64,000 nt of DNA, taken from the NCBI GenBank assembly GCA_020059465.1, contig JAGVBZ010000020.1, positions 62,001 through 126,000 on the forward strand, given 5' to 3'. The DNA comes from Brevinematales bacterium (GTDB lineage: Bacteria > Spirochaetota > Brevinematia > Brevinematales > GWF1-51-8). Of this stretch, positions 1 through 64,000 are shown one piece after another. Each line of letters begins with the position of its first letter. Within the stretch, counting starts at the first letter, position 1. Under the pieces are notes generated by a model that made no database searches, was not told where the DNA came from, and saw nothing but the letters and a program-made list of their open reading frames with translations. A program made the translations under genes and the position numbers.

Positions 1-329
1 CGGTGCCGGGGAATCCGATGGACGCCCGCTACGGGGGCACCAATCAGCTTCTCCAGCGGGGGGCGAAGGTGGCGGTCAGCCCCGAGGAGATCGTGCTTGA
101 CCTGACCGGCACGAAGCATCCCGCCGTGCGCCGGAAGGTGACCGAAATGCCCGCGCTCGATGCGGACGAGATGCAGGTGTTCGGTATCCTGTCGCAGGAG
201 AGGCATGTCGACGAAATTGCCGGGATATCGAAAATTCCGATGGGGGAATTGAACGCGATGCTGACGCGGCTCGAACTGAAGGGAGTTGTCCTCCAGTATC
301 CGGGCCGGTTCTATATCAGGAATCTATGA
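1..329 (+). CDS. dprA: DNA processing protein DprA, C-terminal part (5' truncated by window)
   Basis: The reading frame is open from the left edge (frame of base 3), so only about the last 110 residues are present. They contain the end of the Rossmann-like DprA/Smf core, with the motif PGNPMDARYGGTNQLLQRGA, which corresponds to the conserved PG...G.N.LI..GA segment. A winged-helix-like tail of about 60 residues follows (EMQVFGILSQERHVDEIAG), as in many DprA proteins. DprA loads RecA on incoming single-stranded DNA during natural transformation. The stop codon overlaps the next start (ATGA), so the gene is translationally coupled to the hydrolase downstream. Identification is firm; the N-terminal half cannot be judged. 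Confidence 0.9.
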   Translation, partial: VPGNPMDARYGGTNQLLQRGAKVAVSPEEIVLDLTGTKHPAVRRKVTEMPALDADEMQVFGILSQERHVDEIAGISKIPMGELNAMLTRLELKGVVLQYPGRFYIRNL

Positions 330-1246
330 TGACAGGCTGGATAATCGTCGTTTCAATCATTGCTTTTTTCGCTGTTCTTATCCTTATTATCAATATGACC
401 GACTTCTGGATGAAACCTGCGGTATCTGAGAAACGCAGTTTTTGCCCCGATATCGTGATGACATCGAAGGGGAACAGGACTGCCGCGCTGATGGTGCACG
501 AGTATCACGGCACGCCCGAGTCGCTCCGTTATCAGGGCGAGGCGCTTGCGAAACGCGGGATGGATATCTATATCCCGGCGATGCCCGGCGCCGCCGATTC
601 GCTTGAAGATATGCGGAAGCTGTCCCCGCCGGATTTCCGGGTCTGGTATGTATTCCTCAGGGATTACTATATTAACCTGACCGCTCAGTATGAAAGTATA
701 ATCATAGTCGGCGCGTCGATTGGCGGAAGCCTTGCGCTGATGCTCGCGGCGGGGGTAAGCCCTCAGCCCCGCGCGATAGTGACCCTTGCGTCTCCGGTAA
801 AGATCACCGGCAGGCATTTCCGCAAACGCCTTCTCCGTAACACGATGCTCCGGTTCTCTGGATTGCTCGCGCTGTTCAGCAAAGAAGTTCCGACACGGGA
901 GATGTCCCCCGAGGCGCGGAAGCTGGTGGATTTCCACGGGGTCGACGGGGTACTGTTTCCCGCATCGGTGCATAGCCAGAAAATCGGGCTTCGCGGTGTA
1001 CGGAAAGCTCTGCGCGGGGTGAAATGCCCGGTATTGGCTATTCATGCGGACGGGGACGCGACGGTCGGTAGTGAGAATATCGACCTGATCGCGCGCGGGG
1101 TGTCGTCGGATATCGTGGTGAAAAAACGCCTCGATCTTTCCGCCGATACGCTCAGCCACCGTCACCGTCTCGCGTCGCATACATTGGCGCGCGGCGAGAT
1201 CCGCCGCTGGATCGGCGGGTTTCTCGGCCTGACGGAGGGAAAATGA
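326..1246 (+). CDS. Membrane-anchored alpha/beta hydrolase
   Basis: The protein has 306 residues. One N-terminal hydrophobic segment (about residues 5-25) is followed by an alpha/beta-hydrolase domain. The expected nucleophile elbow is GASIGG (about residue 131), with an HEYHG oxyanion-type motif upstream (about 58). A late Asp (HADGDATVG, about 240) and His residues near 275 could complete a Ser-Asp-His triad. The fold resembles carboxylesterase or monoacylglycerol-lipase families; the substrate is unknown. Its start overlaps the dprA stop and its stop overlaps the next start (ATGA), so the three genes form a tight operon. A second ATG three bases downstream is an equally possible start. Confidence 0.75.
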   Translation: MMTGWIIVVSIIAFFAVLILIINMTDFWMKPAVSEKRSFCPDIVMTSKGNRTAALMVHEYHGTPESLRYQGEALAKRGMDIYIPAMPGAADSLEDMRKLSPPDFRVWYVFLRDYYINLTAQYESIIIVGASIGGSLALMLAAGVSPQPRAIVTLASPVKITGRHFRKRLLRNTMLRFSGLLALFSKEVPTREMSPEARKLVDFHGVDGVLFPASVHSQKIGLRGVRKALRGVKCPVLAIHADGDATVGSENIDLIARGVSSDIVVKKRLDLSADTLSHRHRLASHTLARGEIRRWIGGFLGLTEGK

Positions 1247-3408
1247 GTACCGCGTCGCTGACACTGATCATCGCCGGGGCTATCATGCTGGGGTTGTCGA
1301 TCGATATCATCCTGCGCGGTACGCGAAAGCTCAACATAGCCGCGTCCGTATTTATCGGGTTGTTTGCGCTCGTCATCGCGAGCGAGGGGATCAAGGGGTA
1401 TCTTTTATCGGTAGCGCGCGTAGGCCTCGCGTCCGGGTTCATCCGCGCGGAGTTTGCATTTATTATCCTGTTGGCTTCATCGTTCTATCTTTTTACCAAC
1501 CATTTCCCGCGGGGGGAGTACTGGAAGATCAAGAGGGGCTTCATGTACTCGCTGATTGCGATGTCCGCGGTCTTCGTCGTCGTTTCGATACTGGGGCTGG
1601 ACAGGTCGTCCGCCAGTTATGTCATGGTTTTTGATAACGGGATGTATGTTCCCGAGGTTATGATCGAATACAATTTCTTACATTATATAATGGCTGCGTA
1701 CATCGGGGGGATAGCGTTTTATTCGCTGTATCTGATTGTTGCGAAAGCGAAACGGGTTCGATTGATCTACCAGAAACAGCAGATCAGGTACTTCCTGACC
1801 GCCGCGGGGATATTCGGAACCCTGTTTTTCCTGACCCAGCTGTTCCGGAACGAATTTCCCCCGACATTGAAATACATCATGCTTGCCACGGGCGGCGTAA
1901 TATTCGCCTCGATCACATTTTATTCTATCATCGTATACCGGTTCGGAAGCCTGCGGAAAACTGTATCGAGGGTAGGTTCCGAATTCGCGGTTTCGCTGAT
2001 CCTGCTTGTCCCGGTTGTCTCGGTACTGTTTATGGTGCGGAGCTGGCTTGCCGACCTGTCGCCGCCGCTGTTCTTCCTGCTGATTACCCCGTCGGTTGCG
2101 GTCGTATTCCGTATCGTGGAACTGGCGTATATGCTGGTAAAACAGATACTGGGAAGTCATCCTGTCAGCGAAGATATGACGGAACGGATTATCAACAGGT
2201 TATGGAACGCCCGGAATTATGAGGAACTCGCGTTCCGTACGGTGACCCTGCTCGAGGAACAGATCGAATGCGGGAACGCCGATTTCCTGATCTATAATGA
2301 GAAGGAGAAGGTTTTCAAAGTCGAGTTTTCCTCGATGGACAATCATTTCAATATACCGGGCGACGAACCTTTATTTCAGCAATTCGAGAAGGATGCGGTG
2401 TTTTATCACCGCGATGTTGTGAATATCGATCCGCGGTATCTGTTTATCAAGGATAACGCCGAGAAGTATTTTGCGGCGCACCAGATCCAGATACTTGTAC
2501 CGATCTTCTATGAGAGCGAAATCCCCGCGCTGATCCATATCTCGCAGAAGCTGGACGAAAACTCTTATACCAATCCCGAACTTGGAATTATCCGTAAGAT
2601 AGCAAAGATTGTCACGATAGCGATGAATAATATGATACTCTTCCAGAAGGAAGAGAACGCGAAGTCGACGCTTCGCGACCTGAATCTCGCAATGCAGATA
2701 CAGGATTCGATTTTCCAGCATGATGTGCCGAAATTCGCAAAGTTGGACGTGCATATGTTTCAGCAGCCCGCGAAATGGGTGAGCGGGGATTATTATATGA
2801 TAGAAAAAACCCCGGACGACGGCGCGGGAATGATTATCGCGGACGTATCCGGTAAGGGTATTCCCGCCGCGCTGGTCGCTATGGTTATCCATACGGTCGT
2901 AAAGACGCAGGAGTTCACCAAGACTTCTGTCGGCTCGATAGTCAAAAAGATCAACGAAGTGATGACGCTCAACCAGAGCATGTCCGGCTTCACGCGGATA
3001 TCCTCGTTTGCGACTCTCTTCTGCGGGTATATCGATTGCGGCACCAGCACACTGTACTATAACAATGCCGGGCATATGCCGATGCTGATTTTCGACCGCG
3101 TAAAATCCCGTTTTGACTATCTGCCTCCCAATGCAAAGCCGGTAGGGCTTTTCCCGGAATTCGAGTATCCCACCTCGGTAAAGAAGCTTTCGCGGAATAA
3201 AATACTCGTGCTTTTCTCGGACGGTATCACCGAGGCGATCAACCGGAAGGATGAGGAGTTCGGACAGGAACGCCTCGAGGCGGTAATCCGTGAAAATGAA
3301 GGGAAGGCCGCGCGGGAAATTTCATCCCGGATTATCGATGAATTGACGGAATTTTCCGAGGGAAGGGAGCAATTCGACGATATCACTTTAATGGTAATTA
3401 AGTTGTAA
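1243..3408 (+). CDS. Membrane PP2C-type (SpoIIE/RsbU-like) serine phosphatase with GAF-like domain
   Basis: The protein has 721 residues. About eight hydrophobic segments fill residues 1-305. A region of about 150 residues that looks like a GAF sensor follows (about 320-465), then a PP2C/SpoIIE phosphatase domain (about 480-721). Metal-binding acidic motifs are visible: SGDYY, IIADVSGKG, FSDGITEA and the terminal DDITLMVI. Such proteins usually dephosphorylate an anti-sigma antagonist in a partner-switching cascade. No anti-anti-sigma gene lies next to it, so the partner must be elsewhere. The start overlaps the hydrolase stop by four bases. Confidence 0.85.
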   Translation: MSTASLTLIIAGAIMLGLSIDIILRGTRKLNIAASVFIGLFALVIASEGIKGYLLSVARVGLASGFIRAEFAFIILLASSFYLFTNHFPRGEYWKIKRGFMYSLIAMSAVFVVVSILGLDRSSASYVMVFDNGMYVPEVMIEYNFLHYIMAAYIGGIAFYSLYLIVAKAKRVRLIYQKQQIRYFLTAAGIFGTLFFLTQLFRNEFPPTLKYIMLATGGVIFASITFYSIIVYRFGSLRKTVSRVGSEFAVSLILLVPVVSVLFMVRSWLADLSPPLFFLLITPSVAVVFRIVELAYMLVKQILGSHPVSEDMTERIINRLWNARNYEELAFRTVTLLEEQIECGNADFLIYNEKEKVFKVEFSSMDNHFNIPGDEPLFQQFEKDAVFYHRDVVNIDPRYLFIKDNAEKYFAAHQIQILVPIFYESEIPALIHISQKLDENSYTNPELGIIRKIAKIVTIAMNNMILFQKEENAKSTLRDLNLAMQIQDSIFQHDVPKFAKLDVHMFQQPAKWVSGDYYMIEKTPDDGAGMIIADVSGKGIPAALVAMVIHTVVKTQEFTKTSVGSIVKKINEVMTLNQSMSGFTRISSFATLFCGYIDCGTSTLYYNNAGHMPMLIFDRVKSRFDYLPPNAKPVGLFPEFEYPTSVKKLSRNKILVLFSDGITEAINRKDEEFGQERLEAVIRENEGKAAREISSRIIDELTEFSEGREQFDDITLMVIKL

Positions 3409-3458
3409 AACGGCGATTCCGATGGTAATATGTTATAGGGGGTAACGGAGGCGTTTTT

Positions 3459-4022
3459 ATGAAAAAATCAGGTATTGTAGCCTTGTTTCTTCTCGTTTTA
3501 ACATCCGGTATATCCGCAGCAGGACTCTATAACCCCTATTCTCACTTGATCGGGATAACGACGGGAGGGCAGTATTTTTTTAATTCGCACAAAGCGGACT
3601 GGATCAGCGGAGTATTTTTCGAGACTGTGCTCGACAGCGGGATAGGAATGGATATTCATATTCAGACCCTCTCCGTACCGATTACCAATTATAGCACGAC
3701 GGTCGGGTATGGGGTAAAGAAATACTTCCAGTTCGGAGGCGGACTGAAGTTTTATATGGGTTTCTGGAAACCGTTGTTCTTTGATATCGGGGTGGACTAT
3801 CAGGACTATACCGACGGTTATCTGGTTTACAATAGCGACACGAATTATATGGTGATCACGAGCGACAATAATTTCTTCTCGGCTTATGCGGGGATTGGGA
3901 TCACCGCGCAGATTTCAAAAGATTTATATACACAGATCGGAGTGAAGTTTTCATACGATATCACTTCGGCCAACGATGCGATGGGTCTGAGGGCTTATTT
4001 CACGTTCGGCTACGGTATCTAA
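3459..4022 (+). CDS. Outer-membrane beta-barrel-like protein
   Basis: The protein has 187 residues with a clear signal peptide (MKKSG followed by a hydrophobic run to about residue 20, cleavage near SAAG). The rest alternates polar and aromatic residues and Gly-rich turns and ends in FGYGI, as expected for a small 8- to 10-stranded outer-membrane barrel. A GGAGG ribosome site precedes the ATG. It sits 24 bases before the lipoprotein gene, so the two are probably cotranscribed. No specific family is recognised; ligand and role are unknown. Confidence 0.6.
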   Translation: MKKSGIVALFLLVLTSGISAAGLYNPYSHLIGITTGGQYFFNSHKADWISGVFFETVLDSGIGMDIHIQTLSVPITNYSTTVGYGVKKYFQFGGGLKFYMGFWKPLFFDIGVDYQDYTDGYLVYNSDTNYMVITSDNNFFSAYAGIGITAQISKDLYTQIGVKFSYDITSANDAMGLRAYFTFGYGI

Positions 4023-4046
4023 AAAAGGATAGAGAAAGGGCGGGAC

Positions 4047-5720
4047 ATGCGTAGAGTAACGGGATTTTTTGTTGCATTCATCATGATTGCGGGGTTATCG
4101 GCGTGCCAGAACAAGCCGATCGTCAGCGATTCGGTTGCGGGAAAAATCAAGCCTCCCGCGGTATTCTGCGGTGTGAGCGGATTGACGAATATTGTCGAGA
4201 CCACCGCCGCATTATCGGTACGTGTCTATAACACGAATTTTTCCATATTTATGATCGAATTTACCAACCTCAGCTACAAGCCGCTTCCAGAGTTGACGGA
4301 TAAGTTTATTATCAGCGGCAACCGTTTTATCCTGAAGGATAAGGACCTGATCACTACCAACTCCGTTTTTTATTTCTATTTTACAAGCTTTTATTCGCAG
4401 AAATCCGGTATCGGAGTGCGTCTCACCGATGTGAACGGAAACGAGATCGCTGTGACCAATTATACCCTGTACTGGCTGAATAAGACATGGAACTCGAATC
4501 AGGCGTTCGGGATAGTCGTCGATCAGGCGGAATTGCGGGTCGGGTACGATAGCGCGGTCGAGTACCTCGGCGCCGCTAATTCTCTCCCGGTCACGGCATA
4601 CCTCCAGACAGGTTACCCTACAGCCGCGTATGTGGACGCCGCTTTGATCGCTGAAAATGTTTCCAATAGCAATCAGACAGTACTCGCGGAATTTAATTAC
4701 CTGAAGATACTTGGAAACCGCGCCCAGTTCGGATGGAGTATGACGAACGGCGGGCTTGATATCGGGAATTATTACCTCTATATGAAGTTTCATGTTCTGG
4801 ACGGGTACTATTCGGAGATCGGGGACTACGGGATGTACTGGAAAGATAAGCAATGCGTTCTCGCAGTGACGAATCTATATGTACCGATAGAACCGGAGCC
4901 TGAAGCAGTAACCCAGGCTGTTATGGCGGTCGAATCGCTGATGATGGTCGGGAAAAACGGCGAAGTGGTAACTGTTCGTGAGAACGAGTACCCGAAGCTG
5001 ACCGCGCTTCTAAAAACATCTCTACCCGGAGCGGCCTCCGCTGATGCGAAGGTGATTCTCGAAAGTCTTGCGGACGGAAAGCAGACGAAGGTTACACAGT
5101 TCACAGCCCTGCCCATGATCGAAAACCGCGCGGTATTTTACTGGACATTCATCCCGAAAAATATTGCGATCGGGGGATATTATATTATGCTCGATTATAA
5201 TATCTATGACGGCGGCGGAAAGAAATTGACGAACTTCAACAGTTACTGGAACAATAAACTCAGCCACTGCAAGGTACTTTGGGTGATGCCTGCGCCTAAA
5301 CCGGTATCCAAACCGGAGCCGAAGACGAATCCCGCGCCGGTTAAAAAAGAGAAACACGCGATAACCGGATTGAAAATCGTCCTGAACGTCGAGGATAACG
5401 CTTGGATAATCGATCTTAGCCAGAAGAAGAGCATCAAGGTCAACACTCTTCTGGAAATAGGCACAAACGCGGCGTATGCGAATCTTTCCCTGATTGTTGT
5501 GAAAAAAAGCTCCGGCGTTGAAATCCCCGCGGCCTCCATCGATGGACTCGAGTTCTTCGACGGGAGAATTCAGTACGGGTGGAACCTCCTATCGTCGCAG
5601 GTCAAGGAGAAGGGGGAGTTTTATATCCTCGTCCGTTATGAACTGCTGAACGCGGAAATGAAGCTTATCCGGAAAATCGAGAAGTACTGGAACGAGAAAT
5701 CGAGCATTATTATTAACTAA
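4047..5720 (+). CDS. Lipoprotein with repeated beta-rich domains
   Basis: The protein has 557 residues with a signal peptide and lipobox LSAC (Cys at about residue 20). The rest consists of about four related units of some 115-120 residues, the last three clearest. Each unit ends with a hallmark such as LYWLNK, MYWKDK, SYWNNK or KYWNEK and contains a preceding G.YYI/YLY strand (IGNYYLYMKF, IGGYYIMLDY, KGEFYILVRY). A Pro/Lys-rich linker (about residues 410-435) separates the last unit. This layout suggests a surface or periplasmic protein built of Ig-like modules. Function is unknown. The upstream barrel gene is a likely partner. Confidence 0.6.
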   Translation: MRRVTGFFVAFIMIAGLSACQNKPIVSDSVAGKIKPPAVFCGVSGLTNIVETTAALSVRVYNTNFSIFMIEFTNLSYKPLPELTDKFIISGNRFILKDKDLITTNSVFYFYFTSFYSQKSGIGVRLTDVNGNEIAVTNYTLYWLNKTWNSNQAFGIVVDQAELRVGYDSAVEYLGAANSLPVTAYLQTGYPTAAYVDAALIAENVSNSNQTVLAEFNYLKILGNRAQFGWSMTNGGLDIGNYYLYMKFHVLDGYYSEIGDYGMYWKDKQCVLAVTNLYVPIEPEPEAVTQAVMAVESLMMVGKNGEVVTVRENEYPKLTALLKTSLPGAASADAKVILESLADGKQTKVTQFTALPMIENRAVFYWTFIPKNIAIGGYYIMLDYNIYDGGGKKLTNFNSYWNNKLSHCKVLWVMPAPKPVSKPEPKTNPAPVKKEKHAITGLKIVLNVEDNAWIIDLSQKKSIKVNTLLEIGTNAAYANLSLIVVKKSSGVEIPAASIDGLEFFDGRIQYGWNLLSSQVKEKGEFYILVRYELLNAEMKLIRKIEKYWNEKSSIIIN

Positions 5721-5766
5721 AACCGGTTTCTTTTGCCGAAATCCTATAAATATAGTAATATTATCT

Positions 5767-6405
5767 ATGCGTGAAATAATAAGCGAAATTGTGTCGATTT
5801 ACGATAAAATACGCCCGATGATAGAAAAACGGATGCTGGAGTTCGATATACCGCGCAGGCCGGAAGAACTGTTTGCGGAGCTTGCGTTCTGCCTGTGCAC
5901 CCCTCAGTCGAACGCCCGCAGTTGTTCGGACGCTGTTGAGCGTCTGAAGGATACAGGTTTACTGACACGCGGCGGGCATAAAGAGATAGCCGAATGCATC
6001 CGGGGCGGCGTACGGTTTCATCACACCAAGGGTATCCGTATCAGTGAAGCAAGAAATATTATGATGAACGGGGGAGCCGATGAGTACCTGCGGCTATTGG
6101 AGACGGCGGGAGATTTCGCCGCTCGGGAGTGGATCTATTCGCGGATCGGCGGGATAGGCTTCAAGGAGGCGTCGCACTTTCTGCGGAATACCGGGCATGG
6201 AGACCGCCTCGCGATACTGGATAGGCATATCCTCCGCTTTCTGTTTCAGGTATCGGTCATCGAAAGCATACCGCAGTCTATTTCCGTCAAACGGTATCTC
6301 GATATAGAGCAAAAAATGACAAATTTTGCGGATACCGTTAAAATACCGTTGGGACATCTCGATTTTGTCTTATGGTATCGACAGAAGGGCGAGATATTCA
6401 AATAA
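5767..6405 (+). CDS. 8-oxoguanine DNA glycosylase/AP lyase (Ogg2-like)
   Basis: The protein has 212 residues of the HhH-GPD superfamily. The hairpin with the catalytic lysine is IGGIGFKEASHFLRN (about residues 125-139), and the catalytic aspartate lies in LDRHILR (about 152). This GFKEASHFLRN signature is typical of the archaeal/bacterial Ogg2 type of N-glycosylase/DNA lyase, which removes 8-oxoguanine. Length fits the family. The ATG has no Shine-Dalgarno sequence and lies about six bases after a TAATAT, so the message may be leaderless or nearly so. The oxygen-defence genes that follow make a role in oxidative damage repair consistent. Confidence 0.85.
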   Translation: MREIISEIVSIYDKIRPMIEKRMLEFDIPRRPEELFAELAFCLCTPQSNARSCSDAVERLKDTGLLTRGGHKEIAECIRGGVRFHHTKGIRISEARNIMMNGGADEYLRLLETAGDFAAREWIYSRIGGIGFKEASHFLRNTGHGDRLAILDRHILRFLFQVSVIESIPQSISVKRYLDIEQKMTNFADTVKIPLGHLDFVLWYRQKGEIFK

Positions 6406-6417
6406 TTGGAGGCAATC

Positions 6418-6930
6418 ATGGATATGACCGCGTTATTTAAGATTAGTTACGGGGTGTTTATAGTAAGCGCGAGAAAAGGCGACGAGTACAACGGACAAAT
6501 ATCGAACACTGTGTTTCAGATAAATTCCGAACCTCCGACGATAGAGATTGTAATCAATAAGCTCAATCTGACGCACGATTACCTGTTGAATTCGGAGTAC
6601 TTTGGCGTGGCGGTGCTCAATACCGAGGCGCCTATGACTTATATCGGGCGTTTCGGTTTCAAATCGGGGCGCGATCTCGACAAGTTCGAGGAAATCAAAT
6701 TTATGACTACCCCGAACGGTGTTCGCATCCCGACCGACTATACGGTGGCTTGGCTGGAGTGCAGGATCATCAATAAGGTCGATTCGGGAACGCACACGAT
6801 ATTTATCGGACAGCTTACCAACAGCGAAGTACTGACACAGGACGAGCCGATGACATACAGTTACTATCACACGGTGAAGAAGGGAAAAGAGCCGAAGACC
6901 GCACCGACTTATGTTAAAATCGATCACTGA
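6418..6930 (+). CDS. Flavin reductase-domain protein (flavoredoxin-like)
   Basis: The protein has 170 residues matching the flavin-reductase-like FMN-binding domain that occurs in flavoredoxins and high-molecular-weight rubredoxins (KISYGVFIVSA near the start, then NGQISNTVFQI, EYFGVAVLN and ECRIINKVDSGTHTIFIGQL). The start at 6418 is chosen because a GGAGG lies five bases upstream. The domain normally passes electrons from NAD(P)H to a partner protein. The flavodiiron gene follows 37 bases later, so this is a plausible reductase for it. No rubredoxin domain is fused here. Confidence 0.8.
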   Translation: MDMTALFKISYGVFIVSARKGDEYNGQISNTVFQINSEPPTIEIVINKLNLTHDYLLNSEYFGVAVLNTEAPMTYIGRFGFKSGRDLDKFEEIKFMTTPNGVRIPTDYTVAWLECRIINKVDSGTHTIFIGQLTNSEVLTQDEPMTYSYYHTVKKGKEPKTAPTYVKIDH

Positions 6931-6967
6931 TTGTATAAGTAACTCTTGAGACAAGGAGGAGGAAAAA

Positions 6968-8152
6968 ATGGCTGTAAGAAAATTGACCGATAACGTATAT
7001 GAAGTGGGCGTGATTCATTGGGATAGGGATATTTTCGACGATCTTATCCCGCTGCCCGATGGTACGACCTATAATTCGTATCTTGTTTTCGGGAAAGATA
7101 AAACGGTATTAATCGATACAGTTGACCCGTCCAAGGTCGATATATTATTCCATAACCTCGATATGGCCGGTGTGAAAAAGATCGATTATATAATTTGCCA
7201 GCATGCCGAACAGGATCATTCCGGATCGCTCCCGTTGGTACTGAAACGTTATCCGGGTTCGGTCTGTGTCACCAATCAGAAGTGCAAGGATATCCTTCTG
7301 CTGCACCTCGATGTCACCGAAGATCAATTCCAGGTGATTACTGACGGGGAGAAGCTGGACATCGGAGGGAAGACGCTTGAGTTTATTTTCGCGCCGTGGG
7401 TGCATTGGCCTGAGACTATGTTTACCTATGTTGCCGAGGATAATCTCCTTTTCTCATGCGACTTTCTCGGCGGGCATCTGACATCAACCGACCTTTTTGT
7501 CACTGATTTTAAGCGTGTCGAGAATAAGGTGAAGCTGTATTATGCGGAAATCATGATGCCGTTTCGGAAAAATATTGTCAATCATCTGAAAAAGCTCGAT
7601 GACTATAAGATTGATATGATCGCCCCCAGTCACGGGCAGGTACATAAACCGATCGGCCAGATTATCGAATCGTATAAGGGATGGGTTTCCGACGATGTAA
7701 AAAACCTTGTCGTTATACCCTACGCATCCACACATGATTCTGTGGCAAAGATGGTCGAATATTTTGTCGATGCGTTGGTAGCGCACGGAGTGAATGCGAA
7801 ACCCTACCATGTGACGCGGTCGGATATCGGGGCTATGACATTGGATTTGGTAGACGCTGCGACAGTGGTGCTTGCCAGCCCGACCATCATATCCGGTCCG
7901 CATCCGGATATCGCATACTCTGCGTTTTTAGTGAATATGATACGTCCGAAGTTCAAATATCTATCGGTGATTTACTCTTTCGGATGGGCTTCCAAGGCGG
8001 TTGATGTACTGACCGGGATGATTACGAGTATCAAGCCGGAAATACTGCCGCCGGTCGCCTCGAAGGGATTTCCGCGTGCCGAGGCGTTTGCGGAAATCGA
8101 CCGTCTGGCCGGCCAGATCGCGGAAAATCATAAAAAGTTGGGAATTTTATAG
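6968..8152 (+). CDS. Flavodiiron protein (A-type flavoprotein, O2/NO reductase)
   Basis: The protein has 394 residues. The N-terminal metallo-beta-lactamase-like domain carries the diiron ligand motif HAEQDH (H-x-E-x-D-H, about residues 79-84), then HWPETMFTY, SCDFLGGH and SHGQVH. A C-terminal flavodoxin domain begins near residue 250 (VIPYASTHDSVAKMVEYF). This is the complete core architecture of flavodiiron proteins, which reduce O2 to water and/or NO to N2O in anaerobes. A strong AAGGAGGAGG ribosome site precedes the ATG. Position between a flavin reductase and a ferritin supports an oxygen/NO detoxification operon. O2 versus NO preference cannot be read from sequence. Confidence 0.93.
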   Translation: MAVRKLTDNVYEVGVIHWDRDIFDDLIPLPDGTTYNSYLVFGKDKTVLIDTVDPSKVDILFHNLDMAGVKKIDYIICQHAEQDHSGSLPLVLKRYPGSVCVTNQKCKDILLLHLDVTEDQFQVITDGEKLDIGGKTLEFIFAPWVHWPETMFTYVAEDNLLFSCDFLGGHLTSTDLFVTDFKRVENKVKLYYAEIMMPFRKNIVNHLKKLDDYKIDMIAPSHGQVHKPIGQIIESYKGWVSDDVKNLVVIPYASTHDSVAKMVEYFVDALVAHGVNAKPYHVTRSDIGAMTLDLVDAATVVLASPTIISGPHPDIAYSAFLVNMIRPKFKYLSVIYSFGWASKAVDVLTGMITSIKPEILPPVASKGFPRAEAFAEIDRLAGQIAENHKKLGIL

Positions 8153-8161
8153 GAGATATAT

Positions 8162-8653
8162 ATGACAAAAGTTATGACAGACAAGATTAACGACCAGATC
8201 AATGCTGAGATGTATTCGGCTTATCTTTATCTTTCGATGGCGGGGTATCTTGCCTCGAAAAACCTGAACGGCGCGGCTGGATGGATGAAGATGCAGGCCA
8301 AAGAAGAGATGGAACATGCGATGAAATTCTATCATTTTATAGAGGATATGGGCGAACGGGTTACGCTGAAGGAGATACAGGCTCCGCCCGCCGAATGGAA
8401 TTCGCTCCTCGCACTGATGGAAAATGTTTACGCTCACGAGCAGAAAGTCACGAAGCTGATACATTCGCTGGTCGATCAGGCGCGCGCGGATAACGACCAC
8501 GCTTCATTCGAGATGCTCCAGTGGTTTGTTAAGGAACAGGTCGAGGAAGAATTGCATGCGCGCGATCTCCGCGATAAAATCAAGCTCGCGGGCGATTCTG
8601 TGAACGCCCTGTTTATTATCGACGGGATAATGGGAAAACGCGCCCAAGGCTGA
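8162..8653 (+). CDS. ftnA: Ferritin
   Basis: The protein has 163 residues with the four-helix ferritin fold. Ferroxidase-centre ligands are visible: Glu in NAEMYSAYLYLSM (about residue 15), Glu-x-x-His in AKEEMEHAMKFY (about 48-51), Glu near 92 and EQVEEELHARDL near 125-135. It oxidises and stores Fe(II). The start lies nine bases after the flavodiiron stop with an AGGAG site, so the two are one operon. Removing free iron and oxygen together limits Fenton chemistry. The non-haem bacterial ferritin subfamily is favoured over bacterioferritin because no haem-ligand Met pattern is apparent. Confidence 0.92.
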   Translation: MTKVMTDKINDQINAEMYSAYLYLSMAGYLASKNLNGAAGWMKMQAKEEMEHAMKFYHFIEDMGERVTLKEIQAPPAEWNSLLALMENVYAHEQKVTKLIHSLVDQARADNDHASFEMLQWFVKEQVEEELHARDLRDKIKLAGDSVNALFIIDGIMGKRAQG

Positions 8654-8662
8654 AAATGGGGG

Positions 8663-8691
8663 TTGACTTTTTTATCCGAATTCTATATATT
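8663..8691 (+). promoter_or_regulatory. Sigma-70 type promoter for the glutaredoxin gene
   Basis: TTGACT (8663-8668) and TATATT (8686-8691) are separated by exactly 17 bases. Transcription would begin near 8698 and give a leader of about 24 bases with GGAGAGG before the ATG at 8722. Confidence 0.65.
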
Positions 8692-8721
8692 AGTATATAA
8701 TAATATATGGAGAGGAAAATT

Positions 8722-8976
8722 ATGTCAGCTCAGCCGAATGTGGTTTTATTCAGCACGCCGTCATGTTCGTGGTGCAGGCGCGCGAAGCAGTATTTTCAGG
8801 AGAACCGGATCCGTTTCAGGGAGTTCGATGTTTCCAAGGATGCGCGCGCGCTCGACGATATGGTGAAAGCCTCCGGGCAGACCGGCGTACCGGTTATTCT
8901 GATCGACAGGAAGCCCGTGGTCGGTTTTGACCTCGGTAAAATAAATAAACTACTGCGTCTACAGCGAAAGGATTAA
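8722..8976 (+). CDS. Glutaredoxin-family thiol-disulfide protein
   Basis: The protein has 84 residues with a thioredoxin fold. The redox motif CSWC (about residues 15-18) lies in TPSCSWCRRAK, followed by the TGVPVILID cis-proline segment (about 56-64) and VVGFD near the end. The ATG at 8722 is preferred over one at 8707 because a GGAGAGG lies just upstream of it and the upstream promoter would make the earlier codon nearly leaderless. It could be a glutaredoxin or a NrdH-like/mycoredoxin-like protein; the two Cys and short length fit both. Confidence 0.85.
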   Translation: MSAQPNVVLFSTPSCSWCRRAKQYFQENRIRFREFDVSKDARALDDMVKASGQTGVPVILIDRKPVVGFDLGKINKLLRLQRKD

Positions 8977-9001
8977 TCCGCGCAGCAGGTGGTGATAATC
9001 T

Positions 9002-10309
9002 ATGAACGAGGCGTTTCTTTTTCTCGAAAGCCTGATCAATTACGAACGGAGTCTCGTCAAGTACGGGGAAAACGCCTACGACCCCGGTAAGCTCAGCAGG
9101 ATTCTTACGCAGTTCGGATACGGCGCTTTACCGTTCGGGATAATCCATATAGCCGGGACAAAGGGAAAAGGAAGCACGGCGGCTTACTGCGCGGGGCTTC
9201 TCGCCGAGAACGGCGGCCCTGTCGGTCTGTACACATCGCCGCACCTTGTCCGGCTGAACGAGCGGATGACGGTGGACGGAGTACCGGTTACGGACGATGA
9301 GCTATCCGATATAATTATTCGCCGCCGTGACGGGATTACCGCCGAACGCCTCACATACTTCGAGGCGCTTACCTTTATCGCAATCATACACTTCATTATG
9401 AAAAAATGCCGCTGGGCCGTACTGGAAACTGGAATGGGCGGGCGTCTCGACGCCACCAACTTCTGTGTTCCGGCGGTATCGGTCATCACCCCCATTTCGT
9501 TCGATCATACGAAGTTCCTCGGGAATACGCTCGCGGCGATCGCGGGCGAGAAGGCGGGGATTATCAAACCGGGAGTGCCTGTGGTCTCCGGGCCTCAGGC
9601 GGACGAGGTTAAAAAGGTCATTATCGAGACTGCGCGTCGGAAAAACGCGCCGTTGATATGGTTCGATGACGCGGTACGGTATGAAATAACCGCCCGCTCG
9701 CCGGAAGGTTCTACTATCGACGCTGCGGTGAACGCCGCGGGAAAGACCGTCGAACTGAAAGAGTTGAAGGTCGCGCAGGCGGGGGATGTGTTCGCGGTCA
9801 ATTTCCTGACCGCGCTGGTCTCCGTGCTTTCCGCAGGGATCACGCCCGATGAATCCGCGATCCGGCGCGCCGCGTCGGCTTCCATACCCGGACGCATCGA
9901 GAGGATCGGGAATATCGTCATCGACGTCAGCCATAACGATACATCACTATCCGCGCTTTTCGCCGCTTTGCGGGATTATTTCGGATTGGAGCGGGTAAAC
10001 CTGTATATCGGGACGCTCTCGGACAAGGAGATCGGGAGGATAGCGGATGCAGTCCGCGCGGAGGGAGGGTTGTTCGGCGCTGTAGGGGTGTTCGATTTCC
10101 CTACCGGGGGCGACCGGAAAAGCGGAGGCGCGGCGCTGTTTGAAAAACTGAAGGATATGGAAAAATGCGTCTATTACAACGACCCGCGCGATATTCTGCT
10201 TGGGAAAGGAATGGTTTCCGTGTTCACGGGGTCGTTCTACGCCTACCCCATTCTGAAAGAAATCGCGCTTGCTCAGCGCGGCAGGGCGATTTCTCCCCCG
10301 TTAACCTGA
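9002..10309 (+). CDS. folC: Bifunctional folylpolyglutamate/dihydrofolate synthase
   Basis: The protein has 435 residues of the Mur-ligase superfamily. The ATP-binding loop is IAGTKGKGSTAAY (about residues 49-61), followed by the TSPHLVRLNERM motif (about 79-90), ETGMGGRLDATN (about 140-151) and the central SFDHTKFLGNTLAAIAGEKAGI segment. These are FolC hallmarks. The enzyme adds L-glutamate to (dihydro)folates. The 3' end overlaps the convergent recF end by 37 bases. Confidence 0.92.
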   Translation: MNEAFLFLESLINYERSLVKYGENAYDPGKLSRILTQFGYGALPFGIIHIAGTKGKGSTAAYCAGLLAENGGPVGLYTSPHLVRLNERMTVDGVPVTDDELSDIIIRRRDGITAERLTYFEALTFIAIIHFIMKKCRWAVLETGMGGRLDATNFCVPAVSVITPISFDHTKFLGNTLAAIAGEKAGIIKPGVPVVSGPQADEVKKVIIETARRKNAPLIWFDDAVRYEITARSPEGSTIDAAVNAAGKTVELKELKVAQAGDVFAVNFLTALVSVLSAGITPDESAIRRAASASIPGRIERIGNIVIDVSHNDTSLSALFAALRDYFGLERVNLYIGTLSDKEIGRIADAVRAEGGLFGAVGVFDFPTGGDRKSGGAALFEKLKDMEKCVYYNDPRDILLGKGMVSVFTGSFYAYPILKEIALAQRGRAISPPLT

Positions 10310-11331
10310 AACACCGAGCAGTCGGCGAACACGCGGCTGATCAGCGCGCCGTTTGTCATCGTAAAAAATATCTGGTAATCCATCGATATCATATCCAATA
10401 TCTTTTCCCGGCGAACTTCGTCGATCTCGAGCAGGACGTCGTCGACCAGCAGGATAGGCCGTCCGCCCGAACTGTCCTCGATGCTCCGAACGACACCGAG
10501 CTTGAGCGCGAACGCCAGCGAACGGAGCTGTCCCTGCGAGACGAAAGTATCCGATTTCTTATCATCCATCTGGATGCAGAAATTGTCGCGGTGCGGGCCG
10601 AATAGCGTGCATCGCCTGCGGAGTTCCTCGCGCGCCCCGGTCTTTACCGCGTTCCTGAACGATTCCTCGACCGAGCCTTCGATACGGAACGGATTCATGT
10701 AGCGGATGCGGATTTCCCTTCCGTAAAGTTCGCGGTAGAGTTCGCGTATCTTGTCGTTCAGGATACGGATATACGGGAGGCGTTTCATGATAATCATGCT
10801 TCCCCAATCGATCAGTTCGGCGTCCCAGATGGTAACGTCGCGGGGGTTCAGCTTGAATTGGGCGTTGCGCTGGCGGAGGGTGCGGTAATACCTCCGAAGC
10901 GCGGTCTCGTACTGAGGGTCGATCGCGGAAAGCGCCCTATCGAGAAACATACGGCGGTTTTCGGGCGCTCCCCTGATGATGTCGATATCGTCGGGCATAA
11001 ACGCCACCACCGGGGCTATGCGGGCCAATCCCGCCTTGTTCGATTTGTCCCCGTCTATTTTTAAAAGCCGTTTCTTCTCGGAAAAACCCAGTTCGACCGT
11101 GTGCCCGTCGAATTCGCCGTGAAGATGAAAGAAATCGGAACCCCATCTGATCAGTTCCGGGAAACCGACCGGACGTAAGGGAGACAGCGTAGTAAGGGTT
11201 TGAATGGCTTCGAGGAAATTAGTCTTTCCGCTGCCGTTTTCGCCGATAAGCATATTGATTCGGGAAAACCGCGGGAGAATGATGCGGGAAAAATTCCGGA
11301 AATTGGTGATTTTTATATAATCCAGCTTCAT
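10273..11331 (-). CDS. recF: DNA replication/repair protein RecF
   Basis: The protein has 352 residues. The N-terminus is classical for RecF: Walker A GENGSGKTNFLEAI (about residues 32-45), then FMPDDIDIIRGAPENRRMFLD. The ABC signature region FVSQGQLRSLAFALKLG (about 265-280) and Walker B ILLVDDVLLEID (about 300-311) follow. RecF loads RecA at gaps with RecO/R. No Shine-Dalgarno sequence lies before the ATG, and a GATC is found four bases upstream. The restriction endonuclease gene ends only 19 bases upstream on the same strand, so the original 5' context (often dnaN) has been replaced. It converges with folC with an overlap of 37 bases. Confidence 0.92.
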   Translation of the reverse strand: MKLDYIKITNFRNFSRIILPRFSRINMLIGENGSGKTNFLEAIQTLTTLSPLRPVGFPELIRWGSDFFHLHGEFDGHTVELGFSEKKRLLKIDGDKSNKAGLARIAPVVAFMPDDIDIIRGAPENRRMFLDRALSAIDPQYETALRRYYRTLRQRNAQFKLNPRDVTIWDAELIDWGSMIIMKRLPYIRILNDKIRELYRELYGREIRIRYMNPFRIEGSVEESFRNAVKTGAREELRRRCTLFGPHRDNFCIQMDDKKSDTFVSQGQLRSLAFALKLGVVRSIEDSSGGRPILLVDDVLLEIDEVRREKILDMISMDYQIFFTMTNGALISRVFADCSVFQVNGGEIALPR

Positions 11332-11350
11332 AAAGATCTATTAACATATA

Positions 11351-11815
11351 TTAATGTGCATCAGGATTTACTCGCTTGTCTCTTTGATCATTTAGCCAAT
11401 CAAGACCTAGTTCAATAAGAATTCGCTGCTTAAAAATGTCTTTATCAACTTCTAATCCACTATCTGGATTCCATTTTACTTCAATTGCTTTCCCACTAGA
11501 AACTAAAAGAGTTTTTATATCTTGCTCTATTTTATCGCCGGAAAACACAATAATAACTGGAATTGGAGTTTTTTGAGCATCCTCTAATGTATAAATTAGT
11601 TTTTGATCTGTTGTACCAGCGCCTAATTGTGATTTAGCTTCAATACCAAGTGTTTTATCATTATACTTTAATACAATGTCAAGATATCTTTTTTTTCCGA
11701 CAAATCTACTTCCTACAAAAGGTTGTCTATAAATTTCCAGATTAGGTATTTCCCAACTAAGAATTTCATTTACTAATGCAGATTCAAAATCAACTCCACT
11801 GTGTGTGCTAGGCAT
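11351..11815 (-). CDS. Probable type II restriction endonuclease, PD-(D/E)XK fold
   Basis: The protein has 154 residues. A PD-(D/E)XK-like catalytic core is visible as YLDIVLKYNDKTLGIEAKSQ (about residues 44-63): Asp at the start and Glu-x-Lys at the end, with an early Glu near residue 11 as a possible fourth ligand. The start codon overlaps the methyltransferase stop (TAATG), so translation is coupled. Pairing with a Dam-type methyltransferase implies a type II restriction enzyme, perhaps cutting a GATC-containing site. Specificity is inference from the partner only. The gene is much more AT-rich than its neighbours, which suggests horizontal acquisition. Confidence 0.7.
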   Translation of the reverse strand: MPSTHSGVDFESALVNEILSWEIPNLEIYRQPFVGSRFVGKKRYLDIVLKYNDKTLGIEAKSQLGAGTTDQKLIYTLEDAQKTPIPVIIVFSGDKIEQDIKTLLVSSGKAIEVKWNPDSGLEVDKDIFKQRILIELGLDWLNDQRDKRVNPDAH

Positions 11816-12771
11816 TATTTTACTCCTACATAGTTGTTTATAATAATTTCGTTGACAAATCCTCTTTTTTCACCATTGCAATTTATCATACGAATTGCTT
11901 TTACCTTTTGAATCTCATAACCATTATATAAATCTTGGAAAAAAGTATCAGTAGGGTTTTCATTTTGGGGATCTGAATTGGATAATAGAATTTTACATCC
12001 ACATCTTGATGCATCAATGAAAAATTCACTAAGTCTAATTTGATCATCATCAGTAAAATTTTCTTTAGAATAACTTTTAAAGTTTGAAGTATTATTAATA
12101 GGTCTATACGGGGGATCAAGGTAAACAAATGTGTTTTTAGTACAGTACTTCTTTACTATACTAAAATCCCCTTTTAGGATTATTGTATCTTGTAAGCTTT
12201 TATGTATTTTTAATATATTATCGCTATCACAAATTTGAGGTTTTTTATAATCACCAAATGGAACATTAAATTCACCCCTACTATTATGACGAAATAATCC
12301 ATTATAACATGTTTTATTTAAGAATATTAGAAAAGAAGCCCTTTTAACCCATTCTATAGAAAAGTTATTATAATTAAAATTAGCTTTTTGTTTATTATAT
12401 TGTTCCCTGATTTTATAATACATTATTTTTCGTGTTGATAATTCCTTTGAAAGGAATTCAGTCTGTAACTCTTCAAGATTCTGTATTAGTGCTTCAGGTT
12501 CATGTTGAATAGTTTTATAAGATATTATTAAGTCTGGATTAATATCAACAATAATTGATTCTTTTATTGAATAATTTCTTTTTAAATAGAAAAAAAATGC
12601 TCCCCCACCTAAGAAGGGTTCAATATATCGATCAATGATATGCGATTCTTTTATATTCAAAGGTAATCGATTTACTAGTGTATTTATTAGTTGAGTTTTT
12701 CCACCAGCCCATTTTAAAAAGGGTTTTGGCAGTGTAGTGGAGTTATTCTGCCCGATTGTTTTTAAGGTCAC
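11815..12771 (-). CDS. Dam-family DNA adenine methyltransferase
   Basis: The protein has 318 residues of the class-alpha D12 N6-adenine methyltransferase type. Motif X/N-terminus is PFLKWAGGKTQL (about residues 17-28), motif I is IEPFLGGGAFFFYL (about 50-60), and catalytic motif IV is YLDPPYRP (DPPY, about residue 217). It has a GTG start with GGAG upstream. Dam-family enzymes usually modify GATC, and this one is paired with an overlapping endonuclease. The AT-rich composition, unlike folC and recF, indicates recent transfer. It reads toward recF. Confidence 0.88.
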   Translation of the reverse strand: MTLKTIGQNNSTTLPKPFLKWAGGKTQLINTLVNRLPLNIKESHIIDRYIEPFLGGGAFFFYLKRNYSIKESIIVDINPDLIISYKTIQHEPEALIQNLEELQTEFLSKELSTRKIMYYKIREQYNKQKANFNYNNFSIEWVKRASFLIFLNKTCYNGLFRHNSRGEFNVPFGDYKKPQICDSDNILKIHKSLQDTIILKGDFSIVKKYCTKNTFVYLDPPYRPINNTSNFKSYSKENFTDDDQIRLSEFFIDASRCGCKILLSNSDPQNENPTDTFFQDLYNGYEIQKVKAIRMINCNGEKRGFVNEIIINNYVGVK

Positions 12772-12894
12772 CGCAGTATCTCCAGCTATCGTAATAAAAA
12801 CAAATTCTGTTTGTCATTGTTTTGCGATTGTATATCATATGTATTTATTGATATTATAAAGAGTTATTAAAGATTATACAAGAAAAATAAGAAT

Positions 12895-12926
12895 AAAAAA
12901 AGGCGAGATACCATCGGTATCCCGCC
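12895..12926 (-). terminator. Rho-independent terminator after LysM lipoprotein
   Basis: An 11-bp stem with one mismatch (12902-12912 with 12916-12926, three-base loop) is followed on the minus strand by a run of seven T (plus-strand A at 12895-12901). Confidence 0.8.
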
Positions 12927-12934
12927 TGTGATTT

Positions 12935-14320
12935 TTACTTAATGATAGACGGTGGAATTTTGAAAACCTGTCCGGGATAGATCAGATCGGGGTCTTTGAT
13001 CTGGTCGGTGTTTGCCTTCCATATGATCGGCCACATCCAAGCGTTTTTATCATACATCCGAGCGGCGATCTTCCATAGACAATCGCGGTCCTTCGGATTC
13101 AGGACGACGGTGTAGGTCTGGCCTTCCTGCTTATTCATTAGAATTTCAGCGAGACGCATCGCCTCACGGGCATAATCGATCGCGTCCAGGAATTCCCCTT
13201 TAGCGTAAGCATCTTCAGCGAGTTTGTAATATTTTTCGACCAGTTCAATAGTGACTTCCTCGTCTGGAACAGCTTCGAGCGTTTCATCGGAGTCGGAACT
13301 GCCGTTCTGTACGGAGTTGGTAGCCTGGGGAGCGATATATTTTGTGTCCTCAACTTTCTTGAACACCTGGCCGAGGTACATGATCGTTCCGCTTTCCAGT
13401 ACGATCTTATTCACACCGTTTTCAAGCATGGAACCCGATTTATTCTTTTTAGCTTCCTGCTCTTTCAGCTTATCCAGCATCTGTTTTGCTTTCTTCATGT
13501 ACTCTTCGGCTTTAGCCTTTTCAGCCTTCAGTTCCTGTTCACGCTGGAGCTGGAACTGCTCGTAATCCTGCTGCTGTTTCTTCAGGTCGGCTTCGTAGGC
13601 TGCCTGCGCCTTATCTTTAGCGGCCTGAATCAGCGCGAGGGCTTCCTCAGCCTTCTTGATGGACTCGGCAAGTTTTGCATCCTGATAAAGTTTGCGTGCT
13701 TCTTCAAGGGGCGCTAACGCCATCTTCAGATCGTCTAACGCATACTTTACCACGATCTGGGAGTTCTGCGCGACATCATATTCATTCTGGGCTTTGTTGA
13801 TGGCATTCTTCGCCTTCTCGGTCTGAGACATACAATCCGCAACGATATTCGTCAGGAGTTTATAAAGCGCAAAACCGTTGGTGTACGCGGCTTCGAATGC
13901 TTTGGCAGCAATCTGGGTCTCCAGTTTTACAAAATCACCCTTTGCTTTAGCGAAATCGTCCGCGCGGAGTACCGGGGCGAAATTCTCTTCCGCCTGGCCC
14001 ATCAGGGTTTTGTCTTTTTCATAATAATCCTTAGCACGGTTCTCGACCGCAATACCATAGGCTGCAATAGCCTTATCTTTCGATGAGATGGCTTTCTGCT
14101 TTGCTTCGTCGTTCTTGCTTGCTTCTACAAACAGATTTGCCTGTTTGTAATCTTCCTTAGCGTCTCCGATATCGGTTTTCGCGTAAGATTCGGCATCCAC
14201 CGCGTCGGCGCGTTCTATCGCAGCCTTCGCTTCCTCCAATTCCTTGGTTGGAGCGCTTGAACATGATACCATAATTCCTGCAATCATTACTAAAAGAATA
14301 CGGCTCATCCAATTTTTCAT
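12935..14320 (-). CDS. LysM-containing lipoprotein (paralogue 1)
   Basis: The protein has 461 residues. A signal peptide ends in lipobox VSC (Cys about residue 20). A long Ala/Glu/Lys-rich helical region resembling DUF4398 covers about residues 25-290, with coiled-coil character near 240-290. After a linker comes an acidic DEEVTIELVEKYY segment, and a C-terminal LysM-like module (about 405-461) holds DRDCLWKIAARMYD and DPDLIYPGQVFKIP. It is probably outer-membrane-anchored and binds peptidoglycan. The last 100 residues are almost identical to the protein at 20120-21499. It has its own promoter upstream and a terminator downstream. Confidence 0.8.
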   Translation of the reverse strand: MKNWMSRILLVMIAGIMVSCSSAPTKELEEAKAAIERADAVDAESYAKTDIGDAKEDYKQANLFVEASKNDEAKQKAISSKDKAIAAYGIAVENRAKDYYEKDKTLMGQAEENFAPVLRADDFAKAKGDFVKLETQIAAKAFEAAYTNGFALYKLLTNIVADCMSQTEKAKNAINKAQNEYDVAQNSQIVVKYALDDLKMALAPLEEARKLYQDAKLAESIKKAEEALALIQAAKDKAQAAYEADLKKQQQDYEQFQLQREQELKAEKAKAEEYMKKAKQMLDKLKEQEAKKNKSGSMLENGVNKIVLESGTIMYLGQVFKKVEDTKYIAPQATNSVQNGSSDSDETLEAVPDEEVTIELVEKYYKLAEDAYAKGEFLDAIDYAREAMRLAEILMNKQEGQTYTVVLNPKDRDCLWKIAARMYDKNAWMWPIIWKANTDQIKDPDLIYPGQVFKIPPSIIK

Positions 14321-14355
14321 AAACCCTCCTGTAAAACAATATTCGCACCCAATAT

Positions 14356-14383
14356 ATTTTAAAGTATCCCATTAAAATAGCAA
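14356..14383 (-). promoter_or_regulatory. Promoter for LysM lipoprotein 1
   Basis: On the minus strand TTGCTA (14383-14378) and TAAAAT (14361-14356) are separated by 16 bases, about 36 bases upstream of the ATG, which is preceded by AGGAGG. Confidence 0.5.
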
Positions 14384-14430
14384 GAAATCATAGATAAAAT
14401 TTAGTAAATACATTATTGTAGGTAATACAT

Positions 14431-14961
14431 TTACTGGATAATAGCATTCAGTTTTTGGGGTATTTTTTTAGTATCATATCCGTACTTGATCGCTTTTTTC
14501 AGGTAGATCCACGCATTTTCCTTATCGCCCGAATCGAAATACGCCTTTGCCGTCTCATAGTTGGCATCCGGATCGCCCGGTTTTATTTCCAATGCCATCA
14601 GATAATTGTTCACTTTTTTACTGTTTTTTGATAGCTGTTTCCCGCGATTCATATAAATAGTGAAAAACTGATTGGAGTTATAGGATAATGTTTCATTGAA
14701 ATAGTCCTTTAGAAGCGCGCATGCCTCCTTGGAGCTTGATCCCATGGGATAAAAATAGAAACTGAAAAGAAAACTGGCTTTAGCCTGATTTTTCTTTCCG
14801 GCACTGTAAAATGCTTTTCCCGTATCGAGCCATGTTTTCGCCAATTCCTTACGTTTGGCAGGAGAAAGATCGTCGTAGAACGTATAGTCTTTCGGGTTTT
14901 TTGCAGAACTGATACTCGTTAAAACCGTAAAAAATAAGATGTAAAATAAAGGTTTTCTCAT
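14431..14961 (-). CDS. Secreted TPR-like protein
   Basis: The protein has 176 residues with an N-terminal signal peptide (MRKPLFYILFFTVLTSISSA). The remainder is helical with TPR-like pairs (DTGKAFYSAGKKNQAKASFLFSF about residues 47-69; GDPDANYETAKAYFDSGDKENAWIYLKKAI about 130-160). It is likely a periplasmic scaffolding or interaction protein. The upstream region on the minus strand has GCCGATAA (14990-14983), a perfect sigma-28 -10 match, but its -35 is weak. A sigma-70 reading (TTGATC, 16 bases, GATAAT) fits as well. Confidence 0.6.
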   Translation of the reverse strand: MRKPLFYILFFTVLTSISSAKNPKDYTFYDDLSPAKRKELAKTWLDTGKAFYSAGKKNQAKASFLFSFYFYPMGSSSKEACALLKDYFNETLSYNSNQFFTIYMNRGKQLSKNSKKVNNYLMALEIKPGDPDANYETAKAYFDSGDKENAWIYLKKAIKYGYDTKKIPQKLNAIIQ

Positions 14962-15087
14962 AGGAAACTCCTTCTTATATTATTATCGGCAATTTACAAT
15001 ATCGATCAAATCCGTGCAAAAAAATATCCACCCGAAATTCGATTCGTTCCGCTCTGATTTGGTTAGAAAATAAATAATAAAAATACC

Positions 15088-15119
15088 TTGACTTTTTCCT
15101 AAATAGGTATTATAATACC
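15088..15119 (+). promoter_or_regulatory. Promoter with overlapping palindromic operator for Rrf2 gene
   Basis: TTGACT (15088-15093), 17 bases, TATAAT (15111-15116) is a near-consensus promoter. A perfect 14-bp palindrome GGTATTATAATACC (15106-15119) covers the whole -10 element. Binding there would block RNA polymerase, so autorepression by the Rrf2 protein encoded 18 bases downstream is the simplest reading. Confidence 0.75.
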
Positions 15120-15136
15120 AGTATAAGGATGTGAAT

Positions 15137-15538
15137 ATGTCTGAATTGGTACAGATTTCCGAGGCCGCGCTTCTGGCGCTTCACAGTATGGTCCTGATTG
15201 CACAGGCAAAAGGCGGATGGGTGAGTGTGCACGAAATGGCAAAACAGACCGGGGCTTCCGAAAATCATTTGGCGAAAGTGATGCAGAGGCTGACCCGCGC
15301 GAACTTGGTGAATTCGGTACGCGGCCCGAAGGGCGGGTTTTTACTCGCTCAGGACGCCTCGAAGATTTTTCTGCTCGATATCTACGAGGCTATCGAGGGG
15401 AAAGTCGGTAACGGATCGTGCCCGTTTCATAAGGAATCGTGCCTCTTTCAGATGTGCATCTTTCACGGGCTGATCGGCAAGACTACAGCCGAACTGGTCA
15501 AGCACCTGGCGAGTACCAGTCTCGAGTCTATGGCGTGA
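15137..15538 (+). CDS. Rrf2-family regulator with three cysteines (IscR/NsrR-like)
   Basis: The protein has 133 residues with an N-terminal winged helix (ELVQISEAALLALHSM; recognition helix ENHLAKVMQRL about residues 42-52; wing VRGPKGGFLL 61-70). Cys95, Cys102 and Cys107 (C-x6-C-x4-C) match the position where IscR and NsrR bind an Fe-S cluster, although the spacing is not exactly that of either. The ATG at 15137 has AAGGA upstream. It is followed by a DUF438/hemerythrin gene and a PAS gene, which suggests a nitrosative, oxygen or redox sensor controlling them. The cognate operator is probably the palindrome over its own promoter. Confidence 0.85.
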   Translation: MSELVQISEAALLALHSMVLIAQAKGGWVSVHEMAKQTGASENHLAKVMQRLTRANLVNSVRGPKGGFLLAQDASKIFLLDIYEAIEGKVGNGSCPFHKESCLFQMCIFHGLIGKTTAELVKHLASTSLESMA

Positions 15539-15684
15539 GAATAAAAATTTGCATATAATAGGAATTATGGGGCGTGTTGACGAACAAGGAAATTCAGATA
15601 TTTTCTGTCTCTGCGAGGCGCAACGCGATGAAGCAGTTTGTCATCAAGCCTATGGTATCAATAAGAATAATAAGGAGGTCAGGC

Positions 15685-16461
15685 ATGGCTGAGATTACCG
15701 TAAACAAGGAACGCGCGGAGAAAATAGGAAAGCTGAAAGATTTATTCCGTTCGCTTAAAGACGAATCCGATCATAAAAAGGCGCTCTATCTCCGCAAGGA
15801 ATTCAAGGAGTTCCTTGCGACATGCGACGCCCATGATATCGCGGACGCGGAAAAGGAGCTTGCAAAGGAAGGATTCACTTTAAAAGACTTCCGTTCCGGT
15901 TGCGATGTGCATCTCGAACTGATGCGGGAATCGCTCGGACAGGCGGGAATGGGTATCCCGAAGGATCATCCGCTATACCGTTTCCATCAGGAACATGAGG
16001 CGATTTCCCGCTGGATCGAGAAACTCCTCTTAGTGCTTCGCGACGCGGATAGAGCGGTTGATTACAAAGCGGCTGAAAGACAATTCAATCGGGTAAAGAT
16101 GTTTTTAAAGAAGCTGCATGATTCCGAAAGCCACAGCGTACGGCAGGAAAACGCCCTGTTTCCGTTACTGGAACAGCACGGGGTCAGCGAACCGCCGAGG
16201 GTGATGTGGGGCGAACATAAAGAGATGAAGGAAATGAAGGCTTCAATGCAGGCGGGAATCAACTCGGTTACCCCGGACAATTATAAGGTCGTTCTGTCGA
16301 AAATGGAGGAAACCGCGATCGTGCTTGCCGAATATTTTGCGTCGCATACTAAAAAGGAAGAAACAATCCTTTATCCCATCGCGATGAAATCGTTTACCGA
16401 ACAGGAATGGAGCGATTTCCGGAGCGCATGCGACGAACTGGGATACTTTTCGATGGAATAA
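15685..16461 (+). CDS. DUF438 plus hemerythrin-like domain protein
   Basis: The protein has 258 residues. The N-terminal about 90 residues match DUF438 (KIGKLKDLFRSLKDES, then FTLKDFRSGCDVHLELMRE). A hemerythrin-like four-helix domain follows, with candidate iron ligands HPLYRFHQEHE (about 101-111), SESHSVRQENALFPLLEQH, GEHKEMKEM and HTKKEETILYP. Proteins of this type often carry a C-terminal PAS domain; here that domain is encoded by the next gene. The start at 15685 is chosen because AAGGAGG lies seven bases upstream; longer N-terminal extensions lack such a site. Likely an oxygen/NO-reactive diiron protein downstream of the Rrf2 regulator. Confidence 0.8.
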   Translation: MAEITVNKERAEKIGKLKDLFRSLKDESDHKKALYLRKEFKEFLATCDAHDIADAEKELAKEGFTLKDFRSGCDVHLELMRESLGQAGMGIPKDHPLYRFHQEHEAISRWIEKLLLVLRDADRAVDYKAAERQFNRVKMFLKKLHDSESHSVRQENALFPLLEQHGVSEPPRVMWGEHKEMKEMKASMQAGINSVTPDNYKVVLSKMEETAIVLAEYFASHTKKEETILYPIAMKSFTEQEWSDFRSACDELGYFSME

Positions 16462-16482
16462 AACCCACAGGAGGAAATAAAC

Positions 16483-16875
16483 ATGAATCTCAAGGAATTG
16501 CCTCATGAAACTATCGAAGCTATGCTGGATGCGTTACCGATAGATATTTCATTCGTAGACGCCGAGGATACGGTAAAATATTTCAACACGCCGAAAAAAG
16601 GCCGGGTATTCCCGCGCTCTAAACTAGACCTCCAGCGAAAGGTGCAGAACTGCCATCCCCCCCAGAGTCTGGATAAGGTGAACGCAATTCTCGACGGGTT
16701 CCGGAACGGGACGCGCGAAGATGCTCCGTTCTGGCTGCAGTTGAACGGGAGGTTTCTGAAAATCGATTACTTTCCGGTGAGGGACGCGGAGGGTAAACTT
16801 TTGGGTACTATCGAGGTTCTGCAGGATGCCACGGAAGTCCGTTCGCTGGAAGGAGAAAAGAAACTGCTGGATTAG
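16483..16875 (+). CDS. Single PAS-domain protein (split C-terminal partner of DUF438 protein)
   Basis: The protein has 130 residues forming one PAS fold: LDALPIDISFVDAEDTVKYFN near the start, then FPRSKLDLQRKVQNCHPPQSLDKV, and IDYFPVRDAEGKLLGTIEVLQDAT near the end. The segment with RSKLDLQRKVQNCHPP is characteristic of the PAS module that ends many DUF438-hemerythrin proteins. Here it is a separate gene starting 21 bases after the previous stop with its own AGGAGG site. No output domain is attached. A shared terminator follows. Confidence 0.75.
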   Translation: MNLKELPHETIEAMLDALPIDISFVDAEDTVKYFNTPKKGRVFPRSKLDLQRKVQNCHPPQSLDKVNAILDGFRNGTREDAPFWLQLNGRFLKIDYFPVRDAEGKLLGTIEVLQDATEVRSLEGEKKLLD

Positions 16876-16883
16876 TTCCGAAT

Positions 16884-16923
16884 AAAAAAAACGGGGATAG
16901 ACATTGTCTATCCCCAGTTTTTT
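16884..16923. terminator. Bidirectional rho-independent terminator
   Basis: A perfect 10-bp stem (GGGGATAGAC 16893-16902, loop ATT, GTCTATCCCC 16906-16915) has A-runs on its left and T-runs on its right. It can serve both the PAS gene (plus) and the TetR gene (minus). Confidence 0.9.
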
Positions 16924-17503
16924 ACTTTTTCAGTACCGTAGAGAGAACATAATCAAGATACTTTTTCCTATCCGCCGGCTTGGAGAAATCCAGACCTGCG
17001 AGATATTTCAGGTAAGAACCGAGCATGATGGGCTGAAGAATAGAAGACATCAGGACGATGCCTTTCAATGCTAACTGCTCTTCGTCTTTAATACCGGTGA
17101 TCTCGGCCGCGATGCTTTTGAACTTCCCGAAACGGGTCTTTTCATCCTCGGCAAGATGCTTATCATCGGGTACTTTTCCGATCAGGCCGCTGAAAATACT
17201 GCGGGTCAGTGCAGGCGATTTCATCTGATATTCCATCATCTGCTGAAAGAAGGCTTCGAGCCGTTCGACCGGACTTTTTGCTTTATCGTCGAGTACGCTG
17301 AACATCGTATTCATCGTCTCCATAAAGCTTTTGAGACTTTCCTGAATCAGGCTGTCCTTTGAGCCGAAATAGTAATTGATAGCGGCGATATTTACTTTCG
17401 CGGCGACAGCGATTTTTCTCACGGTGATGCTATGAACACCGTCTTTGGACATGATCTGAAGGGTAGATTTGATAATCTTATCCTTCGTCTTTTCACGTTT
17501 CAT
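16922..17503 (-). CDS. TetR-family transcriptional regulator
   Basis: The protein has 193 residues. An N-terminal TetR helix-turn-helix (KDKIIKSTLQIMSKDG; VRKIAVAAKVNIAAINYYFGSKDSLI, about residues 24-49) is followed by a ligand-binding helical domain without a recognised subfamily. A GGGAGG-type site precedes the ATG. It is a single gene with no adjacent efflux or enzyme gene on the same strand, so its target is unclear. Confidence 0.88.
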   Translation of the reverse strand: MKREKTKDKIIKSTLQIMSKDGVHSITVRKIAVAAKVNIAAINYYFGSKDSLIQESLKSFMETMNTMFSVLDDKAKSPVERLEAFFQQMMEYQMKSPALTRSIFSGLIGKVPDDKHLAEDEKTRFGKFKSIAAEITGIKDEEQLALKGIVLMSSILQPIMLGSYLKYLAGLDFSKPADRKKYLDYVLSTVLKK

Positions 17504-17580
17504 AATAACCTCCCTAGAGATTTTACACCAATAAAGTAAAATACAAATAAAAATATTTCAAATAATTAGTTAAACATTTA

Positions 17581-17994
17581 TCAATTTTTTACTATCAAAT
17601 CACTTAAGTTCCTATTTTTCATTAATTCTATCACCCCGTCCGACATTTCATGCCAAAAATCTCCGACAGGACAGCGTTTCTTAGCTTTGCGGTAACAATT
17701 CTTTACTCCGCGTACGCACGGGACGAACATCATATCCTCCCCTAAAGCGGATGAAATATCATAGATATTAATTTTTTTCGGGTCTTTTACCAGTTTATAC
17801 CCGCCGCCCTTCCCGCGATTGCCCTTGATAAAACCCGCCTTTACGAAAGACGAGATGATCTGTTCCAGATACTTGTTGGATATCTGTTCCTTTTCGGCAA
17901 TATGGGAAATGGAAATCAGTTCGTTCCGCCCGTAATACTCCGCAATATTAGACATAAAACGGAGCCCGTAACGAAGCTTCGTAGGCATTTTCAT
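17581..17994 (-). CDS. Rrf2-family regulator with three cysteines (second copy)
   Basis: The protein has 137 residues. The winged helix contains TKLRYGLRFMSNIAEYYG, recognition helix NKYLEQIISSF (about residues 40-50) and wing NRGKGGGYKL. Cys93, Cys100 and Cys108 (C-x6-C-x7-C) could hold an Fe-S cluster. It diverges strongly from the Rrf2 at 15137 and lacks that gene's palindrome upstream. Its promoter is clear, but no target gene adjoins it. Confidence 0.85.
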   Translation of the reverse strand: MKMPTKLRYGLRFMSNIAEYYGRNELISISHIAEKEQISNKYLEQIISSFVKAGFIKGNRGKGGGYKLVKDPKKINIYDISSALGEDMMFVPCVRGVKNCYRKAKKRCPVGDFWHEMSDGVIELMKNRNLSDLIVKN

Positions 17995-18033
17995 AGAAAA
18001 TCCCCCTTCTCATGTGTGATTCTTTCGATTTAA

Positions 18034-18062
18034 ATTATATATTAAAAGATAAAATATTGCAA
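18034..18062 (-). promoter_or_regulatory. Promoter for second Rrf2 gene
   Basis: On the minus strand TTGCAA (18062-18057) and TATAAT (18039-18034) are separated by 17 bases, about 40 bases upstream of the ATG at 17994. Confidence 0.65.
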
Positions 18063-18097
18063 CGTATAATTAGATATTTTACCTGAAAGATAGGATT

Positions 18098-18126
18098 AAA
18101 AAAAACCGCCCGCTATTAGCGGGCGG
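18098..18126 (-). terminator. Rho-independent terminator after rlpA
   Basis: An 8-bp all-GC stem (CCGCCCGC 18106-18113 with GCGGGCGG 18119-18126) is followed on the minus strand by eight T (plus-strand A at 18098-18105). Confidence 0.9.
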
Positions 18127-18143
18127 CTGTTTAATTATTCAGT

Positions 18144-19724
18144 TTATTCGTCGGCGCTTTGAACTGTGATTTTTACCATAAGCGCAGGCAGGTTCATCGC
18201 CTTCATTTTATCGGCGACCTTTAATGCCGTTTCCAGCGAATCGTAGTAACCGATCCGCACACGATAGTAGAGCACTCCCTTGACAACCGAATCGCGGATA
18301 ATGACGTTATACCCCATCCCTTTGAGTTTATCGTATAGCTTCTGCGCGTTCTTGAGATCCTTAAACGCGCCGACCTGAATCAGGTATTTTTCACCCGTAC
18401 CGACCGGCCCGTAGTTTTCCTGCGTATCGATTTTTATCGTTTTGTTTTTATCGGCGCTCATTTTTTCAGGTGTGACCTTATAGTCCGATAATTCGCTTTG
18501 AGGTACGACCTTGATCTTATCGGACGGCAGAACATCGGTTTTACCCTGATTCTTACCCGGTTTGACGGGCAGTTTATCGGCGTTCTGCACATCTATCTCG
18601 ATCTCGTCATAGATGATCGATTTTTCATGACTGATCGCGGTATCGTCCCACGAATTATCCTCGGCAATCAGGATTTCAGGGGTAACTTCCCCGGTAATAA
18701 CAGGACCTTTATTTTTTATCACTTTATTTTCAGGTATATCGATAGTAAAGTTCTCCGCCGCTTTATCCTCAGGGACATTGATCGTAATATCCTCGATATC
18801 GGAGCCGTCCACCTCGGGAAGATCGTCCACCGGAACGTTGAGATCGACGACGTTCTTATTGGGTACGTTAATATTCGTCTTTTTAACAACATCGTTAGTT
18901 TTCGCTGTGTTCACCGGTTTGACTGCAGTATTGTTAACCGGCGGATCAACCGTCTTGTTTGGTTTCACAGTCTTAATACCCGGGTCGAACGGTTCCTCGA
19001 ACGGTTCTTCAATCACAAATTCCATATCGTCCGCCGTGTTTACTGCGTCGGTATTGATGGTGTTCATACTTACAGGCTTCTCGATCACATTCTGGGAAGT
19101 AGGTATCTTCGATTTTACCGTATTGGTATAAACATTCGTGATCACCTTGATGATCTTATTGGTCACAAATATCGCATTGGTCTTTGTCAGTATTTTCGTG
19201 ACAACGTTGGTGACATAGTAATCGATCGAGATGATACCGTTGGAAAGTTTCTCGGTCATAATAGGCTTGGGCGATGTCGGCGATACGATATTATTCGTAT
19301 TAGTGACAGGGGGTTTGGACGGATTATAGTCGCTGAGGGTAACCCCGGCGGTATTGCCGCTTCCCAGTTTTATCATGGTGACCATGACGTATGCGGTGCC
19401 TTTTTTGATAAAGCCGAGGGATTCCGCCGCTGTCCGCGAAAGATCGATCAGACGCCCGTCGGCGACAGGCCCGCGGTCGTTTATCATGACTATCACCTTA
19501 TTGCCGTTTTCGAGATTCTCCACCTCGACTACGGTTCCGAACGGGAGTGTTTTATGCGCGGCGGTCATCTTAGCGGGATCGTACAGGTCGCCGCTCGCGG
19601 TCTTTTTCCCTGAATACTCGTCGCTGTAATAAGACGCTACCCCGTATAAATACTTGGGCAGCTGGGAAAAAAGATTTATGGTTATACCCGTCAGTAGAAT
19701 CGCTATTAACCATCTGATTTTCAT
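18144..19724 (-). CDS. rlpA: RlpA-like septal lytic transglycosylase with SPOR domain
   Basis: The protein has 526 residues. A signal peptide (to about residue 20) is followed by the RlpA double-psi beta-barrel: GVASYYSDEYSGKKTASGD (about 28-46), AAHKTLPFGTVVEV and NDRGPVADGRLIDLSRTAA (about 87-105). A low-complexity Asn/Thr/Val-rich region of about 280 residues comes next, and a SPOR domain closes the protein (YLIQVGAFKDLKNAQKLYDKL and YYRVRIGYYDSLETA, about 440-520). RlpA cleaves denuded glycan strands, and SPOR targets it to septa. Transcription likely depends on the flagellar sigma factor: a sigma-28 consensus lies upstream. Confidence 0.88.
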   Translation of the reverse strand: MKIRWLIAILLTGITINLFSQLPKYLYGVASYYSDEYSGKKTASGDLYDPAKMTAAHKTLPFGTVVEVENLENGNKVIVMINDRGPVADGRLIDLSRTAAESLGFIKKGTAYVMVTMIKLGSGNTAGVTLSDYNPSKPPVTNTNNIVSPTSPKPIMTEKLSNGIISIDYYVTNVVTKILTKTNAIFVTNKIIKVITNVYTNTVKSKIPTSQNVIEKPVSMNTINTDAVNTADDMEFVIEEPFEEPFDPGIKTVKPNKTVDPPVNNTAVKPVNTAKTNDVVKKTNINVPNKNVVDLNVPVDDLPEVDGSDIEDITINVPEDKAAENFTIDIPENKVIKNKGPVITGEVTPEILIAEDNSWDDTAISHEKSIIYDEIEIDVQNADKLPVKPGKNQGKTDVLPSDKIKVVPQSELSDYKVTPEKMSADKNKTIKIDTQENYGPVGTGEKYLIQVGAFKDLKNAQKLYDKLKGMGYNVIIRDSVVKGVLYYRVRIGYYDSLETALKVADKMKAMNLPALMVKITVQSADE

Positions 19725-19754
19725 CCGTAGCCTCCGGCTTTTTTTCTTATTTAA

Positions 19755-19781
19755 GTATCGGCAGAAAAATAAAAGCGTTTA
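19755..19781 (-). promoter_or_regulatory. Sigma-28 (FliA) type promoter for rlpA
   Basis: Reading the minus strand, TAAA (19781-19778), 15 bases, GCCGATAC (19762-19755) matches the TAAA-N15-GCCGATAA consensus at 11 of 12 positions. The rlpA ATG lies about 30 bases downstream with GGAGG. Confidence 0.65.
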
Positions 19782-19804
19782 GAAATACCGACATTCGCAC
19801 TTAC

Positions 19805-19833
19805 TTGACTTTTCAATGCCTCTTATATAAAAT
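19805..19833 (+). promoter_or_regulatory. Promoter for tRNA-Pro
   Basis: TTGACT (19805-19810), 17 bases, TAAAAT (19828-19833). The mature tRNA starts about 42 bases downstream, leaving a short 5' leader. Confidence 0.55.
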
Positions 19834-19874
19834 ATCATGCTCTTGTGAATATGTAAAGCAATTCCAAATATTTT

Positions 19875-19950
19875 CGGGCTGTAGCGCAGTTCGGTTTAGC
19901 GCACTACCTTGGGGTGGTAGGGGCCGAGAGTTCAAATCTCTCCAGCCCGA
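19875..19950 (+). tRNA. tRNA-Pro (anticodon GGG)
   Basis: The 76-base sequence folds into a complete cloverleaf. The acceptor pairs CGGGCTG (19875-19881) with CAGCCCG (19943-19949), the D stem is GCGC/GCGC, the anticodon stem is CTACC/GGTAG with loop TTGGGGT, and the T stem is GAGAG/CTCTC with loop TTCAAAT. Anticodon GGG (19911-19913) reads CCC/CCU proline codons. The discriminator is A, CCA is not encoded, and a T-run (aattttttac) follows. Confidence 0.95.
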
Positions 19951-20014
19951 AATTTTTTACGATTACGGTGATTTTTTCCGTTTTCGCGCGTATTAATTTA
20001 AAGTAATGTGTTCA

Positions 20015-20114
20015 GAATCATGATCCGGCGGCACGGATTGGCAACTCCGGATAATCGCATGAAACCGTACGCCGTTCGGGCGAGTCTAATGATTCAGCAT
20101 TCCCTCCAAGGAGG
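20015..20114 (+). ncRNA. Candidate structured 5' leader RNA of LysM lipoprotein 2
   Basis: Complementary segments suggest a closed structure. The outer stem pairs GAATCAT (20015-20021) with ATGATTC (20089-20095). The inner helix pairs CGGCG (20026-20030) with CGCCG (20070-20074) and ACGG (20033-20036) with CCGT (20065-20068) across a small internal loop. The apical region carries GGCAACTCC. The ribosome site GGAGG (20110-20114) sits in a palindrome CCTCCAAGGAGG just before the ATG at 20120. It does not match the TPP, SAM, cobalamin, c-di-GMP or c-di-AMP consensus I know. The pairing is seen; a regulatory role is inference. Confidence 0.45.
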
Positions 20115-20119
20115 CGGAA

Positions 20120-21499
20120 ATGAATAAGCGGATCGGTTTTATAAGCGGGTTATTGTTGGGGGCGTTTTTCCTGCTGGTATCGTGCGGCGGAGCGCCTGTA
20201 AAAGAGATGGACGAAGCGCGCGCCGCATTGGATAAAGCAAAAGAGGCAGACGCGAAGGTATATGCGGTAAAGGAGTATAAGGACGCCGAGGACGATTTCC
20301 TGATGGCGGTGACTTATACCAATCAGAATAAGAACGGCGAGGCGAAAGAGAAAGCCCTCGCATCCAAGGCGAAAGCCGAAGAATCGTACAAGCTCTCCGT
20401 ACAAACCCGCGCCAGAACAATCTACGAAAATAACAAATCCCTGATTACCAAGGCGAAGGAAGTCTACGCCGATAAGATCAAGCCCGCCGAATATGCGTCT
20501 GCGGTATCGAATAACTTGAAGGTCGGGCAGTTCATCGATCAGTCGAACTTTACGGCCGCGTACGAAACCGGCGCGCCTATCGAAAAGAGCCTGAAATCCA
20601 TCATCGCCGAATGCCGCCAGCTTCTGGACAGCGCCAAGCTATCGCTCGAGAACGTACAGTCCCGTTACGCATGGGCGGAGAAGTCCGAAATCGTCAAGAA
20701 GTACGCGATGGCGGAACTGGAACAGGCGAAGCCGCTGATCGCGGAATCCGCCTCGTCGCTATCGTCGGGCGACCCGAAGACGTCGTCGGATAAGTCCTAT
20801 CAGGCGGACAAACTGATTACCGCCGCGCTCGATAAGGCGAACGCCGCGTACAAGAAATCGCTCGAAAAACCCGCGGTCAAGCCCCAGCCCGATCCTGTTC
20901 CTCAAACGGACGAGGAACTCGATAAAAAGAAGGCGGCGGAAGAGATGAAGAAAGCCAACGAGATACTCGAGAAGATAAAGAAGGACAAAGACAAGAAAGG
21001 GAGTTTCCTCGATAAAAACACCCACGATTTTACTCTTTCGTACTCCCCGATGATCATGTTCGCGCAGGGGTTGCTGAAAATCGATTCCTCACAGCTTATC
21101 CCCGAGACCAACAAGAATAAAACGCTTACCCCCGCCGAGAAGGAAGCGATGATGCCGAAGGAAGTCCCCGACGAGGAAGTGACGATCGAACTGGTGGAGA
21201 AGTATTACCAGCTCGCGCAGGACGCTTACGATAAGGCTGAATACCTCGACGCGGTGGATTTCGCGCGCGAGGCGATGCGGCTCGCGGAGATTCTGCTCAA
21301 TCAGCAGGAGGGCAAGACTTACACGGTCGTGCTGAACCCGAAGGACAGGGACTGCCTGTGGAAGATCGCCGCGCGGATGTATGACAATAACGCGTGGATG
21401 TGGCCGATCATCTGGAAGGCGAACACCGGCCAAATCAAGGATCCCGACTTGATCTATCCCGACCAGGTATTCAAGATTCCGCCGTCGATAATCAAGTAA
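20120..21499 (+). CDS. LysM-containing lipoprotein (paralogue 2)
   Basis: The protein has 459 residues with the same plan as the gene at 12935-14320. It has a lipobox LVSC (Cys about 22), a DUF4398-like Ala/Lys/Glu-rich helical region (about 28-290), a charged linker, DEEVTIELVEKYYQLA, and a C-terminal LysM-like module with DCLWKIAARMYDNNAWMWP and DPDLIYPDQVFKIP. The C-terminal 100 residues are nearly identical to the paralogue, while the middle differs more, as expected for a conserved peptidoglycan-binding end. A strong SD lies within a palindrome, and a foldable leader precedes it. A terminator follows. Confidence 0.8.
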   Translation: MNKRIGFISGLLLGAFFLLVSCGGAPVKEMDEARAALDKAKEADAKVYAVKEYKDAEDDFLMAVTYTNQNKNGEAKEKALASKAKAEESYKLSVQTRARTIYENNKSLITKAKEVYADKIKPAEYASAVSNNLKVGQFIDQSNFTAAYETGAPIEKSLKSIIAECRQLLDSAKLSLENVQSRYAWAEKSEIVKKYAMAELEQAKPLIAESASSLSSGDPKTSSDKSYQADKLITAALDKANAAYKKSLEKPAVKPQPDPVPQTDEELDKKKAAEEMKKANEILEKIKKDKDKKGSFLDKNTHDFTLSYSPMIMFAQGLLKIDSSQLIPETNKNKTLTPAEKEAMMPKEVPDEEVTIELVEKYYQLAQDAYDKAEYLDAVDFAREAMRLAEILLNQQEGKTYTVVLNPKDRDCLWKIAARMYDNNAWMWPIIWKANTGQIKDPDLIYPDQVFKIPPSIIK

Positions 21500-21512
21500 A
21501 CGATAGATGAAA

Positions 21513-21540
21513 CCCCTGCTGAAAAGCGGGGGCTTCTTTA
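21513..21540 (+). terminator. Rho-independent terminator after LysM lipoprotein 2
   Basis: The stem pairs CCCCTGCT (21513-21520) with AGCGGGGG (21525-21532), with a GAAA-type loop, and is followed by CTTCTTTATTT. One T-G wobble is present. Confidence 0.75.
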
Positions 21541-22012
21541 TTTATTAGAATAGAATTATTTTAAGGAGTGATAATTCGATAATAAATTTCATTCAGATAA
21601 TAAAATCGATAAAATGATACTACCTTCTTTCTGTCGCCAGAAAGAAAGCTAGCAAAGAAAGAGCGCCCCGCTGTGATGCCGCTAAAAAGAATAGGGTTGT
21701 AAAACGGGAAACGCCGAAACTCGCCTTGAAACATTTAAAAGAACGAAAAAAAACATGCTCGGACAACGGCGTTTCTTTCCGTTTTACAGGGAAGAATTGC
21801 GGCATAACAGCGGGGAAAAAAGCCAATTGGAAAACATATCTGCATGCGCAGAATGCAGGCGAGTACCCCGCAGGGGAGTATCGAGGCCTCACGCAATGGA
21901 TGGTACTCCTAGCGGAGGGGGGATGAGTTTGTGTTATATCGCAGGCTGGTAGATGATCAGGCTCATTGTCCGTAATGGGTTTAGCCCCCTCATTACAGTC
22001 AAGGACAAGCCG
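21541..22012. other. Gene-free region rich in inverted repeats
   Basis: No convincing gene is seen here. The region holds a small TTCTTTCTG/CAGAAAGAA hairpin near 21625-21650, the long imperfect inverted repeat 21666-21815, GC hairpins near 21860-21925 and a GTAATG/CATTAC pair near 21970-22000. Open frames on both strands are short, low-complexity and lack ribosome sites. It looks like remnants of intergenic repeat elements. Confidence 0.5.
21666..21815. repeat. 150-bp imperfect inverted repeat (foldback/MITE-like)
   Basis: The left tip CCCCGCTGTGATGCCGC (21666-21682) pairs with GCGGCATAACAGCGGGG (21799-21815) with one mismatch. Inner arms GTAAAACGG...AAACGCCG (21699-21716) pair with 21767-21787 apart from a 3-base insertion. 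The central loop of about 50 bases is A-rich. No transposase is present. Target-site duplication was not identified. Confidence 0.6.
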
Positions 22013-22858
22013 TCACTCAGTGACTTCCCGCTTCATCGCCGCGACGGCGATCCCCGCGATAATCATCACCGATCCCACCCCGAACCAGATATTCATCGGC
22101 TCGGAGAACACCACTGCGCCGAAAAGGATTCCCAACGGGATTTTCAGGAGAGTCAGCACCGCCGCGCGGGTCGCCCCGACATAACGGAATCCGTAGTTCA
22201 TGATGACGTTGCCCACGAAAAACGACGCACCGATCCCAGTGAGGATCAGCAGGGTGTTCACGTCGATATGCGATGTTTCCGGGATCGAGAAGAGGTTGAT
22301 CGCGACGCCGAATATCCCTACCGCGAGGTAGACAGTGAGGGAATCGTTATCGCGGCGGGCGATCTTGATATACTGGGTCGCGAGCCCGCCGACTACTCCC
22401 GCCGATAGCGCGGTAATATCGCCGATCAGGTTTGCGCTGCCCCCGTCGCGGAATACGACCACGCTTCCCGCGATACACAGGATCGCGCCGATCCATACCG
22501 ACGCTCCGGCACGCTCCTTGAAGAAGAAATATCCGTAGACCGCGGAGAACACGGGATAAGTGGTGCTGAGCAGGGTCGCCCTGCCGACCCCGGAGTACGA
22601 TACCGCGAGGAAAAACAATGTCATCGGTATCGCGCCGAAAAATCCCCGCAGGAGAAGGAACTTGATATTCCGCGGACGGGTCTTATCCCGGAGAACGAAT
22701 AGGATAGGGACTCCGATTACGAGGGAGAACGCGCAGGTAAAAAGGATACGGTAAAACCCGCTGACGCTTTCCGGCACGGCCTTGATAAGAAGCGCGCCCG
22801 CGGTCATCAGCAGGTTCGAGAGCAGGATAGTGATAATACCTTTCGTCGAATCTTTCAT
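22013..22858 (-). CDS. EamA/DMT-family transporter
   Basis: The protein has 281 residues with about ten hydrophobic helices and the two-fold EamA layout typical of drug/metabolite transporters. The first half has LLRGFFGAIPMTLFFLAVSYSG, and the second half has FVGNVIMNYGFRYVGATRAAVL and a Glu/Pro-containing WFGVGSVMIIAGI end. It is an inner-membrane permease; the substrate cannot be inferred. The upstream gene's terminator separates it from the SPFH gene. Confidence 0.85.
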   Translation of the reverse strand: MKDSTKGIITILLSNLLMTAGALLIKAVPESVSGFYRILFTCAFSLVIGVPILFVLRDKTRPRNIKFLLLRGFFGAIPMTLFFLAVSYSGVGRATLLSTTYPVFSAVYGYFFFKERAGASVWIGAILCIAGSVVVFRDGGSANLIGDITALSAGVVGGLATQYIKIARRDNDSLTVYLAVGIFGVAINLFSIPETSHIDVNTLLILTGIGASFFVGNVIMNYGFRYVGATRAAVLTLLKIPLGILFGAVVFSEPMNIWFGVGSVMIIAGIAVAAMKREVTE

Positions 22859-22862
22859 AGTT

Positions 22863-22893
22863 TAAAAATATACCCCCGTTTTATCGACGGGGG
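22863..22893 (-). terminator. Rho-independent terminator after SPFH gene
   Basis: A 7-bp stem CCCCCGT (22873-22879) pairs with ACGGGGG (22887-22893), followed on the minus strand by TATTTTTAAA. It lies between the SPFH stop and the EamA start. Confidence 0.75.
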
Positions 22894-22914
22894 TTTGTTT
22901 ATTGGGCCGATAGA

Positions 22915-23901
22915 TTATTTTTTTCCTACCACATTTTCGAGCAGTTCCTTGATACCGCCGAGTGAGCCCATCAGCGCCGAACTCTCGTATGGAAGGAATA
23001 CCACACGGTTATCGTTGGTTGCGGCGATAGCTTTATAAGCGTCCACATATTTAATAGCCACCAGATACTGGGTGGGGTCGTTGCCGGGTACGGCGTCGCT
23101 GATCTTCTTCAGCGCCAGCGCTTCCGCTTCGGCGAGCTTGAGACGCGCGTTCGCTTCCCCTTCCGCCTGCAGTATGTTCGACTGGCGGAGACCTTCGGCC
23201 TGTTTGATGCGGGCTTCCATCTCACCCTGCGCGCGCGTGATAGCGGCGTTCTTTTCGCCCTCGGCGATCAGGATGATCTCGCGCTTTCCGCGCTCGGCGC
23301 GCATTTGTTTTTCCATCGCGGCCTTGATGTCTTCCGGCGGGTTGATATCCTGGAGTTCCACACGGTTGACCTTGACGCCCCATTTATCGGTGGCTTCGTC
23401 GAGGATCAGGCGGAGTTTCTGGTTAATATGGTCGCGGGAGATCAGGGTCTCGTCCAATTCGAGTTCGCCGATCACGTTACGGAGAGTGGTCTGGGTGAGT
23501 TTCTCGATAGCGTCGGGAAGGTTCTGGATCTCGTAGGTCGCTTTGACAGGGTCGGTGACCTGATAGTAGAGCATAGCGTTAATCTCGATAGTGACGTTAT
23601 CCTTGGTGATGACGTTCTGACGCGGGAAGTCCATGACGACTTCGCGGAGGTCGATCAGGTCGATTTCCCTGCGTTCGTACCAGTACTGGCCGCGCGCTTC
23701 GCGGACAAACTTCCACTGTATCTTGCGGGCTTTATCGATCAGGGGAAAAACCAGATTCATACCGGGCTTGAGGGTCTTTTTGTACCTTCCCAACCGTTCG
23801 ATAATCATAGCCTGACTCTGCTGGATGATCTTGATCGACGATGCGATAATAATCAGCAGGGCGAGCGCCGCCACCGATAAAACGATAATCAGTTCCGTCA
23901 T
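22915..23901 (-). CDS. SPFH/Band 7 (stomatin/QmcA-like) membrane protein
   Basis: The protein has 328 residues. One N-terminal membrane helix (about 5-25) is followed by the Band 7 domain (IIQQSQAMIIERLGRYKKTLKPGMNLV, VDFPRQNVITKDNVTIEINAMLYYQV). A long Ala/Glu/Arg-rich coiled coil follows (KQMRAERGKREIILIAEGEKNAAITRAQGE, about 190-260). It probably forms oligomeric rings in membrane microdomains. No NfeD partner lies nearby, so the QmcA/stomatin branch is favoured over the NfeD-linked one. Confidence 0.88.
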   Translation of the reverse strand: MTELIIVLSVAALALLIIIASSIKIIQQSQAMIIERLGRYKKTLKPGMNLVFPLIDKARKIQWKFVREARGQYWYERREIDLIDLREVVMDFPRQNVITKDNVTIEINAMLYYQVTDPVKATYEIQNLPDAIEKLTQTTLRNVIGELELDETLISRDHINQKLRLILDEATDKWGVKVNRVELQDINPPEDIKAAMEKQMRAERGKREIILIAEGEKNAAITRAQGEMEARIKQAEGLRQSNILQAEGEANARLKLAEAEALALKKISDAVPGNDPTQYLVAIKYVDAYKAIAATNDNRVVFLPYESSALMGSLGGIKELLENVVGKK

Positions 23902-24008
23902 AAAAGCCTCCTAATATTAAGTGAAAAGTAGAAGAGAGTGAGTGGAATCCTACTTTTCCTTGTTTTTTTCCGCGGTATCCGTGTGAAAACGGGGCAGATG
24001 ACATCCCG

Positions 24009-25292
24009 CTATTTATTATTCCGTATTTCATTCAGCGACTTCACCGCGCAGTACTCCCCGCACATGGAACAGTAGTCCTTATCGGCGACCCCGCTCGATT
24101 CGCGGCGTTCCCGCGCGGTATCGGGGTCGATAGCGAGACGGTACATCTCGTCCCAGTCCAGTTTCTTTCTCGCGCGCGACATAGCGTCGTCGCGGCTGCG
24201 CACCCGTTTCCCGTACTTCACCATATCGGCGGCATGGGCGGCGATTTTCGACGCGATCACGCCCTCGCGGACATCGGAAAGGTCGGGCAGGCAGAGATGC
24301 TCGGCGGGAGTGAGGTAGCAGAGGAAATCCGCGCCTACCGATCCGGCGATCGCTCCGCCGATAGCCCCGGCGATATGATCGTATCCCGGCGCGATATCGG
24401 TAACCAGCGGGCCGAGTATATAAAACGGCGCGTTATCGCAAAGGGATTTCTGGAGACGGATATTGGTCTCGACCTGATCGAGAGGGACATGCCCCGGCCC
24501 TTCGATCATGACCTGCACATTCGCCTCACGCGCGCGCCGTCCGAGTTCGCCGAGCGTGATCAATTCCTCGATCTGCGCTCGGTCGCTCGCGTCGGCGGTC
24601 GCCCCCGGACGCATCCCGTCGCCGAGCGACAGGGTTACATCGTATTTATAGGCGATCTCAAGAATACGGTCGTAATACGTATAGAGCGGGTTTTCGGCAT
24701 TGTTGGCTTCCATCCAGACGCAGAGCATCGATCCGCCGCGGCTGACCACATCGAGGATACGTCCGCCGGTGTTGACATACTCCCACGCCTTCCGGGTGAT
24801 GCCCGCGTGCACGGTCATAAAGTCCACGCCTTCTTTAGCCTGGCTTTCGATGACCGCGAGGTAATCGTCTATGGTCATTTCGGCGATATGCTTCTTTTTT
24901 TTGGATATCTCGAACCCGGCCTGATAGATTGGAACCGTACCGAGCGGGATTTTCGACTCAGCGAGGATGCGTGCGCGGACAGTGTTCAGGATCGCGCCGA
25001 GGCTTAAGTCCATCACCGTATCGGAACCGTACTTCTCGGATATCTTGAGCTTCGCGAGTTCGAGTTCGATATCCATCCGGTCCGGCGACGTGCCGATATT
25101 GGCGTTTACCTTCGTCAGCAGGTCTTTCCCTACCCCGACGGGAGCGATATCGTGAATATTATTCTTCAGTATGACCGCTTCGCCCGAAGCCACGCTTTCG
25201 AGCAGGCCGGTAACATCTATGCCTTCTTTTTCGGCGACCTTTTTTATTTCCGGGGTGATTATCCCCTTCTTAGCCGCCTCAATCTGAGTCAT
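24009..25292 (-). CDS. thiC: Phosphomethylpyrimidine synthase ThiC (or ThiC-like paralogue)
   Basis: The protein has 427 residues of the short ThiC type (MTQIEAAKKGIITPEIKKVA at the start; DLSLGAILNTVRARIL; EGPGHVPLDQVETN; CYLTPAEHLCLP). The radical-SAM Fe-S motif near the C-terminus reads CSMCGEYC (C-x2-C-x3-C), one residue shorter than the C-x2-C-x4-C I expect for the E. coli type. ThiC converts aminoimidazole ribotide to HMP phosphate for thiamine. No other thi gene and no TPP riboswitch adjoin it, so a BzaF-type paralogue (5-hydroxybenzimidazole for cobamides) is possible. The start at 25292 follows GGAGG by seven bases. It overlaps the upstream gene by 14 bases. Confidence 0.82.
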   Translation of the reverse strand: MTQIEAAKKGIITPEIKKVAEKEGIDVTGLLESVASGEAVILKNNIHDIAPVGVGKDLLTKVNANIGTSPDRMDIELELAKLKISEKYGSDTVMDLSLGAILNTVRARILAESKIPLGTVPIYQAGFEISKKKKHIAEMTIDDYLAVIESQAKEGVDFMTVHAGITRKAWEYVNTGGRILDVVSRGGSMLCVWMEANNAENPLYTYYDRILEIAYKYDVTLSLGDGMRPGATADASDRAQIEELITLGELGRRAREANVQVMIEGPGHVPLDQVETNIRLQKSLCDNAPFYILGPLVTDIAPGYDHIAGAIGGAIAGSVGADFLCYLTPAEHLCLPDLSDVREGVIASKIAAHAADMVKYGKRVRSRDDAMSRARKKLDWDEMYRLAIDPDTARERRESSGVADKDYCSMCGEYCAVKSLNEIRNNK

Positions 25293-25770
25293 CATTATTC
25301 CTCCGTTTTTCATACTCCGCCCACCGGAACGTAAACCCGTAACCGAAAATTGCGTACGGCGCGGGCAGAATCATTGTAAGCGACCATACGAACACCCAGA
25401 ACGTCGAATTCCATGAGGAACGGTATATCACATAAGCTTCGACGATGCAGAAAATAAATAAAAACACTTTCCAAAACATGGGGAAAAATATTTCCTTCTT
25501 GAAACCCGCGCCGAATATGCCGATCAGCGCGATGATATCGACGATTAAGATGACCGCATACTCGGGAATAGAATAGGTGTAACGCGGGATATCGGGTTCT
25601 GCCGGTACTATAGAACCGTTGGTCTGCCCGGCCGCTAAGGTCTCGGCGTTGGCCGTGAAATTCGTACCCGATGGGGCTGCCCCCGCCGGGACGGGAAAAT
25701 TCATGAAACCGCGGAGAATCGTGATCAGCAGATAAAAAACGAAATAGACCTGAATAATGTTTAAACGCAT
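25279..25770 (-). CDS. Small membrane protein of unknown function
   Basis: The protein has 163 residues with about four hydrophobic helices (residues 5-22, 72-92, 96-115, 124-148). A loop of some 45 residues rich in Ala/Gly/Thr after the first helix is probably extracytoplasmic. The positively charged C-terminus (EYEKRRNN) is likely cytoplasmic. It lies seven bases after the nucleotidyltransferase stop and overlaps thiC, so it is part of the same operon. No family is recognised. Confidence 0.6.
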   Translation of the reverse strand: MRLNIIQVYFVFYLLITILRGFMNFPVPAGAAPSGTNFTANAETLAAGQTNGSIVPAEPDIPRYTYSIPEYAVILIVDIIALIGIFGAGFKKEIFFPMFWKVFLFIFCIVEAYVIYRSSWNSTFWVFVWSLTMILPAPYAIFGYGFTFRWAEYEKRRNNDDSD

Positions 25771-25777
25771 GATACCC

Positions 25778-26761
25778 TCAATCGGATGTGGTGATTTCTG
25801 AGTGCGGGCCGATATTGTATTCCTGCGAGGATGCCCGCAGATATGCCTCGTCTCCGATCAGCGAACTATCGAGAATAGTGTTCTCCACCCTGCTCTCTTT
25901 TCCGATGATCGTGTTTTTTATAATCGAATCCCGCACGATAGAACCTTCCGATATCGAGACGTTGGGGCCGACTATCGAATTTTCGACCGCCACATCCTTT
26001 CCGAGGAAAACAGGCGGGATGATTATGCTGCCGGGCATCCGGTCGTTGGTGGCGTGACGGTTGAGCATGATCTTGTTCGTATCGAGCAGAGAGTTCTTAT
26101 CCCCGCAATCGTACCATTCGTACACCTCGAATGTCTGGAACTTCTCGCCGCCGTACATCATATTCTTCATCGCGTCGGTAAGCTGGTACTCGTTACGGGT
26201 CTGTATTTTTTCCTTGATGAGGTACTCGACCGCCGTGAATAGGCGGTAGGCGCTTTTAAAGTAGTAGATGCCCGCGATTGCGAGTTTGGACGGCGGGCGC
26301 TCCGGCTTTTCGAGCATATTGGTGACAAACCCCTCGGCGTCGGTCATCAGCACCCCGAATTTACGCGGGTCTTCCACTTCCAATGCGCCGATTCGATTAT
26401 ATGGGGATTTGATAGCGGCGAGGATGTCCGTATTGAATATGATATCGCCGAGCACGACAAGAATATCCTCGTCCTTATCAAACGCTTTTTTACTCTGGTA
26501 GATCGCGTGCCCCAAGCCGTTGTACTCCCGTTGGCGCATGAAGCTCATCGGGAAACTGTAATGACCCTCGAGATGGTCGCGGATCTGCTCCCCGAGGTGC
26601 CCGATGATGAAGATCATCTCGGAAAAATCGAGGGTCTGAAGCTGTTCTATGATATATTGAATGATCGGCTTGCCCGCGACACGGATCAGGGCCTTGGGTA
26701 TGGTATGGGTATGCGGCCAGAGACGGCTTCCTTTTCCCGCCACCGGCATGACAATTTTCAT
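25778..26761 (-). CDS. Sugar-1-phosphate nucleotidyltransferase with left-handed beta-helix tail
   Basis: The protein has 327 residues. The N-terminal nucleotidyltransferase motif is PVAGKGSRLWPHTHTIPKAL (about 6-25, G-x-G-x-R-L...K). GHLGEQI, YNGLGHAIYQ, LGDIIF and EVEDPRKFGVL follow. The C-terminus (about 245-320) has hexapeptide-like repeats (VAVENSIVGPNVSISEGSIV). It resembles glucose-1-phosphate thymidylyl- or uridylyltransferases that make dTDP/UDP-sugars for surface glycans. The substrate nucleotide is not certain. Confidence 0.85.
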   Translation of the reverse strand: MKIVMPVAGKGSRLWPHTHTIPKALIRVAGKPIIQYIIEQLQTLDFSEMIFIIGHLGEQIRDHLEGHYSFPMSFMRQREYNGLGHAIYQSKKAFDKDEDILVVLGDIIFNTDILAAIKSPYNRIGALEVEDPRKFGVLMTDAEGFVTNMLEKPERPPSKLAIAGIYYFKSAYRLFTAVEYLIKEKIQTRNEYQLTDAMKNMMYGGEKFQTFEVYEWYDCGDKNSLLDTNKIMLNRHATNDRMPGSIIIPPVFLGKDVAVENSIVGPNVSISEGSIVRDSIIKNTIIGKESRVENTILDSSLIGDEAYLRASSQEYNIGPHSEITTSD

Positions 26762-26875
26762 AGTTTCCCCCTATGGGTTCGGATGAGTTTCATTTTATTA
26801 TAGAGCGGGAGCGTAAGAAAATCAAGAGATATTTGAAAGAAAAGGATGAATTATCGGAGGGGGAAGCCGCGATGA

Positions 26876-28690
26876 CTAAGCGACGGTATCGTCCTGTTCG
26901 GCAGAGTTTAGCTGGAAGCAGAATTTCGAACCCTCGCCGGGAACCGATTCGACCCATATCCTGCCGCCGTGCCGCTCGATGATCCGTTTGCAGATGGACA
27001 GTCCGATACCGAGGCCGGGGATATTGTCGCGCGAATGCAGGCGGCGGAACATCGAGAAAATCAATTCCTTATTTTTCGGGTCGATACCCATACCGTTATC
27101 CTCGACGCATATCATGATCCGGGTGTTCTCGCGGACGGAGGATATTTTTATTTTCAGCGGCCGGTCGGGATCACGGTATTTGATGGCGTTATTGATCAGG
27201 TTCTGCAACACCTCGCCGATCTGGCTTTTATCCCCGAGCACGGACGGTATTTCCGAATAATCGATTTCAGGGCGGTATTTCTCAAACGCCGCGCTTAAAT
27301 CCATCAGGGTTGTTTTCAGGACTTGGTTCATATCGACGGGGGATAATTGTATTTCATCCGAAGTGGCGCGCGAAAACTTCAGAATCCCGTCGATCAGGTC
27401 GTTCATCCGTTTCGAGCCGTCCGCAATAAAGTTTAGAATTTCCGCCGCTTCCGGATCGTCGCCCAATTTATTATCCAAATAATTTCTTAGAAGCATGATG
27501 TATCCGGAAATTACCGTTAACGGTTCCCGAAGATCGTGCGACGCCATGAAGGCGAAATCGTGAAGATCGCGATTCGATTCTTTCAGCTTATCCAACGTTC
27601 TTTCAAGCTGGCTGTTCAGGCTTTCCATCACCTGCATCGCCTGAAGATCGTGCCCGATGAGCAGGGTGTTCATGATCTCATTCCTTTTATTCAAAATCCG
27701 CGAGCATACAAAACTATAGGGCAGATTTAAGGAGTTTTCCGTAATCAGATTTATTTCAAAATTGAATATATCTAAATCAGGGGAAAACAACCAGTTCAGG
27801 AACATGGAAAAGTCCTGATTTTTATTCAGGACGACCGAATCGAATTTTTTACCGGCAATCTGCCCGGCAGATTGCCCGATCGTATTGATGAACGACGGAT
27901 TGGCCATCAGAATATTTCCTTCTTTATCGAGAAGGATGACAATATCCTGAATATCGTTTATGATCCGGTCAATAGTTTGAGGGTACGGCAGGGGGAGAAG
28001 ATTCAGCCGTTTTACCACCAGCCAGATATAAACGGACCATGTCATCGCGAAAACCGGCATTACGGTTGTAATGATCGGATCGATGAAATAAAAGACGACA
28101 TCCCAGAAAACCGCGGAACTCCAGAGAATAAACATAAAAAGCATAAAATACAATATGTTCCGCTTTATTTTTTTTTCTTTATTCTTTCTGTACCAGCCGA
28201 ATAAAAGGAAATACGAGAAAAAAATATCATAGAGAAAAGTGTATAATATCAAAACCCAGAATATTACCGGATAATGCTCAGACATAACAGAAAAAATATT
28301 GTTAGAAAAAAGGGCGGGCGGATACAGAAAAGTAAACACGCCGTTTAACACTGAAATGAGAGTGGGAAGTATGAAAACCAGACTCATTATTACAGACCGC
28401 TTTATTTTGGAGAAGGCTCCGGTTAAAATGATAATAAAATCGAGAAAAAACGCGGGCGAGAAGAGTAAACCTATCATGGCGATGATAAAGAGATAACGGA
28501 CCGGATAATGATCTGCGGGCATCATAAAAATCAGCCCGAACGCAAGGGCGAACAGGGCATTACTGAAAAAGAAATTTCTTAACGCCCGTATCAGAATCAG
28601 ATTCTTGTATTCGGAAAACATTCTCAAAAATAGATACAAGCTCACGAAACCGGATACAAACGATAACGCGGCAAGAATCATTTTATCCAT
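26876..28690 (-). CDS. Orphan membrane histidine kinase with PAS domain
   Basis: The protein has 604 residues. About seven or eight transmembrane helices (1-235) resemble the 7TM N-terminal sensor of some kinases. A PAS domain follows (DIVILLDKEGNILMANPSF, about 250-350), then a coiled coil, HisKA with ASHDLREPLTVISGY (phospho-His about 385), and HATPase with LINNAIKYRD (N box), EDNGMGIDP (G1) and GLGIGLSICKRI (G2). No response regulator is adjacent. The stimulus is unknown. Confidence 0.88.
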   Translation of the reverse strand: MDKMILAALSFVSGFVSLYLFLRMFSEYKNLILIRALRNFFFSNALFALAFGLIFMMPADHYPVRYLFIIAMIGLLFSPAFFLDFIIILTGAFSKIKRSVIMSLVFILPTLISVLNGVFTFLYPPALFSNNIFSVMSEHYPVIFWVLILYTFLYDIFFSYFLLFGWYRKNKEKKIKRNILYFMLFMFILWSSAVFWDVVFYFIDPIITTVMPVFAMTWSVYIWLVVKRLNLLPLPYPQTIDRIINDIQDIVILLDKEGNILMANPSFINTIGQSAGQIAGKKFDSVVLNKNQDFSMFLNWLFSPDLDIFNFEINLITENSLNLPYSFVCSRILNKRNEIMNTLLIGHDLQAMQVMESLNSQLERTLDKLKESNRDLHDFAFMASHDLREPLTVISGYIMLLRNYLDNKLGDDPEAAEILNFIADGSKRMNDLIDGILKFSRATSDEIQLSPVDMNQVLKTTLMDLSAAFEKYRPEIDYSEIPSVLGDKSQIGEVLQNLINNAIKYRDPDRPLKIKISSVRENTRIMICVEDNGMGIDPKNKELIFSMFRRLHSRDNIPGLGIGLSICKRIIERHGGRIWVESVPGEGSKFCFQLNSAEQDDTVA

Positions 28691-28722
28691 ATAATAAACA
28701 CCCCGGATATATCAAAAACGTT

Positions 28723-29985
28723 TTATCTGATCTGCCCGCCCCCGTAAATTACCCATTTTTCTGTTGTCAATCCGTCGAGACCCATCGGCCCGCGCACATG
28801 CAGTTTCTGCGTGGATATCCCCACCTCCGCGCCCAGCCCGAACTCGCCGCCGTCGGTAAAACGAGTCGACGCGTTGGCGTAAACCGCCGCCGAATCCACC
28901 CGTTCGAGAAACATCTGGACATTATCGTAGTCCTCGCTGACTATCGCGTCGGAATGGTGCGAACCGTAACGGTTGATATGATCGATAGCATCGGCGGTAT
29001 CCTTCACCACGCGCGCGGAGATAATATAGTCCAGATACTCGGTAGTCCAGTCCGCCTCGACCGCCTCGGGCAGTCCGGCGGGAAGCCCGTCGATATGTTT
29101 CGCGCTCTTCTTATCGATACGTACCTCGACTTTATTTCTAATCAGCGCCTTAATTAGCTGAAGCGCATAGGGATAGTCCTTATGGATCAGGAGAGTCTCG
29201 GCGGCGTTGCAGACCGACGGGCGCGACACCTTCGCGTTGACTGTGATCGCCTCGGCCTTCGCCTTATCGGCGGACTTGTCGACATAGACATGACAGACGC
29301 CCTTGTCGTGCTTGATGACGGGTATCCGTGACGCCTCGACTACCGCGCGGATCAGGCTTTCGCCGCCACGGGGTATAACAAGGTCTATGTACTGGTCGAG
29401 TTTCAATAGTATGTTGACTATTTCATGCTCGGTGCGGTCGACCAGTTGGACGGCGTCGCGGGGGAATTTCACCGCTTCGAGCGCCTCGCGGATCGATCCG
29501 GCGATCGCCTGGTTCGAGTTGACCGCTTCCTTACCGCCGCGCAGGATGACCGTGTTGCCGGACTTCAGGGTGAGCGCGGCCGCGTCGCTTGTGACATTCG
29601 GGCGCGATTCGTAGATCATTGCCACCACCCCGATAGGGACACGCACCTTCTGGATCTTCAGCCCGTTGGGGCGTTTGGTAATCATATTCCCGCTGCCCAC
29701 AGGGTCGGGGAGCGCGATTATTTCGCGGATTGCCTGTATCATCCCGTCGATACGCTTATCGTTCAGGGTCAGCCGGTCGATATACGCCGTATTTTTACCC
29801 TGCGAACCGGCGAACTCAAGGTCTTTTTTATTGACGTCAATAATATAAGCGCGGTGGTCGTTGATACTGTCTGCCATCGCCTTGAGAGCGGTGTTTTTCT
29901 CGGTCGTGCTCTTGCCGGCGACCTCGTAGACCACATCCTTCGCGCGCTTTGCGATACCCTCGGCGTATTCCTGAAAGCCGTTCAT
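28723..29985 (-). CDS. proA: Glutamate-5-semialdehyde dehydrogenase (proline biosynthesis)
   Basis: The protein has 420 residues, full length for ProA. Visible are PIGVVAMIYESRPNVTSDAAAL (about 112-133), LRGGKEAVNSN, VIPRGGESLI and the catalytic cysteine in KVSRPSVCNAAETLL (about 255-269). The C-terminus GPMGLDGLTTEKWVIYG is typical. It reduces gamma-glutamyl phosphate to the semialdehyde. ProB is not in the adjacent region. The gene stands alone between the kinase and a repeat-bearing spacer. Confidence 0.95.
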   Translation of the reverse strand: MNGFQEYAEGIAKRAKDVVYEVAGKSTTEKNTALKAMADSINDHRAYIIDVNKKDLEFAGSQGKNTAYIDRLTLNDKRIDGMIQAIREIIALPDPVGSGNMITKRPNGLKIQKVRVPIGVVAMIYESRPNVTSDAAALTLKSGNTVILRGGKEAVNSNQAIAGSIREALEAVKFPRDAVQLVDRTEHEIVNILLKLDQYIDLVIPRGGESLIRAVVEASRIPVIKHDKGVCHVYVDKSADKAKAEAITVNAKVSRPSVCNAAETLLIHKDYPYALQLIKALIRNKVEVRIDKKSAKHIDGLPAGLPEAVEADWTTEYLDYIISARVVKDTADAIDHINRYGSHHSDAIVSEDYDNVQMFLERVDSAAVYANASTRFTDGGEFGLGAEVGISTQKLHVRGPMGLDGLTTEKWVIYGGGQIR

Positions 29986-30308
29986 GAAAAATCTCCCGAC
30001 ATTCGTTAAAATATTGTAAAACAGTGGGGATAATATATCAAGTTGCGGGAGGTTCGGCTCTTCGGCTTCGCCCCCGCTAAGCGAAGACAGGTACAGTGTC
30101 CGGTTTCAGTAATATGAATTGGTATTCCGCCGCATACAGTCCTAGGGCATTGCAAGGGGCGACAAACTTTTCATGCTGTTCCCTATTCCGCGCGTGACCG
30201 GGCTGTTATCGGACACCGGTACGGAAAAGTTTGTCTGTGCTGATAGAACTAGGTTTCAGACATCGAGTTACTGCGCGAAAGGCTGTGTGTCGGGATGTCC
30301 GGCGAATA
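29986..30308. other. Gene-free spacer with a 12-bp inverted repeat
   Basis: No gene is supported in these 320 bases. GACAAACTTTTC (30161-30172) and GAAAAGTTTGTC (30224-30235) form a perfect 12-bp inverted pair enclosing 51 bases. A shorter GTGTCCG/CGGACAC pair links about 30098 with 30210. The origin is unknown; it may be a degraded repeat element. Confidence 0.5.
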
Positions 30309-31289
30309 CTACTCCTTAAACCGCATGATCTGATCGGCGCCGAACTCCCATTCCGGGGTGACGAGCGTGCTGCCGAATTCAGTGGAGTACCACGGCAGGC
30401 CGCCGTACGCGCCCGAAGGGTTCTTCAGGACATGCATCTCCTGGGCGGGCATATAGCTCTGCGCGAGCATAAAGATGACCTGCCCGGCGGCGTTCTTCGC
30501 CATATCGACGACGATGATCGTATGCCCCGGCGAGCCGGACTTGATGAAGAGGTCGCCGATCCTGAGATTGGCGGGCTTATCGACCGGTACGAGCATCCGT
30601 TTCAGGGAAATCGTGCTCGCGTAATTGAAAACTGTCTGCATGTAGAGTTTGAACGATTTATACCCTTTACCGGCGGACGACGACTCGATCCATTGGACGT
30701 TATTGCCGGAGACCTTGATCCCGTAACCGCTCATCCATTTCGAGTATAGCGCGTCGAAACCGCTCACGAAATAAAAGCGGATCTTCGAAAATTGGCTTTT
30801 GGAATAATGGTACTCCGCCTTCAGACGCATGATGGCATCGGCGCACTGCTGTAAATCCTTATTCCCGACATCCATATCGATTACCGCGTAATGCGCGTCC
30901 TGGTTATCCTTGAGTTTACCGTTGTAGAGATAGACCTGCGACCCCTTGGGCTTCAGGGGGAGATAACGGAGCCATTCGGCGAACGAGCCGGGTTCGACCG
31001 GGATACGCTGGTAATCCGGAGGAAGCTGAATATCCGCGATACGGTATACCATATCCTTATCCGGGAGCATCCATGAATAGACCGGCAATTTCATCGATTT
31101 TGGAGTATCCTTGACTTCTTCCTCGGGATACGGCAGCAAATCAGGCAGCCGTTCGTCGACCATCGCGCCCTGAACGGAATTGCCGGCGGATGACGGCACT
31201 GTCGCGACTGAAATCCCGACTATTGCGCCTATACCCAGAATAATAAAAACAATCAGCAAGCCGTGTTTTTTCATGAATCCTTCGTTCAT
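30309..31289 (-). CDS. DUF4846-family secreted or membrane-anchored protein
   Basis: The protein has 326 residues. An N-terminal hydrophobic anchor (about 8-30, LLIVFIILGIGAIVGI) is followed by an exported domain with PPDYQRIPVEPGSFAEWLRYLPL (about 94-116), QVYLYNGKLK, DMDVGNKDLQQCADAIMRLKAEYHYS, LRIGDLFIKSGSPGHTIIVVDMA and AQSYMPAQEMHVLKNP. I recognise these as the DUF4846 pattern. The Gly-rich SGSPGHTIIVVD strand resembles NlpC/P60-like folds, but a catalytic set is not certain. The alternative start at residue 6 (MKKH) is possible. Confidence 0.75.
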   Translation of the reverse strand: MNEGFMKKHGLLIVFIILGIGAIVGISVATVPSSAGNSVQGAMVDERLPDLLPYPEEEVKDTPKSMKLPVYSWMLPDKDMVYRIADIQLPPDYQRIPVEPGSFAEWLRYLPLKPKGSQVYLYNGKLKDNQDAHYAVIDMDVGNKDLQQCADAIMRLKAEYHYSKSQFSKIRFYFVSGFDALYSKWMSGYGIKVSGNNVQWIESSSAGKGYKSFKLYMQTVFNYASTISLKRMLVPVDKPANLRIGDLFIKSGSPGHTIIVVDMAKNAAGQVIFMLAQSYMPAQEMHVLKNPSGAYGGLPWYSTEFGSTLVTPEWEFGADQIMRFKE

Positions 31290-31401
31290 TCCTTTCCCCT
31301 TTTTTTATAAATGATCTTTCGAATATTCAAGATTTCCTCCGGTAAAACTACCCCGATACTGTGCTTTATGCTATAATAATTATATTACCAGAGGCAAATA
31401 A

Positions 31402-32304
31402 ATGACAGTAGTATCGCTTGGGGTATTTCTCGGCGCGCTCCTCTCGGGATTCGCGTCCATTCTCCTCAGCTTTTTTATCTATCTTAAGTATCGAAAGTTA
31501 GCGATATTATTTTATATTTTTTTCCTGATTTCTTTATTTTTTATCATACTTTATTTCTTTTTTCACCTTTTCGGGGGAATCGCGACCGCCGACGGTGTAA
31601 AACGTGACGAGGGTTTCTTGGATATTATTCAGTTTATCGGGTCTCTCGGATTTATCGCGGTCGCACCGTACTTTTATCATTTTATCATAGGGCTTCGGCT
31701 CACACGTGTAAAAATCATTATCTGGACAGGGTTCGATATTGCGGTGCTTGTCTGCGCGGTAATTTACTATATCACGCGGATCCCGGAAATCGGGTACTAT
31801 ATCCTTGCCCCGTCGATGGCGCTGACGATCGTGTACGGTCTGTACATTGTATTGCGGAATCTGCACGCTGTCGCGGATAAACGCCTCTCCACCGCGTTGA
31901 AAACATTCCTGTGGGTCGGCGCGGGATTTTTCCCCCTCATCCTCCTCGATATGCTCGACACCCGGATATTCGGTATAACGATTTTCCCGTCGGGATTCTT
32001 CGCGCTTCCGCTGTACTATCTGGTACTGAATATTCTGAGTATTATATTTACGATGGTCTATTTCAACAGGCCGGCGTATCTCCAAAACGGCAGACTGACG
32101 GAGTTTTTCACCGGGGAGTACGGGATCACATCACGCGAAGGGGAAATCATTGTGCTTCTGCTCGACGGCGGCAGCAACCGCGAGATCGGCGAAAAACTCT
32201 TCATATCCTATAAAACGGTCGAAAACCATATCTACAGTATCTACCAGAAAACCGGCGTCAAAAACCGTATCGAACTTTTCAACCTCATCCTCTCAAACCG
32301 TTAA
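31402..32304 (+). CDS. Membrane-bound LuxR-type regulator (copy 1)
   Basis: The protein has 300 residues. About seven hydrophobic helices fill residues 5-225. The C-terminal 65 residues are a GerE/LuxR helix-turn-helix (ITSREGEIIVLLLDGGSNREIG, FISYKTVENHIYSIYQKTGVKNRIELFNLI). No receiver domain is present, so the membrane part is probably the sensor. TATAAT (31372-31377) precedes it. Two related proteins lie at 37396 and 38462. The flavodoxin promoter with paired boxes follows directly, which makes this protein a candidate activator for it. Confidence 0.8.
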   Translation: MTVVSLGVFLGALLSGFASILLSFFIYLKYRKLAILFYIFFLISLFFIILYFFFHLFGGIATADGVKRDEGFLDIIQFIGSLGFIAVAPYFYHFIIGLRLTRVKIIIWTGFDIAVLVCAVIYYITRIPEIGYYILAPSMALTIVYGLYIVLRNLHAVADKRLSTALKTFLWVGAGFFPLILLDMLDTRIFGITIFPSGFFALPLYYLVLNILSIIFTMVYFNRPAYLQNGRLTEFFTGEYGITSREGEIIVLLLDGGSNREIGEKLFISYKTVENHIYSIYQKTGVKNRIELFNLILSNR

Positions 32305-32306
32305 AA

Positions 32307-32356
32307 TGAGGGGAATCCCCTATGCCTTTTCCCGCTAATTGAGGGGAAATCCCTAT
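32307..32356 (+). promoter_or_regulatory. Two direct-repeat palindromic boxes upstream of flavodoxin promoter
   Basis: TGAGGGGAATCCCCTAT (32307-32323) and TGAGGGGAAATCCCTAT (32340-32356) are 33 bases apart, close to three helical turns. The second box ends where the flavodoxin -35 begins. The spacing and position fit binding sites for an activator, perhaps the LuxR-type protein encoded just upstream. The repeat is seen; the binding protein is inference. Confidence 0.6.
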
Positions 32357-32384
32357 TGTAAACCGTTTCTCTCATCCGTATAAT
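32356..32384 (+). promoter_or_regulatory. Promoter of flavodoxin operon
   Basis: TATAAT (32379-32384) has a weak -35 TTGTAA (32356-32361) at 17-base spacing, a layout typical of an activator-dependent promoter. The ATG is 26 bases downstream. Confidence 0.55.
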
Positions 32385-32409
32385 AACCTGTACGATGAAG
32401 GAGAGAAAT

Positions 32410-32886
32410 ATGAAAATATTGACGGTCTATTACAGCTATGACGGGAATACGCGGTTTATCGCCGAGACTATCGCGAACGAACTGAACGCGGATATCATGG
32501 AGTTGAAGCCCGTGAAGGAAATGAAGTCGAAGGGCTTTCTCAAGTATGTCTGGGGCGGGGCGATGGTGGCGATGAAGCGGAAGCCCCGGCTTCTGCCGTT
32601 CGATAAAAATCCCGCCGACTATGACCTGATTATTATCGGGACTCCGGTGTGGAATTCCACGATGGCGCCTCCGGTCAGGTCGTTCCTCGACAACTGCAGC
32701 TCCGCCGTGAAACGCGCGGCGCTGTTCTGCTGTTATTCCGGCGGGGTAAGTAAAACGTTCGCGGAAATGAAGGAATTATTGGGGAAATGCATAGCCGCCG
32801 GGGAGCAGGGGTTTTTGGACCCGCTCGGACATAACGAGTCCGATTCGTCGAAAGCCGCCCGCGGATGGGCGAAATCGTTAATATGA
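32410..32886 (+). CDS. Flavodoxin-family protein
   Basis: The protein has 158 residues. The FMN phosphate loop is YYSYDGNTRFIAETIA (about 6-21), the second loop is IIIGTPVWNSTMAPPVRSFLD (about 78-98), and CCYSGGVSKTFAEM is the third. This is a complete flavodoxin fold. The ATG with AAGGAG six bases upstream is preferred over one 15 bases earlier. Its last 58 bases are duplicated at 34756-34813 directly before the 4Fe-4S membrane protein, so these two genes were probably adjacent originally. Confidence 0.85.
   Translation: MKILTVYYSYDGNTRFIAETIANELNADIMELKPVKEMKSKGFLKYVWGGAMVAMKRKPRLLPFDKNPADYDLIIIGTPVWNSTMAPPVRSFLDNCSSAVKRAALFCCYSGGVSKTFAEMKELLGKCIAAGEQGFLDPLGHNESDSSKAARGWAKSLI
32820..32877 (+). 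repeat. 58-bp direct repeat, left copy (flavodoxin 3' end)
   Basis: This segment differs by one base from 34756-34813. It encodes the last residues of the flavodoxin and marks the left border of the inserted hydrolase and barrel genes. Confidence 0.9.
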
Positions 32887-32900
32887 TTAGGAGGAATATT

Positions 32901-33875
32901 ATGATAAAACTGAGTACGGTTCTGTTAATCACGATATGCTTAACAGCCTCATGTGCACCCGGGGTGTGTTTGAACGAATTCAGACTTGTGCCGCCGACGG
33001 TTGCCGAGGACCCGTCGCTGCCTTCTGTGACAATTCATGTATCAGGAAACGATCGGAAAGTCCATTTCCTGACATTCGGAAATCCCCTGCTTCCCCCTCT
33101 CTTTATTTTACACGGATCCTTATCTGATATGCGGCCGTATCTGCCGCTTGCGGTATTATCGAATAAATACTACTGTGTGATGTGGGATATGCGCGGAAAC
33201 GGATTATCGGAGCGGGTCGGTAAAAGCGAACTCACGTATGCCTCGATGGTAGAAGAGATCAAAGCCATGAAAAACATTTTCTCCCCGACCAATAAAATCA
33301 CCCTGCTCGGTCATTCATGGAGTGCGGTTTTTACAGCTTTGTATATCGGAAAATATCCCGCCGATGTCGAACAAGCGGTGTTATTGGAATCCATCGGGCT
33401 TCAATCTGATTCTATGAATAGTATGGAGAGCATCCTCAATCTTGCAACATCGGCTTATCTTGAAATGGCGTATTCGACAGACATACTTTCCCCCTCCACA
33501 CACGAGCTTCTTGATTTCAAGATGCTCGCCATGTTGAAAAGTGCAGTTCGGAACTTTTTTGTCGATAAGAACAACCTCCCCCCATGGCCGGTCTGGCGTG
33601 TCGGAGGTCTTGCTCTGATCGTTTGGGAATCTGAATGTATCTCCGACGGAAAGTATTTGTACGATTTTTCACATGGACTGATGTCCTATCCGGGAAGCGT
33701 ACTGCTTGTCGGTTCCGACCACAGTCCGATTGGTTATGATTTTCAGAATAAGTATAATAAAAACTTATTTTCCAACGCGACTGTTCTCATGATCTCTAAC
33801 TCAGGGCACCGCATCATTACGGAAAACTTTCAAGCCCTGTATGACGGATTGACCAATTTTTTAAATGAGTTTTAG
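32901..33875 (+). CDS. Alpha/beta-hydrolase lipoprotein
   Basis: The protein has 324 residues with lipobox LTASC (Cys about 16). The alpha/beta-hydrolase core shows LFILHGSLSDMRPYL (about 72-86), WDMRGNGLSERV (about 98-109), the nucleophile LLGHSWSAVFTALYIG (about 137-152), a late SDHSPIGYD and a terminal SNSGHRIITEN (His). The pattern resembles proline iminopeptidase or haloperoxidase-like hydrolases. An AGGAGG site lies seven bases upstream. It is in the 1.9 kb segment between the 58-bp repeats and is followed by the barrel gene after nine bases. Confidence 0.75.
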   Translation: MIKLSTVLLITICLTASCAPGVCLNEFRLVPPTVAEDPSLPSVTIHVSGNDRKVHFLTFGNPLLPPLFILHGSLSDMRPYLPLAVLSNKYYCVMWDMRGNGLSERVGKSELTYASMVEEIKAMKNIFSPTNKITLLGHSWSAVFTALYIGKYPADVEQAVLLESIGLQSDSMNSMESILNLATSAYLEMAYSTDILSPSTHELLDFKMLAMLKSAVRNFFVDKNNLPPWPVWRVGGLALIVWESECISDGKYLYDFSHGLMSYPGSVLLVGSDHSPIGYDFQNKYNKNLFSNATVLMISNSGHRIITENFQALYDGLTNFLNEF

Positions 33876-33884
33876 GAGAAAAAT

Positions 33885-34595
33885 ATGAAAGGAATTTTCC
33901 TCATCGTAATATCGGGTTTAGTGTTCATTTCCGTACCTGTATTCTCACAATCCCTATCCGACCCGCATCGTCTTGAAACAGGTTTTAACGCCTATTCCAT
34001 GCTTGCCTTGTTCCAAGGGTATTCTTACACCATTGATTTTTCAGATAGCGACTTGTTATCGTTGAGCGGAGTTATAGAAATTCCCGCCTTGCTCTGGCTC
34101 TCAAAAGGCTCGATTAATGGACTGAGAATCAAAGCCGGAGCGGAGTATAGTTATCGTTTTCCATTTTTGATGGAGGCCGGTATCGGGCTTTTTCCGACGT
34201 GTATGTTCCAGAGTCAGCTTCTCGGGTATTTCCAGACGTTAGGTGTGGAAGGCAGAATATTCGCAGGGATATTTTTGGCGAATACACATATCGGTGTTTT
34301 TGCAGATATTCAGTGTTCGCTTTTGACGTTTGTTCAGCTTTCAAGCTTTTCCCTGTCGGCGTTTGACGATCGAGTTCCGGGAAGTGTTCTCCCAACGGTA
34401 TCAGGGGTTATCACCTTGACGTCTTTTAATACTATCGTCGGGCTGTACGGTTATTTTGATATAGGAGGCGGAACAGTTCTGAAAACCGAACTCGGCATGA
34501 AATTCACTCCCAGTGAGTACGTCGATTTCGGCGGGGGGATGATGTTCGGTCTATTGCCGTTTCACTTAACCGTGTCGCTTTCGTACGGGATATGA
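33885..34595 (+). CDS. Outer-membrane beta-barrel-like protein
   Basis: The protein has 236 residues with a signal peptide (MKGIFLIVISGLVFISVPVFS). Alternating hydrophobic/polar strands with Gly/Ser turns end in LTVSLSYGI, as in outer-membrane barrels of this genome (compare the FGYGI end of the protein at 3459-4022). It is paired with the hydrolase lipoprotein inside the repeat-flanked insertion. No family is recognised. Confidence 0.6.
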   Translation: MKGIFLIVISGLVFISVPVFSQSLSDPHRLETGFNAYSMLALFQGYSYTIDFSDSDLLSLSGVIEIPALLWLSKGSINGLRIKAGAEYSYRFPFLMEAGIGLFPTCMFQSQLLGYFQTLGVEGRIFAGIFLANTHIGVFADIQCSLLTFVQLSSFSLSAFDDRVPGSVLPTVSGVITLTSFNTIVGLYGYFDIGGGTVLKTELGMKFTPSEYVDFGGGMMFGLLPFHLTVSLSYGI

Positions 34596-34755
34596 CGCGA
34601 AGTTAATACCAGTAGATGTACGGCATACTCGAACTATTAGTTTTTTTATTCCGATGTAAGGCTTGATGATGCATCAGCAGGAATGTCTCTTTGCCGGGCT
34701 GTTATATGAAAGCAATATTTTTAAAGGGTACTCGTAAATTAATAAATAAATACTG

Positions 34756-34813
34756 CCCGCTCGGACATAACGAGTCCGAATCGTCGAAAGCCGCCCGCGG
34801 ATGGGCGAAATCG
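34756..34813 (+). repeat. 58-bp direct repeat, right copy (orphan flavodoxin 3' end)
   Basis: This segment is identical to 32820-32877 except one base. In frame it reads the flavodoxin C-terminus and continues SLLK and a stop, but no flavodoxin gene precedes it. It is therefore a scar left by insertion or duplication. The upstream 160 bases hold no gene. Confidence 0.9.
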
Positions 34814-34837
34814 CTTCTCAAATAACGGAGGATAATC

Positions 34838-35572
34838 ATGAAACAGAAAGTAAGACGTTCGATCATACTCATATCGTTTTTCCTGTTCCCGGTTACCATG
34901 TTCTATTTCTCGCCGTACCTGATTATAATGGCGGGGATCGGGGGAATTGTCGCGGGGAGCGCAATCATGTTCGCCGCGCAGTTCGCTCTCTCGTTATTTC
35001 TCGGAAGGGCGTTCTGCGGATGGGTGTGCCCGGCGGGCGGGGTGCAGGACGCTTGCGCGATCGCGAACCGGAAGCCCCTGCGGTCGAAAAAAGCCGGCTG
35101 GGTCAAGTACTTTATCTGGGCGCCGTGGGTAGTAACGGTAATCCTCATGTTCGTCCGCGCGGGCGGTATTAAGGGTATCGACCCGTTCTTCGGGACAGAG
35201 TACGGGATATCGGCCGCGAGGCCAGAGGCGTATATTATTTATATCCCGATTCTCGCGCTCATTGTTATCCCTGCGCTATTTTTCCGCAGGCGCCTGTTCT
35301 GTCACAGCATCTGCTGGATGGCGCCGTTCATGGTGCTAGGCAGAAAGCTCGGGAATCTCCTGCATATCCCGTCGCTGCGTCTCCGCCCGGATCAGTCGAA
35401 ATGCACGTCATGCCTGACCTGCGAGGGCGCGTGCCCGATGAGCCTGCCGGTCAGCGCTATGGTCGCGAGGGGTGATATGGAGAATACGGAATGCGTGCTG
35501 TGCGGGGAATGCACATCGGCATGCAGGCAGAACGTCATCCGCTTCGGTTTCGGACAGCGGAGAAAAACCTGA
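34838..35572 (+). CDS. NapH/YccM-like 4Fe-4S membrane protein
   Basis: The protein has 244 residues with four or five membrane helices. The characteristic periplasmic-side motif FCGWVCPAGGVQDAC (about 61-75) and a second FCHSICWMAPF (about 152-162) are followed by two C-terminal ferredoxin-like clusters, CTSCLTCEGACPM (about 192-204) and CVLCGECTSACRQNV (about 220-234). Such proteins pass electrons across the membrane between quinol and soluble or periplasmic carriers. It likely worked with the flavodoxin now 1.9 kb upstream. Confidence 0.85.
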   Translation: MKQKVRRSIILISFFLFPVTMFYFSPYLIIMAGIGGIVAGSAIMFAAQFALSLFLGRAFCGWVCPAGGVQDACAIANRKPLRSKKAGWVKYFIWAPWVVTVILMFVRAGGIKGIDPFFGTEYGISAARPEAYIIYIPILALIVIPALFFRRRLFCHSICWMAPFMVLGRKLGNLLHIPSLRLRPDQSKCTSCLTCEGACPMSLPVSAMVARGDMENTECVLCGECTSACRQNVIRFGFGQRRKT

Positions 35573-35636
35573 TATTCTATCTATTCCTGTCGACGGGGAA
35601 GCATCGGGAGACTGTTCACCCGGTATTTCCCCGTAC

Positions 35637-36701
35637 CTATGGAATAATAAAATCGATGGATGTATTCACCGTGATCTTCCCTTGCGGCTGGAGAATAAAA
35701 TTCTTCTGTACGTCGGAGTTCATATAATCGCCGCTCTTATGCTTTTTATCCCCGTTGTTATCGGCATAGGAATAGATATAGTATTTTCCGGGATGGATAT
35801 TTTTAAACGTGTACGACTTGGTTCCCGCGGGGAGATATACGTATCTCGATACGAATTTCATATTCTCTTCGATATATTTGATACCGTCGAAAAGGCATTC
35901 TGTGGTCAGCAGTAAGAACAGCTCCTGCTTTTTATCGGTCTTGAGTTTTTTATCGATGGAGATATTCACAGTCACCTCGCCGACAAATGGCTGCGACGCC
36001 GAACTGTAGGGATCGTTCTCGAACGTATAATAGATGCTTTCCGGCATATTTTTAAACACACCGGAAAAATCCTTGACCATAACCGCCTGCGGGAACGCCA
36101 AAGTTTTCGCGGCATCGTTCGCCGCCTTCTTGCTCCCCAGTTTCGCTTCCCATTTGGAATGCAGGACAAGAGGATAAACTTTATTGAACTTTGACGTATA
36201 GACTTCCATCACAAACGTGTCCTTGCCGAACCTGAACTCGGTATAAGCCCGTTTTTCCCCCGCCTGAAAATCGGAAAAACGGTAGTATCCGGCATCCTCG
36301 TCCGCTTTATCGATCACCTCATAGGTGACGCATCCCTTATTCTGGAAAACACCCTCGGTACGCATAGCGACTTTCAGCTTACCGTCATGCTTGACTATGA
36401 AAAAAGTCAGATAATTGATTGTATCCGCGTCGATAGTGGTATACTGCGCGACCTGCCCCGGCGAGACGGGCCTGAAATCGACATACCAGCTGGGGAAATT
36501 TCCCGCGGGAGTAGTCGTCATGACCGGCCCCGCCCATTGCCCGGATATCCGGGACAGTATCCCGTACCCCATCACAGGTTCAGGCAGTTTGGTTACCGGA
36601 TTTTCAGCCTTCGCCTGCCCGCATCGGGACGTTAAGACCGCGATAAACACAAGGAAAAGTACCCTCACCCCTAAAAGTGAAATTGATTTGAGGTAATACA
36701 T
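35637..36701 (-). CDS. Lipoprotein of unknown function
   Basis: The protein has 354 residues. A signal peptide ends in lipobox LTSRC (Cys about 27). It has an N-terminal globular region with PVMGYGILSRISGQWAGPVMTT and ASWYVDF-like strands (about 45-180). The C-terminal domain (about 240-350) looks beta-rich with NIHPGKYYIYSYADNNGDKKHKSGDY, which resembles carboxypeptidase-regulatory or Ig-like modules with a DxNxD-like metal loop. The start is set by AGGAGG five bases before the ATG at 36701. It is a single gene convergent with the 4Fe-4S protein gene. Confidence 0.6.
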   Translation of the reverse strand: MYYLKSISLLGVRVLFLVFIAVLTSRCGQAKAENPVTKLPEPVMGYGILSRISGQWAGPVMTTTPAGNFPSWYVDFRPVSPGQVAQYTTIDADTINYLTFFIVKHDGKLKVAMRTEGVFQNKGCVTYEVIDKADEDAGYYRFSDFQAGEKRAYTEFRFGKDTFVMEVYTSKFNKVYPLVLHSKWEAKLGSKKAANDAAKTLAFPQAVMVKDFSGVFKNMPESIYYTFENDPYSSASQPFVGEVTVNISIDKKLKTDKKQELFLLLTTECLFDGIKYIEENMKFVSRYVYLPAGTKSYTFKNIHPGKYYIYSYADNNGDKKHKSGDYMNSDVQKNFILQPQGKITVNTSIDFIIP

Positions 36702-36784
36702 ATGCGCCTCCTGTAAATAAATTGCTCCCGGCAATCATGAATCAGTATAAAACAGGATACTATCATAGTCAAAGAAGGGGAGGG

Positions 36785-37318
36785 TTATGCGGGGATAAAT
36801 ACGGCGGTTGGGATTCGGCCGATAAACCCCGGATTCTCAATCAGGCCGGATATCACGGCAAGTACAACCCGCAAACCGCAGGGAGAATAGCATAGTATAT
36901 TCGTGAGGAGCGCGTCCTTCCGTTTTAACGCGATACGGTACGCCGCGATAAAAAGGAACAATAGGATATTGAAAACATAGGCGATAACAGGCTGGACACG
37001 GTAGGCGAGAGCAAAATCTCCATGCGGATCATATATCCCTGAACTTGACGAACGGTTCCATGATGAACCACACTGTTGCGAATACAAGTACGGCAGACGC
37101 GAGAACAGCATTCAGTACCGATGCGGCGGCTTCCCGTTCCTTGTCGATAAAAAACCGCTGGATAGCGAGGATGTACGGCGGCGCGATAATAAGGCAGACG
37201 ATTATTATGATACGTTCCGCCGCGTTGAACGGAAGGTCAGTCCAGATCGGCAGAAGAAGCAGAAAGTGGATAATCTGAAGTATTTCGTAAACGATAATAA
37301 GTTTTTCTCAAATTTCAT
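36785..37318 (-). pseudogene. Frameshifted small membrane protein
   Basis: On the minus strand an ATG at 37318 opens a frame (MKFEKNLLSF) that is soon out of phase. A second frame carries EKLIIVYEILQIIHFLLLLP and continues to MEPFVKFRDI and a stop near 37035. A third frame then continues without loss of sense as YDPHGDFALAYRVQP...IPTAVFIPA to 36785. Joined, they give about 175 residues with four or five membrane helices. At least two single-base shifts are needed. Either the gene is decaying or the assembly has indels here. Confidence 0.65.
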
Positions 37319-37339
37319 TTACTAAAACCCCGACGGGAG

Positions 37340-37368
37340 TTCCGATTTTTTATCATATCCAGTATAAT
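37340..37368 (+). promoter_or_regulatory. Promoter of LuxR-type regulator copy 2
   Basis: TATAAT (37363-37368) lies 17 bases after a weak -35 TTCCGA. It overlaps an ATG at 37369, which argues that translation begins at 37396 instead. Confidence 0.45.
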
Positions 37369-37395
37369 ATGATAATACTAATTTCGGAAGAATTT

Positions 37396-38322
37396 ATGCC
37401 GGTTACTCAGATTACAATAAACATGGTCTCAATTATTCTGGGCCTTATCGTGTTGATTTTAGCGGTTATTATCGCGTTCATGTTCCGGCTCAGAGAAGTC
37501 GGTTACTATATAGTGATTCAGACTGTACTGGTGACTTATTCTATCATCGATCTGATATACCGTAGAGGCAATTTTTTCGGATGGGTACTGAGCGGAAAAA
37601 CACCGTTATGGTTCGAACATATCCTCTATCTATTCCTCTTTCTTTCGATCACGTGCTTCGAATTATTTTTTCGTTATGTTTTAGTGAAGGAGAAGAAACC
37701 TGTTTTTTTTATTGCCGCTGTTTTCCTAAGTATTGCCGTTTTTATGCTGGTAATCAGCCCGTATTTCATCGATCCTGTTTCCCATGTCCCGATAATCGGT
37801 TATTATTTCTATGCGGTGATATTTTTATTGATGTCGGCGGTTACTTTTACCGATATCATCATCAACCATAGAAAAATTGAAGACCGCAAGCTTTCCTATA
37901 CAGCCCTAATCTTTGCTATTTTTCTGGTTGTGGCGCTGGGGTTTCAGATTGCGGATGAAATCAATAAGTACATTTTAGATTCCCATGATAAAACCCTCGA
38001 ATTCAGTGCAGTTCAGCCGGCGCTTTTTCTTTTATGGAATACAGTTGTCATCGTGTTCGCCAATCATTATTTTACCGCGAAAACAACCGTGTTCCCTGAA
38101 GTAAAAATCAAGATACCGGAAATCATGGATGAGTTTCATTTGAGCGAACGCGAAACCGAGATTATCGCGCATCTCTGTTTAGGATACTCGAATCGAGAAG
38201 TCGGCGGGCACTTATTCATTTCCGATCTTACCGTAAAAACCCATGTCAGGAATATCTATCAGAAGCTCGGCGTAAAAAACCGTCTGGAACTTCTCGATAA
38301 AGTCTCGCGTTTCAAGGATTAG
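37396..38322 (+). CDS. Membrane-bound LuxR-type regulator (copy 2)
   Basis: The protein has 308 residues with about seven hydrophobic helices (residues 8-230). It ends in a LuxR/GerE helix-turn-helix: LSERETEIIAHLCLGYSNREVG and FISDLTVKTHVRNIYQKLG. Architecture and sequence are close to the next gene (38462) and more distant from 31402. The start at 37396 is chosen because the earlier ATG lies inside the promoter. It likely senses a membrane or hydrophobic signal; targets are unknown. Confidence 0.8.
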   Translation: MPVTQITINMVSIILGLIVLILAVIIAFMFRLREVGYYIVIQTVLVTYSIIDLIYRRGNFFGWVLSGKTPLWFEHILYLFLFLSITCFELFFRYVLVKEKKPVFFIAAVFLSIAVFMLVISPYFIDPVSHVPIIGYYFYAVIFLLMSAVTFTDIIINHRKIEDRKLSYTALIFAIFLVVALGFQIADEINKYILDSHDKTLEFSAVQPALFLLWNTVVIVFANHYFTAKTTVFPEVKIKIPEIMDEFHLSERETEIIAHLCLGYSNREVGGHLFISDLTVKTHVRNIYQKLGVKNRLELLDKVSRFKD

Positions 38323-38407
38323 CATCATGGATTGTCTTCTGTGCAGTGTCTTTTCCTTTTCGGCATTGTTTTATGATAAAAATAGAATGAACATAGGACT
38401 GTTTTTT

Positions 38408-38436
38408 TTACTTTTTTTTCTTATGCTGATTATAAT
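38408..38436 (+). promoter_or_regulatory. Promoter of LuxR-type regulator copy 3
   Basis: TTACTT (38408-38413), 17 bases, TATAAT (38431-38436), 25 bases before the ATG. Confidence 0.5.
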
Positions 38437-38461
38437 ATCTTAGTACATTATTGGAAGGGGT

Positions 38462-39388
38462 ATGTCGCAAGTCCTTTTAGGGATTCACCTGACTGCGGTT
38501 ATCATCGGATTTATTGTTCTGATATTATCTGTCTATATCGGACTGCGGCTAAAAATAACAGGGTTGCTGTTTTTTGACGCTATCGAAATATTCCTGATTT
38601 TTAATCTTTGCTCGGTTCTGGTTTACCGCGAGGGGGGGAGATTCGGCTGGGTTTTAGAGGAAGCGCAGGTCTTCGCGCTGAAAAAAGTGATTTATTTTTT
38701 TGTATCCGGCACTATTACAATAATATACCTGTTTTTGGAATTCCTTGTCTATCAGAGAATCCGCTTGTGGAAATGGATTGCCAGTATATCAGTATTAATG
38801 ACATATGTAATTCTTGTGTTCAGCCCGTTTTTTGAAATCGCCGAGACCAGAACGCCTCTATGGGCATATTATGTCTATAATGCGCTGCTTTTCGCTCAGT
38901 TTTTATGGATATATGTTCGGGTAGTCATCCACAGAAAACAGGTGGGTGATAAAAACATGGTTCGTATGGCTAATCTGTTTCTGGTTGTCGGGCCGTTAGG
39001 AATGCTCTATTATTATTTTTTAGAAAGCATGGGCAGGTTTATCAATAAGTCGTCAACGCCGATGGAATATACGTTTCCTTTTCCGGTACTTTTCATTTTC
39101 ATGAATATCGCCATGATTATCTACGGGTTTACCCGGTTTACCGTAAAAACAGTTGTATTATCCGGAATAAAATTCAATCAGCCGAAACTGCAGGAAAAAT
39201 ATCAGTTAAGCGCCAGAGAATTGGAGATTATCAGGTATCTTTGTGACGGACTATCGAACAGGGAGACCGGCGAAAAACTCTATATCTCCGAACTAACCGT
39301 AAAAACCCATGTCCGAAACGTATACAGGAAGATGGAAGTGAAGAACCGTTTGGAACTCCTGGATATAGTATTCCGTTTCAAGGAATAA
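38462..39388 (+). CDS. Membrane-bound LuxR-type regulator (copy 3)
   Basis: The protein has 308 residues. It has seven or so membrane helices followed by a LuxR helix-turn-helix (LSARELEIIRYLCDGLSNRETG, YISELTVKTHVRNVYRKMEVKNRLELLD). It is a tandem paralogue of copy 2; the last 60 residues are very similar while the membrane parts differ more, suggesting the two sense different signals but bind related DNA sites. It has GGAAGGGG before the ATG and its own promoter, so each paralogue is separately expressed. Confidence 0.8.
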   Translation: MSQVLLGIHLTAVIIGFIVLILSVYIGLRLKITGLLFFDAIEIFLIFNLCSVLVYREGGRFGWVLEEAQVFALKKVIYFFVSGTITIIYLFLEFLVYQRIRLWKWIASISVLMTYVILVFSPFFEIAETRTPLWAYYVYNALLFAQFLWIYVRVVIHRKQVGDKNMVRMANLFLVVGPLGMLYYYFLESMGRFINKSSTPMEYTFPFPVLFIFMNIAMIIYGFTRFTVKTVVLSGIKFNQPKLQEKYQLSARELEIIRYLCDGLSNRETGEKLYISELTVKTHVRNVYRKMEVKNRLELLDIVFRFKE

Positions 39389-39414
39389 TCCCACTCGGTG
39401 AAACGCCGTTTAAT

Positions 39415-39443
39415 TTGACATTCCCGCCCCGATGCAATAAAAT
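39415..39443 (+). promoter_or_regulatory. Promoter of class V aminotransferase gene
   Basis: TTGACA (39415-39420), exactly 17 bases, TAAAAT (39438-39443). It gives a leader of about 43 bases that includes GGAGG. Confidence 0.7.
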
Positions 39444-39491
39444 ATTCCGAAATTCCGAACCTATCGGATAAATAACATGCGGAGGACACTC

Positions 39492-40652
39492 ATGCTCGTG
39501 AAGAAGTTCTTATGCGCTCCGGGGCCCACAGCGGTTCCAGCGGAAATCCTGAATGAGATGGCAAAACCCCTCATTCACCACAGAACCCCTCAGTTTGACG
39601 CGATTGTCGCGGAGAACGCGGAATTATTGAAGCAGGTATTCAAGACCAAGAATCCCGTCGTCACCTTTACCTCATCCGGTACAGGCGCGATGGAGGCTTC
39701 CGTCACCAACTTCTTATCAAAGGGCGATAAAGCTATCGTGGTCTCCGCCGGTAAGTTCGGCGAACGTTTTGCGGAAATTTGTACGGCTTACGGTGTGGAA
39801 GTGGTTGAGCTGAAGGCCGATTACGGTAAAGATGTCAAGCCTGCCGCGGTCGCCGAGGCTCTGAAGGCTAATCCCGATACGAAAGCGGTATATACCGAAT
39901 ACAGCGAAACATCCACTGCGGTGGCGTTCGATGTCAAGGGTATCGCCGATGTGGTACGCAAGACCGGCGCGCTCATGATAGTGGATGCTATAACCGCGGT
40001 TGGCGCGATGGAATTCGAGATGGACGCATGGGGCGTCGACGTCGCTGTCGCCGGTTCCCAGAAATCGTTTATGATACCCCCCGGACTTTCGTTCCTCTCG
40101 GTTTCCGAGAAGGGATTGAAGGCGATGGAAAAATCGACGCTGCCGAAGTATTACTTCGATATCGCCGGTGAGATAAAAGCAAACGGAAAGAGTACGACCG
40201 CGTGGACTCCCGCTGTCACGATCATGATCGGACTCAATTATGCCCTGAAGATGATGATCTCCGAAGGGATCGATAACGTCGTCAAGCGTCACTTTATTGT
40301 CGCAGAAGCGATTCGTGTAGGCGTACAGGCTATCGGGCTGAAACTTTTCGCGGATGTTCCCAACGTGCGTCCTTCCGATGCGGTAACAGCGGTTAGAGTT
40401 CCGGAAGGTGTCGACGGGAAGAAGATCCCCGGCCTGATGCAGGATAAGTTCGGTGTTACAGTTGCCGGAGGGCAGGGTTCGATGGCGGGCAATATCTTCC
40501 GTCTCGGCAGCCTCGGCTATATGGATAAGACCGATGTCATTGTCCAGCTCCAGGCGATGGAGCTTGCGCTTAAGGAACTCGGGTACAAGTTCGAGGCCGG
40601 GAAATCGGTCGCCGCAGGGCAGAAGTACCTGATGGATAATATGAAATTCTAA
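39492..40652 (+). CDS. Class V PLP-dependent aminotransferase (serine/alanine-glyoxylate type)
   Basis: The protein has 386 residues. It starts CAPGPTAVPAEIL and has HHRTPQFDAI (about 30), TSSGTGAMEASVTNF (about 62-76), the PLP-lysine motif VAGSQKSFMIPPGLSF (about 186-201) and a C-terminal AGGQGSMAGNIFRLGSLGYM. This is the alanine-glyoxylate/serine-pyruvate aminotransferase branch, which can also supply phosphoserine-type transamination in some anaerobes. The ATG at 39492 follows GGAGG. Exact substrate is open. A strong terminator follows. Confidence 0.87.
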   Translation: MLVKKFLCAPGPTAVPAEILNEMAKPLIHHRTPQFDAIVAENAELLKQVFKTKNPVVTFTSSGTGAMEASVTNFLSKGDKAIVVSAGKFGERFAEICTAYGVEVVELKADYGKDVKPAAVAEALKANPDTKAVYTEYSETSTAVAFDVKGIADVVRKTGALMIVDAITAVGAMEFEMDAWGVDVAVAGSQKSFMIPPGLSFLSVSEKGLKAMEKSTLPKYYFDIAGEIKANGKSTTAWTPAVTIMIGLNYALKMMISEGIDNVVKRHFIVAEAIRVGVQAIGLKLFADVPNVRPSDAVTAVRVPEGVDGKKIPGLMQDKFGVTVAGGQGSMAGNIFRLGSLGYMDKTDVIVQLQAMELALKELGYKFEAGKSVAAGQKYLMDNMKF

Positions 40653-40668
40653 ACGATTCAATAACAAT

Positions 40669-40699
40669 AAAAAGGCTGCCGTCCGGGCAGCCTTTTTTT
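40669..40699. terminator. Rho-independent terminator (aminotransferase; also faces hypB)
   Basis: A 10-bp stem AAAGGCTGCC (40671-40680) pairs with GGCAGCCTTT (40686-40695), followed by T7 on the plus strand. A shorter A-run on the left gives some function for the minus strand. Confidence 0.88.
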
Positions 40700-41375
40700 A
40701 TATCCCGATGATCTTTTTCCGTTCCTTCAGCAGCCACTCCGCGAGCGCGTCGAACCCGGAATCGTTCTTTGCCGACACCTCGAACAGCGGGGCGTCCGGG
40801 CACATGACCTTCACGCCCTCGGTGAAGTACGGCATATCGAAATCGATATACGGCATAAGGTCGGACTTGTTCAGCACGACCGCCGACGTATGCTGGAAGA
40901 TGACCGGATATTTGTACGGCTTATCGCTGCCCTCCGGCACAGAACTGATGACTATCCGGAGGTGCTCGCCGATATCGAAGTCGGCCGGGCAGACGAGGTT
41001 GCCGATATTCTCGACAAACAGGATCGCGCTGTCGGGAATATCTTTTTTCTTGAGGATCGCCTCGATCATGGGGGAGTCGAGGTGACAGATGCCGTTGGTG
41101 TTGATCTGGTAGGCGTCGATACCGAGGGACTGGAGTTTTTTCGTATCGATATCGGTCTCGAGGTCTCCCTCGATCACAGTAACCGGGATTCCCCGGATAC
41201 GTTCGAGGATACGGATGAGAGTGGAGGTCTTGCCCGCGCCGGCGCTCCCGAGGATATTCACCGACAGGATTTTCCGCCTAGAAAGCTCCGCCCGGATTTT
41301 TTCGCCGAGCTTCTGGTTCTCCCCGTAGATATCGATTTTTACGTCGATGATTTCCTTTTCCAAAGTATCCTCCAT
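40698..41375 (-). CDS. hypB: Hydrogenase/urease nickel-insertion GTPase HypB
   Basis: The protein has 225 residues. The G-domain P-loop is ILGSAGAGKTSTLIRIL (about 39-55), then VIEGDLETDIDTKKLQ, NGICHLDSPMIEA (metal-site region with Cys/His), FVENIGNLVCPADFDIGEH and LNKSDLMPYIDFD. These are HypB hallmarks. No histidine-rich N-terminal stretch is present. HypB with HypA delivers nickel to [NiFe]-hydrogenase. No hydrogenase or hypCDEF genes lie in this window. Confidence 0.93.
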   Translation of the reverse strand: MEDTLEKEIIDVKIDIYGENQKLGEKIRAELSRRKILSVNILGSAGAGKTSTLIRILERIRGIPVTVIEGDLETDIDTKKLQSLGIDAYQINTNGICHLDSPMIEAILKKKDIPDSAILFVENIGNLVCPADFDIGEHLRIVISSVPEGSDKPYKYPVIFQHTSAVVLNKSDLMPYIDFDMPYFTEGVKVMCPDAPLFEVSAKNDSGFDALAEWLLKERKKIIGI

Positions 41376-41575
41376 TGATATATTGCCGCCCTGAGCCGGC
41401 CGAAGGGTGTGCAGTAATCCTTATCCGTCTTTAATTCGTGTCCCTCGACGGGTTAGGGATGACATCCATTCCAATCAAGCCTATCATCGCGAGCTAAAGC
41501 GTGCGATCCGAGATAAAACCCCTCCGCTGCGCAAACTGTCACTCTGAGCATGTCGAAGGGCGAATGTAAATATTT
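41376..41575. repeat. Spacer with remnant of dispersed intergenic repeat
   Basis: The 200 bases between hypA and hypB contain no gene. Fragments such as CTGAGCATGTCGAAGGG and GGGATGACATCCAT resemble the dispersed non-coding repeats seen again near 43630-43795. HypA and hypB are usually close together, so an insertion is likely. Confidence 0.4.
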
Positions 41576-41926
41576 CTACTCATCGGTTTCTATCTCGATG
41601 TTCTCGATAAAAAACTCCGTACCCGTGCCGGTAGGCGCGGACTTCCCTCCGCACTCCGGGCAGTCGAAACTCCGCCCTTCGCGTTCGAAAACATGCCCGC
41701 ATCTCGAGCATTTCAGGCGGGGGGCGATATAACGGATATTCAGGACCGTATCGATAAGCGGCGTATCTTTTTTCATTATATCGAAGTAAAACTGCAGGGA
41801 CTCCTCCGCGAATCCGGTCAGTTCTCCGATAGCGATACTCACCGCGATCACTTTTCCGGCTTGATGCTCGGCCGCAGTGTGCAGCGCGATTTTTACGATT
41901 TGTTCGACTGCGGAATATTCATGCAA
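41576..41926 (-). CDS. hypA: Nickel-insertion zinc protein HypA
   Basis: The protein has 116 residues beginning MHEYSAVEQIV, with the N-terminal Met-His-Glu nickel site of HypA. The zinc ribbon has CSRCGHVF (about 75-82) and CPECGGK (about 91-97). The middle holds VSIAIGELTGFAEESLQFYFD. It acts with HypB on [NiFe]-hydrogenase precursors. It is upstream of hypB on the same strand but separated from it by 200 bases of repeat-like DNA. Confidence 0.93.
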   Translation of the reverse strand: MHEYSAVEQIVKIALHTAAEHQAGKVIAVSIAIGELTGFAEESLQFYFDIMKKDTPLIDTVLNIRYIAPRLKCSRCGHVFEREGRSFDCPECGGKSAPTGTGTEFFIENIEIETDE

Positions 41927-42240
41927 TAGGAAAACTCCCCCGTTTTCAGATTCAACGGTAAATATTGAAGGTGCGGAACATTTATATCATATTCCCCGGA
42001 AAGAAGGTAATTATAAATAAAATGGAAGCGCATGTCAAGGGTTAAAAATCTCCTCAACAGGACGTGCTGACTAGCTAAAAATCCTACAAGCGAAACGTTC
42101 CCGGTAAAGCGGCATCCGGAGATATAAAGCAGATTGCCTCAGATAAGGCCTTTCAATGACAACCCATACCTACCGCAAAACAGTATTATACTAAAAGTTG
42201 ATATTTACGGGACAAAACCCGAAAATATACAGAGGTAAAA
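41927..42240. other. Gene-free spacer
   Basis: This is a divergent intergenic region between hypA and the gene at 42241. No open frame with a ribosome site is seen. A CGGG/CCCG mini-hairpin lies near 42209-42222 and a TATTAT near 42183; nothing firm. Confidence 0.4.
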
Positions 42241-43212
42241 ATGAGGCTGAAAAATCTGGGTGTGTCTGCAATAACGCTGATTGTATTCATTATCCCGAGT
42301 ATCGCGCATCCGATAATGACCCTGTTCAGGGCGGAAATCGGTAAAACCGAACTCCTGCTCGAGTTCGACCCGTACTATATGCCGCTCGGATGGATTATCC
42401 CGCTGACAGGCGATCCGGTGCCGGTACTGGAACTTGAGCATGAGCAGCAGGTATACTGGCACCTGCTGGGGCACCTTTTTTCGTTCCAGACCGTCGTGCT
42501 GGAAGTGAGCGGATATCCGCTGCCTCTGCTGGGAGCGGGCATTCGCGCGTGGATGCCTGAGTTTTACAGGGCATGCACCATATTTCCGGGATTCAACCTG
42601 GTCGAATCGCTTACCACATCCTATTTCCAGGAGCCGTACGCCGTCTCGCTTTTCTGGGGGCAGGTGGTGAATTTTACCACCACGAAAGACATTTTTATCC
42701 ATATCATCAGTAATCAGGCGGTTACCAATGTCTATGCGGGGAACGCCTATTCCGGGCTGTTATTCACCTACGGAAGCCATCACATCAATCATAATCTGCT
42801 GATTCCCGACGATTGGCTCGAGATCGAGATAAAGATGAAGGGTACGCGGTTTAACAGTCAGATCGAGATGTCGTGGAACTACCGTTTCGGCGAACGCCTC
42901 AATTTCAACCCGGAGATCAAGTCGTACCTCTACTTCTGGGTCAAGCGCGACCATCTCGATAAAAAGCTCTCCGAGTTCAGCCTCATCTATAACTGTTTTC
43001 TGGAGTTCTTTATCTGGTTCAGCACGGACGACTGGAGGTTCATGAAGAGTATGGTGATGTACGGGAAAAATTTCCCGGTCGCGGACGGCCAACTGGTGCT
43101 GGGCATCGGGCTGGGCGTGATTTGGAATATTACCCCGATGTACACCGGGTCGCTGTACGACAGCGAGTGGACCGAGTTTCAGTTGCTGGTAGTGCCGATT
43201 ATCAGGTTCTAA
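42241..43212 (+). CDS. Secreted protein of unknown function, probably outer-membrane
   Basis: The protein has 323 residues with an N-terminal signal-like segment (LGVSAITLIVFIIPSIA, about 6-22). The rest is rich in aromatic residues and alternating strands (YSGLLFTYGSHHINHN, WNYRFGERLNFNPEIKSYLYFW) and ends LLVVPIIRF, with a terminal Phe typical of barrel proteins. A GAGG ribosome site lies six bases before the ATG. No family is recognised; an outer-membrane barrel is the best guess. Confidence 0.55.
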   Translation: MRLKNLGVSAITLIVFIIPSIAHPIMTLFRAEIGKTELLLEFDPYYMPLGWIIPLTGDPVPVLELEHEQQVYWHLLGHLFSFQTVVLEVSGYPLPLLGAGIRAWMPEFYRACTIFPGFNLVESLTTSYFQEPYAVSLFWGQVVNFTTTKDIFIHIISNQAVTNVYAGNAYSGLLFTYGSHHINHNLLIPDDWLEIEIKMKGTRFNSQIEMSWNYRFGERLNFNPEIKSYLYFWVKRDHLDKKLSEFSLIYNCFLEFFIWFSTDDWRFMKSMVMYGKNFPVADGQLVLGIGLGVIWNITPMYTGSLYDSEWTEFQLLVVPIIRF

Positions 43213-43844
43213 GTACTGCGTACCCTAATTCCGGTCTCGATTTGGATGCCTAATGAATTACATAGCCCGCTTTCAGAAATTTCACTGCGATATGATTATG
43301 GCTTGAATTCAAGAATACTTTCGATTATTCTACCTCTCATTATTTTTGAACTTCTATCAATACTTGCTTGTTGTGAAGATTTATTAGAATCAATTCACTA
43401 AAGATAGAAATGTTTATGCAATCCGCTATTTTTGCCTAGTATAAAAAAGAACTCCTGGTTTTGCGAATTATTGAAAAATTATTTTATAAACAATCATTAA
43501 GCAAATATATCGTAAACATATTCAATTCAAGATTGGCGAATCTATAGGGAAGAAAATTGAAATGGAATGCGGGCAAGGATAAAGATGTAAAATATACAAA
43601 AAACCGCCCTTTTTCTATCCCTAATATCCTTAATTCGATGGCTGAGCGAAGTCGAAGCCCGCGATATATCTTGAATTATTTTCAGGTTGTCAGCCTTTTA
43701 TCCCCGCGTTTTTAAGCGCGTTTACTTCCCGCGATGGATGTCAGGGAGGGGATGACTCACACGAGGTGAGAAGTCCCGCGATGACATGGATGTTAAAAAA
43801 TCGGGGCGCCCCTGTTAGGGGACGCCCATCCTGTTACTGAACGC
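43213..43844. other. Long gene-free, AT-rich region with repeat remnants
   Basis: No gene is supported in 630 bases. The left two thirds are AT-rich and featureless. From about 43630 the sequence contains CTGAGCGAAGTCGAAG and GATGTCAGGGAGGGGATGACTCACACGAGG-like stretches of the dispersed non-coding repeat type, with an ATGTCA/TGACAT pair. The glnB-family gene terminator closes the region. Confidence 0.4.
43795..43827 (-). terminator. Rho-independent terminator after PII gene
   Basis: GGGCGCCCC (43804-43812) pairs with GGGGACGCCC (43818-43827) around TGTTA, with a one-base bulge, followed on the minus strand by TTTTTT (plus A at 43795-43800). Confidence 0.75.
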
Positions 43845-44192
43845 TTATAATGCGTTATCGTTTGTTTCGCCGGTACGGATGCGCAGCACTTTTTCAAGGT
43901 TGGTGACGAAGATCTTTCCGTCTCCGATCGCGCCCATCGAGCCGCTTTTCGCGCCCGCGGCGATCGCTTCGATCACCGGATCGACCATATCGTCAGTCAC
44001 CGCGATCTCAAGCTGAATCTTGTTCAGGAAGTCGACCTGATACTCACGTCCGCGGTAGAGTTCTTTATGGCCTTTCTGCTTCCCATGACCTTGTACGTCG
44101 ATCACCGTCATGCTGTCTATGCCTTTGGCGTAGAGCTTCTCGCGTACCGATTCCAGACTTTCCGGTCTGATGATTGCTAATATTAGTTTCAT
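43845..44192 (-). CDS. glnK: PII nitrogen regulatory protein (GlnB/GlnK)
   Basis: The protein has 115 residues, full length for PII. The T-loop reads GHGKQKGHKELYRGREYQVDF with the conserved Tyr (about 51) that is uridylylated in many bacteria. The B-loop is GSMGAIGDGKIFV (about 85-97) and the C-terminal signature is VLRIRTGETND. It senses 2-oxoglutarate and ATP/ADP and gates AmtB. It starts 17 bases after the amtB stop with AAGGAG, so it is GlnK by context. Confidence 0.95.
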   Translation of the reverse strand: MKLILAIIRPESLESVREKLYAKGIDSMTVIDVQGHGKQKGHKELYRGREYQVDFLNKIQLEIAVTDDMVDPVIEAIAAGAKSGSMGAIGDGKIFVTNLEKVLRIRTGETNDNAL

Positions 44193-44209
44193 ATCTCTAC
44201 TCCTTTCCT

Positions 44210-45493
44210 TTATTTATCATGCATCACATAGGCTTCGGCGCCCATTTCACCGATATCCAGCCCTTCGATTTCCTCTTTTTCAGGCACACGTACTTTAAAG
44301 ACCACATTCAGGAGCCACCAAACGATCAAGCTGACCGGGAAAACCACAGCCGCAGTATAACCGATACCTTTGAGCTGTTTCAGGAGCTGTTCCAAACCGC
44401 CGCCGTAGATCAATCCGCCGTCGACCGCGAAAAAACCGACCAATAGGGTTCCTGCGACACCGTTGAGCAGGTGTACCGAAGTTGCGCCGACAGGGTCGTC
44501 GAGGCCGAGGTTTTCAAACATAGGAACGCCGTACACTATAATCACACCGGCGATCATACCGATCAATGCGGCGCCTCCGGTGGTAACAGCGTTACACCCC
44601 GCGGTAATCGCGACCAACCCGCCCAAAAGCCCGTTGATCATCATACCGAAATCGGGTTTCCCGAAGCGTATCCACGATAGGATAGTCGCCGCGAGCATAC
44701 CGGTTACGCCGGCAAGGTTTGTATTCACCGCAATCTTGATCACATCCTCGTTGACTGCGAGCATAGAACCGGGGTTAAATCCGAACCATCCGAGCCAGAG
44801 GATAAATGTACCCAAAGTAGCGAGCGACATCGAGTGGCCGGGTATGACATTCACTTTATGCTTCCCGCCGACTTTACTGAACTTCCCGATACGCGGCCCG
44901 AGGATAATAATACCCGCTAACGCGGCCCATCCGCCGACCGAATGTACCACTGTCGAACCCGCGAAATCGACGAATCCGTCAGTAAATAGGAATCCGTCGG
45001 GGTTCCAAATCATCATACCGACGAGCGGATAAACCAGCGCTACCAGTATAACGGAAAAGAGCACAAATACAAGAAACTTGCTCCGTTCCGCGATAGCGCC
45101 GGAAACGATTGTCGCCGCGGTACCCGCGAACACCAACTGGAAGAAGAAGAACGCCATTTCAGGGATAGTCGACGCTGTCGGATAAGCTGTCCCCATGGTG
45201 TTAAAAAACAATCCGCTTCCGAAGTTGGTAAACACCTTGAACATTAAGGCGTATCCTACCGCCCAGAAGGCGATAGTCGCCAGGCCGAAGACCACAAAGT
45301 TCTTCGCCAACACCACAACCGTGTTTTTAGCACGGACAAAACCCGACTCCACGAACGCGAAACCTGCGTTCATGAAGAAGACCAACAGACCCGCGATCAG
45401 TACCCAAATGGTGTCGAGCCAGTTGAATTCCGGAACCGCCGGGGCTGCCTGAGCGGCCGCATTTGTGACCGCCTGCAGAATCTCGTTCGTCAT
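44210..45493 (-). CDS. amtB: Ammonium transporter AmtB
   Basis: The protein has 427 residues with eleven membrane helices. It includes WVLIAGLLVFFMNAGFAFVESGFVRAKN near the start, DFAGSTVVHSVGGWAALAG with the pore His (about 187-205), FILWLGWFGFNPGS and GATSVHLLNGVAGTLLVG with the second His. The start at 45493 has GGAGG seven bases upstream; an in-frame codon at 45565 lies in the sigma-54 promoter and is rejected. With glnK it forms the standard nitrogen-limitation operon. Confidence 0.95.
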   Translation of the reverse strand: MTNEILQAVTNAAAQAAPAVPEFNWLDTIWVLIAGLLVFFMNAGFAFVESGFVRAKNTVVVLAKNFVVFGLATIAFWAVGYALMFKVFTNFGSGLFFNTMGTAYPTASTIPEMAFFFFQLVFAGTAATIVSGAIAERSKFLVFVLFSVILVALVYPLVGMMIWNPDGFLFTDGFVDFAGSTVVHSVGGWAALAGIIILGPRIGKFSKVGGKHKVNVIPGHSMSLATLGTFILWLGWFGFNPGSMLAVNEDVIKIAVNTNLAGVTGMLAATILSWIRFGKPDFGMMINGLLGGLVAITAGCNAVTTGGAALIGMIAGVIIVYGVPMFENLGLDDPVGATSVHLLNGVAGTLLVGFFAVDGGLIYGGGLEQLLKQLKGIGYTAAVVFPVSLIVWWLLNVVFKVRVPEKEEIEGLDIGEMGAEAYVMHDK

Positions 45494-45554
45494 CTCAGAA
45501 CCTCCATGCAAAAATTTTATACCAATGCCGCATACTGATTCGCGACATATTATA

Positions 45555-45571
45555 TAAGCAAACAATGTGCC
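45555..45571 (-). promoter_or_regulatory. Sigma-54 (-24/-12) promoter of amtB-glnK
   Basis: The minus strand reads TTGGCACATTGTTTGCT: TGGCAC, five bases, TTGC, with GG and GC exactly ten bases apart as in the sigma-54 consensus. Transcription would begin about 12 bases after the GC, near 45544, giving a leader of about 50 bases before the ATG at 45493. Confidence 0.8.
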
Positions 45572-45706
45572 AAAATAATAATCATATATATATCATTACA
45601 CGGATAGTAATTATATGAACACTGTTAATACTTCATTGAAATAAAATGCACAAATAATAATCAGAATATATCTGTGTGATTATATATAACCCATAACGCT
45701 CCGCAT

Positions 45707-45725
45707 ATGAATAGTAAATATTCAT
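45707..45725. promoter_or_regulatory. Inverted repeat between amtB and aroF-like gene
   Basis: ATGAATA (45707-45713) and TATTCAT (45719-45725) form perfect 7-bp arms around GTAAA. It lies about 140-165 bases upstream of the sigma-54 site and 65 bases before the DAHP synthase ATG. It could be an enhancer or operator; the protein is unknown. An ATAATCA/TGATTAT pair (about 45656-45683) lies nearby. Confidence 0.4.
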
Positions 45726-45789
45726 CCCAAATCTGCTTTGTTTGAAATTTCCATTATTTTCCATTATAATGTTTATTCAGGAGGCGGAT

Positions 45790-47145
45790 ATGAGCGCAAA
45801 TAGATGGAGTAAGAACAGTTGGAGGGATTTCCCGGCAGCTCAGCAGCCGGATTATCCGGACCCCATTCGATTGGATGAGACATTGAACGATATCGGAAAA
45901 CTCCCTCCGCTGGTGTTTTCCGGCGAGATCGAGAAACTGAAAGGCTATATCGCTGAAGCCGGAATGGGTAAACGTTTTCTGCTGCAGGGCGGGGACTGCG
46001 CCGAGCGTTTTATCGACTGTAATTCCCCGGCTATCATTAATAAGATAAAAATTCTCCTGCAAATGAGCGTTCTTCTGACCCACGGGATGCACCATCCTGT
46101 CGTCCGAATCGGGCGTATCGCCGGTCAGTATGCGAAACCGCGCTCCAACCCGATGGAGACGATCAACGGTGTAGAACTGCCGAGCTATAAAGGAGACAAT
46201 ATCAACGGGATCGAACCGACACTTGAGGCAAGAATCCCCGACCCGGAACGAATGCGGAAAAGCTACTTTTTTTCCGCCGCAACCCTGAATTTTATCCGTG
46301 CGATGATCGACGGCGGTTACGCAGACCTTCACCACCCCTATACTTGGAATCTCTACTCGATTGAAAAAAGCCCGCGCTGGCCGGAGTATAAGAGGCGTGT
46401 AGACAGCCTCCTCGATTCCATCCGGTTTATGGAGGCATTCGGAGGGCTGAATTCCGACAGTTTAGGGCGGGTCGAGTTTTACACATCCCACGAGGGATTA
46501 CTACTCGGCTATGAGGAGGCGATGACCCGCAAGTCTCCGTTGAACGATAAGTACTACAACTTCGGGGCGCATATGCTGTGGATCGGCGAACGCACCCGCC
46601 AACTCGACGGGGCGCATGTCGAATACTACCGCGGGCTGGCAAACCCGGTCGGGGTGAAGATAAGCCCGAAGATCACGCCCGACGAATTGGTCGAACTTGT
46701 CCGAAAACTGAACCCGTCGAACGAACCCGGTAAGATCACGCTGATTACGCGGATGGGCGCGTCGAAGATAGAGGCCGCATTACCGCCGCTGATCGGCGCT
46801 GTGAATAAAGCGGGATTGAGCGTCACATGGAGCTGCGATCCGATGCACGGGAATACGATCAGTGTGGGCGATGGCGACGAGACGGTCAAGACGCGCGACT
46901 TCAACGGAATACTGGACGAGTTATCGAAAGCGTTCGGCGTACACCGATCGGCAGGGAGTTTTATGTCCGGCGTGCATTTCGAGCTGACCGGGGACGATGT
47001 GACCGAATGTATCGGCGGCTCGCAGGAACTCACCCACACCGACCTCGGTAAGAACTACGAAACCTATGTCGATCCGCGCCTGAATTATCACCAGGCCCTC
47101 GAAATGGCGTTTCTGATCACGAGCGTGATGAGGGACGATACGTAA
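45790..47145 (+). CDS. Class II 3-deoxy-7-phosphoheptulonate (DAHP) synthase
   Basis: The protein has 451 residues, the plant-like (class II) type. It has WSKNSWRDFPAAQQPDYPD near the start, RFLLQGGDCAERFIDC (about 62-77), RIGRIAGQYAKPRS (about 103-116), HMLWIGERTRQLDGAHVEYYRG and KITLITRMGASKI. It makes DAHP from PEP and erythrose-4-phosphate, the first shikimate step. The ATG at 45790 has AGGAGG upstream; longer starts do not. It is convergent with the beta-lactamase gene with no gap. Confidence 0.93.
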   Translation: MSANRWSKNSWRDFPAAQQPDYPDPIRLDETLNDIGKLPPLVFSGEIEKLKGYIAEAGMGKRFLLQGGDCAERFIDCNSPAIINKIKILLQMSVLLTHGMHHPVVRIGRIAGQYAKPRSNPMETINGVELPSYKGDNINGIEPTLEARIPDPERMRKSYFFSAATLNFIRAMIDGGYADLHHPYTWNLYSIEKSPRWPEYKRRVDSLLDSIRFMEAFGGLNSDSLGRVEFYTSHEGLLLGYEEAMTRKSPLNDKYYNFGAHMLWIGERTRQLDGAHVEYYRGLANPVGVKISPKITPDELVELVRKLNPSNEPGKITLITRMGASKIEAALPPLIGAVNKAGLSVTWSCDPMHGNTISVGDGDETVKTRDFNGILDELSKAFGVHRSAGSFMSGVHFELTGDDVTECIGGSQELTHTDLGKNYETYVDPRLNYHQALEMAFLITSVMRDDT

Positions 47146-47943
47146 TTAAGGAATGATCTTCAGCTGCTTCAGCGCCTGTTTTCCGATATCGATACGCGCG
47201 CTCATGAAATCGGGATTTGTATTGGACGATTCGATATTGACCGCGAAGAAATAAGTATTCGACGATGTTTCCACAAATCCGATCCACCACCCGATATTCG
47301 GTTTGACCGATACGGCAAGCCCGGTTTTAGCGAAAATTTTGTAACCCGGCCCCTCCTCAGTCAGCATCATCGATTTCACGGTCTGTAAGTTTTTATGGGA
47401 GAATGGGAGCTGTTCGAGATAGAATTTCCTCAGGAAAAGTAACTGCTCCAACGGGGTAATAAAAAACTTCCCCTCCAGCCAGAATTTATCCACTCCGGCG
47501 GAGATGTTTTTATTCCCGTAGTCGCACTTCTCGATGTACTCCTGCATGGTATTCGTTCCGACTTTTCGCGCCATCGCCTGATATACCCATACCGCAGATA
47601 GCTTGAACGCCTCCCGGAGTGTCAGATTCGTATTCCATCCGGGGTATTCGCGTACGATTCCGTCCCATTTCACGGGAGTGTTCTCGTCGGGGAGGGTACC
47701 GGTCTCGAGGATGATGAGCGAGTTCAGGATTTTAAAGGTCGACGCGGGAAGGAACCCGGTCATATAACGTTTCATATTATAGACATGAAACGAGCCGTGT
47801 TTAAGGTCGAGCATCGCAAAGCATCCTGAATATCCGGAATTCATGAATAGAGGCGACAGGTCGATCTCGTTGACCGTCTTTTTCTCACCGCATCCCGGGA
47901 TAAAAACAACCGTGAAAAGAAAAACGAGCGCGAGCATTTTCAT
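47146..47943 (-). CDS. Class D (OXA-type) beta-lactamase, lipoprotein
   Basis: The protein has 265 residues. A signal peptide ends in lipobox IPGC (Cys18). All class D motifs are present: S68-T-F-K71 (PASTFK), S116-A-V118 in LSAVWVYQAMAR, Y142-G-N144 and K206-T-G208, with GWWIGFVE after it. It acylates on Ser68; Lys71 would be carboxylated. Class D enzymes occur natively in spirochaetes such as Brachyspira. It is chromosomal with no mobile element nearby, so it is probably intrinsic. A BlaR-type sensor domain is possible in principle, but the short length and signal peptide favour an enzyme. AGGAGG precedes the ATG. Confidence 0.92.
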   Translation of the reverse strand: MKMLALVFLFTVVFIPGCGEKKTVNEIDLSPLFMNSGYSGCFAMLDLKHGSFHVYNMKRYMTGFLPASTFKILNSLIILETGTLPDENTPVKWDGIVREYPGWNTNLTLREAFKLSAVWVYQAMARKVGTNTMQEYIEKCDYGNKNISAGVDKFWLEGKFFITPLEQLLFLRKFYLEQLPFSHKNLQTVKSMMLTEEGPGYKIFAKTGLAVSVKPNIGWWIGFVETSSNTYFFAVNIESSNTNPDFMSARIDIGKQALKQLKIIP

Positions 47944-48027
47944 AAGATTCCTCCTGGGTGATATTATAAAAACAAGCTTCACTTTTCTCAAGAACTTAAA
48001 TATATTTAGACATTTCCCGAAAACACC

Positions 48028-48056
48028 TTGACAATCGCTCGAAATGGAGTTAATAT
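48028..48056 (+). promoter_or_regulatory. Consensus promoter for a 65-residue protein
   Basis: TTGACA (48028-48033), exactly 17 bases, TAATAT (48051-48056). A leader of about 30 bases includes GGAGG before the ATG at 48094. Confidence 0.75.
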
Positions 48057-48093
48057 ATTAACGAGGGATAGGATAATTGGTACGGAGGCTGGT

Positions 48094-48291
48094 ATGACTA
48101 TAAACGCGCCTGCGGCTCTCCAGAGCTCGCTGGTTAAAAACGGAGTAATGAGCGAATTGAGGGCAAAGATTGACGAAGGTGTCGCCAAAGGGAACACTAA
48201 GACAATGAAGATCGACCAGAGCGGCCAGGTCCGCGAGACATTCGGGCTGAATAATCTGAACACCGGCGGATTTATCGATATACAAGTGTAA
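48094..48291 (+). CDS. Small protein of unknown function (65 aa)
   Basis: The protein has 65 residues: an N-terminal part with INAPAALQSSLVKNGVMSEL, a Lys-rich centre with EGVAKGNTKTMKIDQSGQVRE, and an end NTGGFIDIQV. No membrane helix or known motif is visible. The ATG at 48094 is preferred because GGAGG lies five bases upstream and a consensus promoter lies 38 bases upstream; the earlier in-frame codon at 48028 is inside that promoter. Strong expression signals for so small a protein make it noteworthy. Confidence 0.65.
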   Translation: MTINAPAALQSSLVKNGVMSELRAKIDEGVAKGNTKTMKIDQSGQVRETFGLNNLNTGGFIDIQV

Positions 48292-48387
48292 ACAGAGAAT
48301 CATCACATCAAGGTCATTCGATAACATCGAATCGTAAGAATCATCGGAATAAACCCGCCCTAATATACTATTAAATCTTATAACCAA

Positions 48388-48615
48388 TCAAATGTTAAAG
48401 AAGAACGGCCATGTAAAAAGCAATCCGAAATTCCAACCGCTGAAATCCTCGCCCGGCAGATTAAGTTGGTCGGATAGGCTGATATCGACAAAAATTCCCG
48501 TGAAGAATCCTGTGACCGCCGGATATAAGCGTCCTGTGGATTTGAATACCCCCTCGTCCGGGATACCGAAACCGAAGGTATAAATGAGAGAGGCACCGGA
48601 ATCAACAAACGGCAA
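48388..48615 (-). pseudogene. C-terminal fragment of an outer-membrane barrel paralogue
   Basis: The fragment of about 65 residues reads LIYTFGFGIPDEGVFKSTG ... PGEDFSGWNFGLLFTWPFFF and aligns without gaps of note with the last 65 residues of the complete protein at 48988-49698 (IGFGIPDKEMYYETG ... WNLGFYLGVPFF). The signal peptide and first 170 residues are missing and no ribosome site precedes it. It is a decayed tandem duplicate. Confidence 0.7.
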
Positions 48616-48774
48616 AACTTTTCATATTCCGTCCTTTATGAATTTATATCAAAATGGTATTGTATAACAAAAAGTATGTATAACTTATTTTTTAGAATGA
48701 GAAATATCGGGAATGCTGTTGACGATGAGGTTATTACAGATAATGAGCATGTTTGTTAGGAATATAGTGTATTT

Positions 48775-48924
48775 CTACGCGCATTCCTTCAGGATATGTT
48801 CCCTGCGCAGGTATTCGATCGCTTCCTGACCGGTCTCAAACTTTCGGATAAAATTCAACTGTTCGTCGAGATGAATATTTACCCATATTTTCCCGTCTTT
48901 CATTACCATGTCGGCTTCTTTCAT
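48775..48924 (-). CDS. Small basic/acidic protein of unknown function (49 aa)
   Basis: This 49-residue frame begins MKEADMVMKDGKIWVNIHLD and ends EYLRREHILKECA. GGAGGG lies five bases before its ATG (48924). Predicted structure is a short beta-turn and a helix (TGQEAIEYLRREHILKE). There is no signal peptide or Cys pair. It lies between the barrel paralogue and its truncated copy. It is credible as a real gene because of the ribosome site and lack of low complexity, but no family is known. Confidence 0.55.
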   Translation of the reverse strand: MKEADMVMKDGKIWVNIHLDEQLNFIRKFETGQEAIEYLRREHILKECA

Positions 48925-48987
48925 ATTTCCCTCCGGTGAGTTTACCTTATATTGTCGATATTTCCGGGAAATAGATAAGAAATTTTG

Positions 48988-49698
48988 CTATATTTGTAGA
49001 AAGAACGGGACGCCGAGATAGAATCCGAGATTCCAGAAGTTATTCCAATCCTCGGAGGGCGAGCTGAGAAGCTCAGCCATACTGATATTCAGCGAAATCC
49101 CTGCCGAGAAGCCCATAATTGTGGGGTAATATGAACCTGTCTCATAGTACATTTCTTTATCCGGAATACCGAAACCGATGCCGATCCGGAAGTGCAGGCC
49201 GTAATCGGGGTTAAAATGCTCCGGTTTCATGTACTTTATTCTGTAATAGAAATTACTTTGGTATGAATCGAGGGAAAAACGGCCTCCCCCGCCTATAGCG
49301 TAATACGCCCCCGCGTCGATATTGAGATACCATGAGTTGATGATATAGGAATAAGCGAGTACGGCCTGAATTTTAAGCCAATGGGTATTCAGGGAAAGAT
49401 TGGTTTCCTCGGTAGATTTAGTTTTCCCGCTGGCCTCCTGCGCCGCTGAAAACACGCCAAGTCCCACTCCGAAATGATCCGCTGTCCCTTTCTTTCCCAT
49501 CGGATATAGAAAATGAAGTTCCACGCCCATATCCATGAACATCTGGGCAGACGGTACGTCGATACCGTTATAAACATACTTCGCGCCGCCGAACGGATTG
49601 AGGTCGAATACCGCCTCGATGATGCAGAACGCGGAAACCTTACTGCTGAGGAGACTGAATAATATCAAACTAAGTGCGAAAACGGCAGTTTTTTTCAT
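48988..49698 (-). CDS. Outer-membrane beta-barrel protein
   Basis: The protein has 236 residues with a signal peptide (MKKTAVFALSLILFSLLSSKVSA). Strands such as VELHFLYPMGKKG, FGVGLGVFSAA, YSYIINSWYLNIDAGAYYAIGGGG and LHFRIGIGFGIPD alternate, ending YLGVPFFLQI. This is an OmpA-like or OprB-like small barrel without a plug. A truncated paralogue lies 370 bases downstream on the same strand. Substrate or ligand is unknown. Confidence 0.65.
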   Translation of the reverse strand: MKKTAVFALSLILFSLLSSKVSAFCIIEAVFDLNPFGGAKYVYNGIDVPSAQMFMDMGVELHFLYPMGKKGTADHFGVGLGVFSAAQEASGKTKSTEETNLSLNTHWLKIQAVLAYSYIINSWYLNIDAGAYYAIGGGGRFSLDSYQSNFYYRIKYMKPEHFNPDYGLHFRIGIGFGIPDKEMYYETGSYYPTIMGFSAGISLNISMAELLSSPSEDWNNFWNLGFYLGVPFFLQI

Positions 49699-49803
49699 AA
49701 ATTCCCCCTATTTCAACATTATACCGATAATATTAACACGAATGTTATTTTTGTCAAGCAAAGAGAAATATTGTAAAAAATATTTTTGGGGAGAGATGTG
49801 CGA

Positions 49804-50469
49804 TTAGATTGTTTTCCTGAAGATTATGGTATAATGGAAAAATCCGCCTATGATTTCCTTAACCTCGAAACCGAGAGTGGTGAATTTCCGGATGAGCGTG
49901 CTTCTTAGGGGGTAGTCCGGGTCGATTAGAATCTCCGTAAATGTCAGTAATCCGCCGGGTTTCAATACCCGGTAGATTTCACGAACCGCCTTCCGGGGAT
50001 CGGGGATCTCGCCGATCACCATCATCATATAGCAGAGGTCGATGGATTTATCCGGGAACGGCAGCGCATAAACGTCCGCGACCATCGCATCGACATTTTC
50101 AATGCCTTCCGCGTCGAGACGATTTTTAACCCGTTCGATCATTTTCGGTTCGATATCGATGGCGGTGATTTTACCGGTCGGCCCGACCTGTTTCGACGAC
50201 GCGATCGTGTAAGTGGCGTTTCCGGGGCCGACCTCGAGAACATGCATCCCCGGGGAGATACCGTGACGGATAGCCATCTCGCCGGGCGGCTGGACATACT
50301 TGTGACGGTATTTATTGTCGATCAGGGGCGCCATGAACTCCGGCATAGGAAAATGCCAAAACTTCCTGACGATTCGCACGAGCGTATGCAGAATCAGGAC
50401 GGGGATTAACAAGGCTATAATTACCGGACTGAGAATAATCCCCACGACGATTTTCAGGGAGCGGGGCAC
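49804..50469 (-). CDS. Class I SAM-dependent methyltransferase (UbiE-like), membrane-associated
   Basis: The protein has 221 residues. A hydrophobic N-terminal segment (about 5-30) is followed by a class I methyltransferase: motif I VLEVGPGNATYTI (about 79-91), motif II AIDIEPKMIERV, MVADVYALPFPDKSID and VLKPGGLLTFTE. The pattern is close to UbiE/Methyltransf_11. Its start overlaps the accB stop by one base, so it is cotranscribed with accB. Substrate may be a lipid or quinone, given the membrane anchor; this is inference. Confidence 0.8.
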   Translation of the reverse strand: MPRSLKIVVGIILSPVIIALLIPVLILHTLVRIVRKFWHFPMPEFMAPLIDNKYRHKYVQPPGEMAIRHGISPGMHVLEVGPGNATYTIASSKQVGPTGKITAIDIEPKMIERVKNRLDAEGIENVDAMVADVYALPFPDKSIDLCYMMMVIGEIPDPRKAVREIYRVLKPGGLLTFTEILIDPDYPLRSTLIRKFTTLGFEVKEIIGGFFHYTIIFRKTI

Positions 50470-50981
50470 TATTTTTTCTCGATAACGAACAATACCTCGT
50501 TGGAATGAACCGATTCGCCGGTCGTCTTCAGGACAGATACGATCTTTCCTTTAACCTCGGCCTTGATTTCATTCATGACCTTCATGGCCTCGACGATACA
50601 CACGGACGTATCGGGCGAAACAGTATCGCCGACCTTTACGAACGGATTTCCGCCGGGTGAAGACGATTCATAATAAGTACCGATGACCGGGGAAAGTATT
50701 TTATGGTATTTATCCGGGTTATCGAATTGGGCAGGCGCCGGAGCTGCTGCGGCTGCGGGGGCCGGCTGAGGTGCTGCGGCGGGAGCGGCTACGGCCGCGG
50801 GGGCTGCCATTGCAACAGGAGCTGCCGCCATTACGGGCATATCGGGACGCTTACGCGACACCTTGATATAAAACTTATCTTCTTCTTCCAATTCGATTTC
50901 TTCAATATTTGTTTTTGAAAATATATCGCCGATTTCTTTAAGAATATCGGCGTCAATACCGCATACAGTCTTACTCATCAA
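50469..50981 (-). CDS. accB: Biotin carboxyl carrier protein of acetyl-CoA carboxylase
   Basis: The protein has 170 residues. An N-terminal domain (to about 50) is followed by an Ala/Pro-rich linker (about 55-85), then the biotinyl domain with SPVIGTYYESSSPGGNPFVKVGD and the biotinylation motif EAMKVMNE (Lys about 134). The C-terminal ESVHSNEVLFVIEKK is typical. It carries carboxybiotin between AccC and AccAD for malonyl-CoA synthesis. accC is not adjacent. It overlaps the methyltransferase gene by one base and lies nine bases after the aminotransferase. Confidence 0.93.
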   Translation of the reverse strand: MMSKTVCGIDADILKEIGDIFSKTNIEEIELEEEDKFYIKVSRKRPDMPVMAAAPVAMAAPAAVAAPAAAPQPAPAAAAAPAPAQFDNPDKYHKILSPVIGTYYESSSPGGNPFVKVGDTVSPDTSVCIVEAMKVMNEIKAEVKGKIVSVLKTTGESVHSNEVLFVIEKK

Positions 50982-50990
50982 AACCTCCTG

Positions 50991-52178
50991 TTATTTTTCC
51001 AGAATCGAATCTATTCGCGCGATCGCTTCCTTCAGGCGAGGAATGGATTCGCAGTAGGAAATCCGCACATGCCCGTGAAGTCCGAACGAACTACCCGGGA
51101 TTACTGAGACATGAGCCTTGTCCATCAGAATATTAGAAAAATCGGTTGTATCGGTGGGCACTGATCCGCCGACTTCGTTTCCGAGATAGTACTGTATATT
51201 AGGGAACACATAGAACGAGCCTTCCGGTTTGAGACAGCGGAACCCGTGCAGTCCGTTCAGCGCGCCTACTATAAATTCGCGGCGTTCCCTGAATTCGGCG
51301 ATCATTTTATCAACCCATTTACGGGAATCTTTTAGCGCGGTCAGCATAGAAATCTGGGCGATGGTGTTCGGGTTGGATGTGGAATGGCTCTGGATGTTCC
51401 CCATCGCGTTGATGATATCCGCCGGTCCGGTTGCGTACCCGACACGCCATCCCGGGATAGCGTAGGATTTCGAAAACCCGTTTATCGTAACTGTATGATC
51501 CGCGATCTTTTTCGACAGCGATGCCATACTGGTATGCGCCTGATCGTAGCTGAAATACTCGTAGATCTCGTCCGAAATTATGAAAATATCCTTCTTGACG
51601 GCGATTTCACCGATCTGGCGGAGTTCTTCTTCGGTATAGGTGACGCCGCTGGGGTTCGAGGGATAATTCAATATAATCCCTTTTACCCGCGCGGTTATCG
51701 CGTTCTCGAGTTCGTCGATATCGAGCTTAAATCCGTCATCTTCCGAGGTGTTGATTACCTTCGGCACGCCGCCCGCCATCTTGACCATTTCGATATAGCT
51801 GACCCAGTACGGCGCGATCAGGATAACCTCGTCGTCAGGGTTTACTAAAGTCTGTATGGCGCTGAAAAGGGCGTATTTCGCTCCAGTCGTGATTATCACG
51901 TTGGATGCGACGGTTTCGATCTTATTCTCGTTGGTAAGTTTTTCCGCGACAGCTTCCTTTAATTCGGGAAGTCCGGATGCTGCGGTATAACGGGTGTTGC
52001 CTTCACGGACTGCAGTCAGCGCGGCTTCGCGTGCCTCATAGGGCATATCCCAGTCGGGTTCGCCGGCGGCCAATGAAATAACATCCACACCCTGTTTTTT
52101 CAACGCCTTTGCTTTCGCGGCTATGGCGAGGGTTTCGGACGCGGAAATAGATTTGACACGGTGTGCTAAATCGGGCAT
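50991..52178 (-). CDS. Class I PLP aminotransferase (aspartate aminotransferase type)
   Basis: The protein has 395 residues. It contains VISLAAGEPDWDMP (about 35-48), YTAASGLPELKEAVAEKL (about 64-81), NYPSNPSGVTYTEEEL (about 172), SDEIYEYFSYD (about 202-212), the PLP-lysine motif INGFSKSYAIPGWRVGYATGP (Lys about 235) and the C-terminal Arg region HGHVRISYCES. This is the subgroup I-gamma aspartate aminotransferase family. It probably links oxaloacetate/aspartate with glutamate. The operon continues into accB. Confidence 0.9.
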   Translation of the reverse strand: MPDLAHRVKSISASETLAIAAKAKALKKQGVDVISLAAGEPDWDMPYEAREAALTAVREGNTRYTAASGLPELKEAVAEKLTNENKIETVASNVIITTGAKYALFSAIQTLVNPDDEVILIAPYWVSYIEMVKMAGGVPKVINTSEDDGFKLDIDELENAITARVKGIILNYPSNPSGVTYTEEELRQIGEIAVKKDIFIISDEIYEYFSYDQAHTSMASLSKKIADHTVTINGFSKSYAIPGWRVGYATGPADIINAMGNIQSHSTSNPNTIAQISMLTALKDSRKWVDKMIAEFRERREFIVGALNGLHGFRCLKPEGSFYVFPNIQYYLGNEVGGSVPTDTTDFSNILMDKAHVSVIPGSSFGLHGHVRISYCESIPRLKEAIARIDSILEK

Positions 52179-52337
52179 AGTCTTTTCCTCTTTCTTTTTT
52201 TCAGATTCCCATTATTCTAACAAGAACCTTATGGGTTGTCAATTAAAATACGGGGGCGGAATCCTGATTTTTATTTTCAAAATTTATCCTTGTAAAATTC
52301 ATACTTCGGCATTAAAATAAGAACGAAGGAGTATGAT

Positions 52338-53111
52338 ATGAAGGATAATTTTCAAAACGATGAATGGGCGATGATATACGACAAGGTTTATTCAGGGAAA
52401 CGTGTCGAGGAACACGGGTTTTATCGTGACTTGGTAAAACGTGCTCCCGGCGCAAAAGTTCTGGAAATCGCCTGCGGGACTGGATGGCTGACTCTGGATA
52501 TTCTTGCGGATGGGGCAGATATATACGGGCTTGACATATCCGCCGAGATGCTGAATTTCCTTGAAAAAAATGCAATGGAACGCGGTCTCGATATTTCCGG
52601 GCGGTTTTCACGGCAGAGTATGGCAGATTTTCAGTATCCCTTTCATTTTGACTTGATTCTTATTCCGGGACGCTCCTTCCTGCATCTCGCGTCGCAGGAT
52701 GATCAGATTCGCACCCTTACGAATATCCGCGGGCACCTGAATCCCGGCGGAAAACTTGTCCTGAACTTTTTCCGTCCTAGCCTCGCGATGCTGATCGAGT
52801 CGGATTCGCCACACACCCGATACCAAATCATGGGAAAATATTTTATCGAGGGAATTGGCGAAGATGTGGAGGTATCGTTCAATCACTGGTACGATATAAT
52901 CCCGCAGGTGCAGTACGTCAGGTGGAAATTCGATTTTCTGAAGAGCGGAAAAGAAGTTTTCAGGGATATGAGTCTCCGGTGGATATACGAGCAGGAATTT
53001 CGCCTATTGCTCAAGCTTGCCGGATTCGATCGGTTTAACGTCTATGGAGATTATAAGGAAATCCCGTTCGACGGGACGATGGGCGAAATGGTCTGGATAG
53101 CCGAGAAATGA
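52338..53111 (+). CDS. Class I SAM-dependent methyltransferase
   Basis: The protein has 257 residues. Motif I is VLEIACGTGWLTLDIL (about 41-56), motif II YGLDISAEMLNFLEKNA (about 63-79), then FHFDLILIPGRSFLHL and HLNPGGKLVLNFF. The C-terminal half has RWIYEQEFRLLLKLAGFDRFNVYGDY as in small-molecule methyltransferases. It has GAAGGAG before the ATG. The substrate cannot be inferred. It is a single gene divergent from the aminotransferase gene. Confidence 0.82.
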   Translation: MKDNFQNDEWAMIYDKVYSGKRVEEHGFYRDLVKRAPGAKVLEIACGTGWLTLDILADGADIYGLDISAEMLNFLEKNAMERGLDISGRFSRQSMADFQYPFHFDLILIPGRSFLHLASQDDQIRTLTNIRGHLNPGGKLVLNFFRPSLAMLIESDSPHTRYQIMGKYFIEGIGEDVEVSFNHWYDIIPQVQYVRWKFDFLKSGKEVFRDMSLRWIYEQEFRLLLKLAGFDRFNVYGDYKEIPFDGTMGEMVWIAEK

Positions 53112-53440
53112 ATGCTTTAGAGAACAGCGGCGTATTTTTAGCATTCCGGGGTTTGAACCGACGCATTCAATTTTACTATATCTGTGGAATAAACCGAATG
53201 CTTCACCCCGCGCAATGAAAAAACTTAGTGTCGGGTGTCACAGAGACAGGAAATTCCCTTCGCCTGATTGTCAATTACCGTTCAGGGTATTGTGAATTTT
53301 CCTTGTCTTAATCTTTCCCCTCTGTTAAACTATTCCTTAGTAAGAAGAACAATTAAGATTGTCCGTCGATATGCGGCGGTCATTCTTTTACAGATTGGCT
53401 TTTCTGGTACAGAAGGTATAAAAACTGATGAGAGGGCAAT
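53112..53440. other. Gene-free spacer
   Basis: No gene is seen. GAATGCT/AGCATTC arms (about 53110-53147) may form a weak hairpin after the methyltransferase gene. TTGTCT, 17 bases, TAAACT (about 53304-53332) is a possible promoter. A GTCCGTCG/CGGCGGTC hairpin (about 53359-53382) before a T-rich stretch lies in the leader of the next gene. All are weak. Confidence 0.35.
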
Positions 53441-53989
53441 ATGAAAAGATCGATCGTGTTATGCTCTGTCTATGCATTAATCTCCGTATCCTTGGTATTT
53501 GCGGGACAAACAGTTCAGCCGAAAGTGAAGAAATTCTACTCCGCAAATTCGAATTATTGTCTGATGGTACAGCCGTCGGAAGGCGATAAACCCTGCAAAG
53601 GTACGCTATACCAGACCGGGTATAAGGCGGGACTCTTGACAGTATGGAGCGTGAAATTTCCCAACCCGATCACCCCTGTCAAAGCCATTGTGCCCGATAA
53701 CGGGAAGTATGTGGTTACACTGGACGACTGGGAAAATATCGGGACTACGGATAATATGATCGTGATTTACGGAAAGGACGGGAAACTCGTCAAGAAGTAT
53801 GAGATCAGCGACTTTATCAATATCAAGCAGCAGGAGAACCTGACCGAACTTCAGTCGGGATACGACTGGCTGGGCGGGTATTCGTTCGAGAAGGACGGCG
53901 AGGTATTCGTATTCACCATAAAACTGACGGGGGAATCCGGAAATAAAACGTTTAAACTCCTGCTGAAAACAGGGGAACGGACGGAATAA
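53441..53989 (+). CDS. Exported protein of unknown function
   Basis: The protein has 182 residues with a signal peptide (LCSVYALISVSLVFAG, cleavage near residue 22). The mature part has NSNYCLMVQPSEGDKPCKGTLYQ (two Cys, about 38-50, possible disulfide), AIVPDNGKYVVTLDDWENIG (about 84-103), MIVIYGKDGKLVKKYEISDF and repeated strand-turn units. It resembles periplasmic beta-propeller or lectin-like fragments, but no family is firmly recognised. It lies nine bases before the DUF362 gene. Confidence 0.6.
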   Translation: MKRSIVLCSVYALISVSLVFAGQTVQPKVKKFYSANSNYCLMVQPSEGDKPCKGTLYQTGYKAGLLTVWSVKFPNPITPVKAIVPDNGKYVVTLDDWENIGTTDNMIVIYGKDGKLVKKYEISDFINIKQQENLTELQSGYDWLGGYSFEKDGEVFVFTIKLTGESGNKTFKLLLKTGERTE

Positions 53990-53998
53990 GGAGGGATA

Positions 53999-55126
53999 GT
54001 GGCAGCGAAAGTTTGGTTTACCGGTCTGCGTTCCAAAACGGGGCGCAGTCTTCTCGATAAATTTGAAAACCTTTGCCGCGCGGCGGGGATGATGACCCTC
54101 GATTTTGAAAAAAAACTCACCGCGATCAAGATTCATTTCGGCGAACCGGGGAATCTGGCATATATCCGCCCGAATTACGCGCGGGTCGTCGCACAGATGA
54201 TTCGCGCCGCAGGGGGGCTTCCTTTCCTGACGGACTGTAATACCCTCTATAAGGGGCGCCGTTCCAACGCTGTCGACCATCTGGAAGCAGCATTCGAGAA
54301 CGGGTTTAACCCGATGGCGACCGGATGCCCGGTCGTGATCGCAGACGGTATCAAGGGGACAGAGTGCCGCGAAATCGAGATCGGCCTGAAATACTGTAAG
54401 ACCGCCAAGATCGGCGCCGCGATTGCGAACGCGGACGTGATTATCTCGATGAACCACTTCAAGGGCCACGAGATGACGGGCTTCGGAGGGGCGCTGAAAA
54501 ACCTCGGCATGGGATCCGGATCGGTCGGCGGAAAGCTGGAGATGCATTCCCAGTCGAAGCCGAAGATTGAACGCGAAAACTGCATAGGATGTAAAAAATG
54601 TGTTGTGAACTGCGCGCACAGCGCGGTTACGCTCGACGGCAGCCGGAAGGCGGTCATCGATTATAATGTCTGCGTCGGTTGCGGGCAATGCATCGCGGTC
54701 TGCCGTTATGATTCCGCGGTCGTGAACTGGGACGCGGCGGGCGACGATGTGAGCCGGAAAATGGCAGAGTATGCGTTCGCGGCAGTCGGCGGTAAACCGT
54801 CGTTCCATATCAACTTTATTACCGACGTTTCTCCCGACTGCGACTGCTGGGGTTCCAACGACGCCCCGCTGGTAGCGAATATCGGTTTCCTTGCGTCGTC
54901 CGATCCTGTGGCGCTCGATCAGGCGTCGGCTGATTTGGTGCTTGCCGCCCCGATGCTGCCGGGAACGGCTATCCATGATAAGAATCCCGGATTGCAGGGA
55001 TACGGCGAGGGCGAGGATAAATTTCATCGCGTGCATCCCCAGACCGATTGGCGCACCCAGCTCGAATATGCCGAGGAAATCTCATTGGGTACGCGGGCGT
55101 ACGAATTGATTACATTGGAGCCTTAA
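53999..55126 (+). CDS. DUF362 protein with two 4Fe-4S clusters
   Basis: The protein has 375 residues with a GTG start after GGAGGG. The DUF362 core (about 1-180 and 255-360) has KIHFGEPGNLAYIRPNYARVV, CNTLYKGRRSNAVDHLEAA, ISMNHFKGHEMTGFGGALKNLGMG and FLASSDPVALDQASADLV. A ferredoxin insert (about 190-235) shows CIGCKKCVVNCAHSAV and CVGCGQCIAVCRYDSAV. Such proteins are thought to act in electron transfer or complex maturation; the exact role is unknown. It ends three bases before the next gene. Confidence 0.85.
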   Translation: MAAKVWFTGLRSKTGRSLLDKFENLCRAAGMMTLDFEKKLTAIKIHFGEPGNLAYIRPNYARVVAQMIRAAGGLPFLTDCNTLYKGRRSNAVDHLEAAFENGFNPMATGCPVVIADGIKGTECREIEIGLKYCKTAKIGAAIANADVIISMNHFKGHEMTGFGGALKNLGMGSGSVGGKLEMHSQSKPKIERENCIGCKKCVVNCAHSAVTLDGSRKAVIDYNVCVGCGQCIAVCRYDSAVVNWDAAGDDVSRKMAEYAFAAVGGKPSFHINFITDVSPDCDCWGSNDAPLVANIGFLASSDPVALDQASADLVLAAPMLPGTAIHDKNPGLQGYGEGEDKFHRVHPQTDWRTQLEYAEEISLGTRAYELITLEP

Positions 55127-55129
55127 CGG

Positions 55130-55843
55130 ATGCTGGGTGTCAGAAAGGATTCTCTGAACGACGAAGATAAAACACGGCTCTCGGAGATTTTGGGAGGAGT
55201 TGGGTACGGTCTGCTGAACGAAGTTCCCTTCGATAGCGCGGAACTGCTGGAGAAGCTGACAGGACAGTTATTCGGGCTGGAGTTATGGGGATACACCCTC
55301 ATCAGCGAAGATAAATGGTGGCCGGAATGGTACCTGCAGGCAGGGTTCGATTCTGCGGACAGATACCGGCATGGTACGGTTATGCCGCGATGCCTCGGGA
55401 TGGAGAAAGACGGCCGGCAGGATACCGCCGTCAGCGGGTATGAAACGGTACTCGATAATATCAGGAAAATATACGTCAGGCTTGCCGGAAGCGGGGCGGG
55501 GCGCGACGCGGAAAAGCGGTCGGATATCGAACGGCGCGCCGCGTTTTACAGTCCTTTGGACGCGCATTTCGAAAGGGTGCGGTCTAAGTTCATCCAAAAA
55601 TGCTATGCGATGGATAAGTATATCTACCTGAAGATGGAGAGCGAATATAAATGGAAGCGCGGCGAGGATAGGGGGATTATCGATCCCGGCATACGCTGGG
55701 AACTGGAAACGCTTGCCGACCTGATAGCAAAGGAGTACAGCCTTCTGAAACTTAATCATATTTTTACCGGCGGCGACGAGGGGCTTACCCGTATCGAGAT
55801 ATTGAAGCGATACGAGGAACTGATACTACGGTTAAATGGATAA
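55130..55843 (+). CDS. Conserved-type protein of unknown function
   Basis: The protein has 237 residues, soluble and helical, rich in Arg/Glu. Notable stretches are LTGQLFGLELWGYTLISEDKWWPEWYLQAG, VMPRCLGMEKDGRQDT, ERRAAFYSPLDAHFERVRSKFIQKCYAMDKYIYLKMESEY and GIRWELETLADLIAKEYSLLKLNHI. No catalytic motif or membrane segment is recognised. It follows the DUF362 gene by three bases and precedes the GH13 gene by 24, so it belongs to this plus-strand operon. Confidence 0.55.
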   Translation: MLGVRKDSLNDEDKTRLSEILGGVGYGLLNEVPFDSAELLEKLTGQLFGLELWGYTLISEDKWWPEWYLQAGFDSADRYRHGTVMPRCLGMEKDGRQDTAVSGYETVLDNIRKIYVRLAGSGAGRDAEKRSDIERRAAFYSPLDAHFERVRSKFIQKCYAMDKYIYLKMESEYKWKRGEDRGIIDPGIRWELETLADLIAKEYSLLKLNHIFTGGDEGLTRIEILKRYEELILRLNG

Positions 55844-55867
55844 CCATAGAAGGAATCGGATATTACG

Positions 55868-57343
55868 ATGAAACAGCAGCGGCCGGAATGGAACGGCGAT
55901 GAGATAATATACCAGATTTTCCCTGAAACCTTTGCGATAGGCGGCGGCAGGACGATTGCCGATAAACGGGATATATACCCCTCCGATGCGGTGCTGAAGG
56001 GATGGGACGAACTTCCCTCGGCAGGCGCGCGGATGAACGAGTTTTGGGGCGGCGATCTGCCCGGTATCACGGAGAAGCTTGATGCGATTTCGGCGCTCGG
56101 TGCGGATACGATCCTTCTGACCTCTGTTTGCGATTCCCCGTCCAACCATCGTTATAATATTCGGGATTACCGCAAGGTATCGCCGGGCCTCGGGACGCTT
56201 GCTGACTTCGATACATTGGTCTCGCAGGCGCACGGTAGGGGAATGAAGATAATCGCCGATATGGTGTTCAATCACGGGTCGGCCGAGCATCAGTATTTTC
56301 TGGATCCCGCGCGGCGGGAATGGTTCCGTTTTCACGGCGGCGAATACGACTGCTGGCGCGGGCATAAATCCGTACCGGAATGGAACCTGGCGAACCCGGA
56401 TGTCCGCCGCGAGTTGTTCGAGGGGCCGGACAGCGCGCTCAGGTTCTGGCTGGAACGCGGGGTGGACGGAATCCGCCTCGACTGCGCGAACGACCTCGGC
56501 GTGGAAATATGCCGGGTTATTTACAATGAGGTAAAGAATTACGATAAAGATATCCGCGTGTACGGCGAGGTGTTCTCATATGCCGCGCGTTTTGCGGAGG
56601 CGCTCGACGGGGTTCAGAGCTATTACCTGACCGGGGCGATCGATTCGCTTTTGGGCGGGAAAACCGGCGCGCGCGGGTTCGGTACGGCCGCGGCGCAGGC
56701 CGCGGAGGGCTATCCCGCCGGTAGGCTCGGAAATTCGTTCCTGATGACCGCGTCGCACGATATTCCCCGCGCAATGACCCGTTACGCGGGAGATTTACGG
56801 AAGGTCAAGCTCGCAATCCTTTTACAGTTTACCCTTCCCGGTACGCCGCTGATCTACTACGGCGAGGAGGCGGGGATGACCGGGGGATACGACCCCCTGA
56901 ACCGCGCCCCGATGATATGGGATGATGCGAAAAGGGACGACAGGATATACGATATCTACCGGAAGATGATAGAAATGAGGATGACCCGCTCTGAATGGCG
57001 GGAGGGATGTTTCGCCGACCTGAGCGGCGGTCTTGATAACGGCGCAGTGGTTTATATCCGTTACGGTCGGCAGACGGACGGCGGGTTTGCGGATGCGCCG
57101 GGAAATTTTTCGATGATATGCGTCAACCCGTCGGATGAGCCGAAACGGTTCCGCGTGCATGTGCCGTACAGCTTTCTGTACGACGCACTCCCCCTGCGGG
57201 AGCTTTTATCCGGTGCGGAGTGTGTCAGCGCGATGGGATTTGCCGATATCGCGGTCGGGCCGTGGGAAGGGCAGGTATGGGTGCCGGAACCGGATAAAGT
57301 GAAGAATTATAGTTTTTATAAGGGCGGTTTTTATAACCGGTAA
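55868..57343 (+). CDS. GH13-family glycosidase (alpha-amylase/neopullulanase-like)
   Basis: The protein has 491 residues. The four GH13 regions are visible: DMVFNHGSAEHQYF (region I, about 131-144), DGIRLDCANDLG (region II, catalytic Asp about 203), VYGEVFSYA (region III, catalytic Glu about 232) and TASHDIPRAM (region IV, His-Asp about 295). The N-terminal IIYQIFPETFAIG is typical of maltogenic amylase or neopullulanase types. No signal peptide is visible, so it acts in the cytoplasm on imported alpha-glucans. A C-terminal beta domain (about 420-490) is present. Confidence 0.88.
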   Translation: MKQQRPEWNGDEIIYQIFPETFAIGGGRTIADKRDIYPSDAVLKGWDELPSAGARMNEFWGGDLPGITEKLDAISALGADTILLTSVCDSPSNHRYNIRDYRKVSPGLGTLADFDTLVSQAHGRGMKIIADMVFNHGSAEHQYFLDPARREWFRFHGGEYDCWRGHKSVPEWNLANPDVRRELFEGPDSALRFWLERGVDGIRLDCANDLGVEICRVIYNEVKNYDKDIRVYGEVFSYAARFAEALDGVQSYYLTGAIDSLLGGKTGARGFGTAAAQAAEGYPAGRLGNSFLMTASHDIPRAMTRYAGDLRKVKLAILLQFTLPGTPLIYYGEEAGMTGGYDPLNRAPMIWDDAKRDDRIYDIYRKMIEMRMTRSEWREGCFADLSGGLDNGAVVYIRYGRQTDGGFADAPGNFSMICVNPSDEPKRFRVHVPYSFLYDALPLRELLSGAECVSAMGFADIAVGPWEGQVWVPEPDKVKNYSFYKGGFYNR

Positions 57344-57464
57344 TATTCAATAATTTCAGGAGATATTTGTGGAATATCTCCGGTACGCTCTGCCTCACCC
57401 CCGGGATACGGCGGTTAATAGAATGCCCTAAATGAAAAACGGATGTTGTTTGACGGGAGGCCTT

Positions 57465-58151
57465 ATGGAAATAGGAATTGAGAAGGCTTTGAACGAACTT
57501 CTGGAGTATGAAAAAATCCGGGATAGTTTTCCCGAGCTTGTAAATTTACTGAACGAATTCCGCATAAAAGGGTCGGACGAGATAGTCAAAGATAAACTGT
57601 TCCTCTCGCTTATCCAGAGTTATGTCGAGGTCTATAAGGACTACATGAAAAAAATGGACGAGGTGAATTATCTTTCGGTCACAGACCCCCTGACCAAGAC
57701 CTATAACCGCGTGAAATTCAACGAATTATTGGATCTTGAGCTGCAGCGGTCGAGACGGTATAAGCGTTTATTCTCTCTCATACTGGTGGATATCGACCAC
57801 TTTAGGGCTATCAACGATCTCTACGGGGTAGGGACTGCGGACGAGGTACTGCTTGCGGTACTGAAGCAGGTGCGGCATCACACCCGTAAAACGGACTATA
57901 TGGGACGATGGGGCGGGCAGGAATTTATGATACTTCTCACCGAAACCGATATCACCGGGGCGATCGAGCTTGCCGACAGGATGCGTCTCGATATCGAGAA
58001 GGGCGAGTATCCGGTGGATAACCCGGTGACTGCGACATTCGGCGTAACCCAGAATATCCCGAGCGACAATACGGATACGATTGTGTTCCGGGTGACACAG
58101 ATTCATGACGAAGCGAAAAAAATGGGCGGGAACAGGGTGATCGCCCGGTAA
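57465..58151 (+). CDS. GGDEF-domain protein (probable diguanylate cyclase, variant GGQEF)
   Basis: The protein has 228 residues. An N-terminal helical part (about 1-75) is followed by a GGDEF domain with DPLTKTYNRVKFNELLDLEL (about 78-97), LVDIDHFRAINDLYGVGTADEVL and the active loop GRWGGQEFMILLTETD. The signature is GGQEF rather than GG(D/E)EF, so cyclase activity is uncertain; the metal-binding Asp in DIDHFRAIND is kept. ATG at 57465 is chosen for the GGGAGG four bases upstream. It sits between a GH13 enzyme and a sugar kinase. Confidence 0.8.
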   Translation: MEIGIEKALNELLEYEKIRDSFPELVNLLNEFRIKGSDEIVKDKLFLSLIQSYVEVYKDYMKKMDEVNYLSVTDPLTKTYNRVKFNELLDLELQRSRRYKRLFSLILVDIDHFRAINDLYGVGTADEVLLAVLKQVRHHTRKTDYMGRWGGQEFMILLTETDITGAIELADRMRLDIEKGEYPVDNPVTATFGVTQNIPSDNTDTIVFRVTQIHDEAKKMGGNRVIAR

Positions 58152-58161
58152 GGAGATAGTT

Positions 58162-59079
58162 TTGGGTACGGAAAAATTTGACGCGGCGGTAATAGGCGCC
58201 GCAGGTATCGATACGAATATCTATCTATATTCGAATGATGTCGATTTCTCGGTCGAGGCGAATTTCAGCCGGAACCGGGATTACATCGGGTGCGCGGGGG
58301 GATACTGTTCGCGCCTCTTCCGCGCGCAGGGTAAAAGCACCGCGTTTATCGGGACTGTCGGCGGCGATTTTCAGGGACGGTATATCCGTGAGGAATTTGT
58401 CCGCGACGGGATCGATATGACAGGGCTTTTTACCGACCCGGAGGGCACGATCCGTTCGGTAAACTTCATGTACAAGGACGGACGCCGGAAGAACTTCTAT
58501 GACGGAAAAGGCGCGATGAATCTCCGTCCAGAAATGGGGCTTTGTAAGGGGATTTTACAGCGCTCGAAGATCGCGCATTTCAGCATAGTCAACTGGGCGC
58601 GGTATCTCCTGCCTGTTTCGCGCGAGGCGGGAAATATTATCGCGTGCGATGTCCAGGATATAAACGATCCCAACGACGAGTACCGGAAGGAGTTTATCGA
58701 CAGCGCGGACGTCCTTTTCTTCTCGGCGGTGAATTTCCCCGACCCGACTCCCCTGCTTAACCGTTTTATGGAGGGGAAACCCGAACGGATAGTGATCTGC
58801 GGACGCGGCGCGGAGGGATGCGCAGTCGGGATGAATGGAATAATTAAGTTCTATCCCCCTGTGGAGATCGATATCCCGGTGACCGATACCAACGGAGCGG
58901 GAGATTCTCTCGCGGTGGGATTCCTGTCAGCGTATTTTCTGGACGGGTACGGATTGGACGATGCCGTGATGCGCGCTCAGATAACCGCGAGGTATACATG
59001 CACTATTGAAGCGAGCACGTCGGATTTTATTACTCCATCGCAGTTGGAACGGTATTATTCTGATATACGGAAGGTTTAG
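58162..59079 (+). CDS. PfkB-family carbohydrate/nucleoside kinase
   Basis: The protein has 305 residues with a TTG start after AAGGAG. The N-terminal GAAGIDTNIYLYS is followed by GCAGGYCSRLFRAQGKSTAFIGTVGGD (about 45-71) and the C-terminal PfkB signature DTNGAGDSLAVGFLSAYF (catalytic Asp about 253). This is the ribokinase superfamily; the substrate could be a hexose, adenosine or another sugar. It closes the operon with the GH13 and GGDEF genes. Confidence 0.87.
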   Translation: MGTEKFDAAVIGAAGIDTNIYLYSNDVDFSVEANFSRNRDYIGCAGGYCSRLFRAQGKSTAFIGTVGGDFQGRYIREEFVRDGIDMTGLFTDPEGTIRSVNFMYKDGRRKNFYDGKGAMNLRPEMGLCKGILQRSKIAHFSIVNWARYLLPVSREAGNIIACDVQDINDPNDEYRKEFIDSADVLFFSAVNFPDPTPLLNRFMEGKPERIVICGRGAEGCAVGMNGIIKFYPPVEIDIPVTDTNGAGDSLAVGFLSAYFLDGYGLDDAVMRAQITARYTCTIEASTSDFITPSQLERYYSDIRKV

Positions 59080-59357
59080 CGGATGAATCAATAAAATTCA
59101 AGGATATTTCCCGTTTGATTTGTAAATACTAAATAGGCCTGAAAAATTTGTTGCCTGCATGTGAGGAAAGGGGAGAACCATGTGTATGGATTCTGTACGG
59201 GAATGCGGGGAGGCGTTGTCTGATACAGGGTATGGGGTTTTTCGTTCTATGCGGGTAGAAAGAAAAGGGGTGGTATTTGCATCATAAGAAGTGGGGATTG
59301 TCGCATAAAAAGCATAAGCATTCGACTGGAGAAACTTCGGGGGTAAGGAAGGATAAA

Positions 59358-60602
59358 ATGGAGAAAATAACGGATGATTCCGTTAGAATGTTTCTTCATG
59401 ACGCCCAGTTGAAGAATGCGGATACGCTGCACCACACAGGGGAAACCCAGCCGATTCAGGCCGACCTCGAGCGTTCGCGTGATAAGTATTACGCGCTTTA
59501 CGATTTTTCACCGGTGGGATATGTCACCCTCGATAAGGAGGGTGTCATACTTGAAGCAAACCTTACTATTGCGCAGCTGCTGGGTATCGACCGGTTTCGG
59601 TTGATATCGAGGCCGCTCGCGCTCTATCTCGAAAAATCGTATTGGGATGTCCTTTATTTTCATCGCGAGAAGGCGTTCGATACGAAGAAGAAAGAATCCA
59701 GCGAAGTCCTCTTTAAGAAAATGAACGGGGATAAGTTCTACGCGCAGCTGGAGACGATCGCAATTAAAGACAGGAACGAGAATTATACACAATGCCTCGT
59801 TGCGATCATCGATATTTCCGAGCGTAAGGTGATGGAAGACAATCTCAAGGTCGCGTTCCGCGAACTTCAGGAGATATTCCATGTGTCCGGGGAGGGGTTG
59901 GTGGCGTTCGATTCCAATCTCAACATCCTGCGGATGAACAAGGTGTTTTCCGAGACTTGGGGGATCAAGTCGGATAAAGCGATCGGTAAGCATTACCGCG
60001 ACGTCCTGAAGGAGCCGCTTTATTCTACCGTAAACCGCGCTGTCAACGAAATTACTCACGGGGCCGGGCATGCCGAAACGGAGATCGAAAAATCGGGCGG
60101 GGACGGGGGGATCGCGATCTACGGGCTTCGCGCGCAGCCGTACTGGAACAGCGAGAACCAGCTTGCGGGGATAGTACTCGCCCTCCGGAATGTCACCGAA
60201 CAGCGCCGGATCGAGGAAACTGTCGCGCGGGAACGGAAGACTCTCGAACTGATGCTCGAGAGTGTGGACGAAGGGATTATCACAATGGACAGGGACGGGT
60301 ATATTGTTCATATCAATTCAGTCGCCGAAAAATATTCCGGGCATTCGCGGAAAGAGGCGATCGGAAGCCATTCCGGCGAGATTATATCCCTGAAGAAGGA
60401 AAAATCCGATTATCTCTGTATTCGCTGTCTTCAGGAAATGGCTAATTCCGTATCGTACTCCCATTCCACACCGCCGTGCGGGAAAGATATTCATATCATA
60501 TCGAAAAACGGAGAAAGCATTCCCATCGAGCCGCGCTGCGCTCCAATACTCGACGATAAGCATAATATCACCGGAGCGGCGATGGTGTTCCGTGTCAAAT
60601 AG
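59358..60602 (+). CDS. Multi-PAS sensor protein without an output domain
   Basis: The protein has 414 residues with three PAS domains: YYALYDFSPVGYVTLDKEGVI (about 43-63, with the FSPVGY pattern), FHVSGEGLVAFDSNLNILRMN (about 174-194) and LESVDEGIITMDRDGYIVHINS (about 297-318). Two linkers are PAC-like (CLVAIIDISERKVMEDNL; VLALRNVTEQRRIEETVARER). The protein ends in the third PAS (AAMVFRVK) and no kinase or cyclase domain follows. It is either truncated relative to kinases of this type or a pure sensor partner. The ATG at 59358 has AAGGAAGGA upstream; an in-frame TTG at 59277 would add a Lys/His-rich tail of 27 residues. Confidence 0.75.
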   Translation: MEKITDDSVRMFLHDAQLKNADTLHHTGETQPIQADLERSRDKYYALYDFSPVGYVTLDKEGVILEANLTIAQLLGIDRFRLISRPLALYLEKSYWDVLYFHREKAFDTKKKESSEVLFKKMNGDKFYAQLETIAIKDRNENYTQCLVAIIDISERKVMEDNLKVAFRELQEIFHVSGEGLVAFDSNLNILRMNKVFSETWGIKSDKAIGKHYRDVLKEPLYSTVNRAVNEITHGAGHAETEIEKSGGDGGIAIYGLRAQPYWNSENQLAGIVLALRNVTEQRRIEETVARERKTLELMLESVDEGIITMDRDGYIVHINSVAEKYSGHSRKEAIGSHSGEIISLKKEKSDYLCIRCLQEMANSVSYSHSTPPCGKDIHIISKNGESIPIEPRCAPILDDKHNITGAAMVFRVK

Positions 60603-60753
60603 GGAATATCGCGGCAGTAAAAACCGGGTGCGATTCCGAACATTTTTATCATTCTATATATTGGAATCTTTAAATACCTACTAAAGTTGTGTGTTTGCCG
60701 AAAATATTTTAAAATATGCGATAAAGAATTTATCAAGCTGTTCGGAGGAAACC

Positions 60754-62043
60754 ATGAAAACGGGTGTATTATTGTTTCTGGCGGTAATGATATTATCCGG
60801 ATGCGCGGGAATAGTACCCGCAGATAGTCAAATTGTTGGTCCCGCTGCCCCGGATAAAGCAGTCCTTCAGATAAAAAGCGGTATTACAACGAACAGTGTG
60901 TATATAAAATGGAGTAAATTCAGCGGGGTCAGTAATTACCTATTATACTGCTCTCAGAATAACACGAATAATCCCCTCCTTTTAACCAACACCGCCGGCC
61001 TGTATTACTTCCATTCGGGATTATCCGCAAATACCACCAATTATTATAGAATAGTCTGCTCGAATGATGTTGGCGGGACTGCCGGGGATTATTTCATTGG
61101 GTATACCAAGGCAGACCTTCTCGATGCCGATCCTGTAACTCCCAGCATCACGACCAAGGATACTATCAAGTATTCCTACAATCCCGATCTGAACGATAAA
61201 CCCACCAACGAACTGGTTATCCTGACATTGAATATGCATACCTACCAGGAGGCAAATCAGGATCAGAAATTCGATATGATCGTCGACCTCATCGCCCGCG
61301 CGGACGCCGATCTGGTAGCGCTTCAGGAATGTGCGCAGCATAAGAACAGCGCTATTTTATCCGGGATAATCCGCAGCGATAATATGGCTTATATCCTGAC
61401 AAAACGTCTGAAAGACTACTACGGTCTCGATTATTATTATGTATGGGATTGGGCGCATTACGGATGGAGCGTATGGGAAGAGGGTATTGCGGTTTTATCA
61501 AAAACCCCGCCGTTATCGACGACCAATAAATACATTACCGCGATTACATCTGTGTATGATATAAAATCCAGAAAAGTAATTTACTCTCAACTGAATTACC
61601 CTGTTTTCGGTAAAATCAACTTCTTTTCGACACATCTTTACTGGAGAGAATCTTCCCTTTCCCAACTACCTTCTATCAGCAGTCTGAAAGCATTGGTTGA
61701 TCAGAAGGAAACACAGGTCGGAAGTCCGGTTCTCACTCTGGTGTGCGGCGATTATAATGTCAACCCGACGTCGGACGCGCCATGGAGCGAGGGTTATTTC
61801 GCTATGGTAAATTCCGGCGAGTATATCGATACCTATTTCAACGTGAACCCCACGGCGAACAACAAACCCGCGCTTTCCCAGCATTTCACGGTTCTGGGCG
61901 ACTTTCCCGGAAGAATCGACTATATCTTCATGAAGACCAATTCAGCCTATCAGGTCGTCACGTCGCAGATCATATTCACCCCTACGGTACTGGGAGTAGT
62001 GTCCGACCATTACGGGGTGCTGACCCGCATCCGGATGATGTAG
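60754..62043 (+). CDS. Lipoprotein with endonuclease/exonuclease/phosphatase domain
   Basis: The protein has 429 residues. A lipobox ILSGC (Cys about 16) is followed by a fibronectin-III-like domain (about 40-125) with VYIKWSKFSGVSNYLLYCSQN. An EEP-fold domain (about 165-429) follows with LVILTLNMHTYQEANQDQKF, ADADLVALQECAQH (catalytic Glu), FFSTHLYWR, LVCGDYNVNP (GDxN) and a terminal VVSDHYGVLTRI (SDH). These are the hallmarks of Mg-dependent phosphodiesterases of the DNase I/sphingomyelinase type. It is probably surface- or periplasm-anchored and cleaves nucleic acid or phospholipid head groups. Confidence 0.85.
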   Translation: MKTGVLLFLAVMILSGCAGIVPADSQIVGPAAPDKAVLQIKSGITTNSVYIKWSKFSGVSNYLLYCSQNNTNNPLLLTNTAGLYYFHSGLSANTTNYYRIVCSNDVGGTAGDYFIGYTKADLLDADPVTPSITTKDTIKYSYNPDLNDKPTNELVILTLNMHTYQEANQDQKFDMIVDLIARADADLVALQECAQHKNSAILSGIIRSDNMAYILTKRLKDYYGLDYYYVWDWAHYGWSVWEEGIAVLSKTPPLSTTNKYITAITSVYDIKSRKVIYSQLNYPVFGKINFFSTHLYWRESSLSQLPSISSLKALVDQKETQVGSPVLTLVCGDYNVNPTSDAPWSEGYFAMVNSGEYIDTYFNVNPTANNKPALSQHFTVLGDFPGRIDYIFMKTNSAYQVVTSQIIFTPTVLGVVSDHYGVLTRIRMM

Positions 62044-62230
62044 TCATTCAGACCGGGGGTTGTTCCGAACAGCTTGGCGTATTGAAACTGTGTCATTGCG
62101 AGTGAATGTGGGCAATCGGTATAAAAAATCAATATCTGTTATTCGGGCTGTCCTCACATTGCGGGCAGTCCTTTTTCTTGCCTTTCTGTGGACGTCCTGA
62201 TAAGATATTTGAAAACCTGAAAGGACTCCC
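62044..62230. repeat. Spacer with dispersed repeat remnant
   Basis: GTCATTGCGAGTGAATG near 62092 resembles the start of widespread GTCATTGCGAG-type intergenic repeats. Two similar 10-base words, CGGGCTGTCC and CGGGCAGTCC, lie near 62145-62172. No gene is seen. Confidence 0.35.
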
Positions 62231-62956
62231 ATGAAGCCCCGCGCCCTCCTCAATAAAACCTACGCCCTGTTATCGGGAAAATTCGGCCCCGGCAACTGGT
62301 GGCCTATCGTGAAAAACGGACGCCCGCTCTATCTCCCGGAATACCTGACCCGCGAACGGACTCCCGCCGAAATATTCGAGATCGCGGTCGGGGCGATCCT
62401 GACCCAGAATACGTCGTGGGGGAACGTCGTACTCGCGATCGATAACCTGAAGCGCGCGAAAGTAATGAGCCGCAAGGGGATTTCCGACACACCGCTCGAT
62501 ACGCTCGCGGAAATGATAAAACCCTCGGGATACTTCAACCAGAAGGCGAAGAAACTGAAAGCCCTGATCTATTATATTGATACCGGGTTGAAGGGAAGCC
62601 TCTCCCGCCTGCGGGAATTCCCTCCCGACCGCGCGAGAGAGTCCCTTTTGTCCGTATGGGGGGTAGGGAAAGAGACCGCCGATTCCATTCTCCTCTACGG
62701 CCTCGGAATGCCCGTATTCGTTATTGACGCCTATACGCGGCGGATTTTCTCACGGATGGGTGCGGTTGACAAGGATGCGGATTATGATGCGATACGCGCT
62801 TATTTCGAGAAGCATACCGGTAGAGATATCAATTTGTACCGCGAGTTTCACGCGCTGGTTGTCGCACAGGGTAAAGATGTTTGCAAAAACAAGCCCCTTT
62901 GCGATGCATGTGTTTTAAATAAAATCTGCCCCGCGTCCGGCGGAGAAAATCGATAA
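62231..62956 (+). CDS. HhH-GPD DNA glycosylase, MagIII-like, with Fe-S cluster
   Basis: The protein has 241 residues of the endonuclease III superfamily. It has VGAILTQNTSWGNVVLAIDNL (about 52-72), the helix-hairpin-helix SVWGVGKETADSILLYGLG (about 141-159) and VIDAYTRRIFSRMG with the catalytic Asp. Where endonuclease III has its catalytic lysine (GVGRKTAN), this protein has Glu (GVGKETAD), so AP-lyase chemistry is unlikely. This matches the 3-methyladenine glycosylase MagIII pattern. The C-terminal Fe-S ligands are C-x6-C-x2-C-x5-C (CKNKPLCDACVLNKIC). Confidence 0.82.
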   Translation: MKPRALLNKTYALLSGKFGPGNWWPIVKNGRPLYLPEYLTRERTPAEIFEIAVGAILTQNTSWGNVVLAIDNLKRAKVMSRKGISDTPLDTLAEMIKPSGYFNQKAKKLKALIYYIDTGLKGSLSRLREFPPDRARESLLSVWGVGKETADSILLYGLGMPVFVIDAYTRRIFSRMGAVDKDADYDAIRAYFEKHTGRDINLYREFHALVVAQGKDVCKNKPLCDACVLNKICPASGGENR

Positions 62957-63042
62957 AACCCGTTCATTTCCTCTTTTTCCTTCCGATACAGGGAAATAAT
63001 TGTTAAACAAAGAGTACCCTGTATAAATTTTTATTCAAATAC

Positions 63043-63069
63043 TAATGTGATTTCGTTTTATTCCGATTC
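63043..63069 (+). promoter_or_regulatory. Possible sigma-28 promoter of flaA
   Basis: TAAT (63043-63046), 15 bases, TCCGATTC (63062-63069) resembles TAAA-N15-GCCGATAA with several mismatches. It lies about 40 bases before the flaA ATG. It is weak; listed because the gene is flagellar. Confidence 0.3.
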
Positions 63070-63107
63070 TATTAAATGAAGTAGTGATGGTGCAGAAGGA
63101 GAGGAAT

Positions 63108-64000
63108 ATGAGATGGGTCTATGGAATAATTTTCGCGCTGATATTCACAATCTTCGCGGATGGCATGTTCGGTGTTATTACGAGGACCTTCATAGAATTC
63201 GGGCAGTATGATAAAAAGACTATGGAGCAATTCCCGGATCCTAAGAAGACTTATATTACCAATATCGACGGTGTTCCGAAGGCGGTTTTGGGATATGAGG
63301 ACTTTTTGCTCTCAAACTGGGTCGTTGAGCTGAACGAGTCGGCGGCGTTCCTCGAAAACCGCGTTCTCAGCTATGTAAAGCCGGTTGATAGTAAAAAGTT
63401 CGGTGCTGTTCTGGGCGTGCGCGTCCATTTCCCGACATGGAATAATAACTGCTACGCGGTCATCAAACCGCCGTTTCCCGTAAAAGTATACAACGAGCAG
63501 GGATCGTTCGCCAACGCCGAGAATGGGGTAATGCCCAACGCTTGGGAAGTTAAAGCGATTTCCATCTGGGTAAACGGACGTAACTATAATAACCAGATAT
63601 CATTGAGACTCACCGACCGCGATAAGAATATGACAGAGATATATTTCGGGTCGCTGTACTTCAACGGATGGCGCAAACTGACATGGGTGAACCCTAATTT
63701 CACGGATAAAATGTATGCCAAATCGCTGAAAAAAATACCGTTGTATCCGAAAGATATTCCCTTCTATGTGTTCAATTCGATAGTTATCTATCGACTTGGA
63801 AGCGAAATTGGCGGTGATTTTGTGACCTACATACATAACGTTGAGATGAGCTATACCCCGTATATTGTGGACGACGAGATTTCGCAGGATATCAACGACG
63901 AATCCGTATGGGGCATTATCACTTTGAAGGGCGCAAAAGCACAGGCTCAGGAGAACAAGATGCTTACGGAAGAGATTATTCTCTACGAGCAGGAAAAGTA
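63108..64000 (+). CDS. flaA: Flagellar filament outer-layer (sheath) protein FlaA, 3' truncated by window
   Basis: The open frame of 297 codons starts at an ATG with AGGAGAGG upstream and runs off the right edge. An N-terminal signal-type segment (VYGIIFALIFTIFADGMF) is followed by FLLSNWVVELNESAAFLENR, GAVLGVRVHFPTWNNNCYAVIKPPF, VKAISIWVNGRNYNNQISLRLTDRD and FNGWRKLTWVNPNF. This is the spirochaete FlaA pattern. FlaA coats the core of periplasmic flagella and is exported by the Sec route. It is the best taxonomic marker in the window. Confidence 0.92.
   Translation, partial: MRWVYGIIFALIFTIFADGMFGVITRTFIEFGQYDKKTMEQFPDPKKTYITNIDGVPKAVLGYEDFLLSNWVVELNESAAFLENRVLSYVKPVDSKKFGAVLGVRVHFPTWNNNCYAVIKPPFPVKVYNEQGSFANAENGVMPNAWEVKAISIWVNGRNYNNQISLRLTDRDKNMTEIYFGSLYFNGWRKLTWVNPNFTDKMYAKSLKKIPLYPKDIPFYVFNSIVIYRLGSEIGGDFVTYIHNVEMSYTPYIVDDEISQDINDESVWGIITLKGAKAQAQENKMLTEEIILYEQEK

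Follow-up and report, generated by a model that had tools for sequence, protein, structure and literature searches.

When two genes stand between near-identical copies of the end of a neighbouring gene, does the repeat record how these genes arrived? The question is raised by a flavodoxin locus in the window (the whole 64-kb stretch of DNA analysed here, belonging to genome G000), where a direct repeat of 58 bp encloses an alpha/beta-hydrolase lipoprotein gene and the gene of a barrel-like secreted protein, hereafter called the pair. We examined the repeat, the gene order in relatives and the relative age of the two features.

The repeat and the genes around it

The features of the locus are collected in Table 1. 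The repeat is present at exactly the coordinates given for it in a preliminary description of this DNA: the two copies are 57/58 identical, with the sole mismatch being GAT in the left copy and GAA in the right one. The longest exact run is 33 bp, compared with 15–17 bp in 20 first-order Markov simulations matched to the sequence composition, and no other direct repeat in the 64-kb window reaches 36 bp. A genome-wide search (3.19 Mb, 48 contigs) found the two copies only. Beyond the repeat the copies diverge sharply, matching at 2/25 positions upstream and 11/25 downstream. The left tail leads into the hydrolase gene and the right one into the 4Fe-4S gene, and the divergence is abrupt at the gene end, where the downstream genes begin to differ.

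The left copy terminates in NESDSSKAARGWAKSLI followed by a stop codon. The right copy, read in register, gives PLGHNESESSKAARGWAKSLLK and a stop codon 11 bp before the ATG of the 4Fe-4S gene, in agreement with the orphan flavodoxin C-terminus (SLLK) described earlier at this place. The repeated segment contains a 6-bp hairpin, and its folding is not unusual (z −0.8). A small open frame at 34707–34826, MKAIFLKGTRKLINKYCPLGHNESESSKAARGWAKSLLK, spans the right repeat; a family search gave no match to it, and it is probably a chance frame.

Table 1. Features of the flavodoxin locus, in window positions (G001, G002 and G003 are the compared genomes of the same genus)
Feature	Positions	Strand	Remarks
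LuxR-type regulator opening the block, membrane N-terminus	31402..32304	+	Pfam GerE; synteny with G001 and G003; G002 keeps a 5′ remnant
Two palindrome-like boxes, TGAGGGGAATCCCCTAT / TGAGGGGAAATCCCTAT, spacing 33 bp	32307..32356	+	between LuxR-type gene and flavodoxin
Flavodoxin, complete, C-terminal SLI and stop	32410..32886	+	Pfam flavodoxin/FMN_red
Repeat, left copy	32820..32877	+	codes flavodoxin C-terminus
Alpha/beta-hydrolase lipoprotein, GHSWSA nucleophile elbow	32901..33875	+	Pfam Abhydrolase_1
Barrel-like secreted protein	33885..34595	+	signal-peptide-like start, strand-rich
AT-rich spacer, 160 bp, GC 0.36	34596..34755	.	
Repeat, right copy	34756..34813	+	orphan flavodoxin 3′ end
Remainder of orphan flavodoxin tail (LLK and stop) and 4Fe-4S gene leader	34814..34837	+	LLK likewise in G003 flavodoxin
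NapH-like 4Fe-4S membrane protein	34838..35572	+	Pfam Fer4_5; directly after flavodoxin in G003

The 4Fe-4S protein matches NCBIfam NapH/MauN below the cut-off, and the nearest profile of the hydrolase, that of proline iminopeptidases (NCBIfam pro_imino_pep_2), scores far below the cut-off. No Pfam match was obtained for the barrel-like protein, and the confidence of its AlphaFold model is too low (pLDDT 40) to allow a fold search. The 160-bp spacer has no counterpart in G001–G003 or in the rest of its own genome; just chance-level matches of 15–36 bp were found. Elsewhere in the window, the listed open frame 11815–12771 has a third-position GC of 0.18, the window median being 0.62.

Gene order in the genus and the ages of pair and repeat

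The window was compared with three genomes of the same genus, namely G001 (MAG Spirochaetes bacterium GWF1_49_6), G002 and G003 (MAG GWF1_51_8). By protein identities G001 and G002 are sisters, G000 branches next and G003 lies outside. In this outgroup the order is luxR-flavodoxin-4Fe-4S, with merely a short intergenic stretch between the last two genes. The uninterrupted order, for which the preliminary description had proposed to look, is thus present in the genus, and it agrees with the proposal that the pair was added into a flavodoxin-4Fe-4S operon. In G001 the order is luxR-flavodoxin-hydrolase-barrel-4Fe-4S, with 10 bp between the flavodoxin stop and the hydrolase start and 24 bp between the barrel stop and the 4Fe-4S start; a second flavodoxin end is absent at the site of the pair. 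Pair-bearing (G001) and pair-less (G003) forms both occur in the genus, the genomes compared being congeners rather than conspecifics. Most of the block has been lost from G002 (L056 2540–4454), where the 5′ part of luxR is fused to the 4Fe-4S leader and the first 68 codons of that gene, and an ankyrin-repeat lipoprotein gene comes next after this remnant.

The repeat had been taken to record the integration of the pair. This is not supported, as G001 carries the pair at the same site without a second repeat. An older pair, with the second repeat absent in relatives, had moreover been named beforehand as the outcome that would overturn this reading, and it is the one that G001 presents.

Compared with their G001 orthologs at the same site, the hydrolase and the barrel protein show 79% and 60% amino acid identity, respectively. 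Their differences between G000 and G001 at fourfold-degenerate positions are 0.68 and 0.69, those of flavodoxin, the 4Fe-4S gene, luxR and several others are 0.27–0.44, and values of 0.60–0.68 are found for other low-GC3 genes whose position is conserved (0.64 for a downstream lipoprotein; 0.60 and 0.68 for two luxR paralogs, measured against G002). Since the fourfold divergence of the pair equals that of syntenic low-GC3 genes, nothing calls for a younger age of the pair than of the genes around it. Its divergence is compatible with vertical inheritance from the ancestor that G000 and G001 share; conceivably, the pair was instead obtained at a later time through exchange with a relative that carried it. 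If the repeat had predated the split of G000 and G001, about 9 or more changes would be expected in the non-coding right copy even at the lowest rate, compared with the one observed in 58. The rough probability of at most one change is then about 0.001 or less, in an estimate that ignores gene conversion. The single mismatch in 58 bp therefore indicates a recent event. As judged from these comparisons, the pair predates the repeat, and the repeat is recent and specific to the G000 lineage.

Possible origins of the repeat

In the strict form of the integration reading, the pair entered recently as a unit, the 58 bp are a target duplication or att core, and G001 acquired its pair separately. As with elements that integrate at gene 3′ ends, the gene end is indeed rebuilt on the left and the native one shifted rightwards, and the occurrence of the hydrolase with a barrel-like neighbour in different surroundings in a distant spirochaete suggests that the pair may move together. 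However, orthologous pairs would have to have been inserted twice, independently, into one and the same gap, in one case without a repeat, and neither a recombinase in the scanned neighbours, a tRNA at the site, terminal inverted repeats bounding the segment nor a second genomic site was found. We consider this course of events quite improbable.

The absence of a transposase or integrase, stated in the preliminary description, was confirmed for the Pfam-scanned genes at 22.0–49.7 kb; 15 further neighbours scanned in this interval gave no Pfam recombinase, and the hydrolase and barrel-like genes stand alone between the repeats, with no transposase. A transposon or integron was rejected, given neither a recombinase nor inverted repeats. 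A tRNA or structured-RNA target was likewise rejected, as the only tRNA is a tRNA-Pro at 19.9 kb and no Rfam match occurs at 32–36 kb. The 58-bp element was also sought, as suggested, at other places with different cargo; no such occurrence was found in its own genome or in IMG/VR.

Judged as an att-type element, the locus has the direct repeat with a reconstituted target gene end, flavodoxin being complete on the left. Cargo-bearing relatives should have both repeats, but G001 has the pair without the second one, and the integrase expected in or near such an element is absent among the Pfam-scanned genes of the same interval. Like integrative elements at gene 3′ ends, the locus combines a gene end rebuilt on one side, an orphan end on the other and a repeat of tens of bases; unlike them, it shows no integrase, tRNA or second site, and the cargo of a relative lacks the repeats. 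It seems scarcely credible that the pair is a small non-autonomous cassette which enters flavodoxin gene ends repeatedly through a 58-bp attachment core, using a recombinase encoded elsewhere.

Of the two copies, the right one preserves the flavodoxin tail better. At the mismatch codon, the right copy has GAA (Glu), the same as G001 and G003, while the left copy has GAT (Asp). Past the repeat, the right copy continues in frame to LLK and a stop codon, where the G003 protein also has LLK, and the left copy ends with I. With its ancestral-looking GAA and LLK, set against the derived GAT and SLI on the left, the right copy can therefore be read as a flavodoxin-4Fe-4S junction that has not decayed; this ancestral-tail argument (SLLK) comprises three residues and one base. 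Together with the 4Fe-4S leader, it looks like the junction of a pair-less allele, and it is from this copy alone that we infer such an allele within the species. The left copy with the hydrolase leader looks like a pair-bearing allele; its tail weakly resembles the spacer between flavodoxin and hydrolase in G001 (shuffle p about 0.03, with other leader pairs scoring alike). As the pair is old in the lineage, a pair-less allele there requires secondary exchange or a persisting polymorphism.

The locus is probably a recombination scar in which pair-bearing and pair-less alleles were merged. The pair would have entered the flavodoxin-4Fe-4S operon before the split from GWF1_49_6, or would have come later from a pair-bearing relative. 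Much later, and in the G000 lineage only, pair-bearing DNA consisting of the flavodoxin 3′ end, the hydrolase and barrel genes and 160 bp would have joined a pair-less flavodoxin-4Fe-4S allele. One junction would be homologous, within the flavodoxin end, and the other illegitimate, or else a circularised fragment would have entered by a single crossover; the illegitimate side or the circularised fragment would have brought the AT-rich spacer. The flavodoxin ends of both alleles would persist, the left one keeping flavodoxin whole and the right one remaining as a dead tail before the 4Fe-4S gene. The pair could be lost again if RecA-type recombination took place between the two copies. The repeat is the shared end of an anchor gene with two different tails kept, which is the mark of homology-facilitated illegitimate or single-crossover recombination, and recombination between alleles would be the simplest single event to leave both junctions in one chromosome.

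A local segmental duplication in the pair-bearing lineage would dispense with the second allele, a flavodoxin 3′ piece being copied before the 4Fe-4S gene by template switch or slippage. G001 has the pair resident at this site, a single event in a single genome would suffice, and the hairpin in the segment is in keeping with such copying. However, the copy must have landed where the following sequence happens to extend the frame with LLK and a stop, like that of G003; the 160-bp spacer is left unexplained, and the fold of the segment is unremarkable. This makes a local duplication rather unlikely.

A layout of this kind is also expected if the metagenome assembly joined two strain haplotypes, one with and one without the pair; the closest relatives are bins from metagenomes, and the assembly of the genome consists of 48 contigs. 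Against such an artefact, the longest exact run of the repeat is short for read overlaps, there are no Ns, and the junction of spacer and repeat lies in unique sequence far inside a 150-kb contig. We regard an assembly origin as very improbable.

The proposed recombination would have counterparts in other bacteria. In E. coli, part of the end of the anchor gene, 109–950 bp in length, is often found duplicated after single-crossover and illegitimate events (PMC3240628). The present locus resembles this lacZ test in that foreign genes are flanked by a partly duplicated anchor-gene end, with no recombinase and no inverted repeats. It differs in the length of the repeat, 58 bp, and in that the donor and the event are inferred here rather than observed. 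For Vibrio T6SS clusters, which contain displaced gene 3′ ends, a mechanism akin to homology-facilitated illegitimate recombination has been proposed (PMC5361080). As in these effector-immunity arrays, a module is anchored by homology at one end and the old gene end is pushed downstream. However, effectors are swapped in many strains there, while the present case is the one known, in a metabolic operon, and shows no sign of selection.

Operon context and source of the pair

The two boxes upstream of flavodoxin are the only close matches in the genome, except for one site with 2 mismatches. Both recur in G001 (L055 3859–3908), and in G003 (L057 5928–5944) one box was scored and the second is visible. 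They likely form a LuxR operator of the flavodoxin operon. Since they are conserved in the genus, the whole block is probably a single LuxR-controlled operon, with a gene order that the scar would not have broken. The gene content and order being intact, nothing points to a new function. Within 8 kb lie three LuxR-type regulators (31402–32304, 37369–38322 and 38462–39388) that are related to one another and have membrane N-termini.

Relatives of the hydrolase were found in 13 of the 393 spirochaete genomes searched. In the distant spirochaete G101 (L085 2432–4143), a hydrolase 51% identical to that of the window overlaps, start to stop, with the gene of a barrel-like secreted protein in an unrelated context; the profile match of this neighbour is weak (E 0.003, probability 11%). 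Given this sparse occurrence and the unrelated context in G101, the genus probably acquired the pair by horizontal transfer at some time. A search for a plasmid source gave a best match of 28% identity to the hydrolase and none to the barrel protein, and a phage search with the hydrolase gave no match.

The scar is most likely ordinary in kind, though clearly polarised by the relatives. A repeat that resembles the footprint of a mobile element here proves later than the insertion that it seems to bracket. If the locus arose by recombination between alleles, pair-less flavodoxin-4Fe-4S alleles are predicted in the same population. The case shows how relatives can serve to date and polarise a two-gene addition to a metabolic operon, here that of an uncultivated spirochaete genus.
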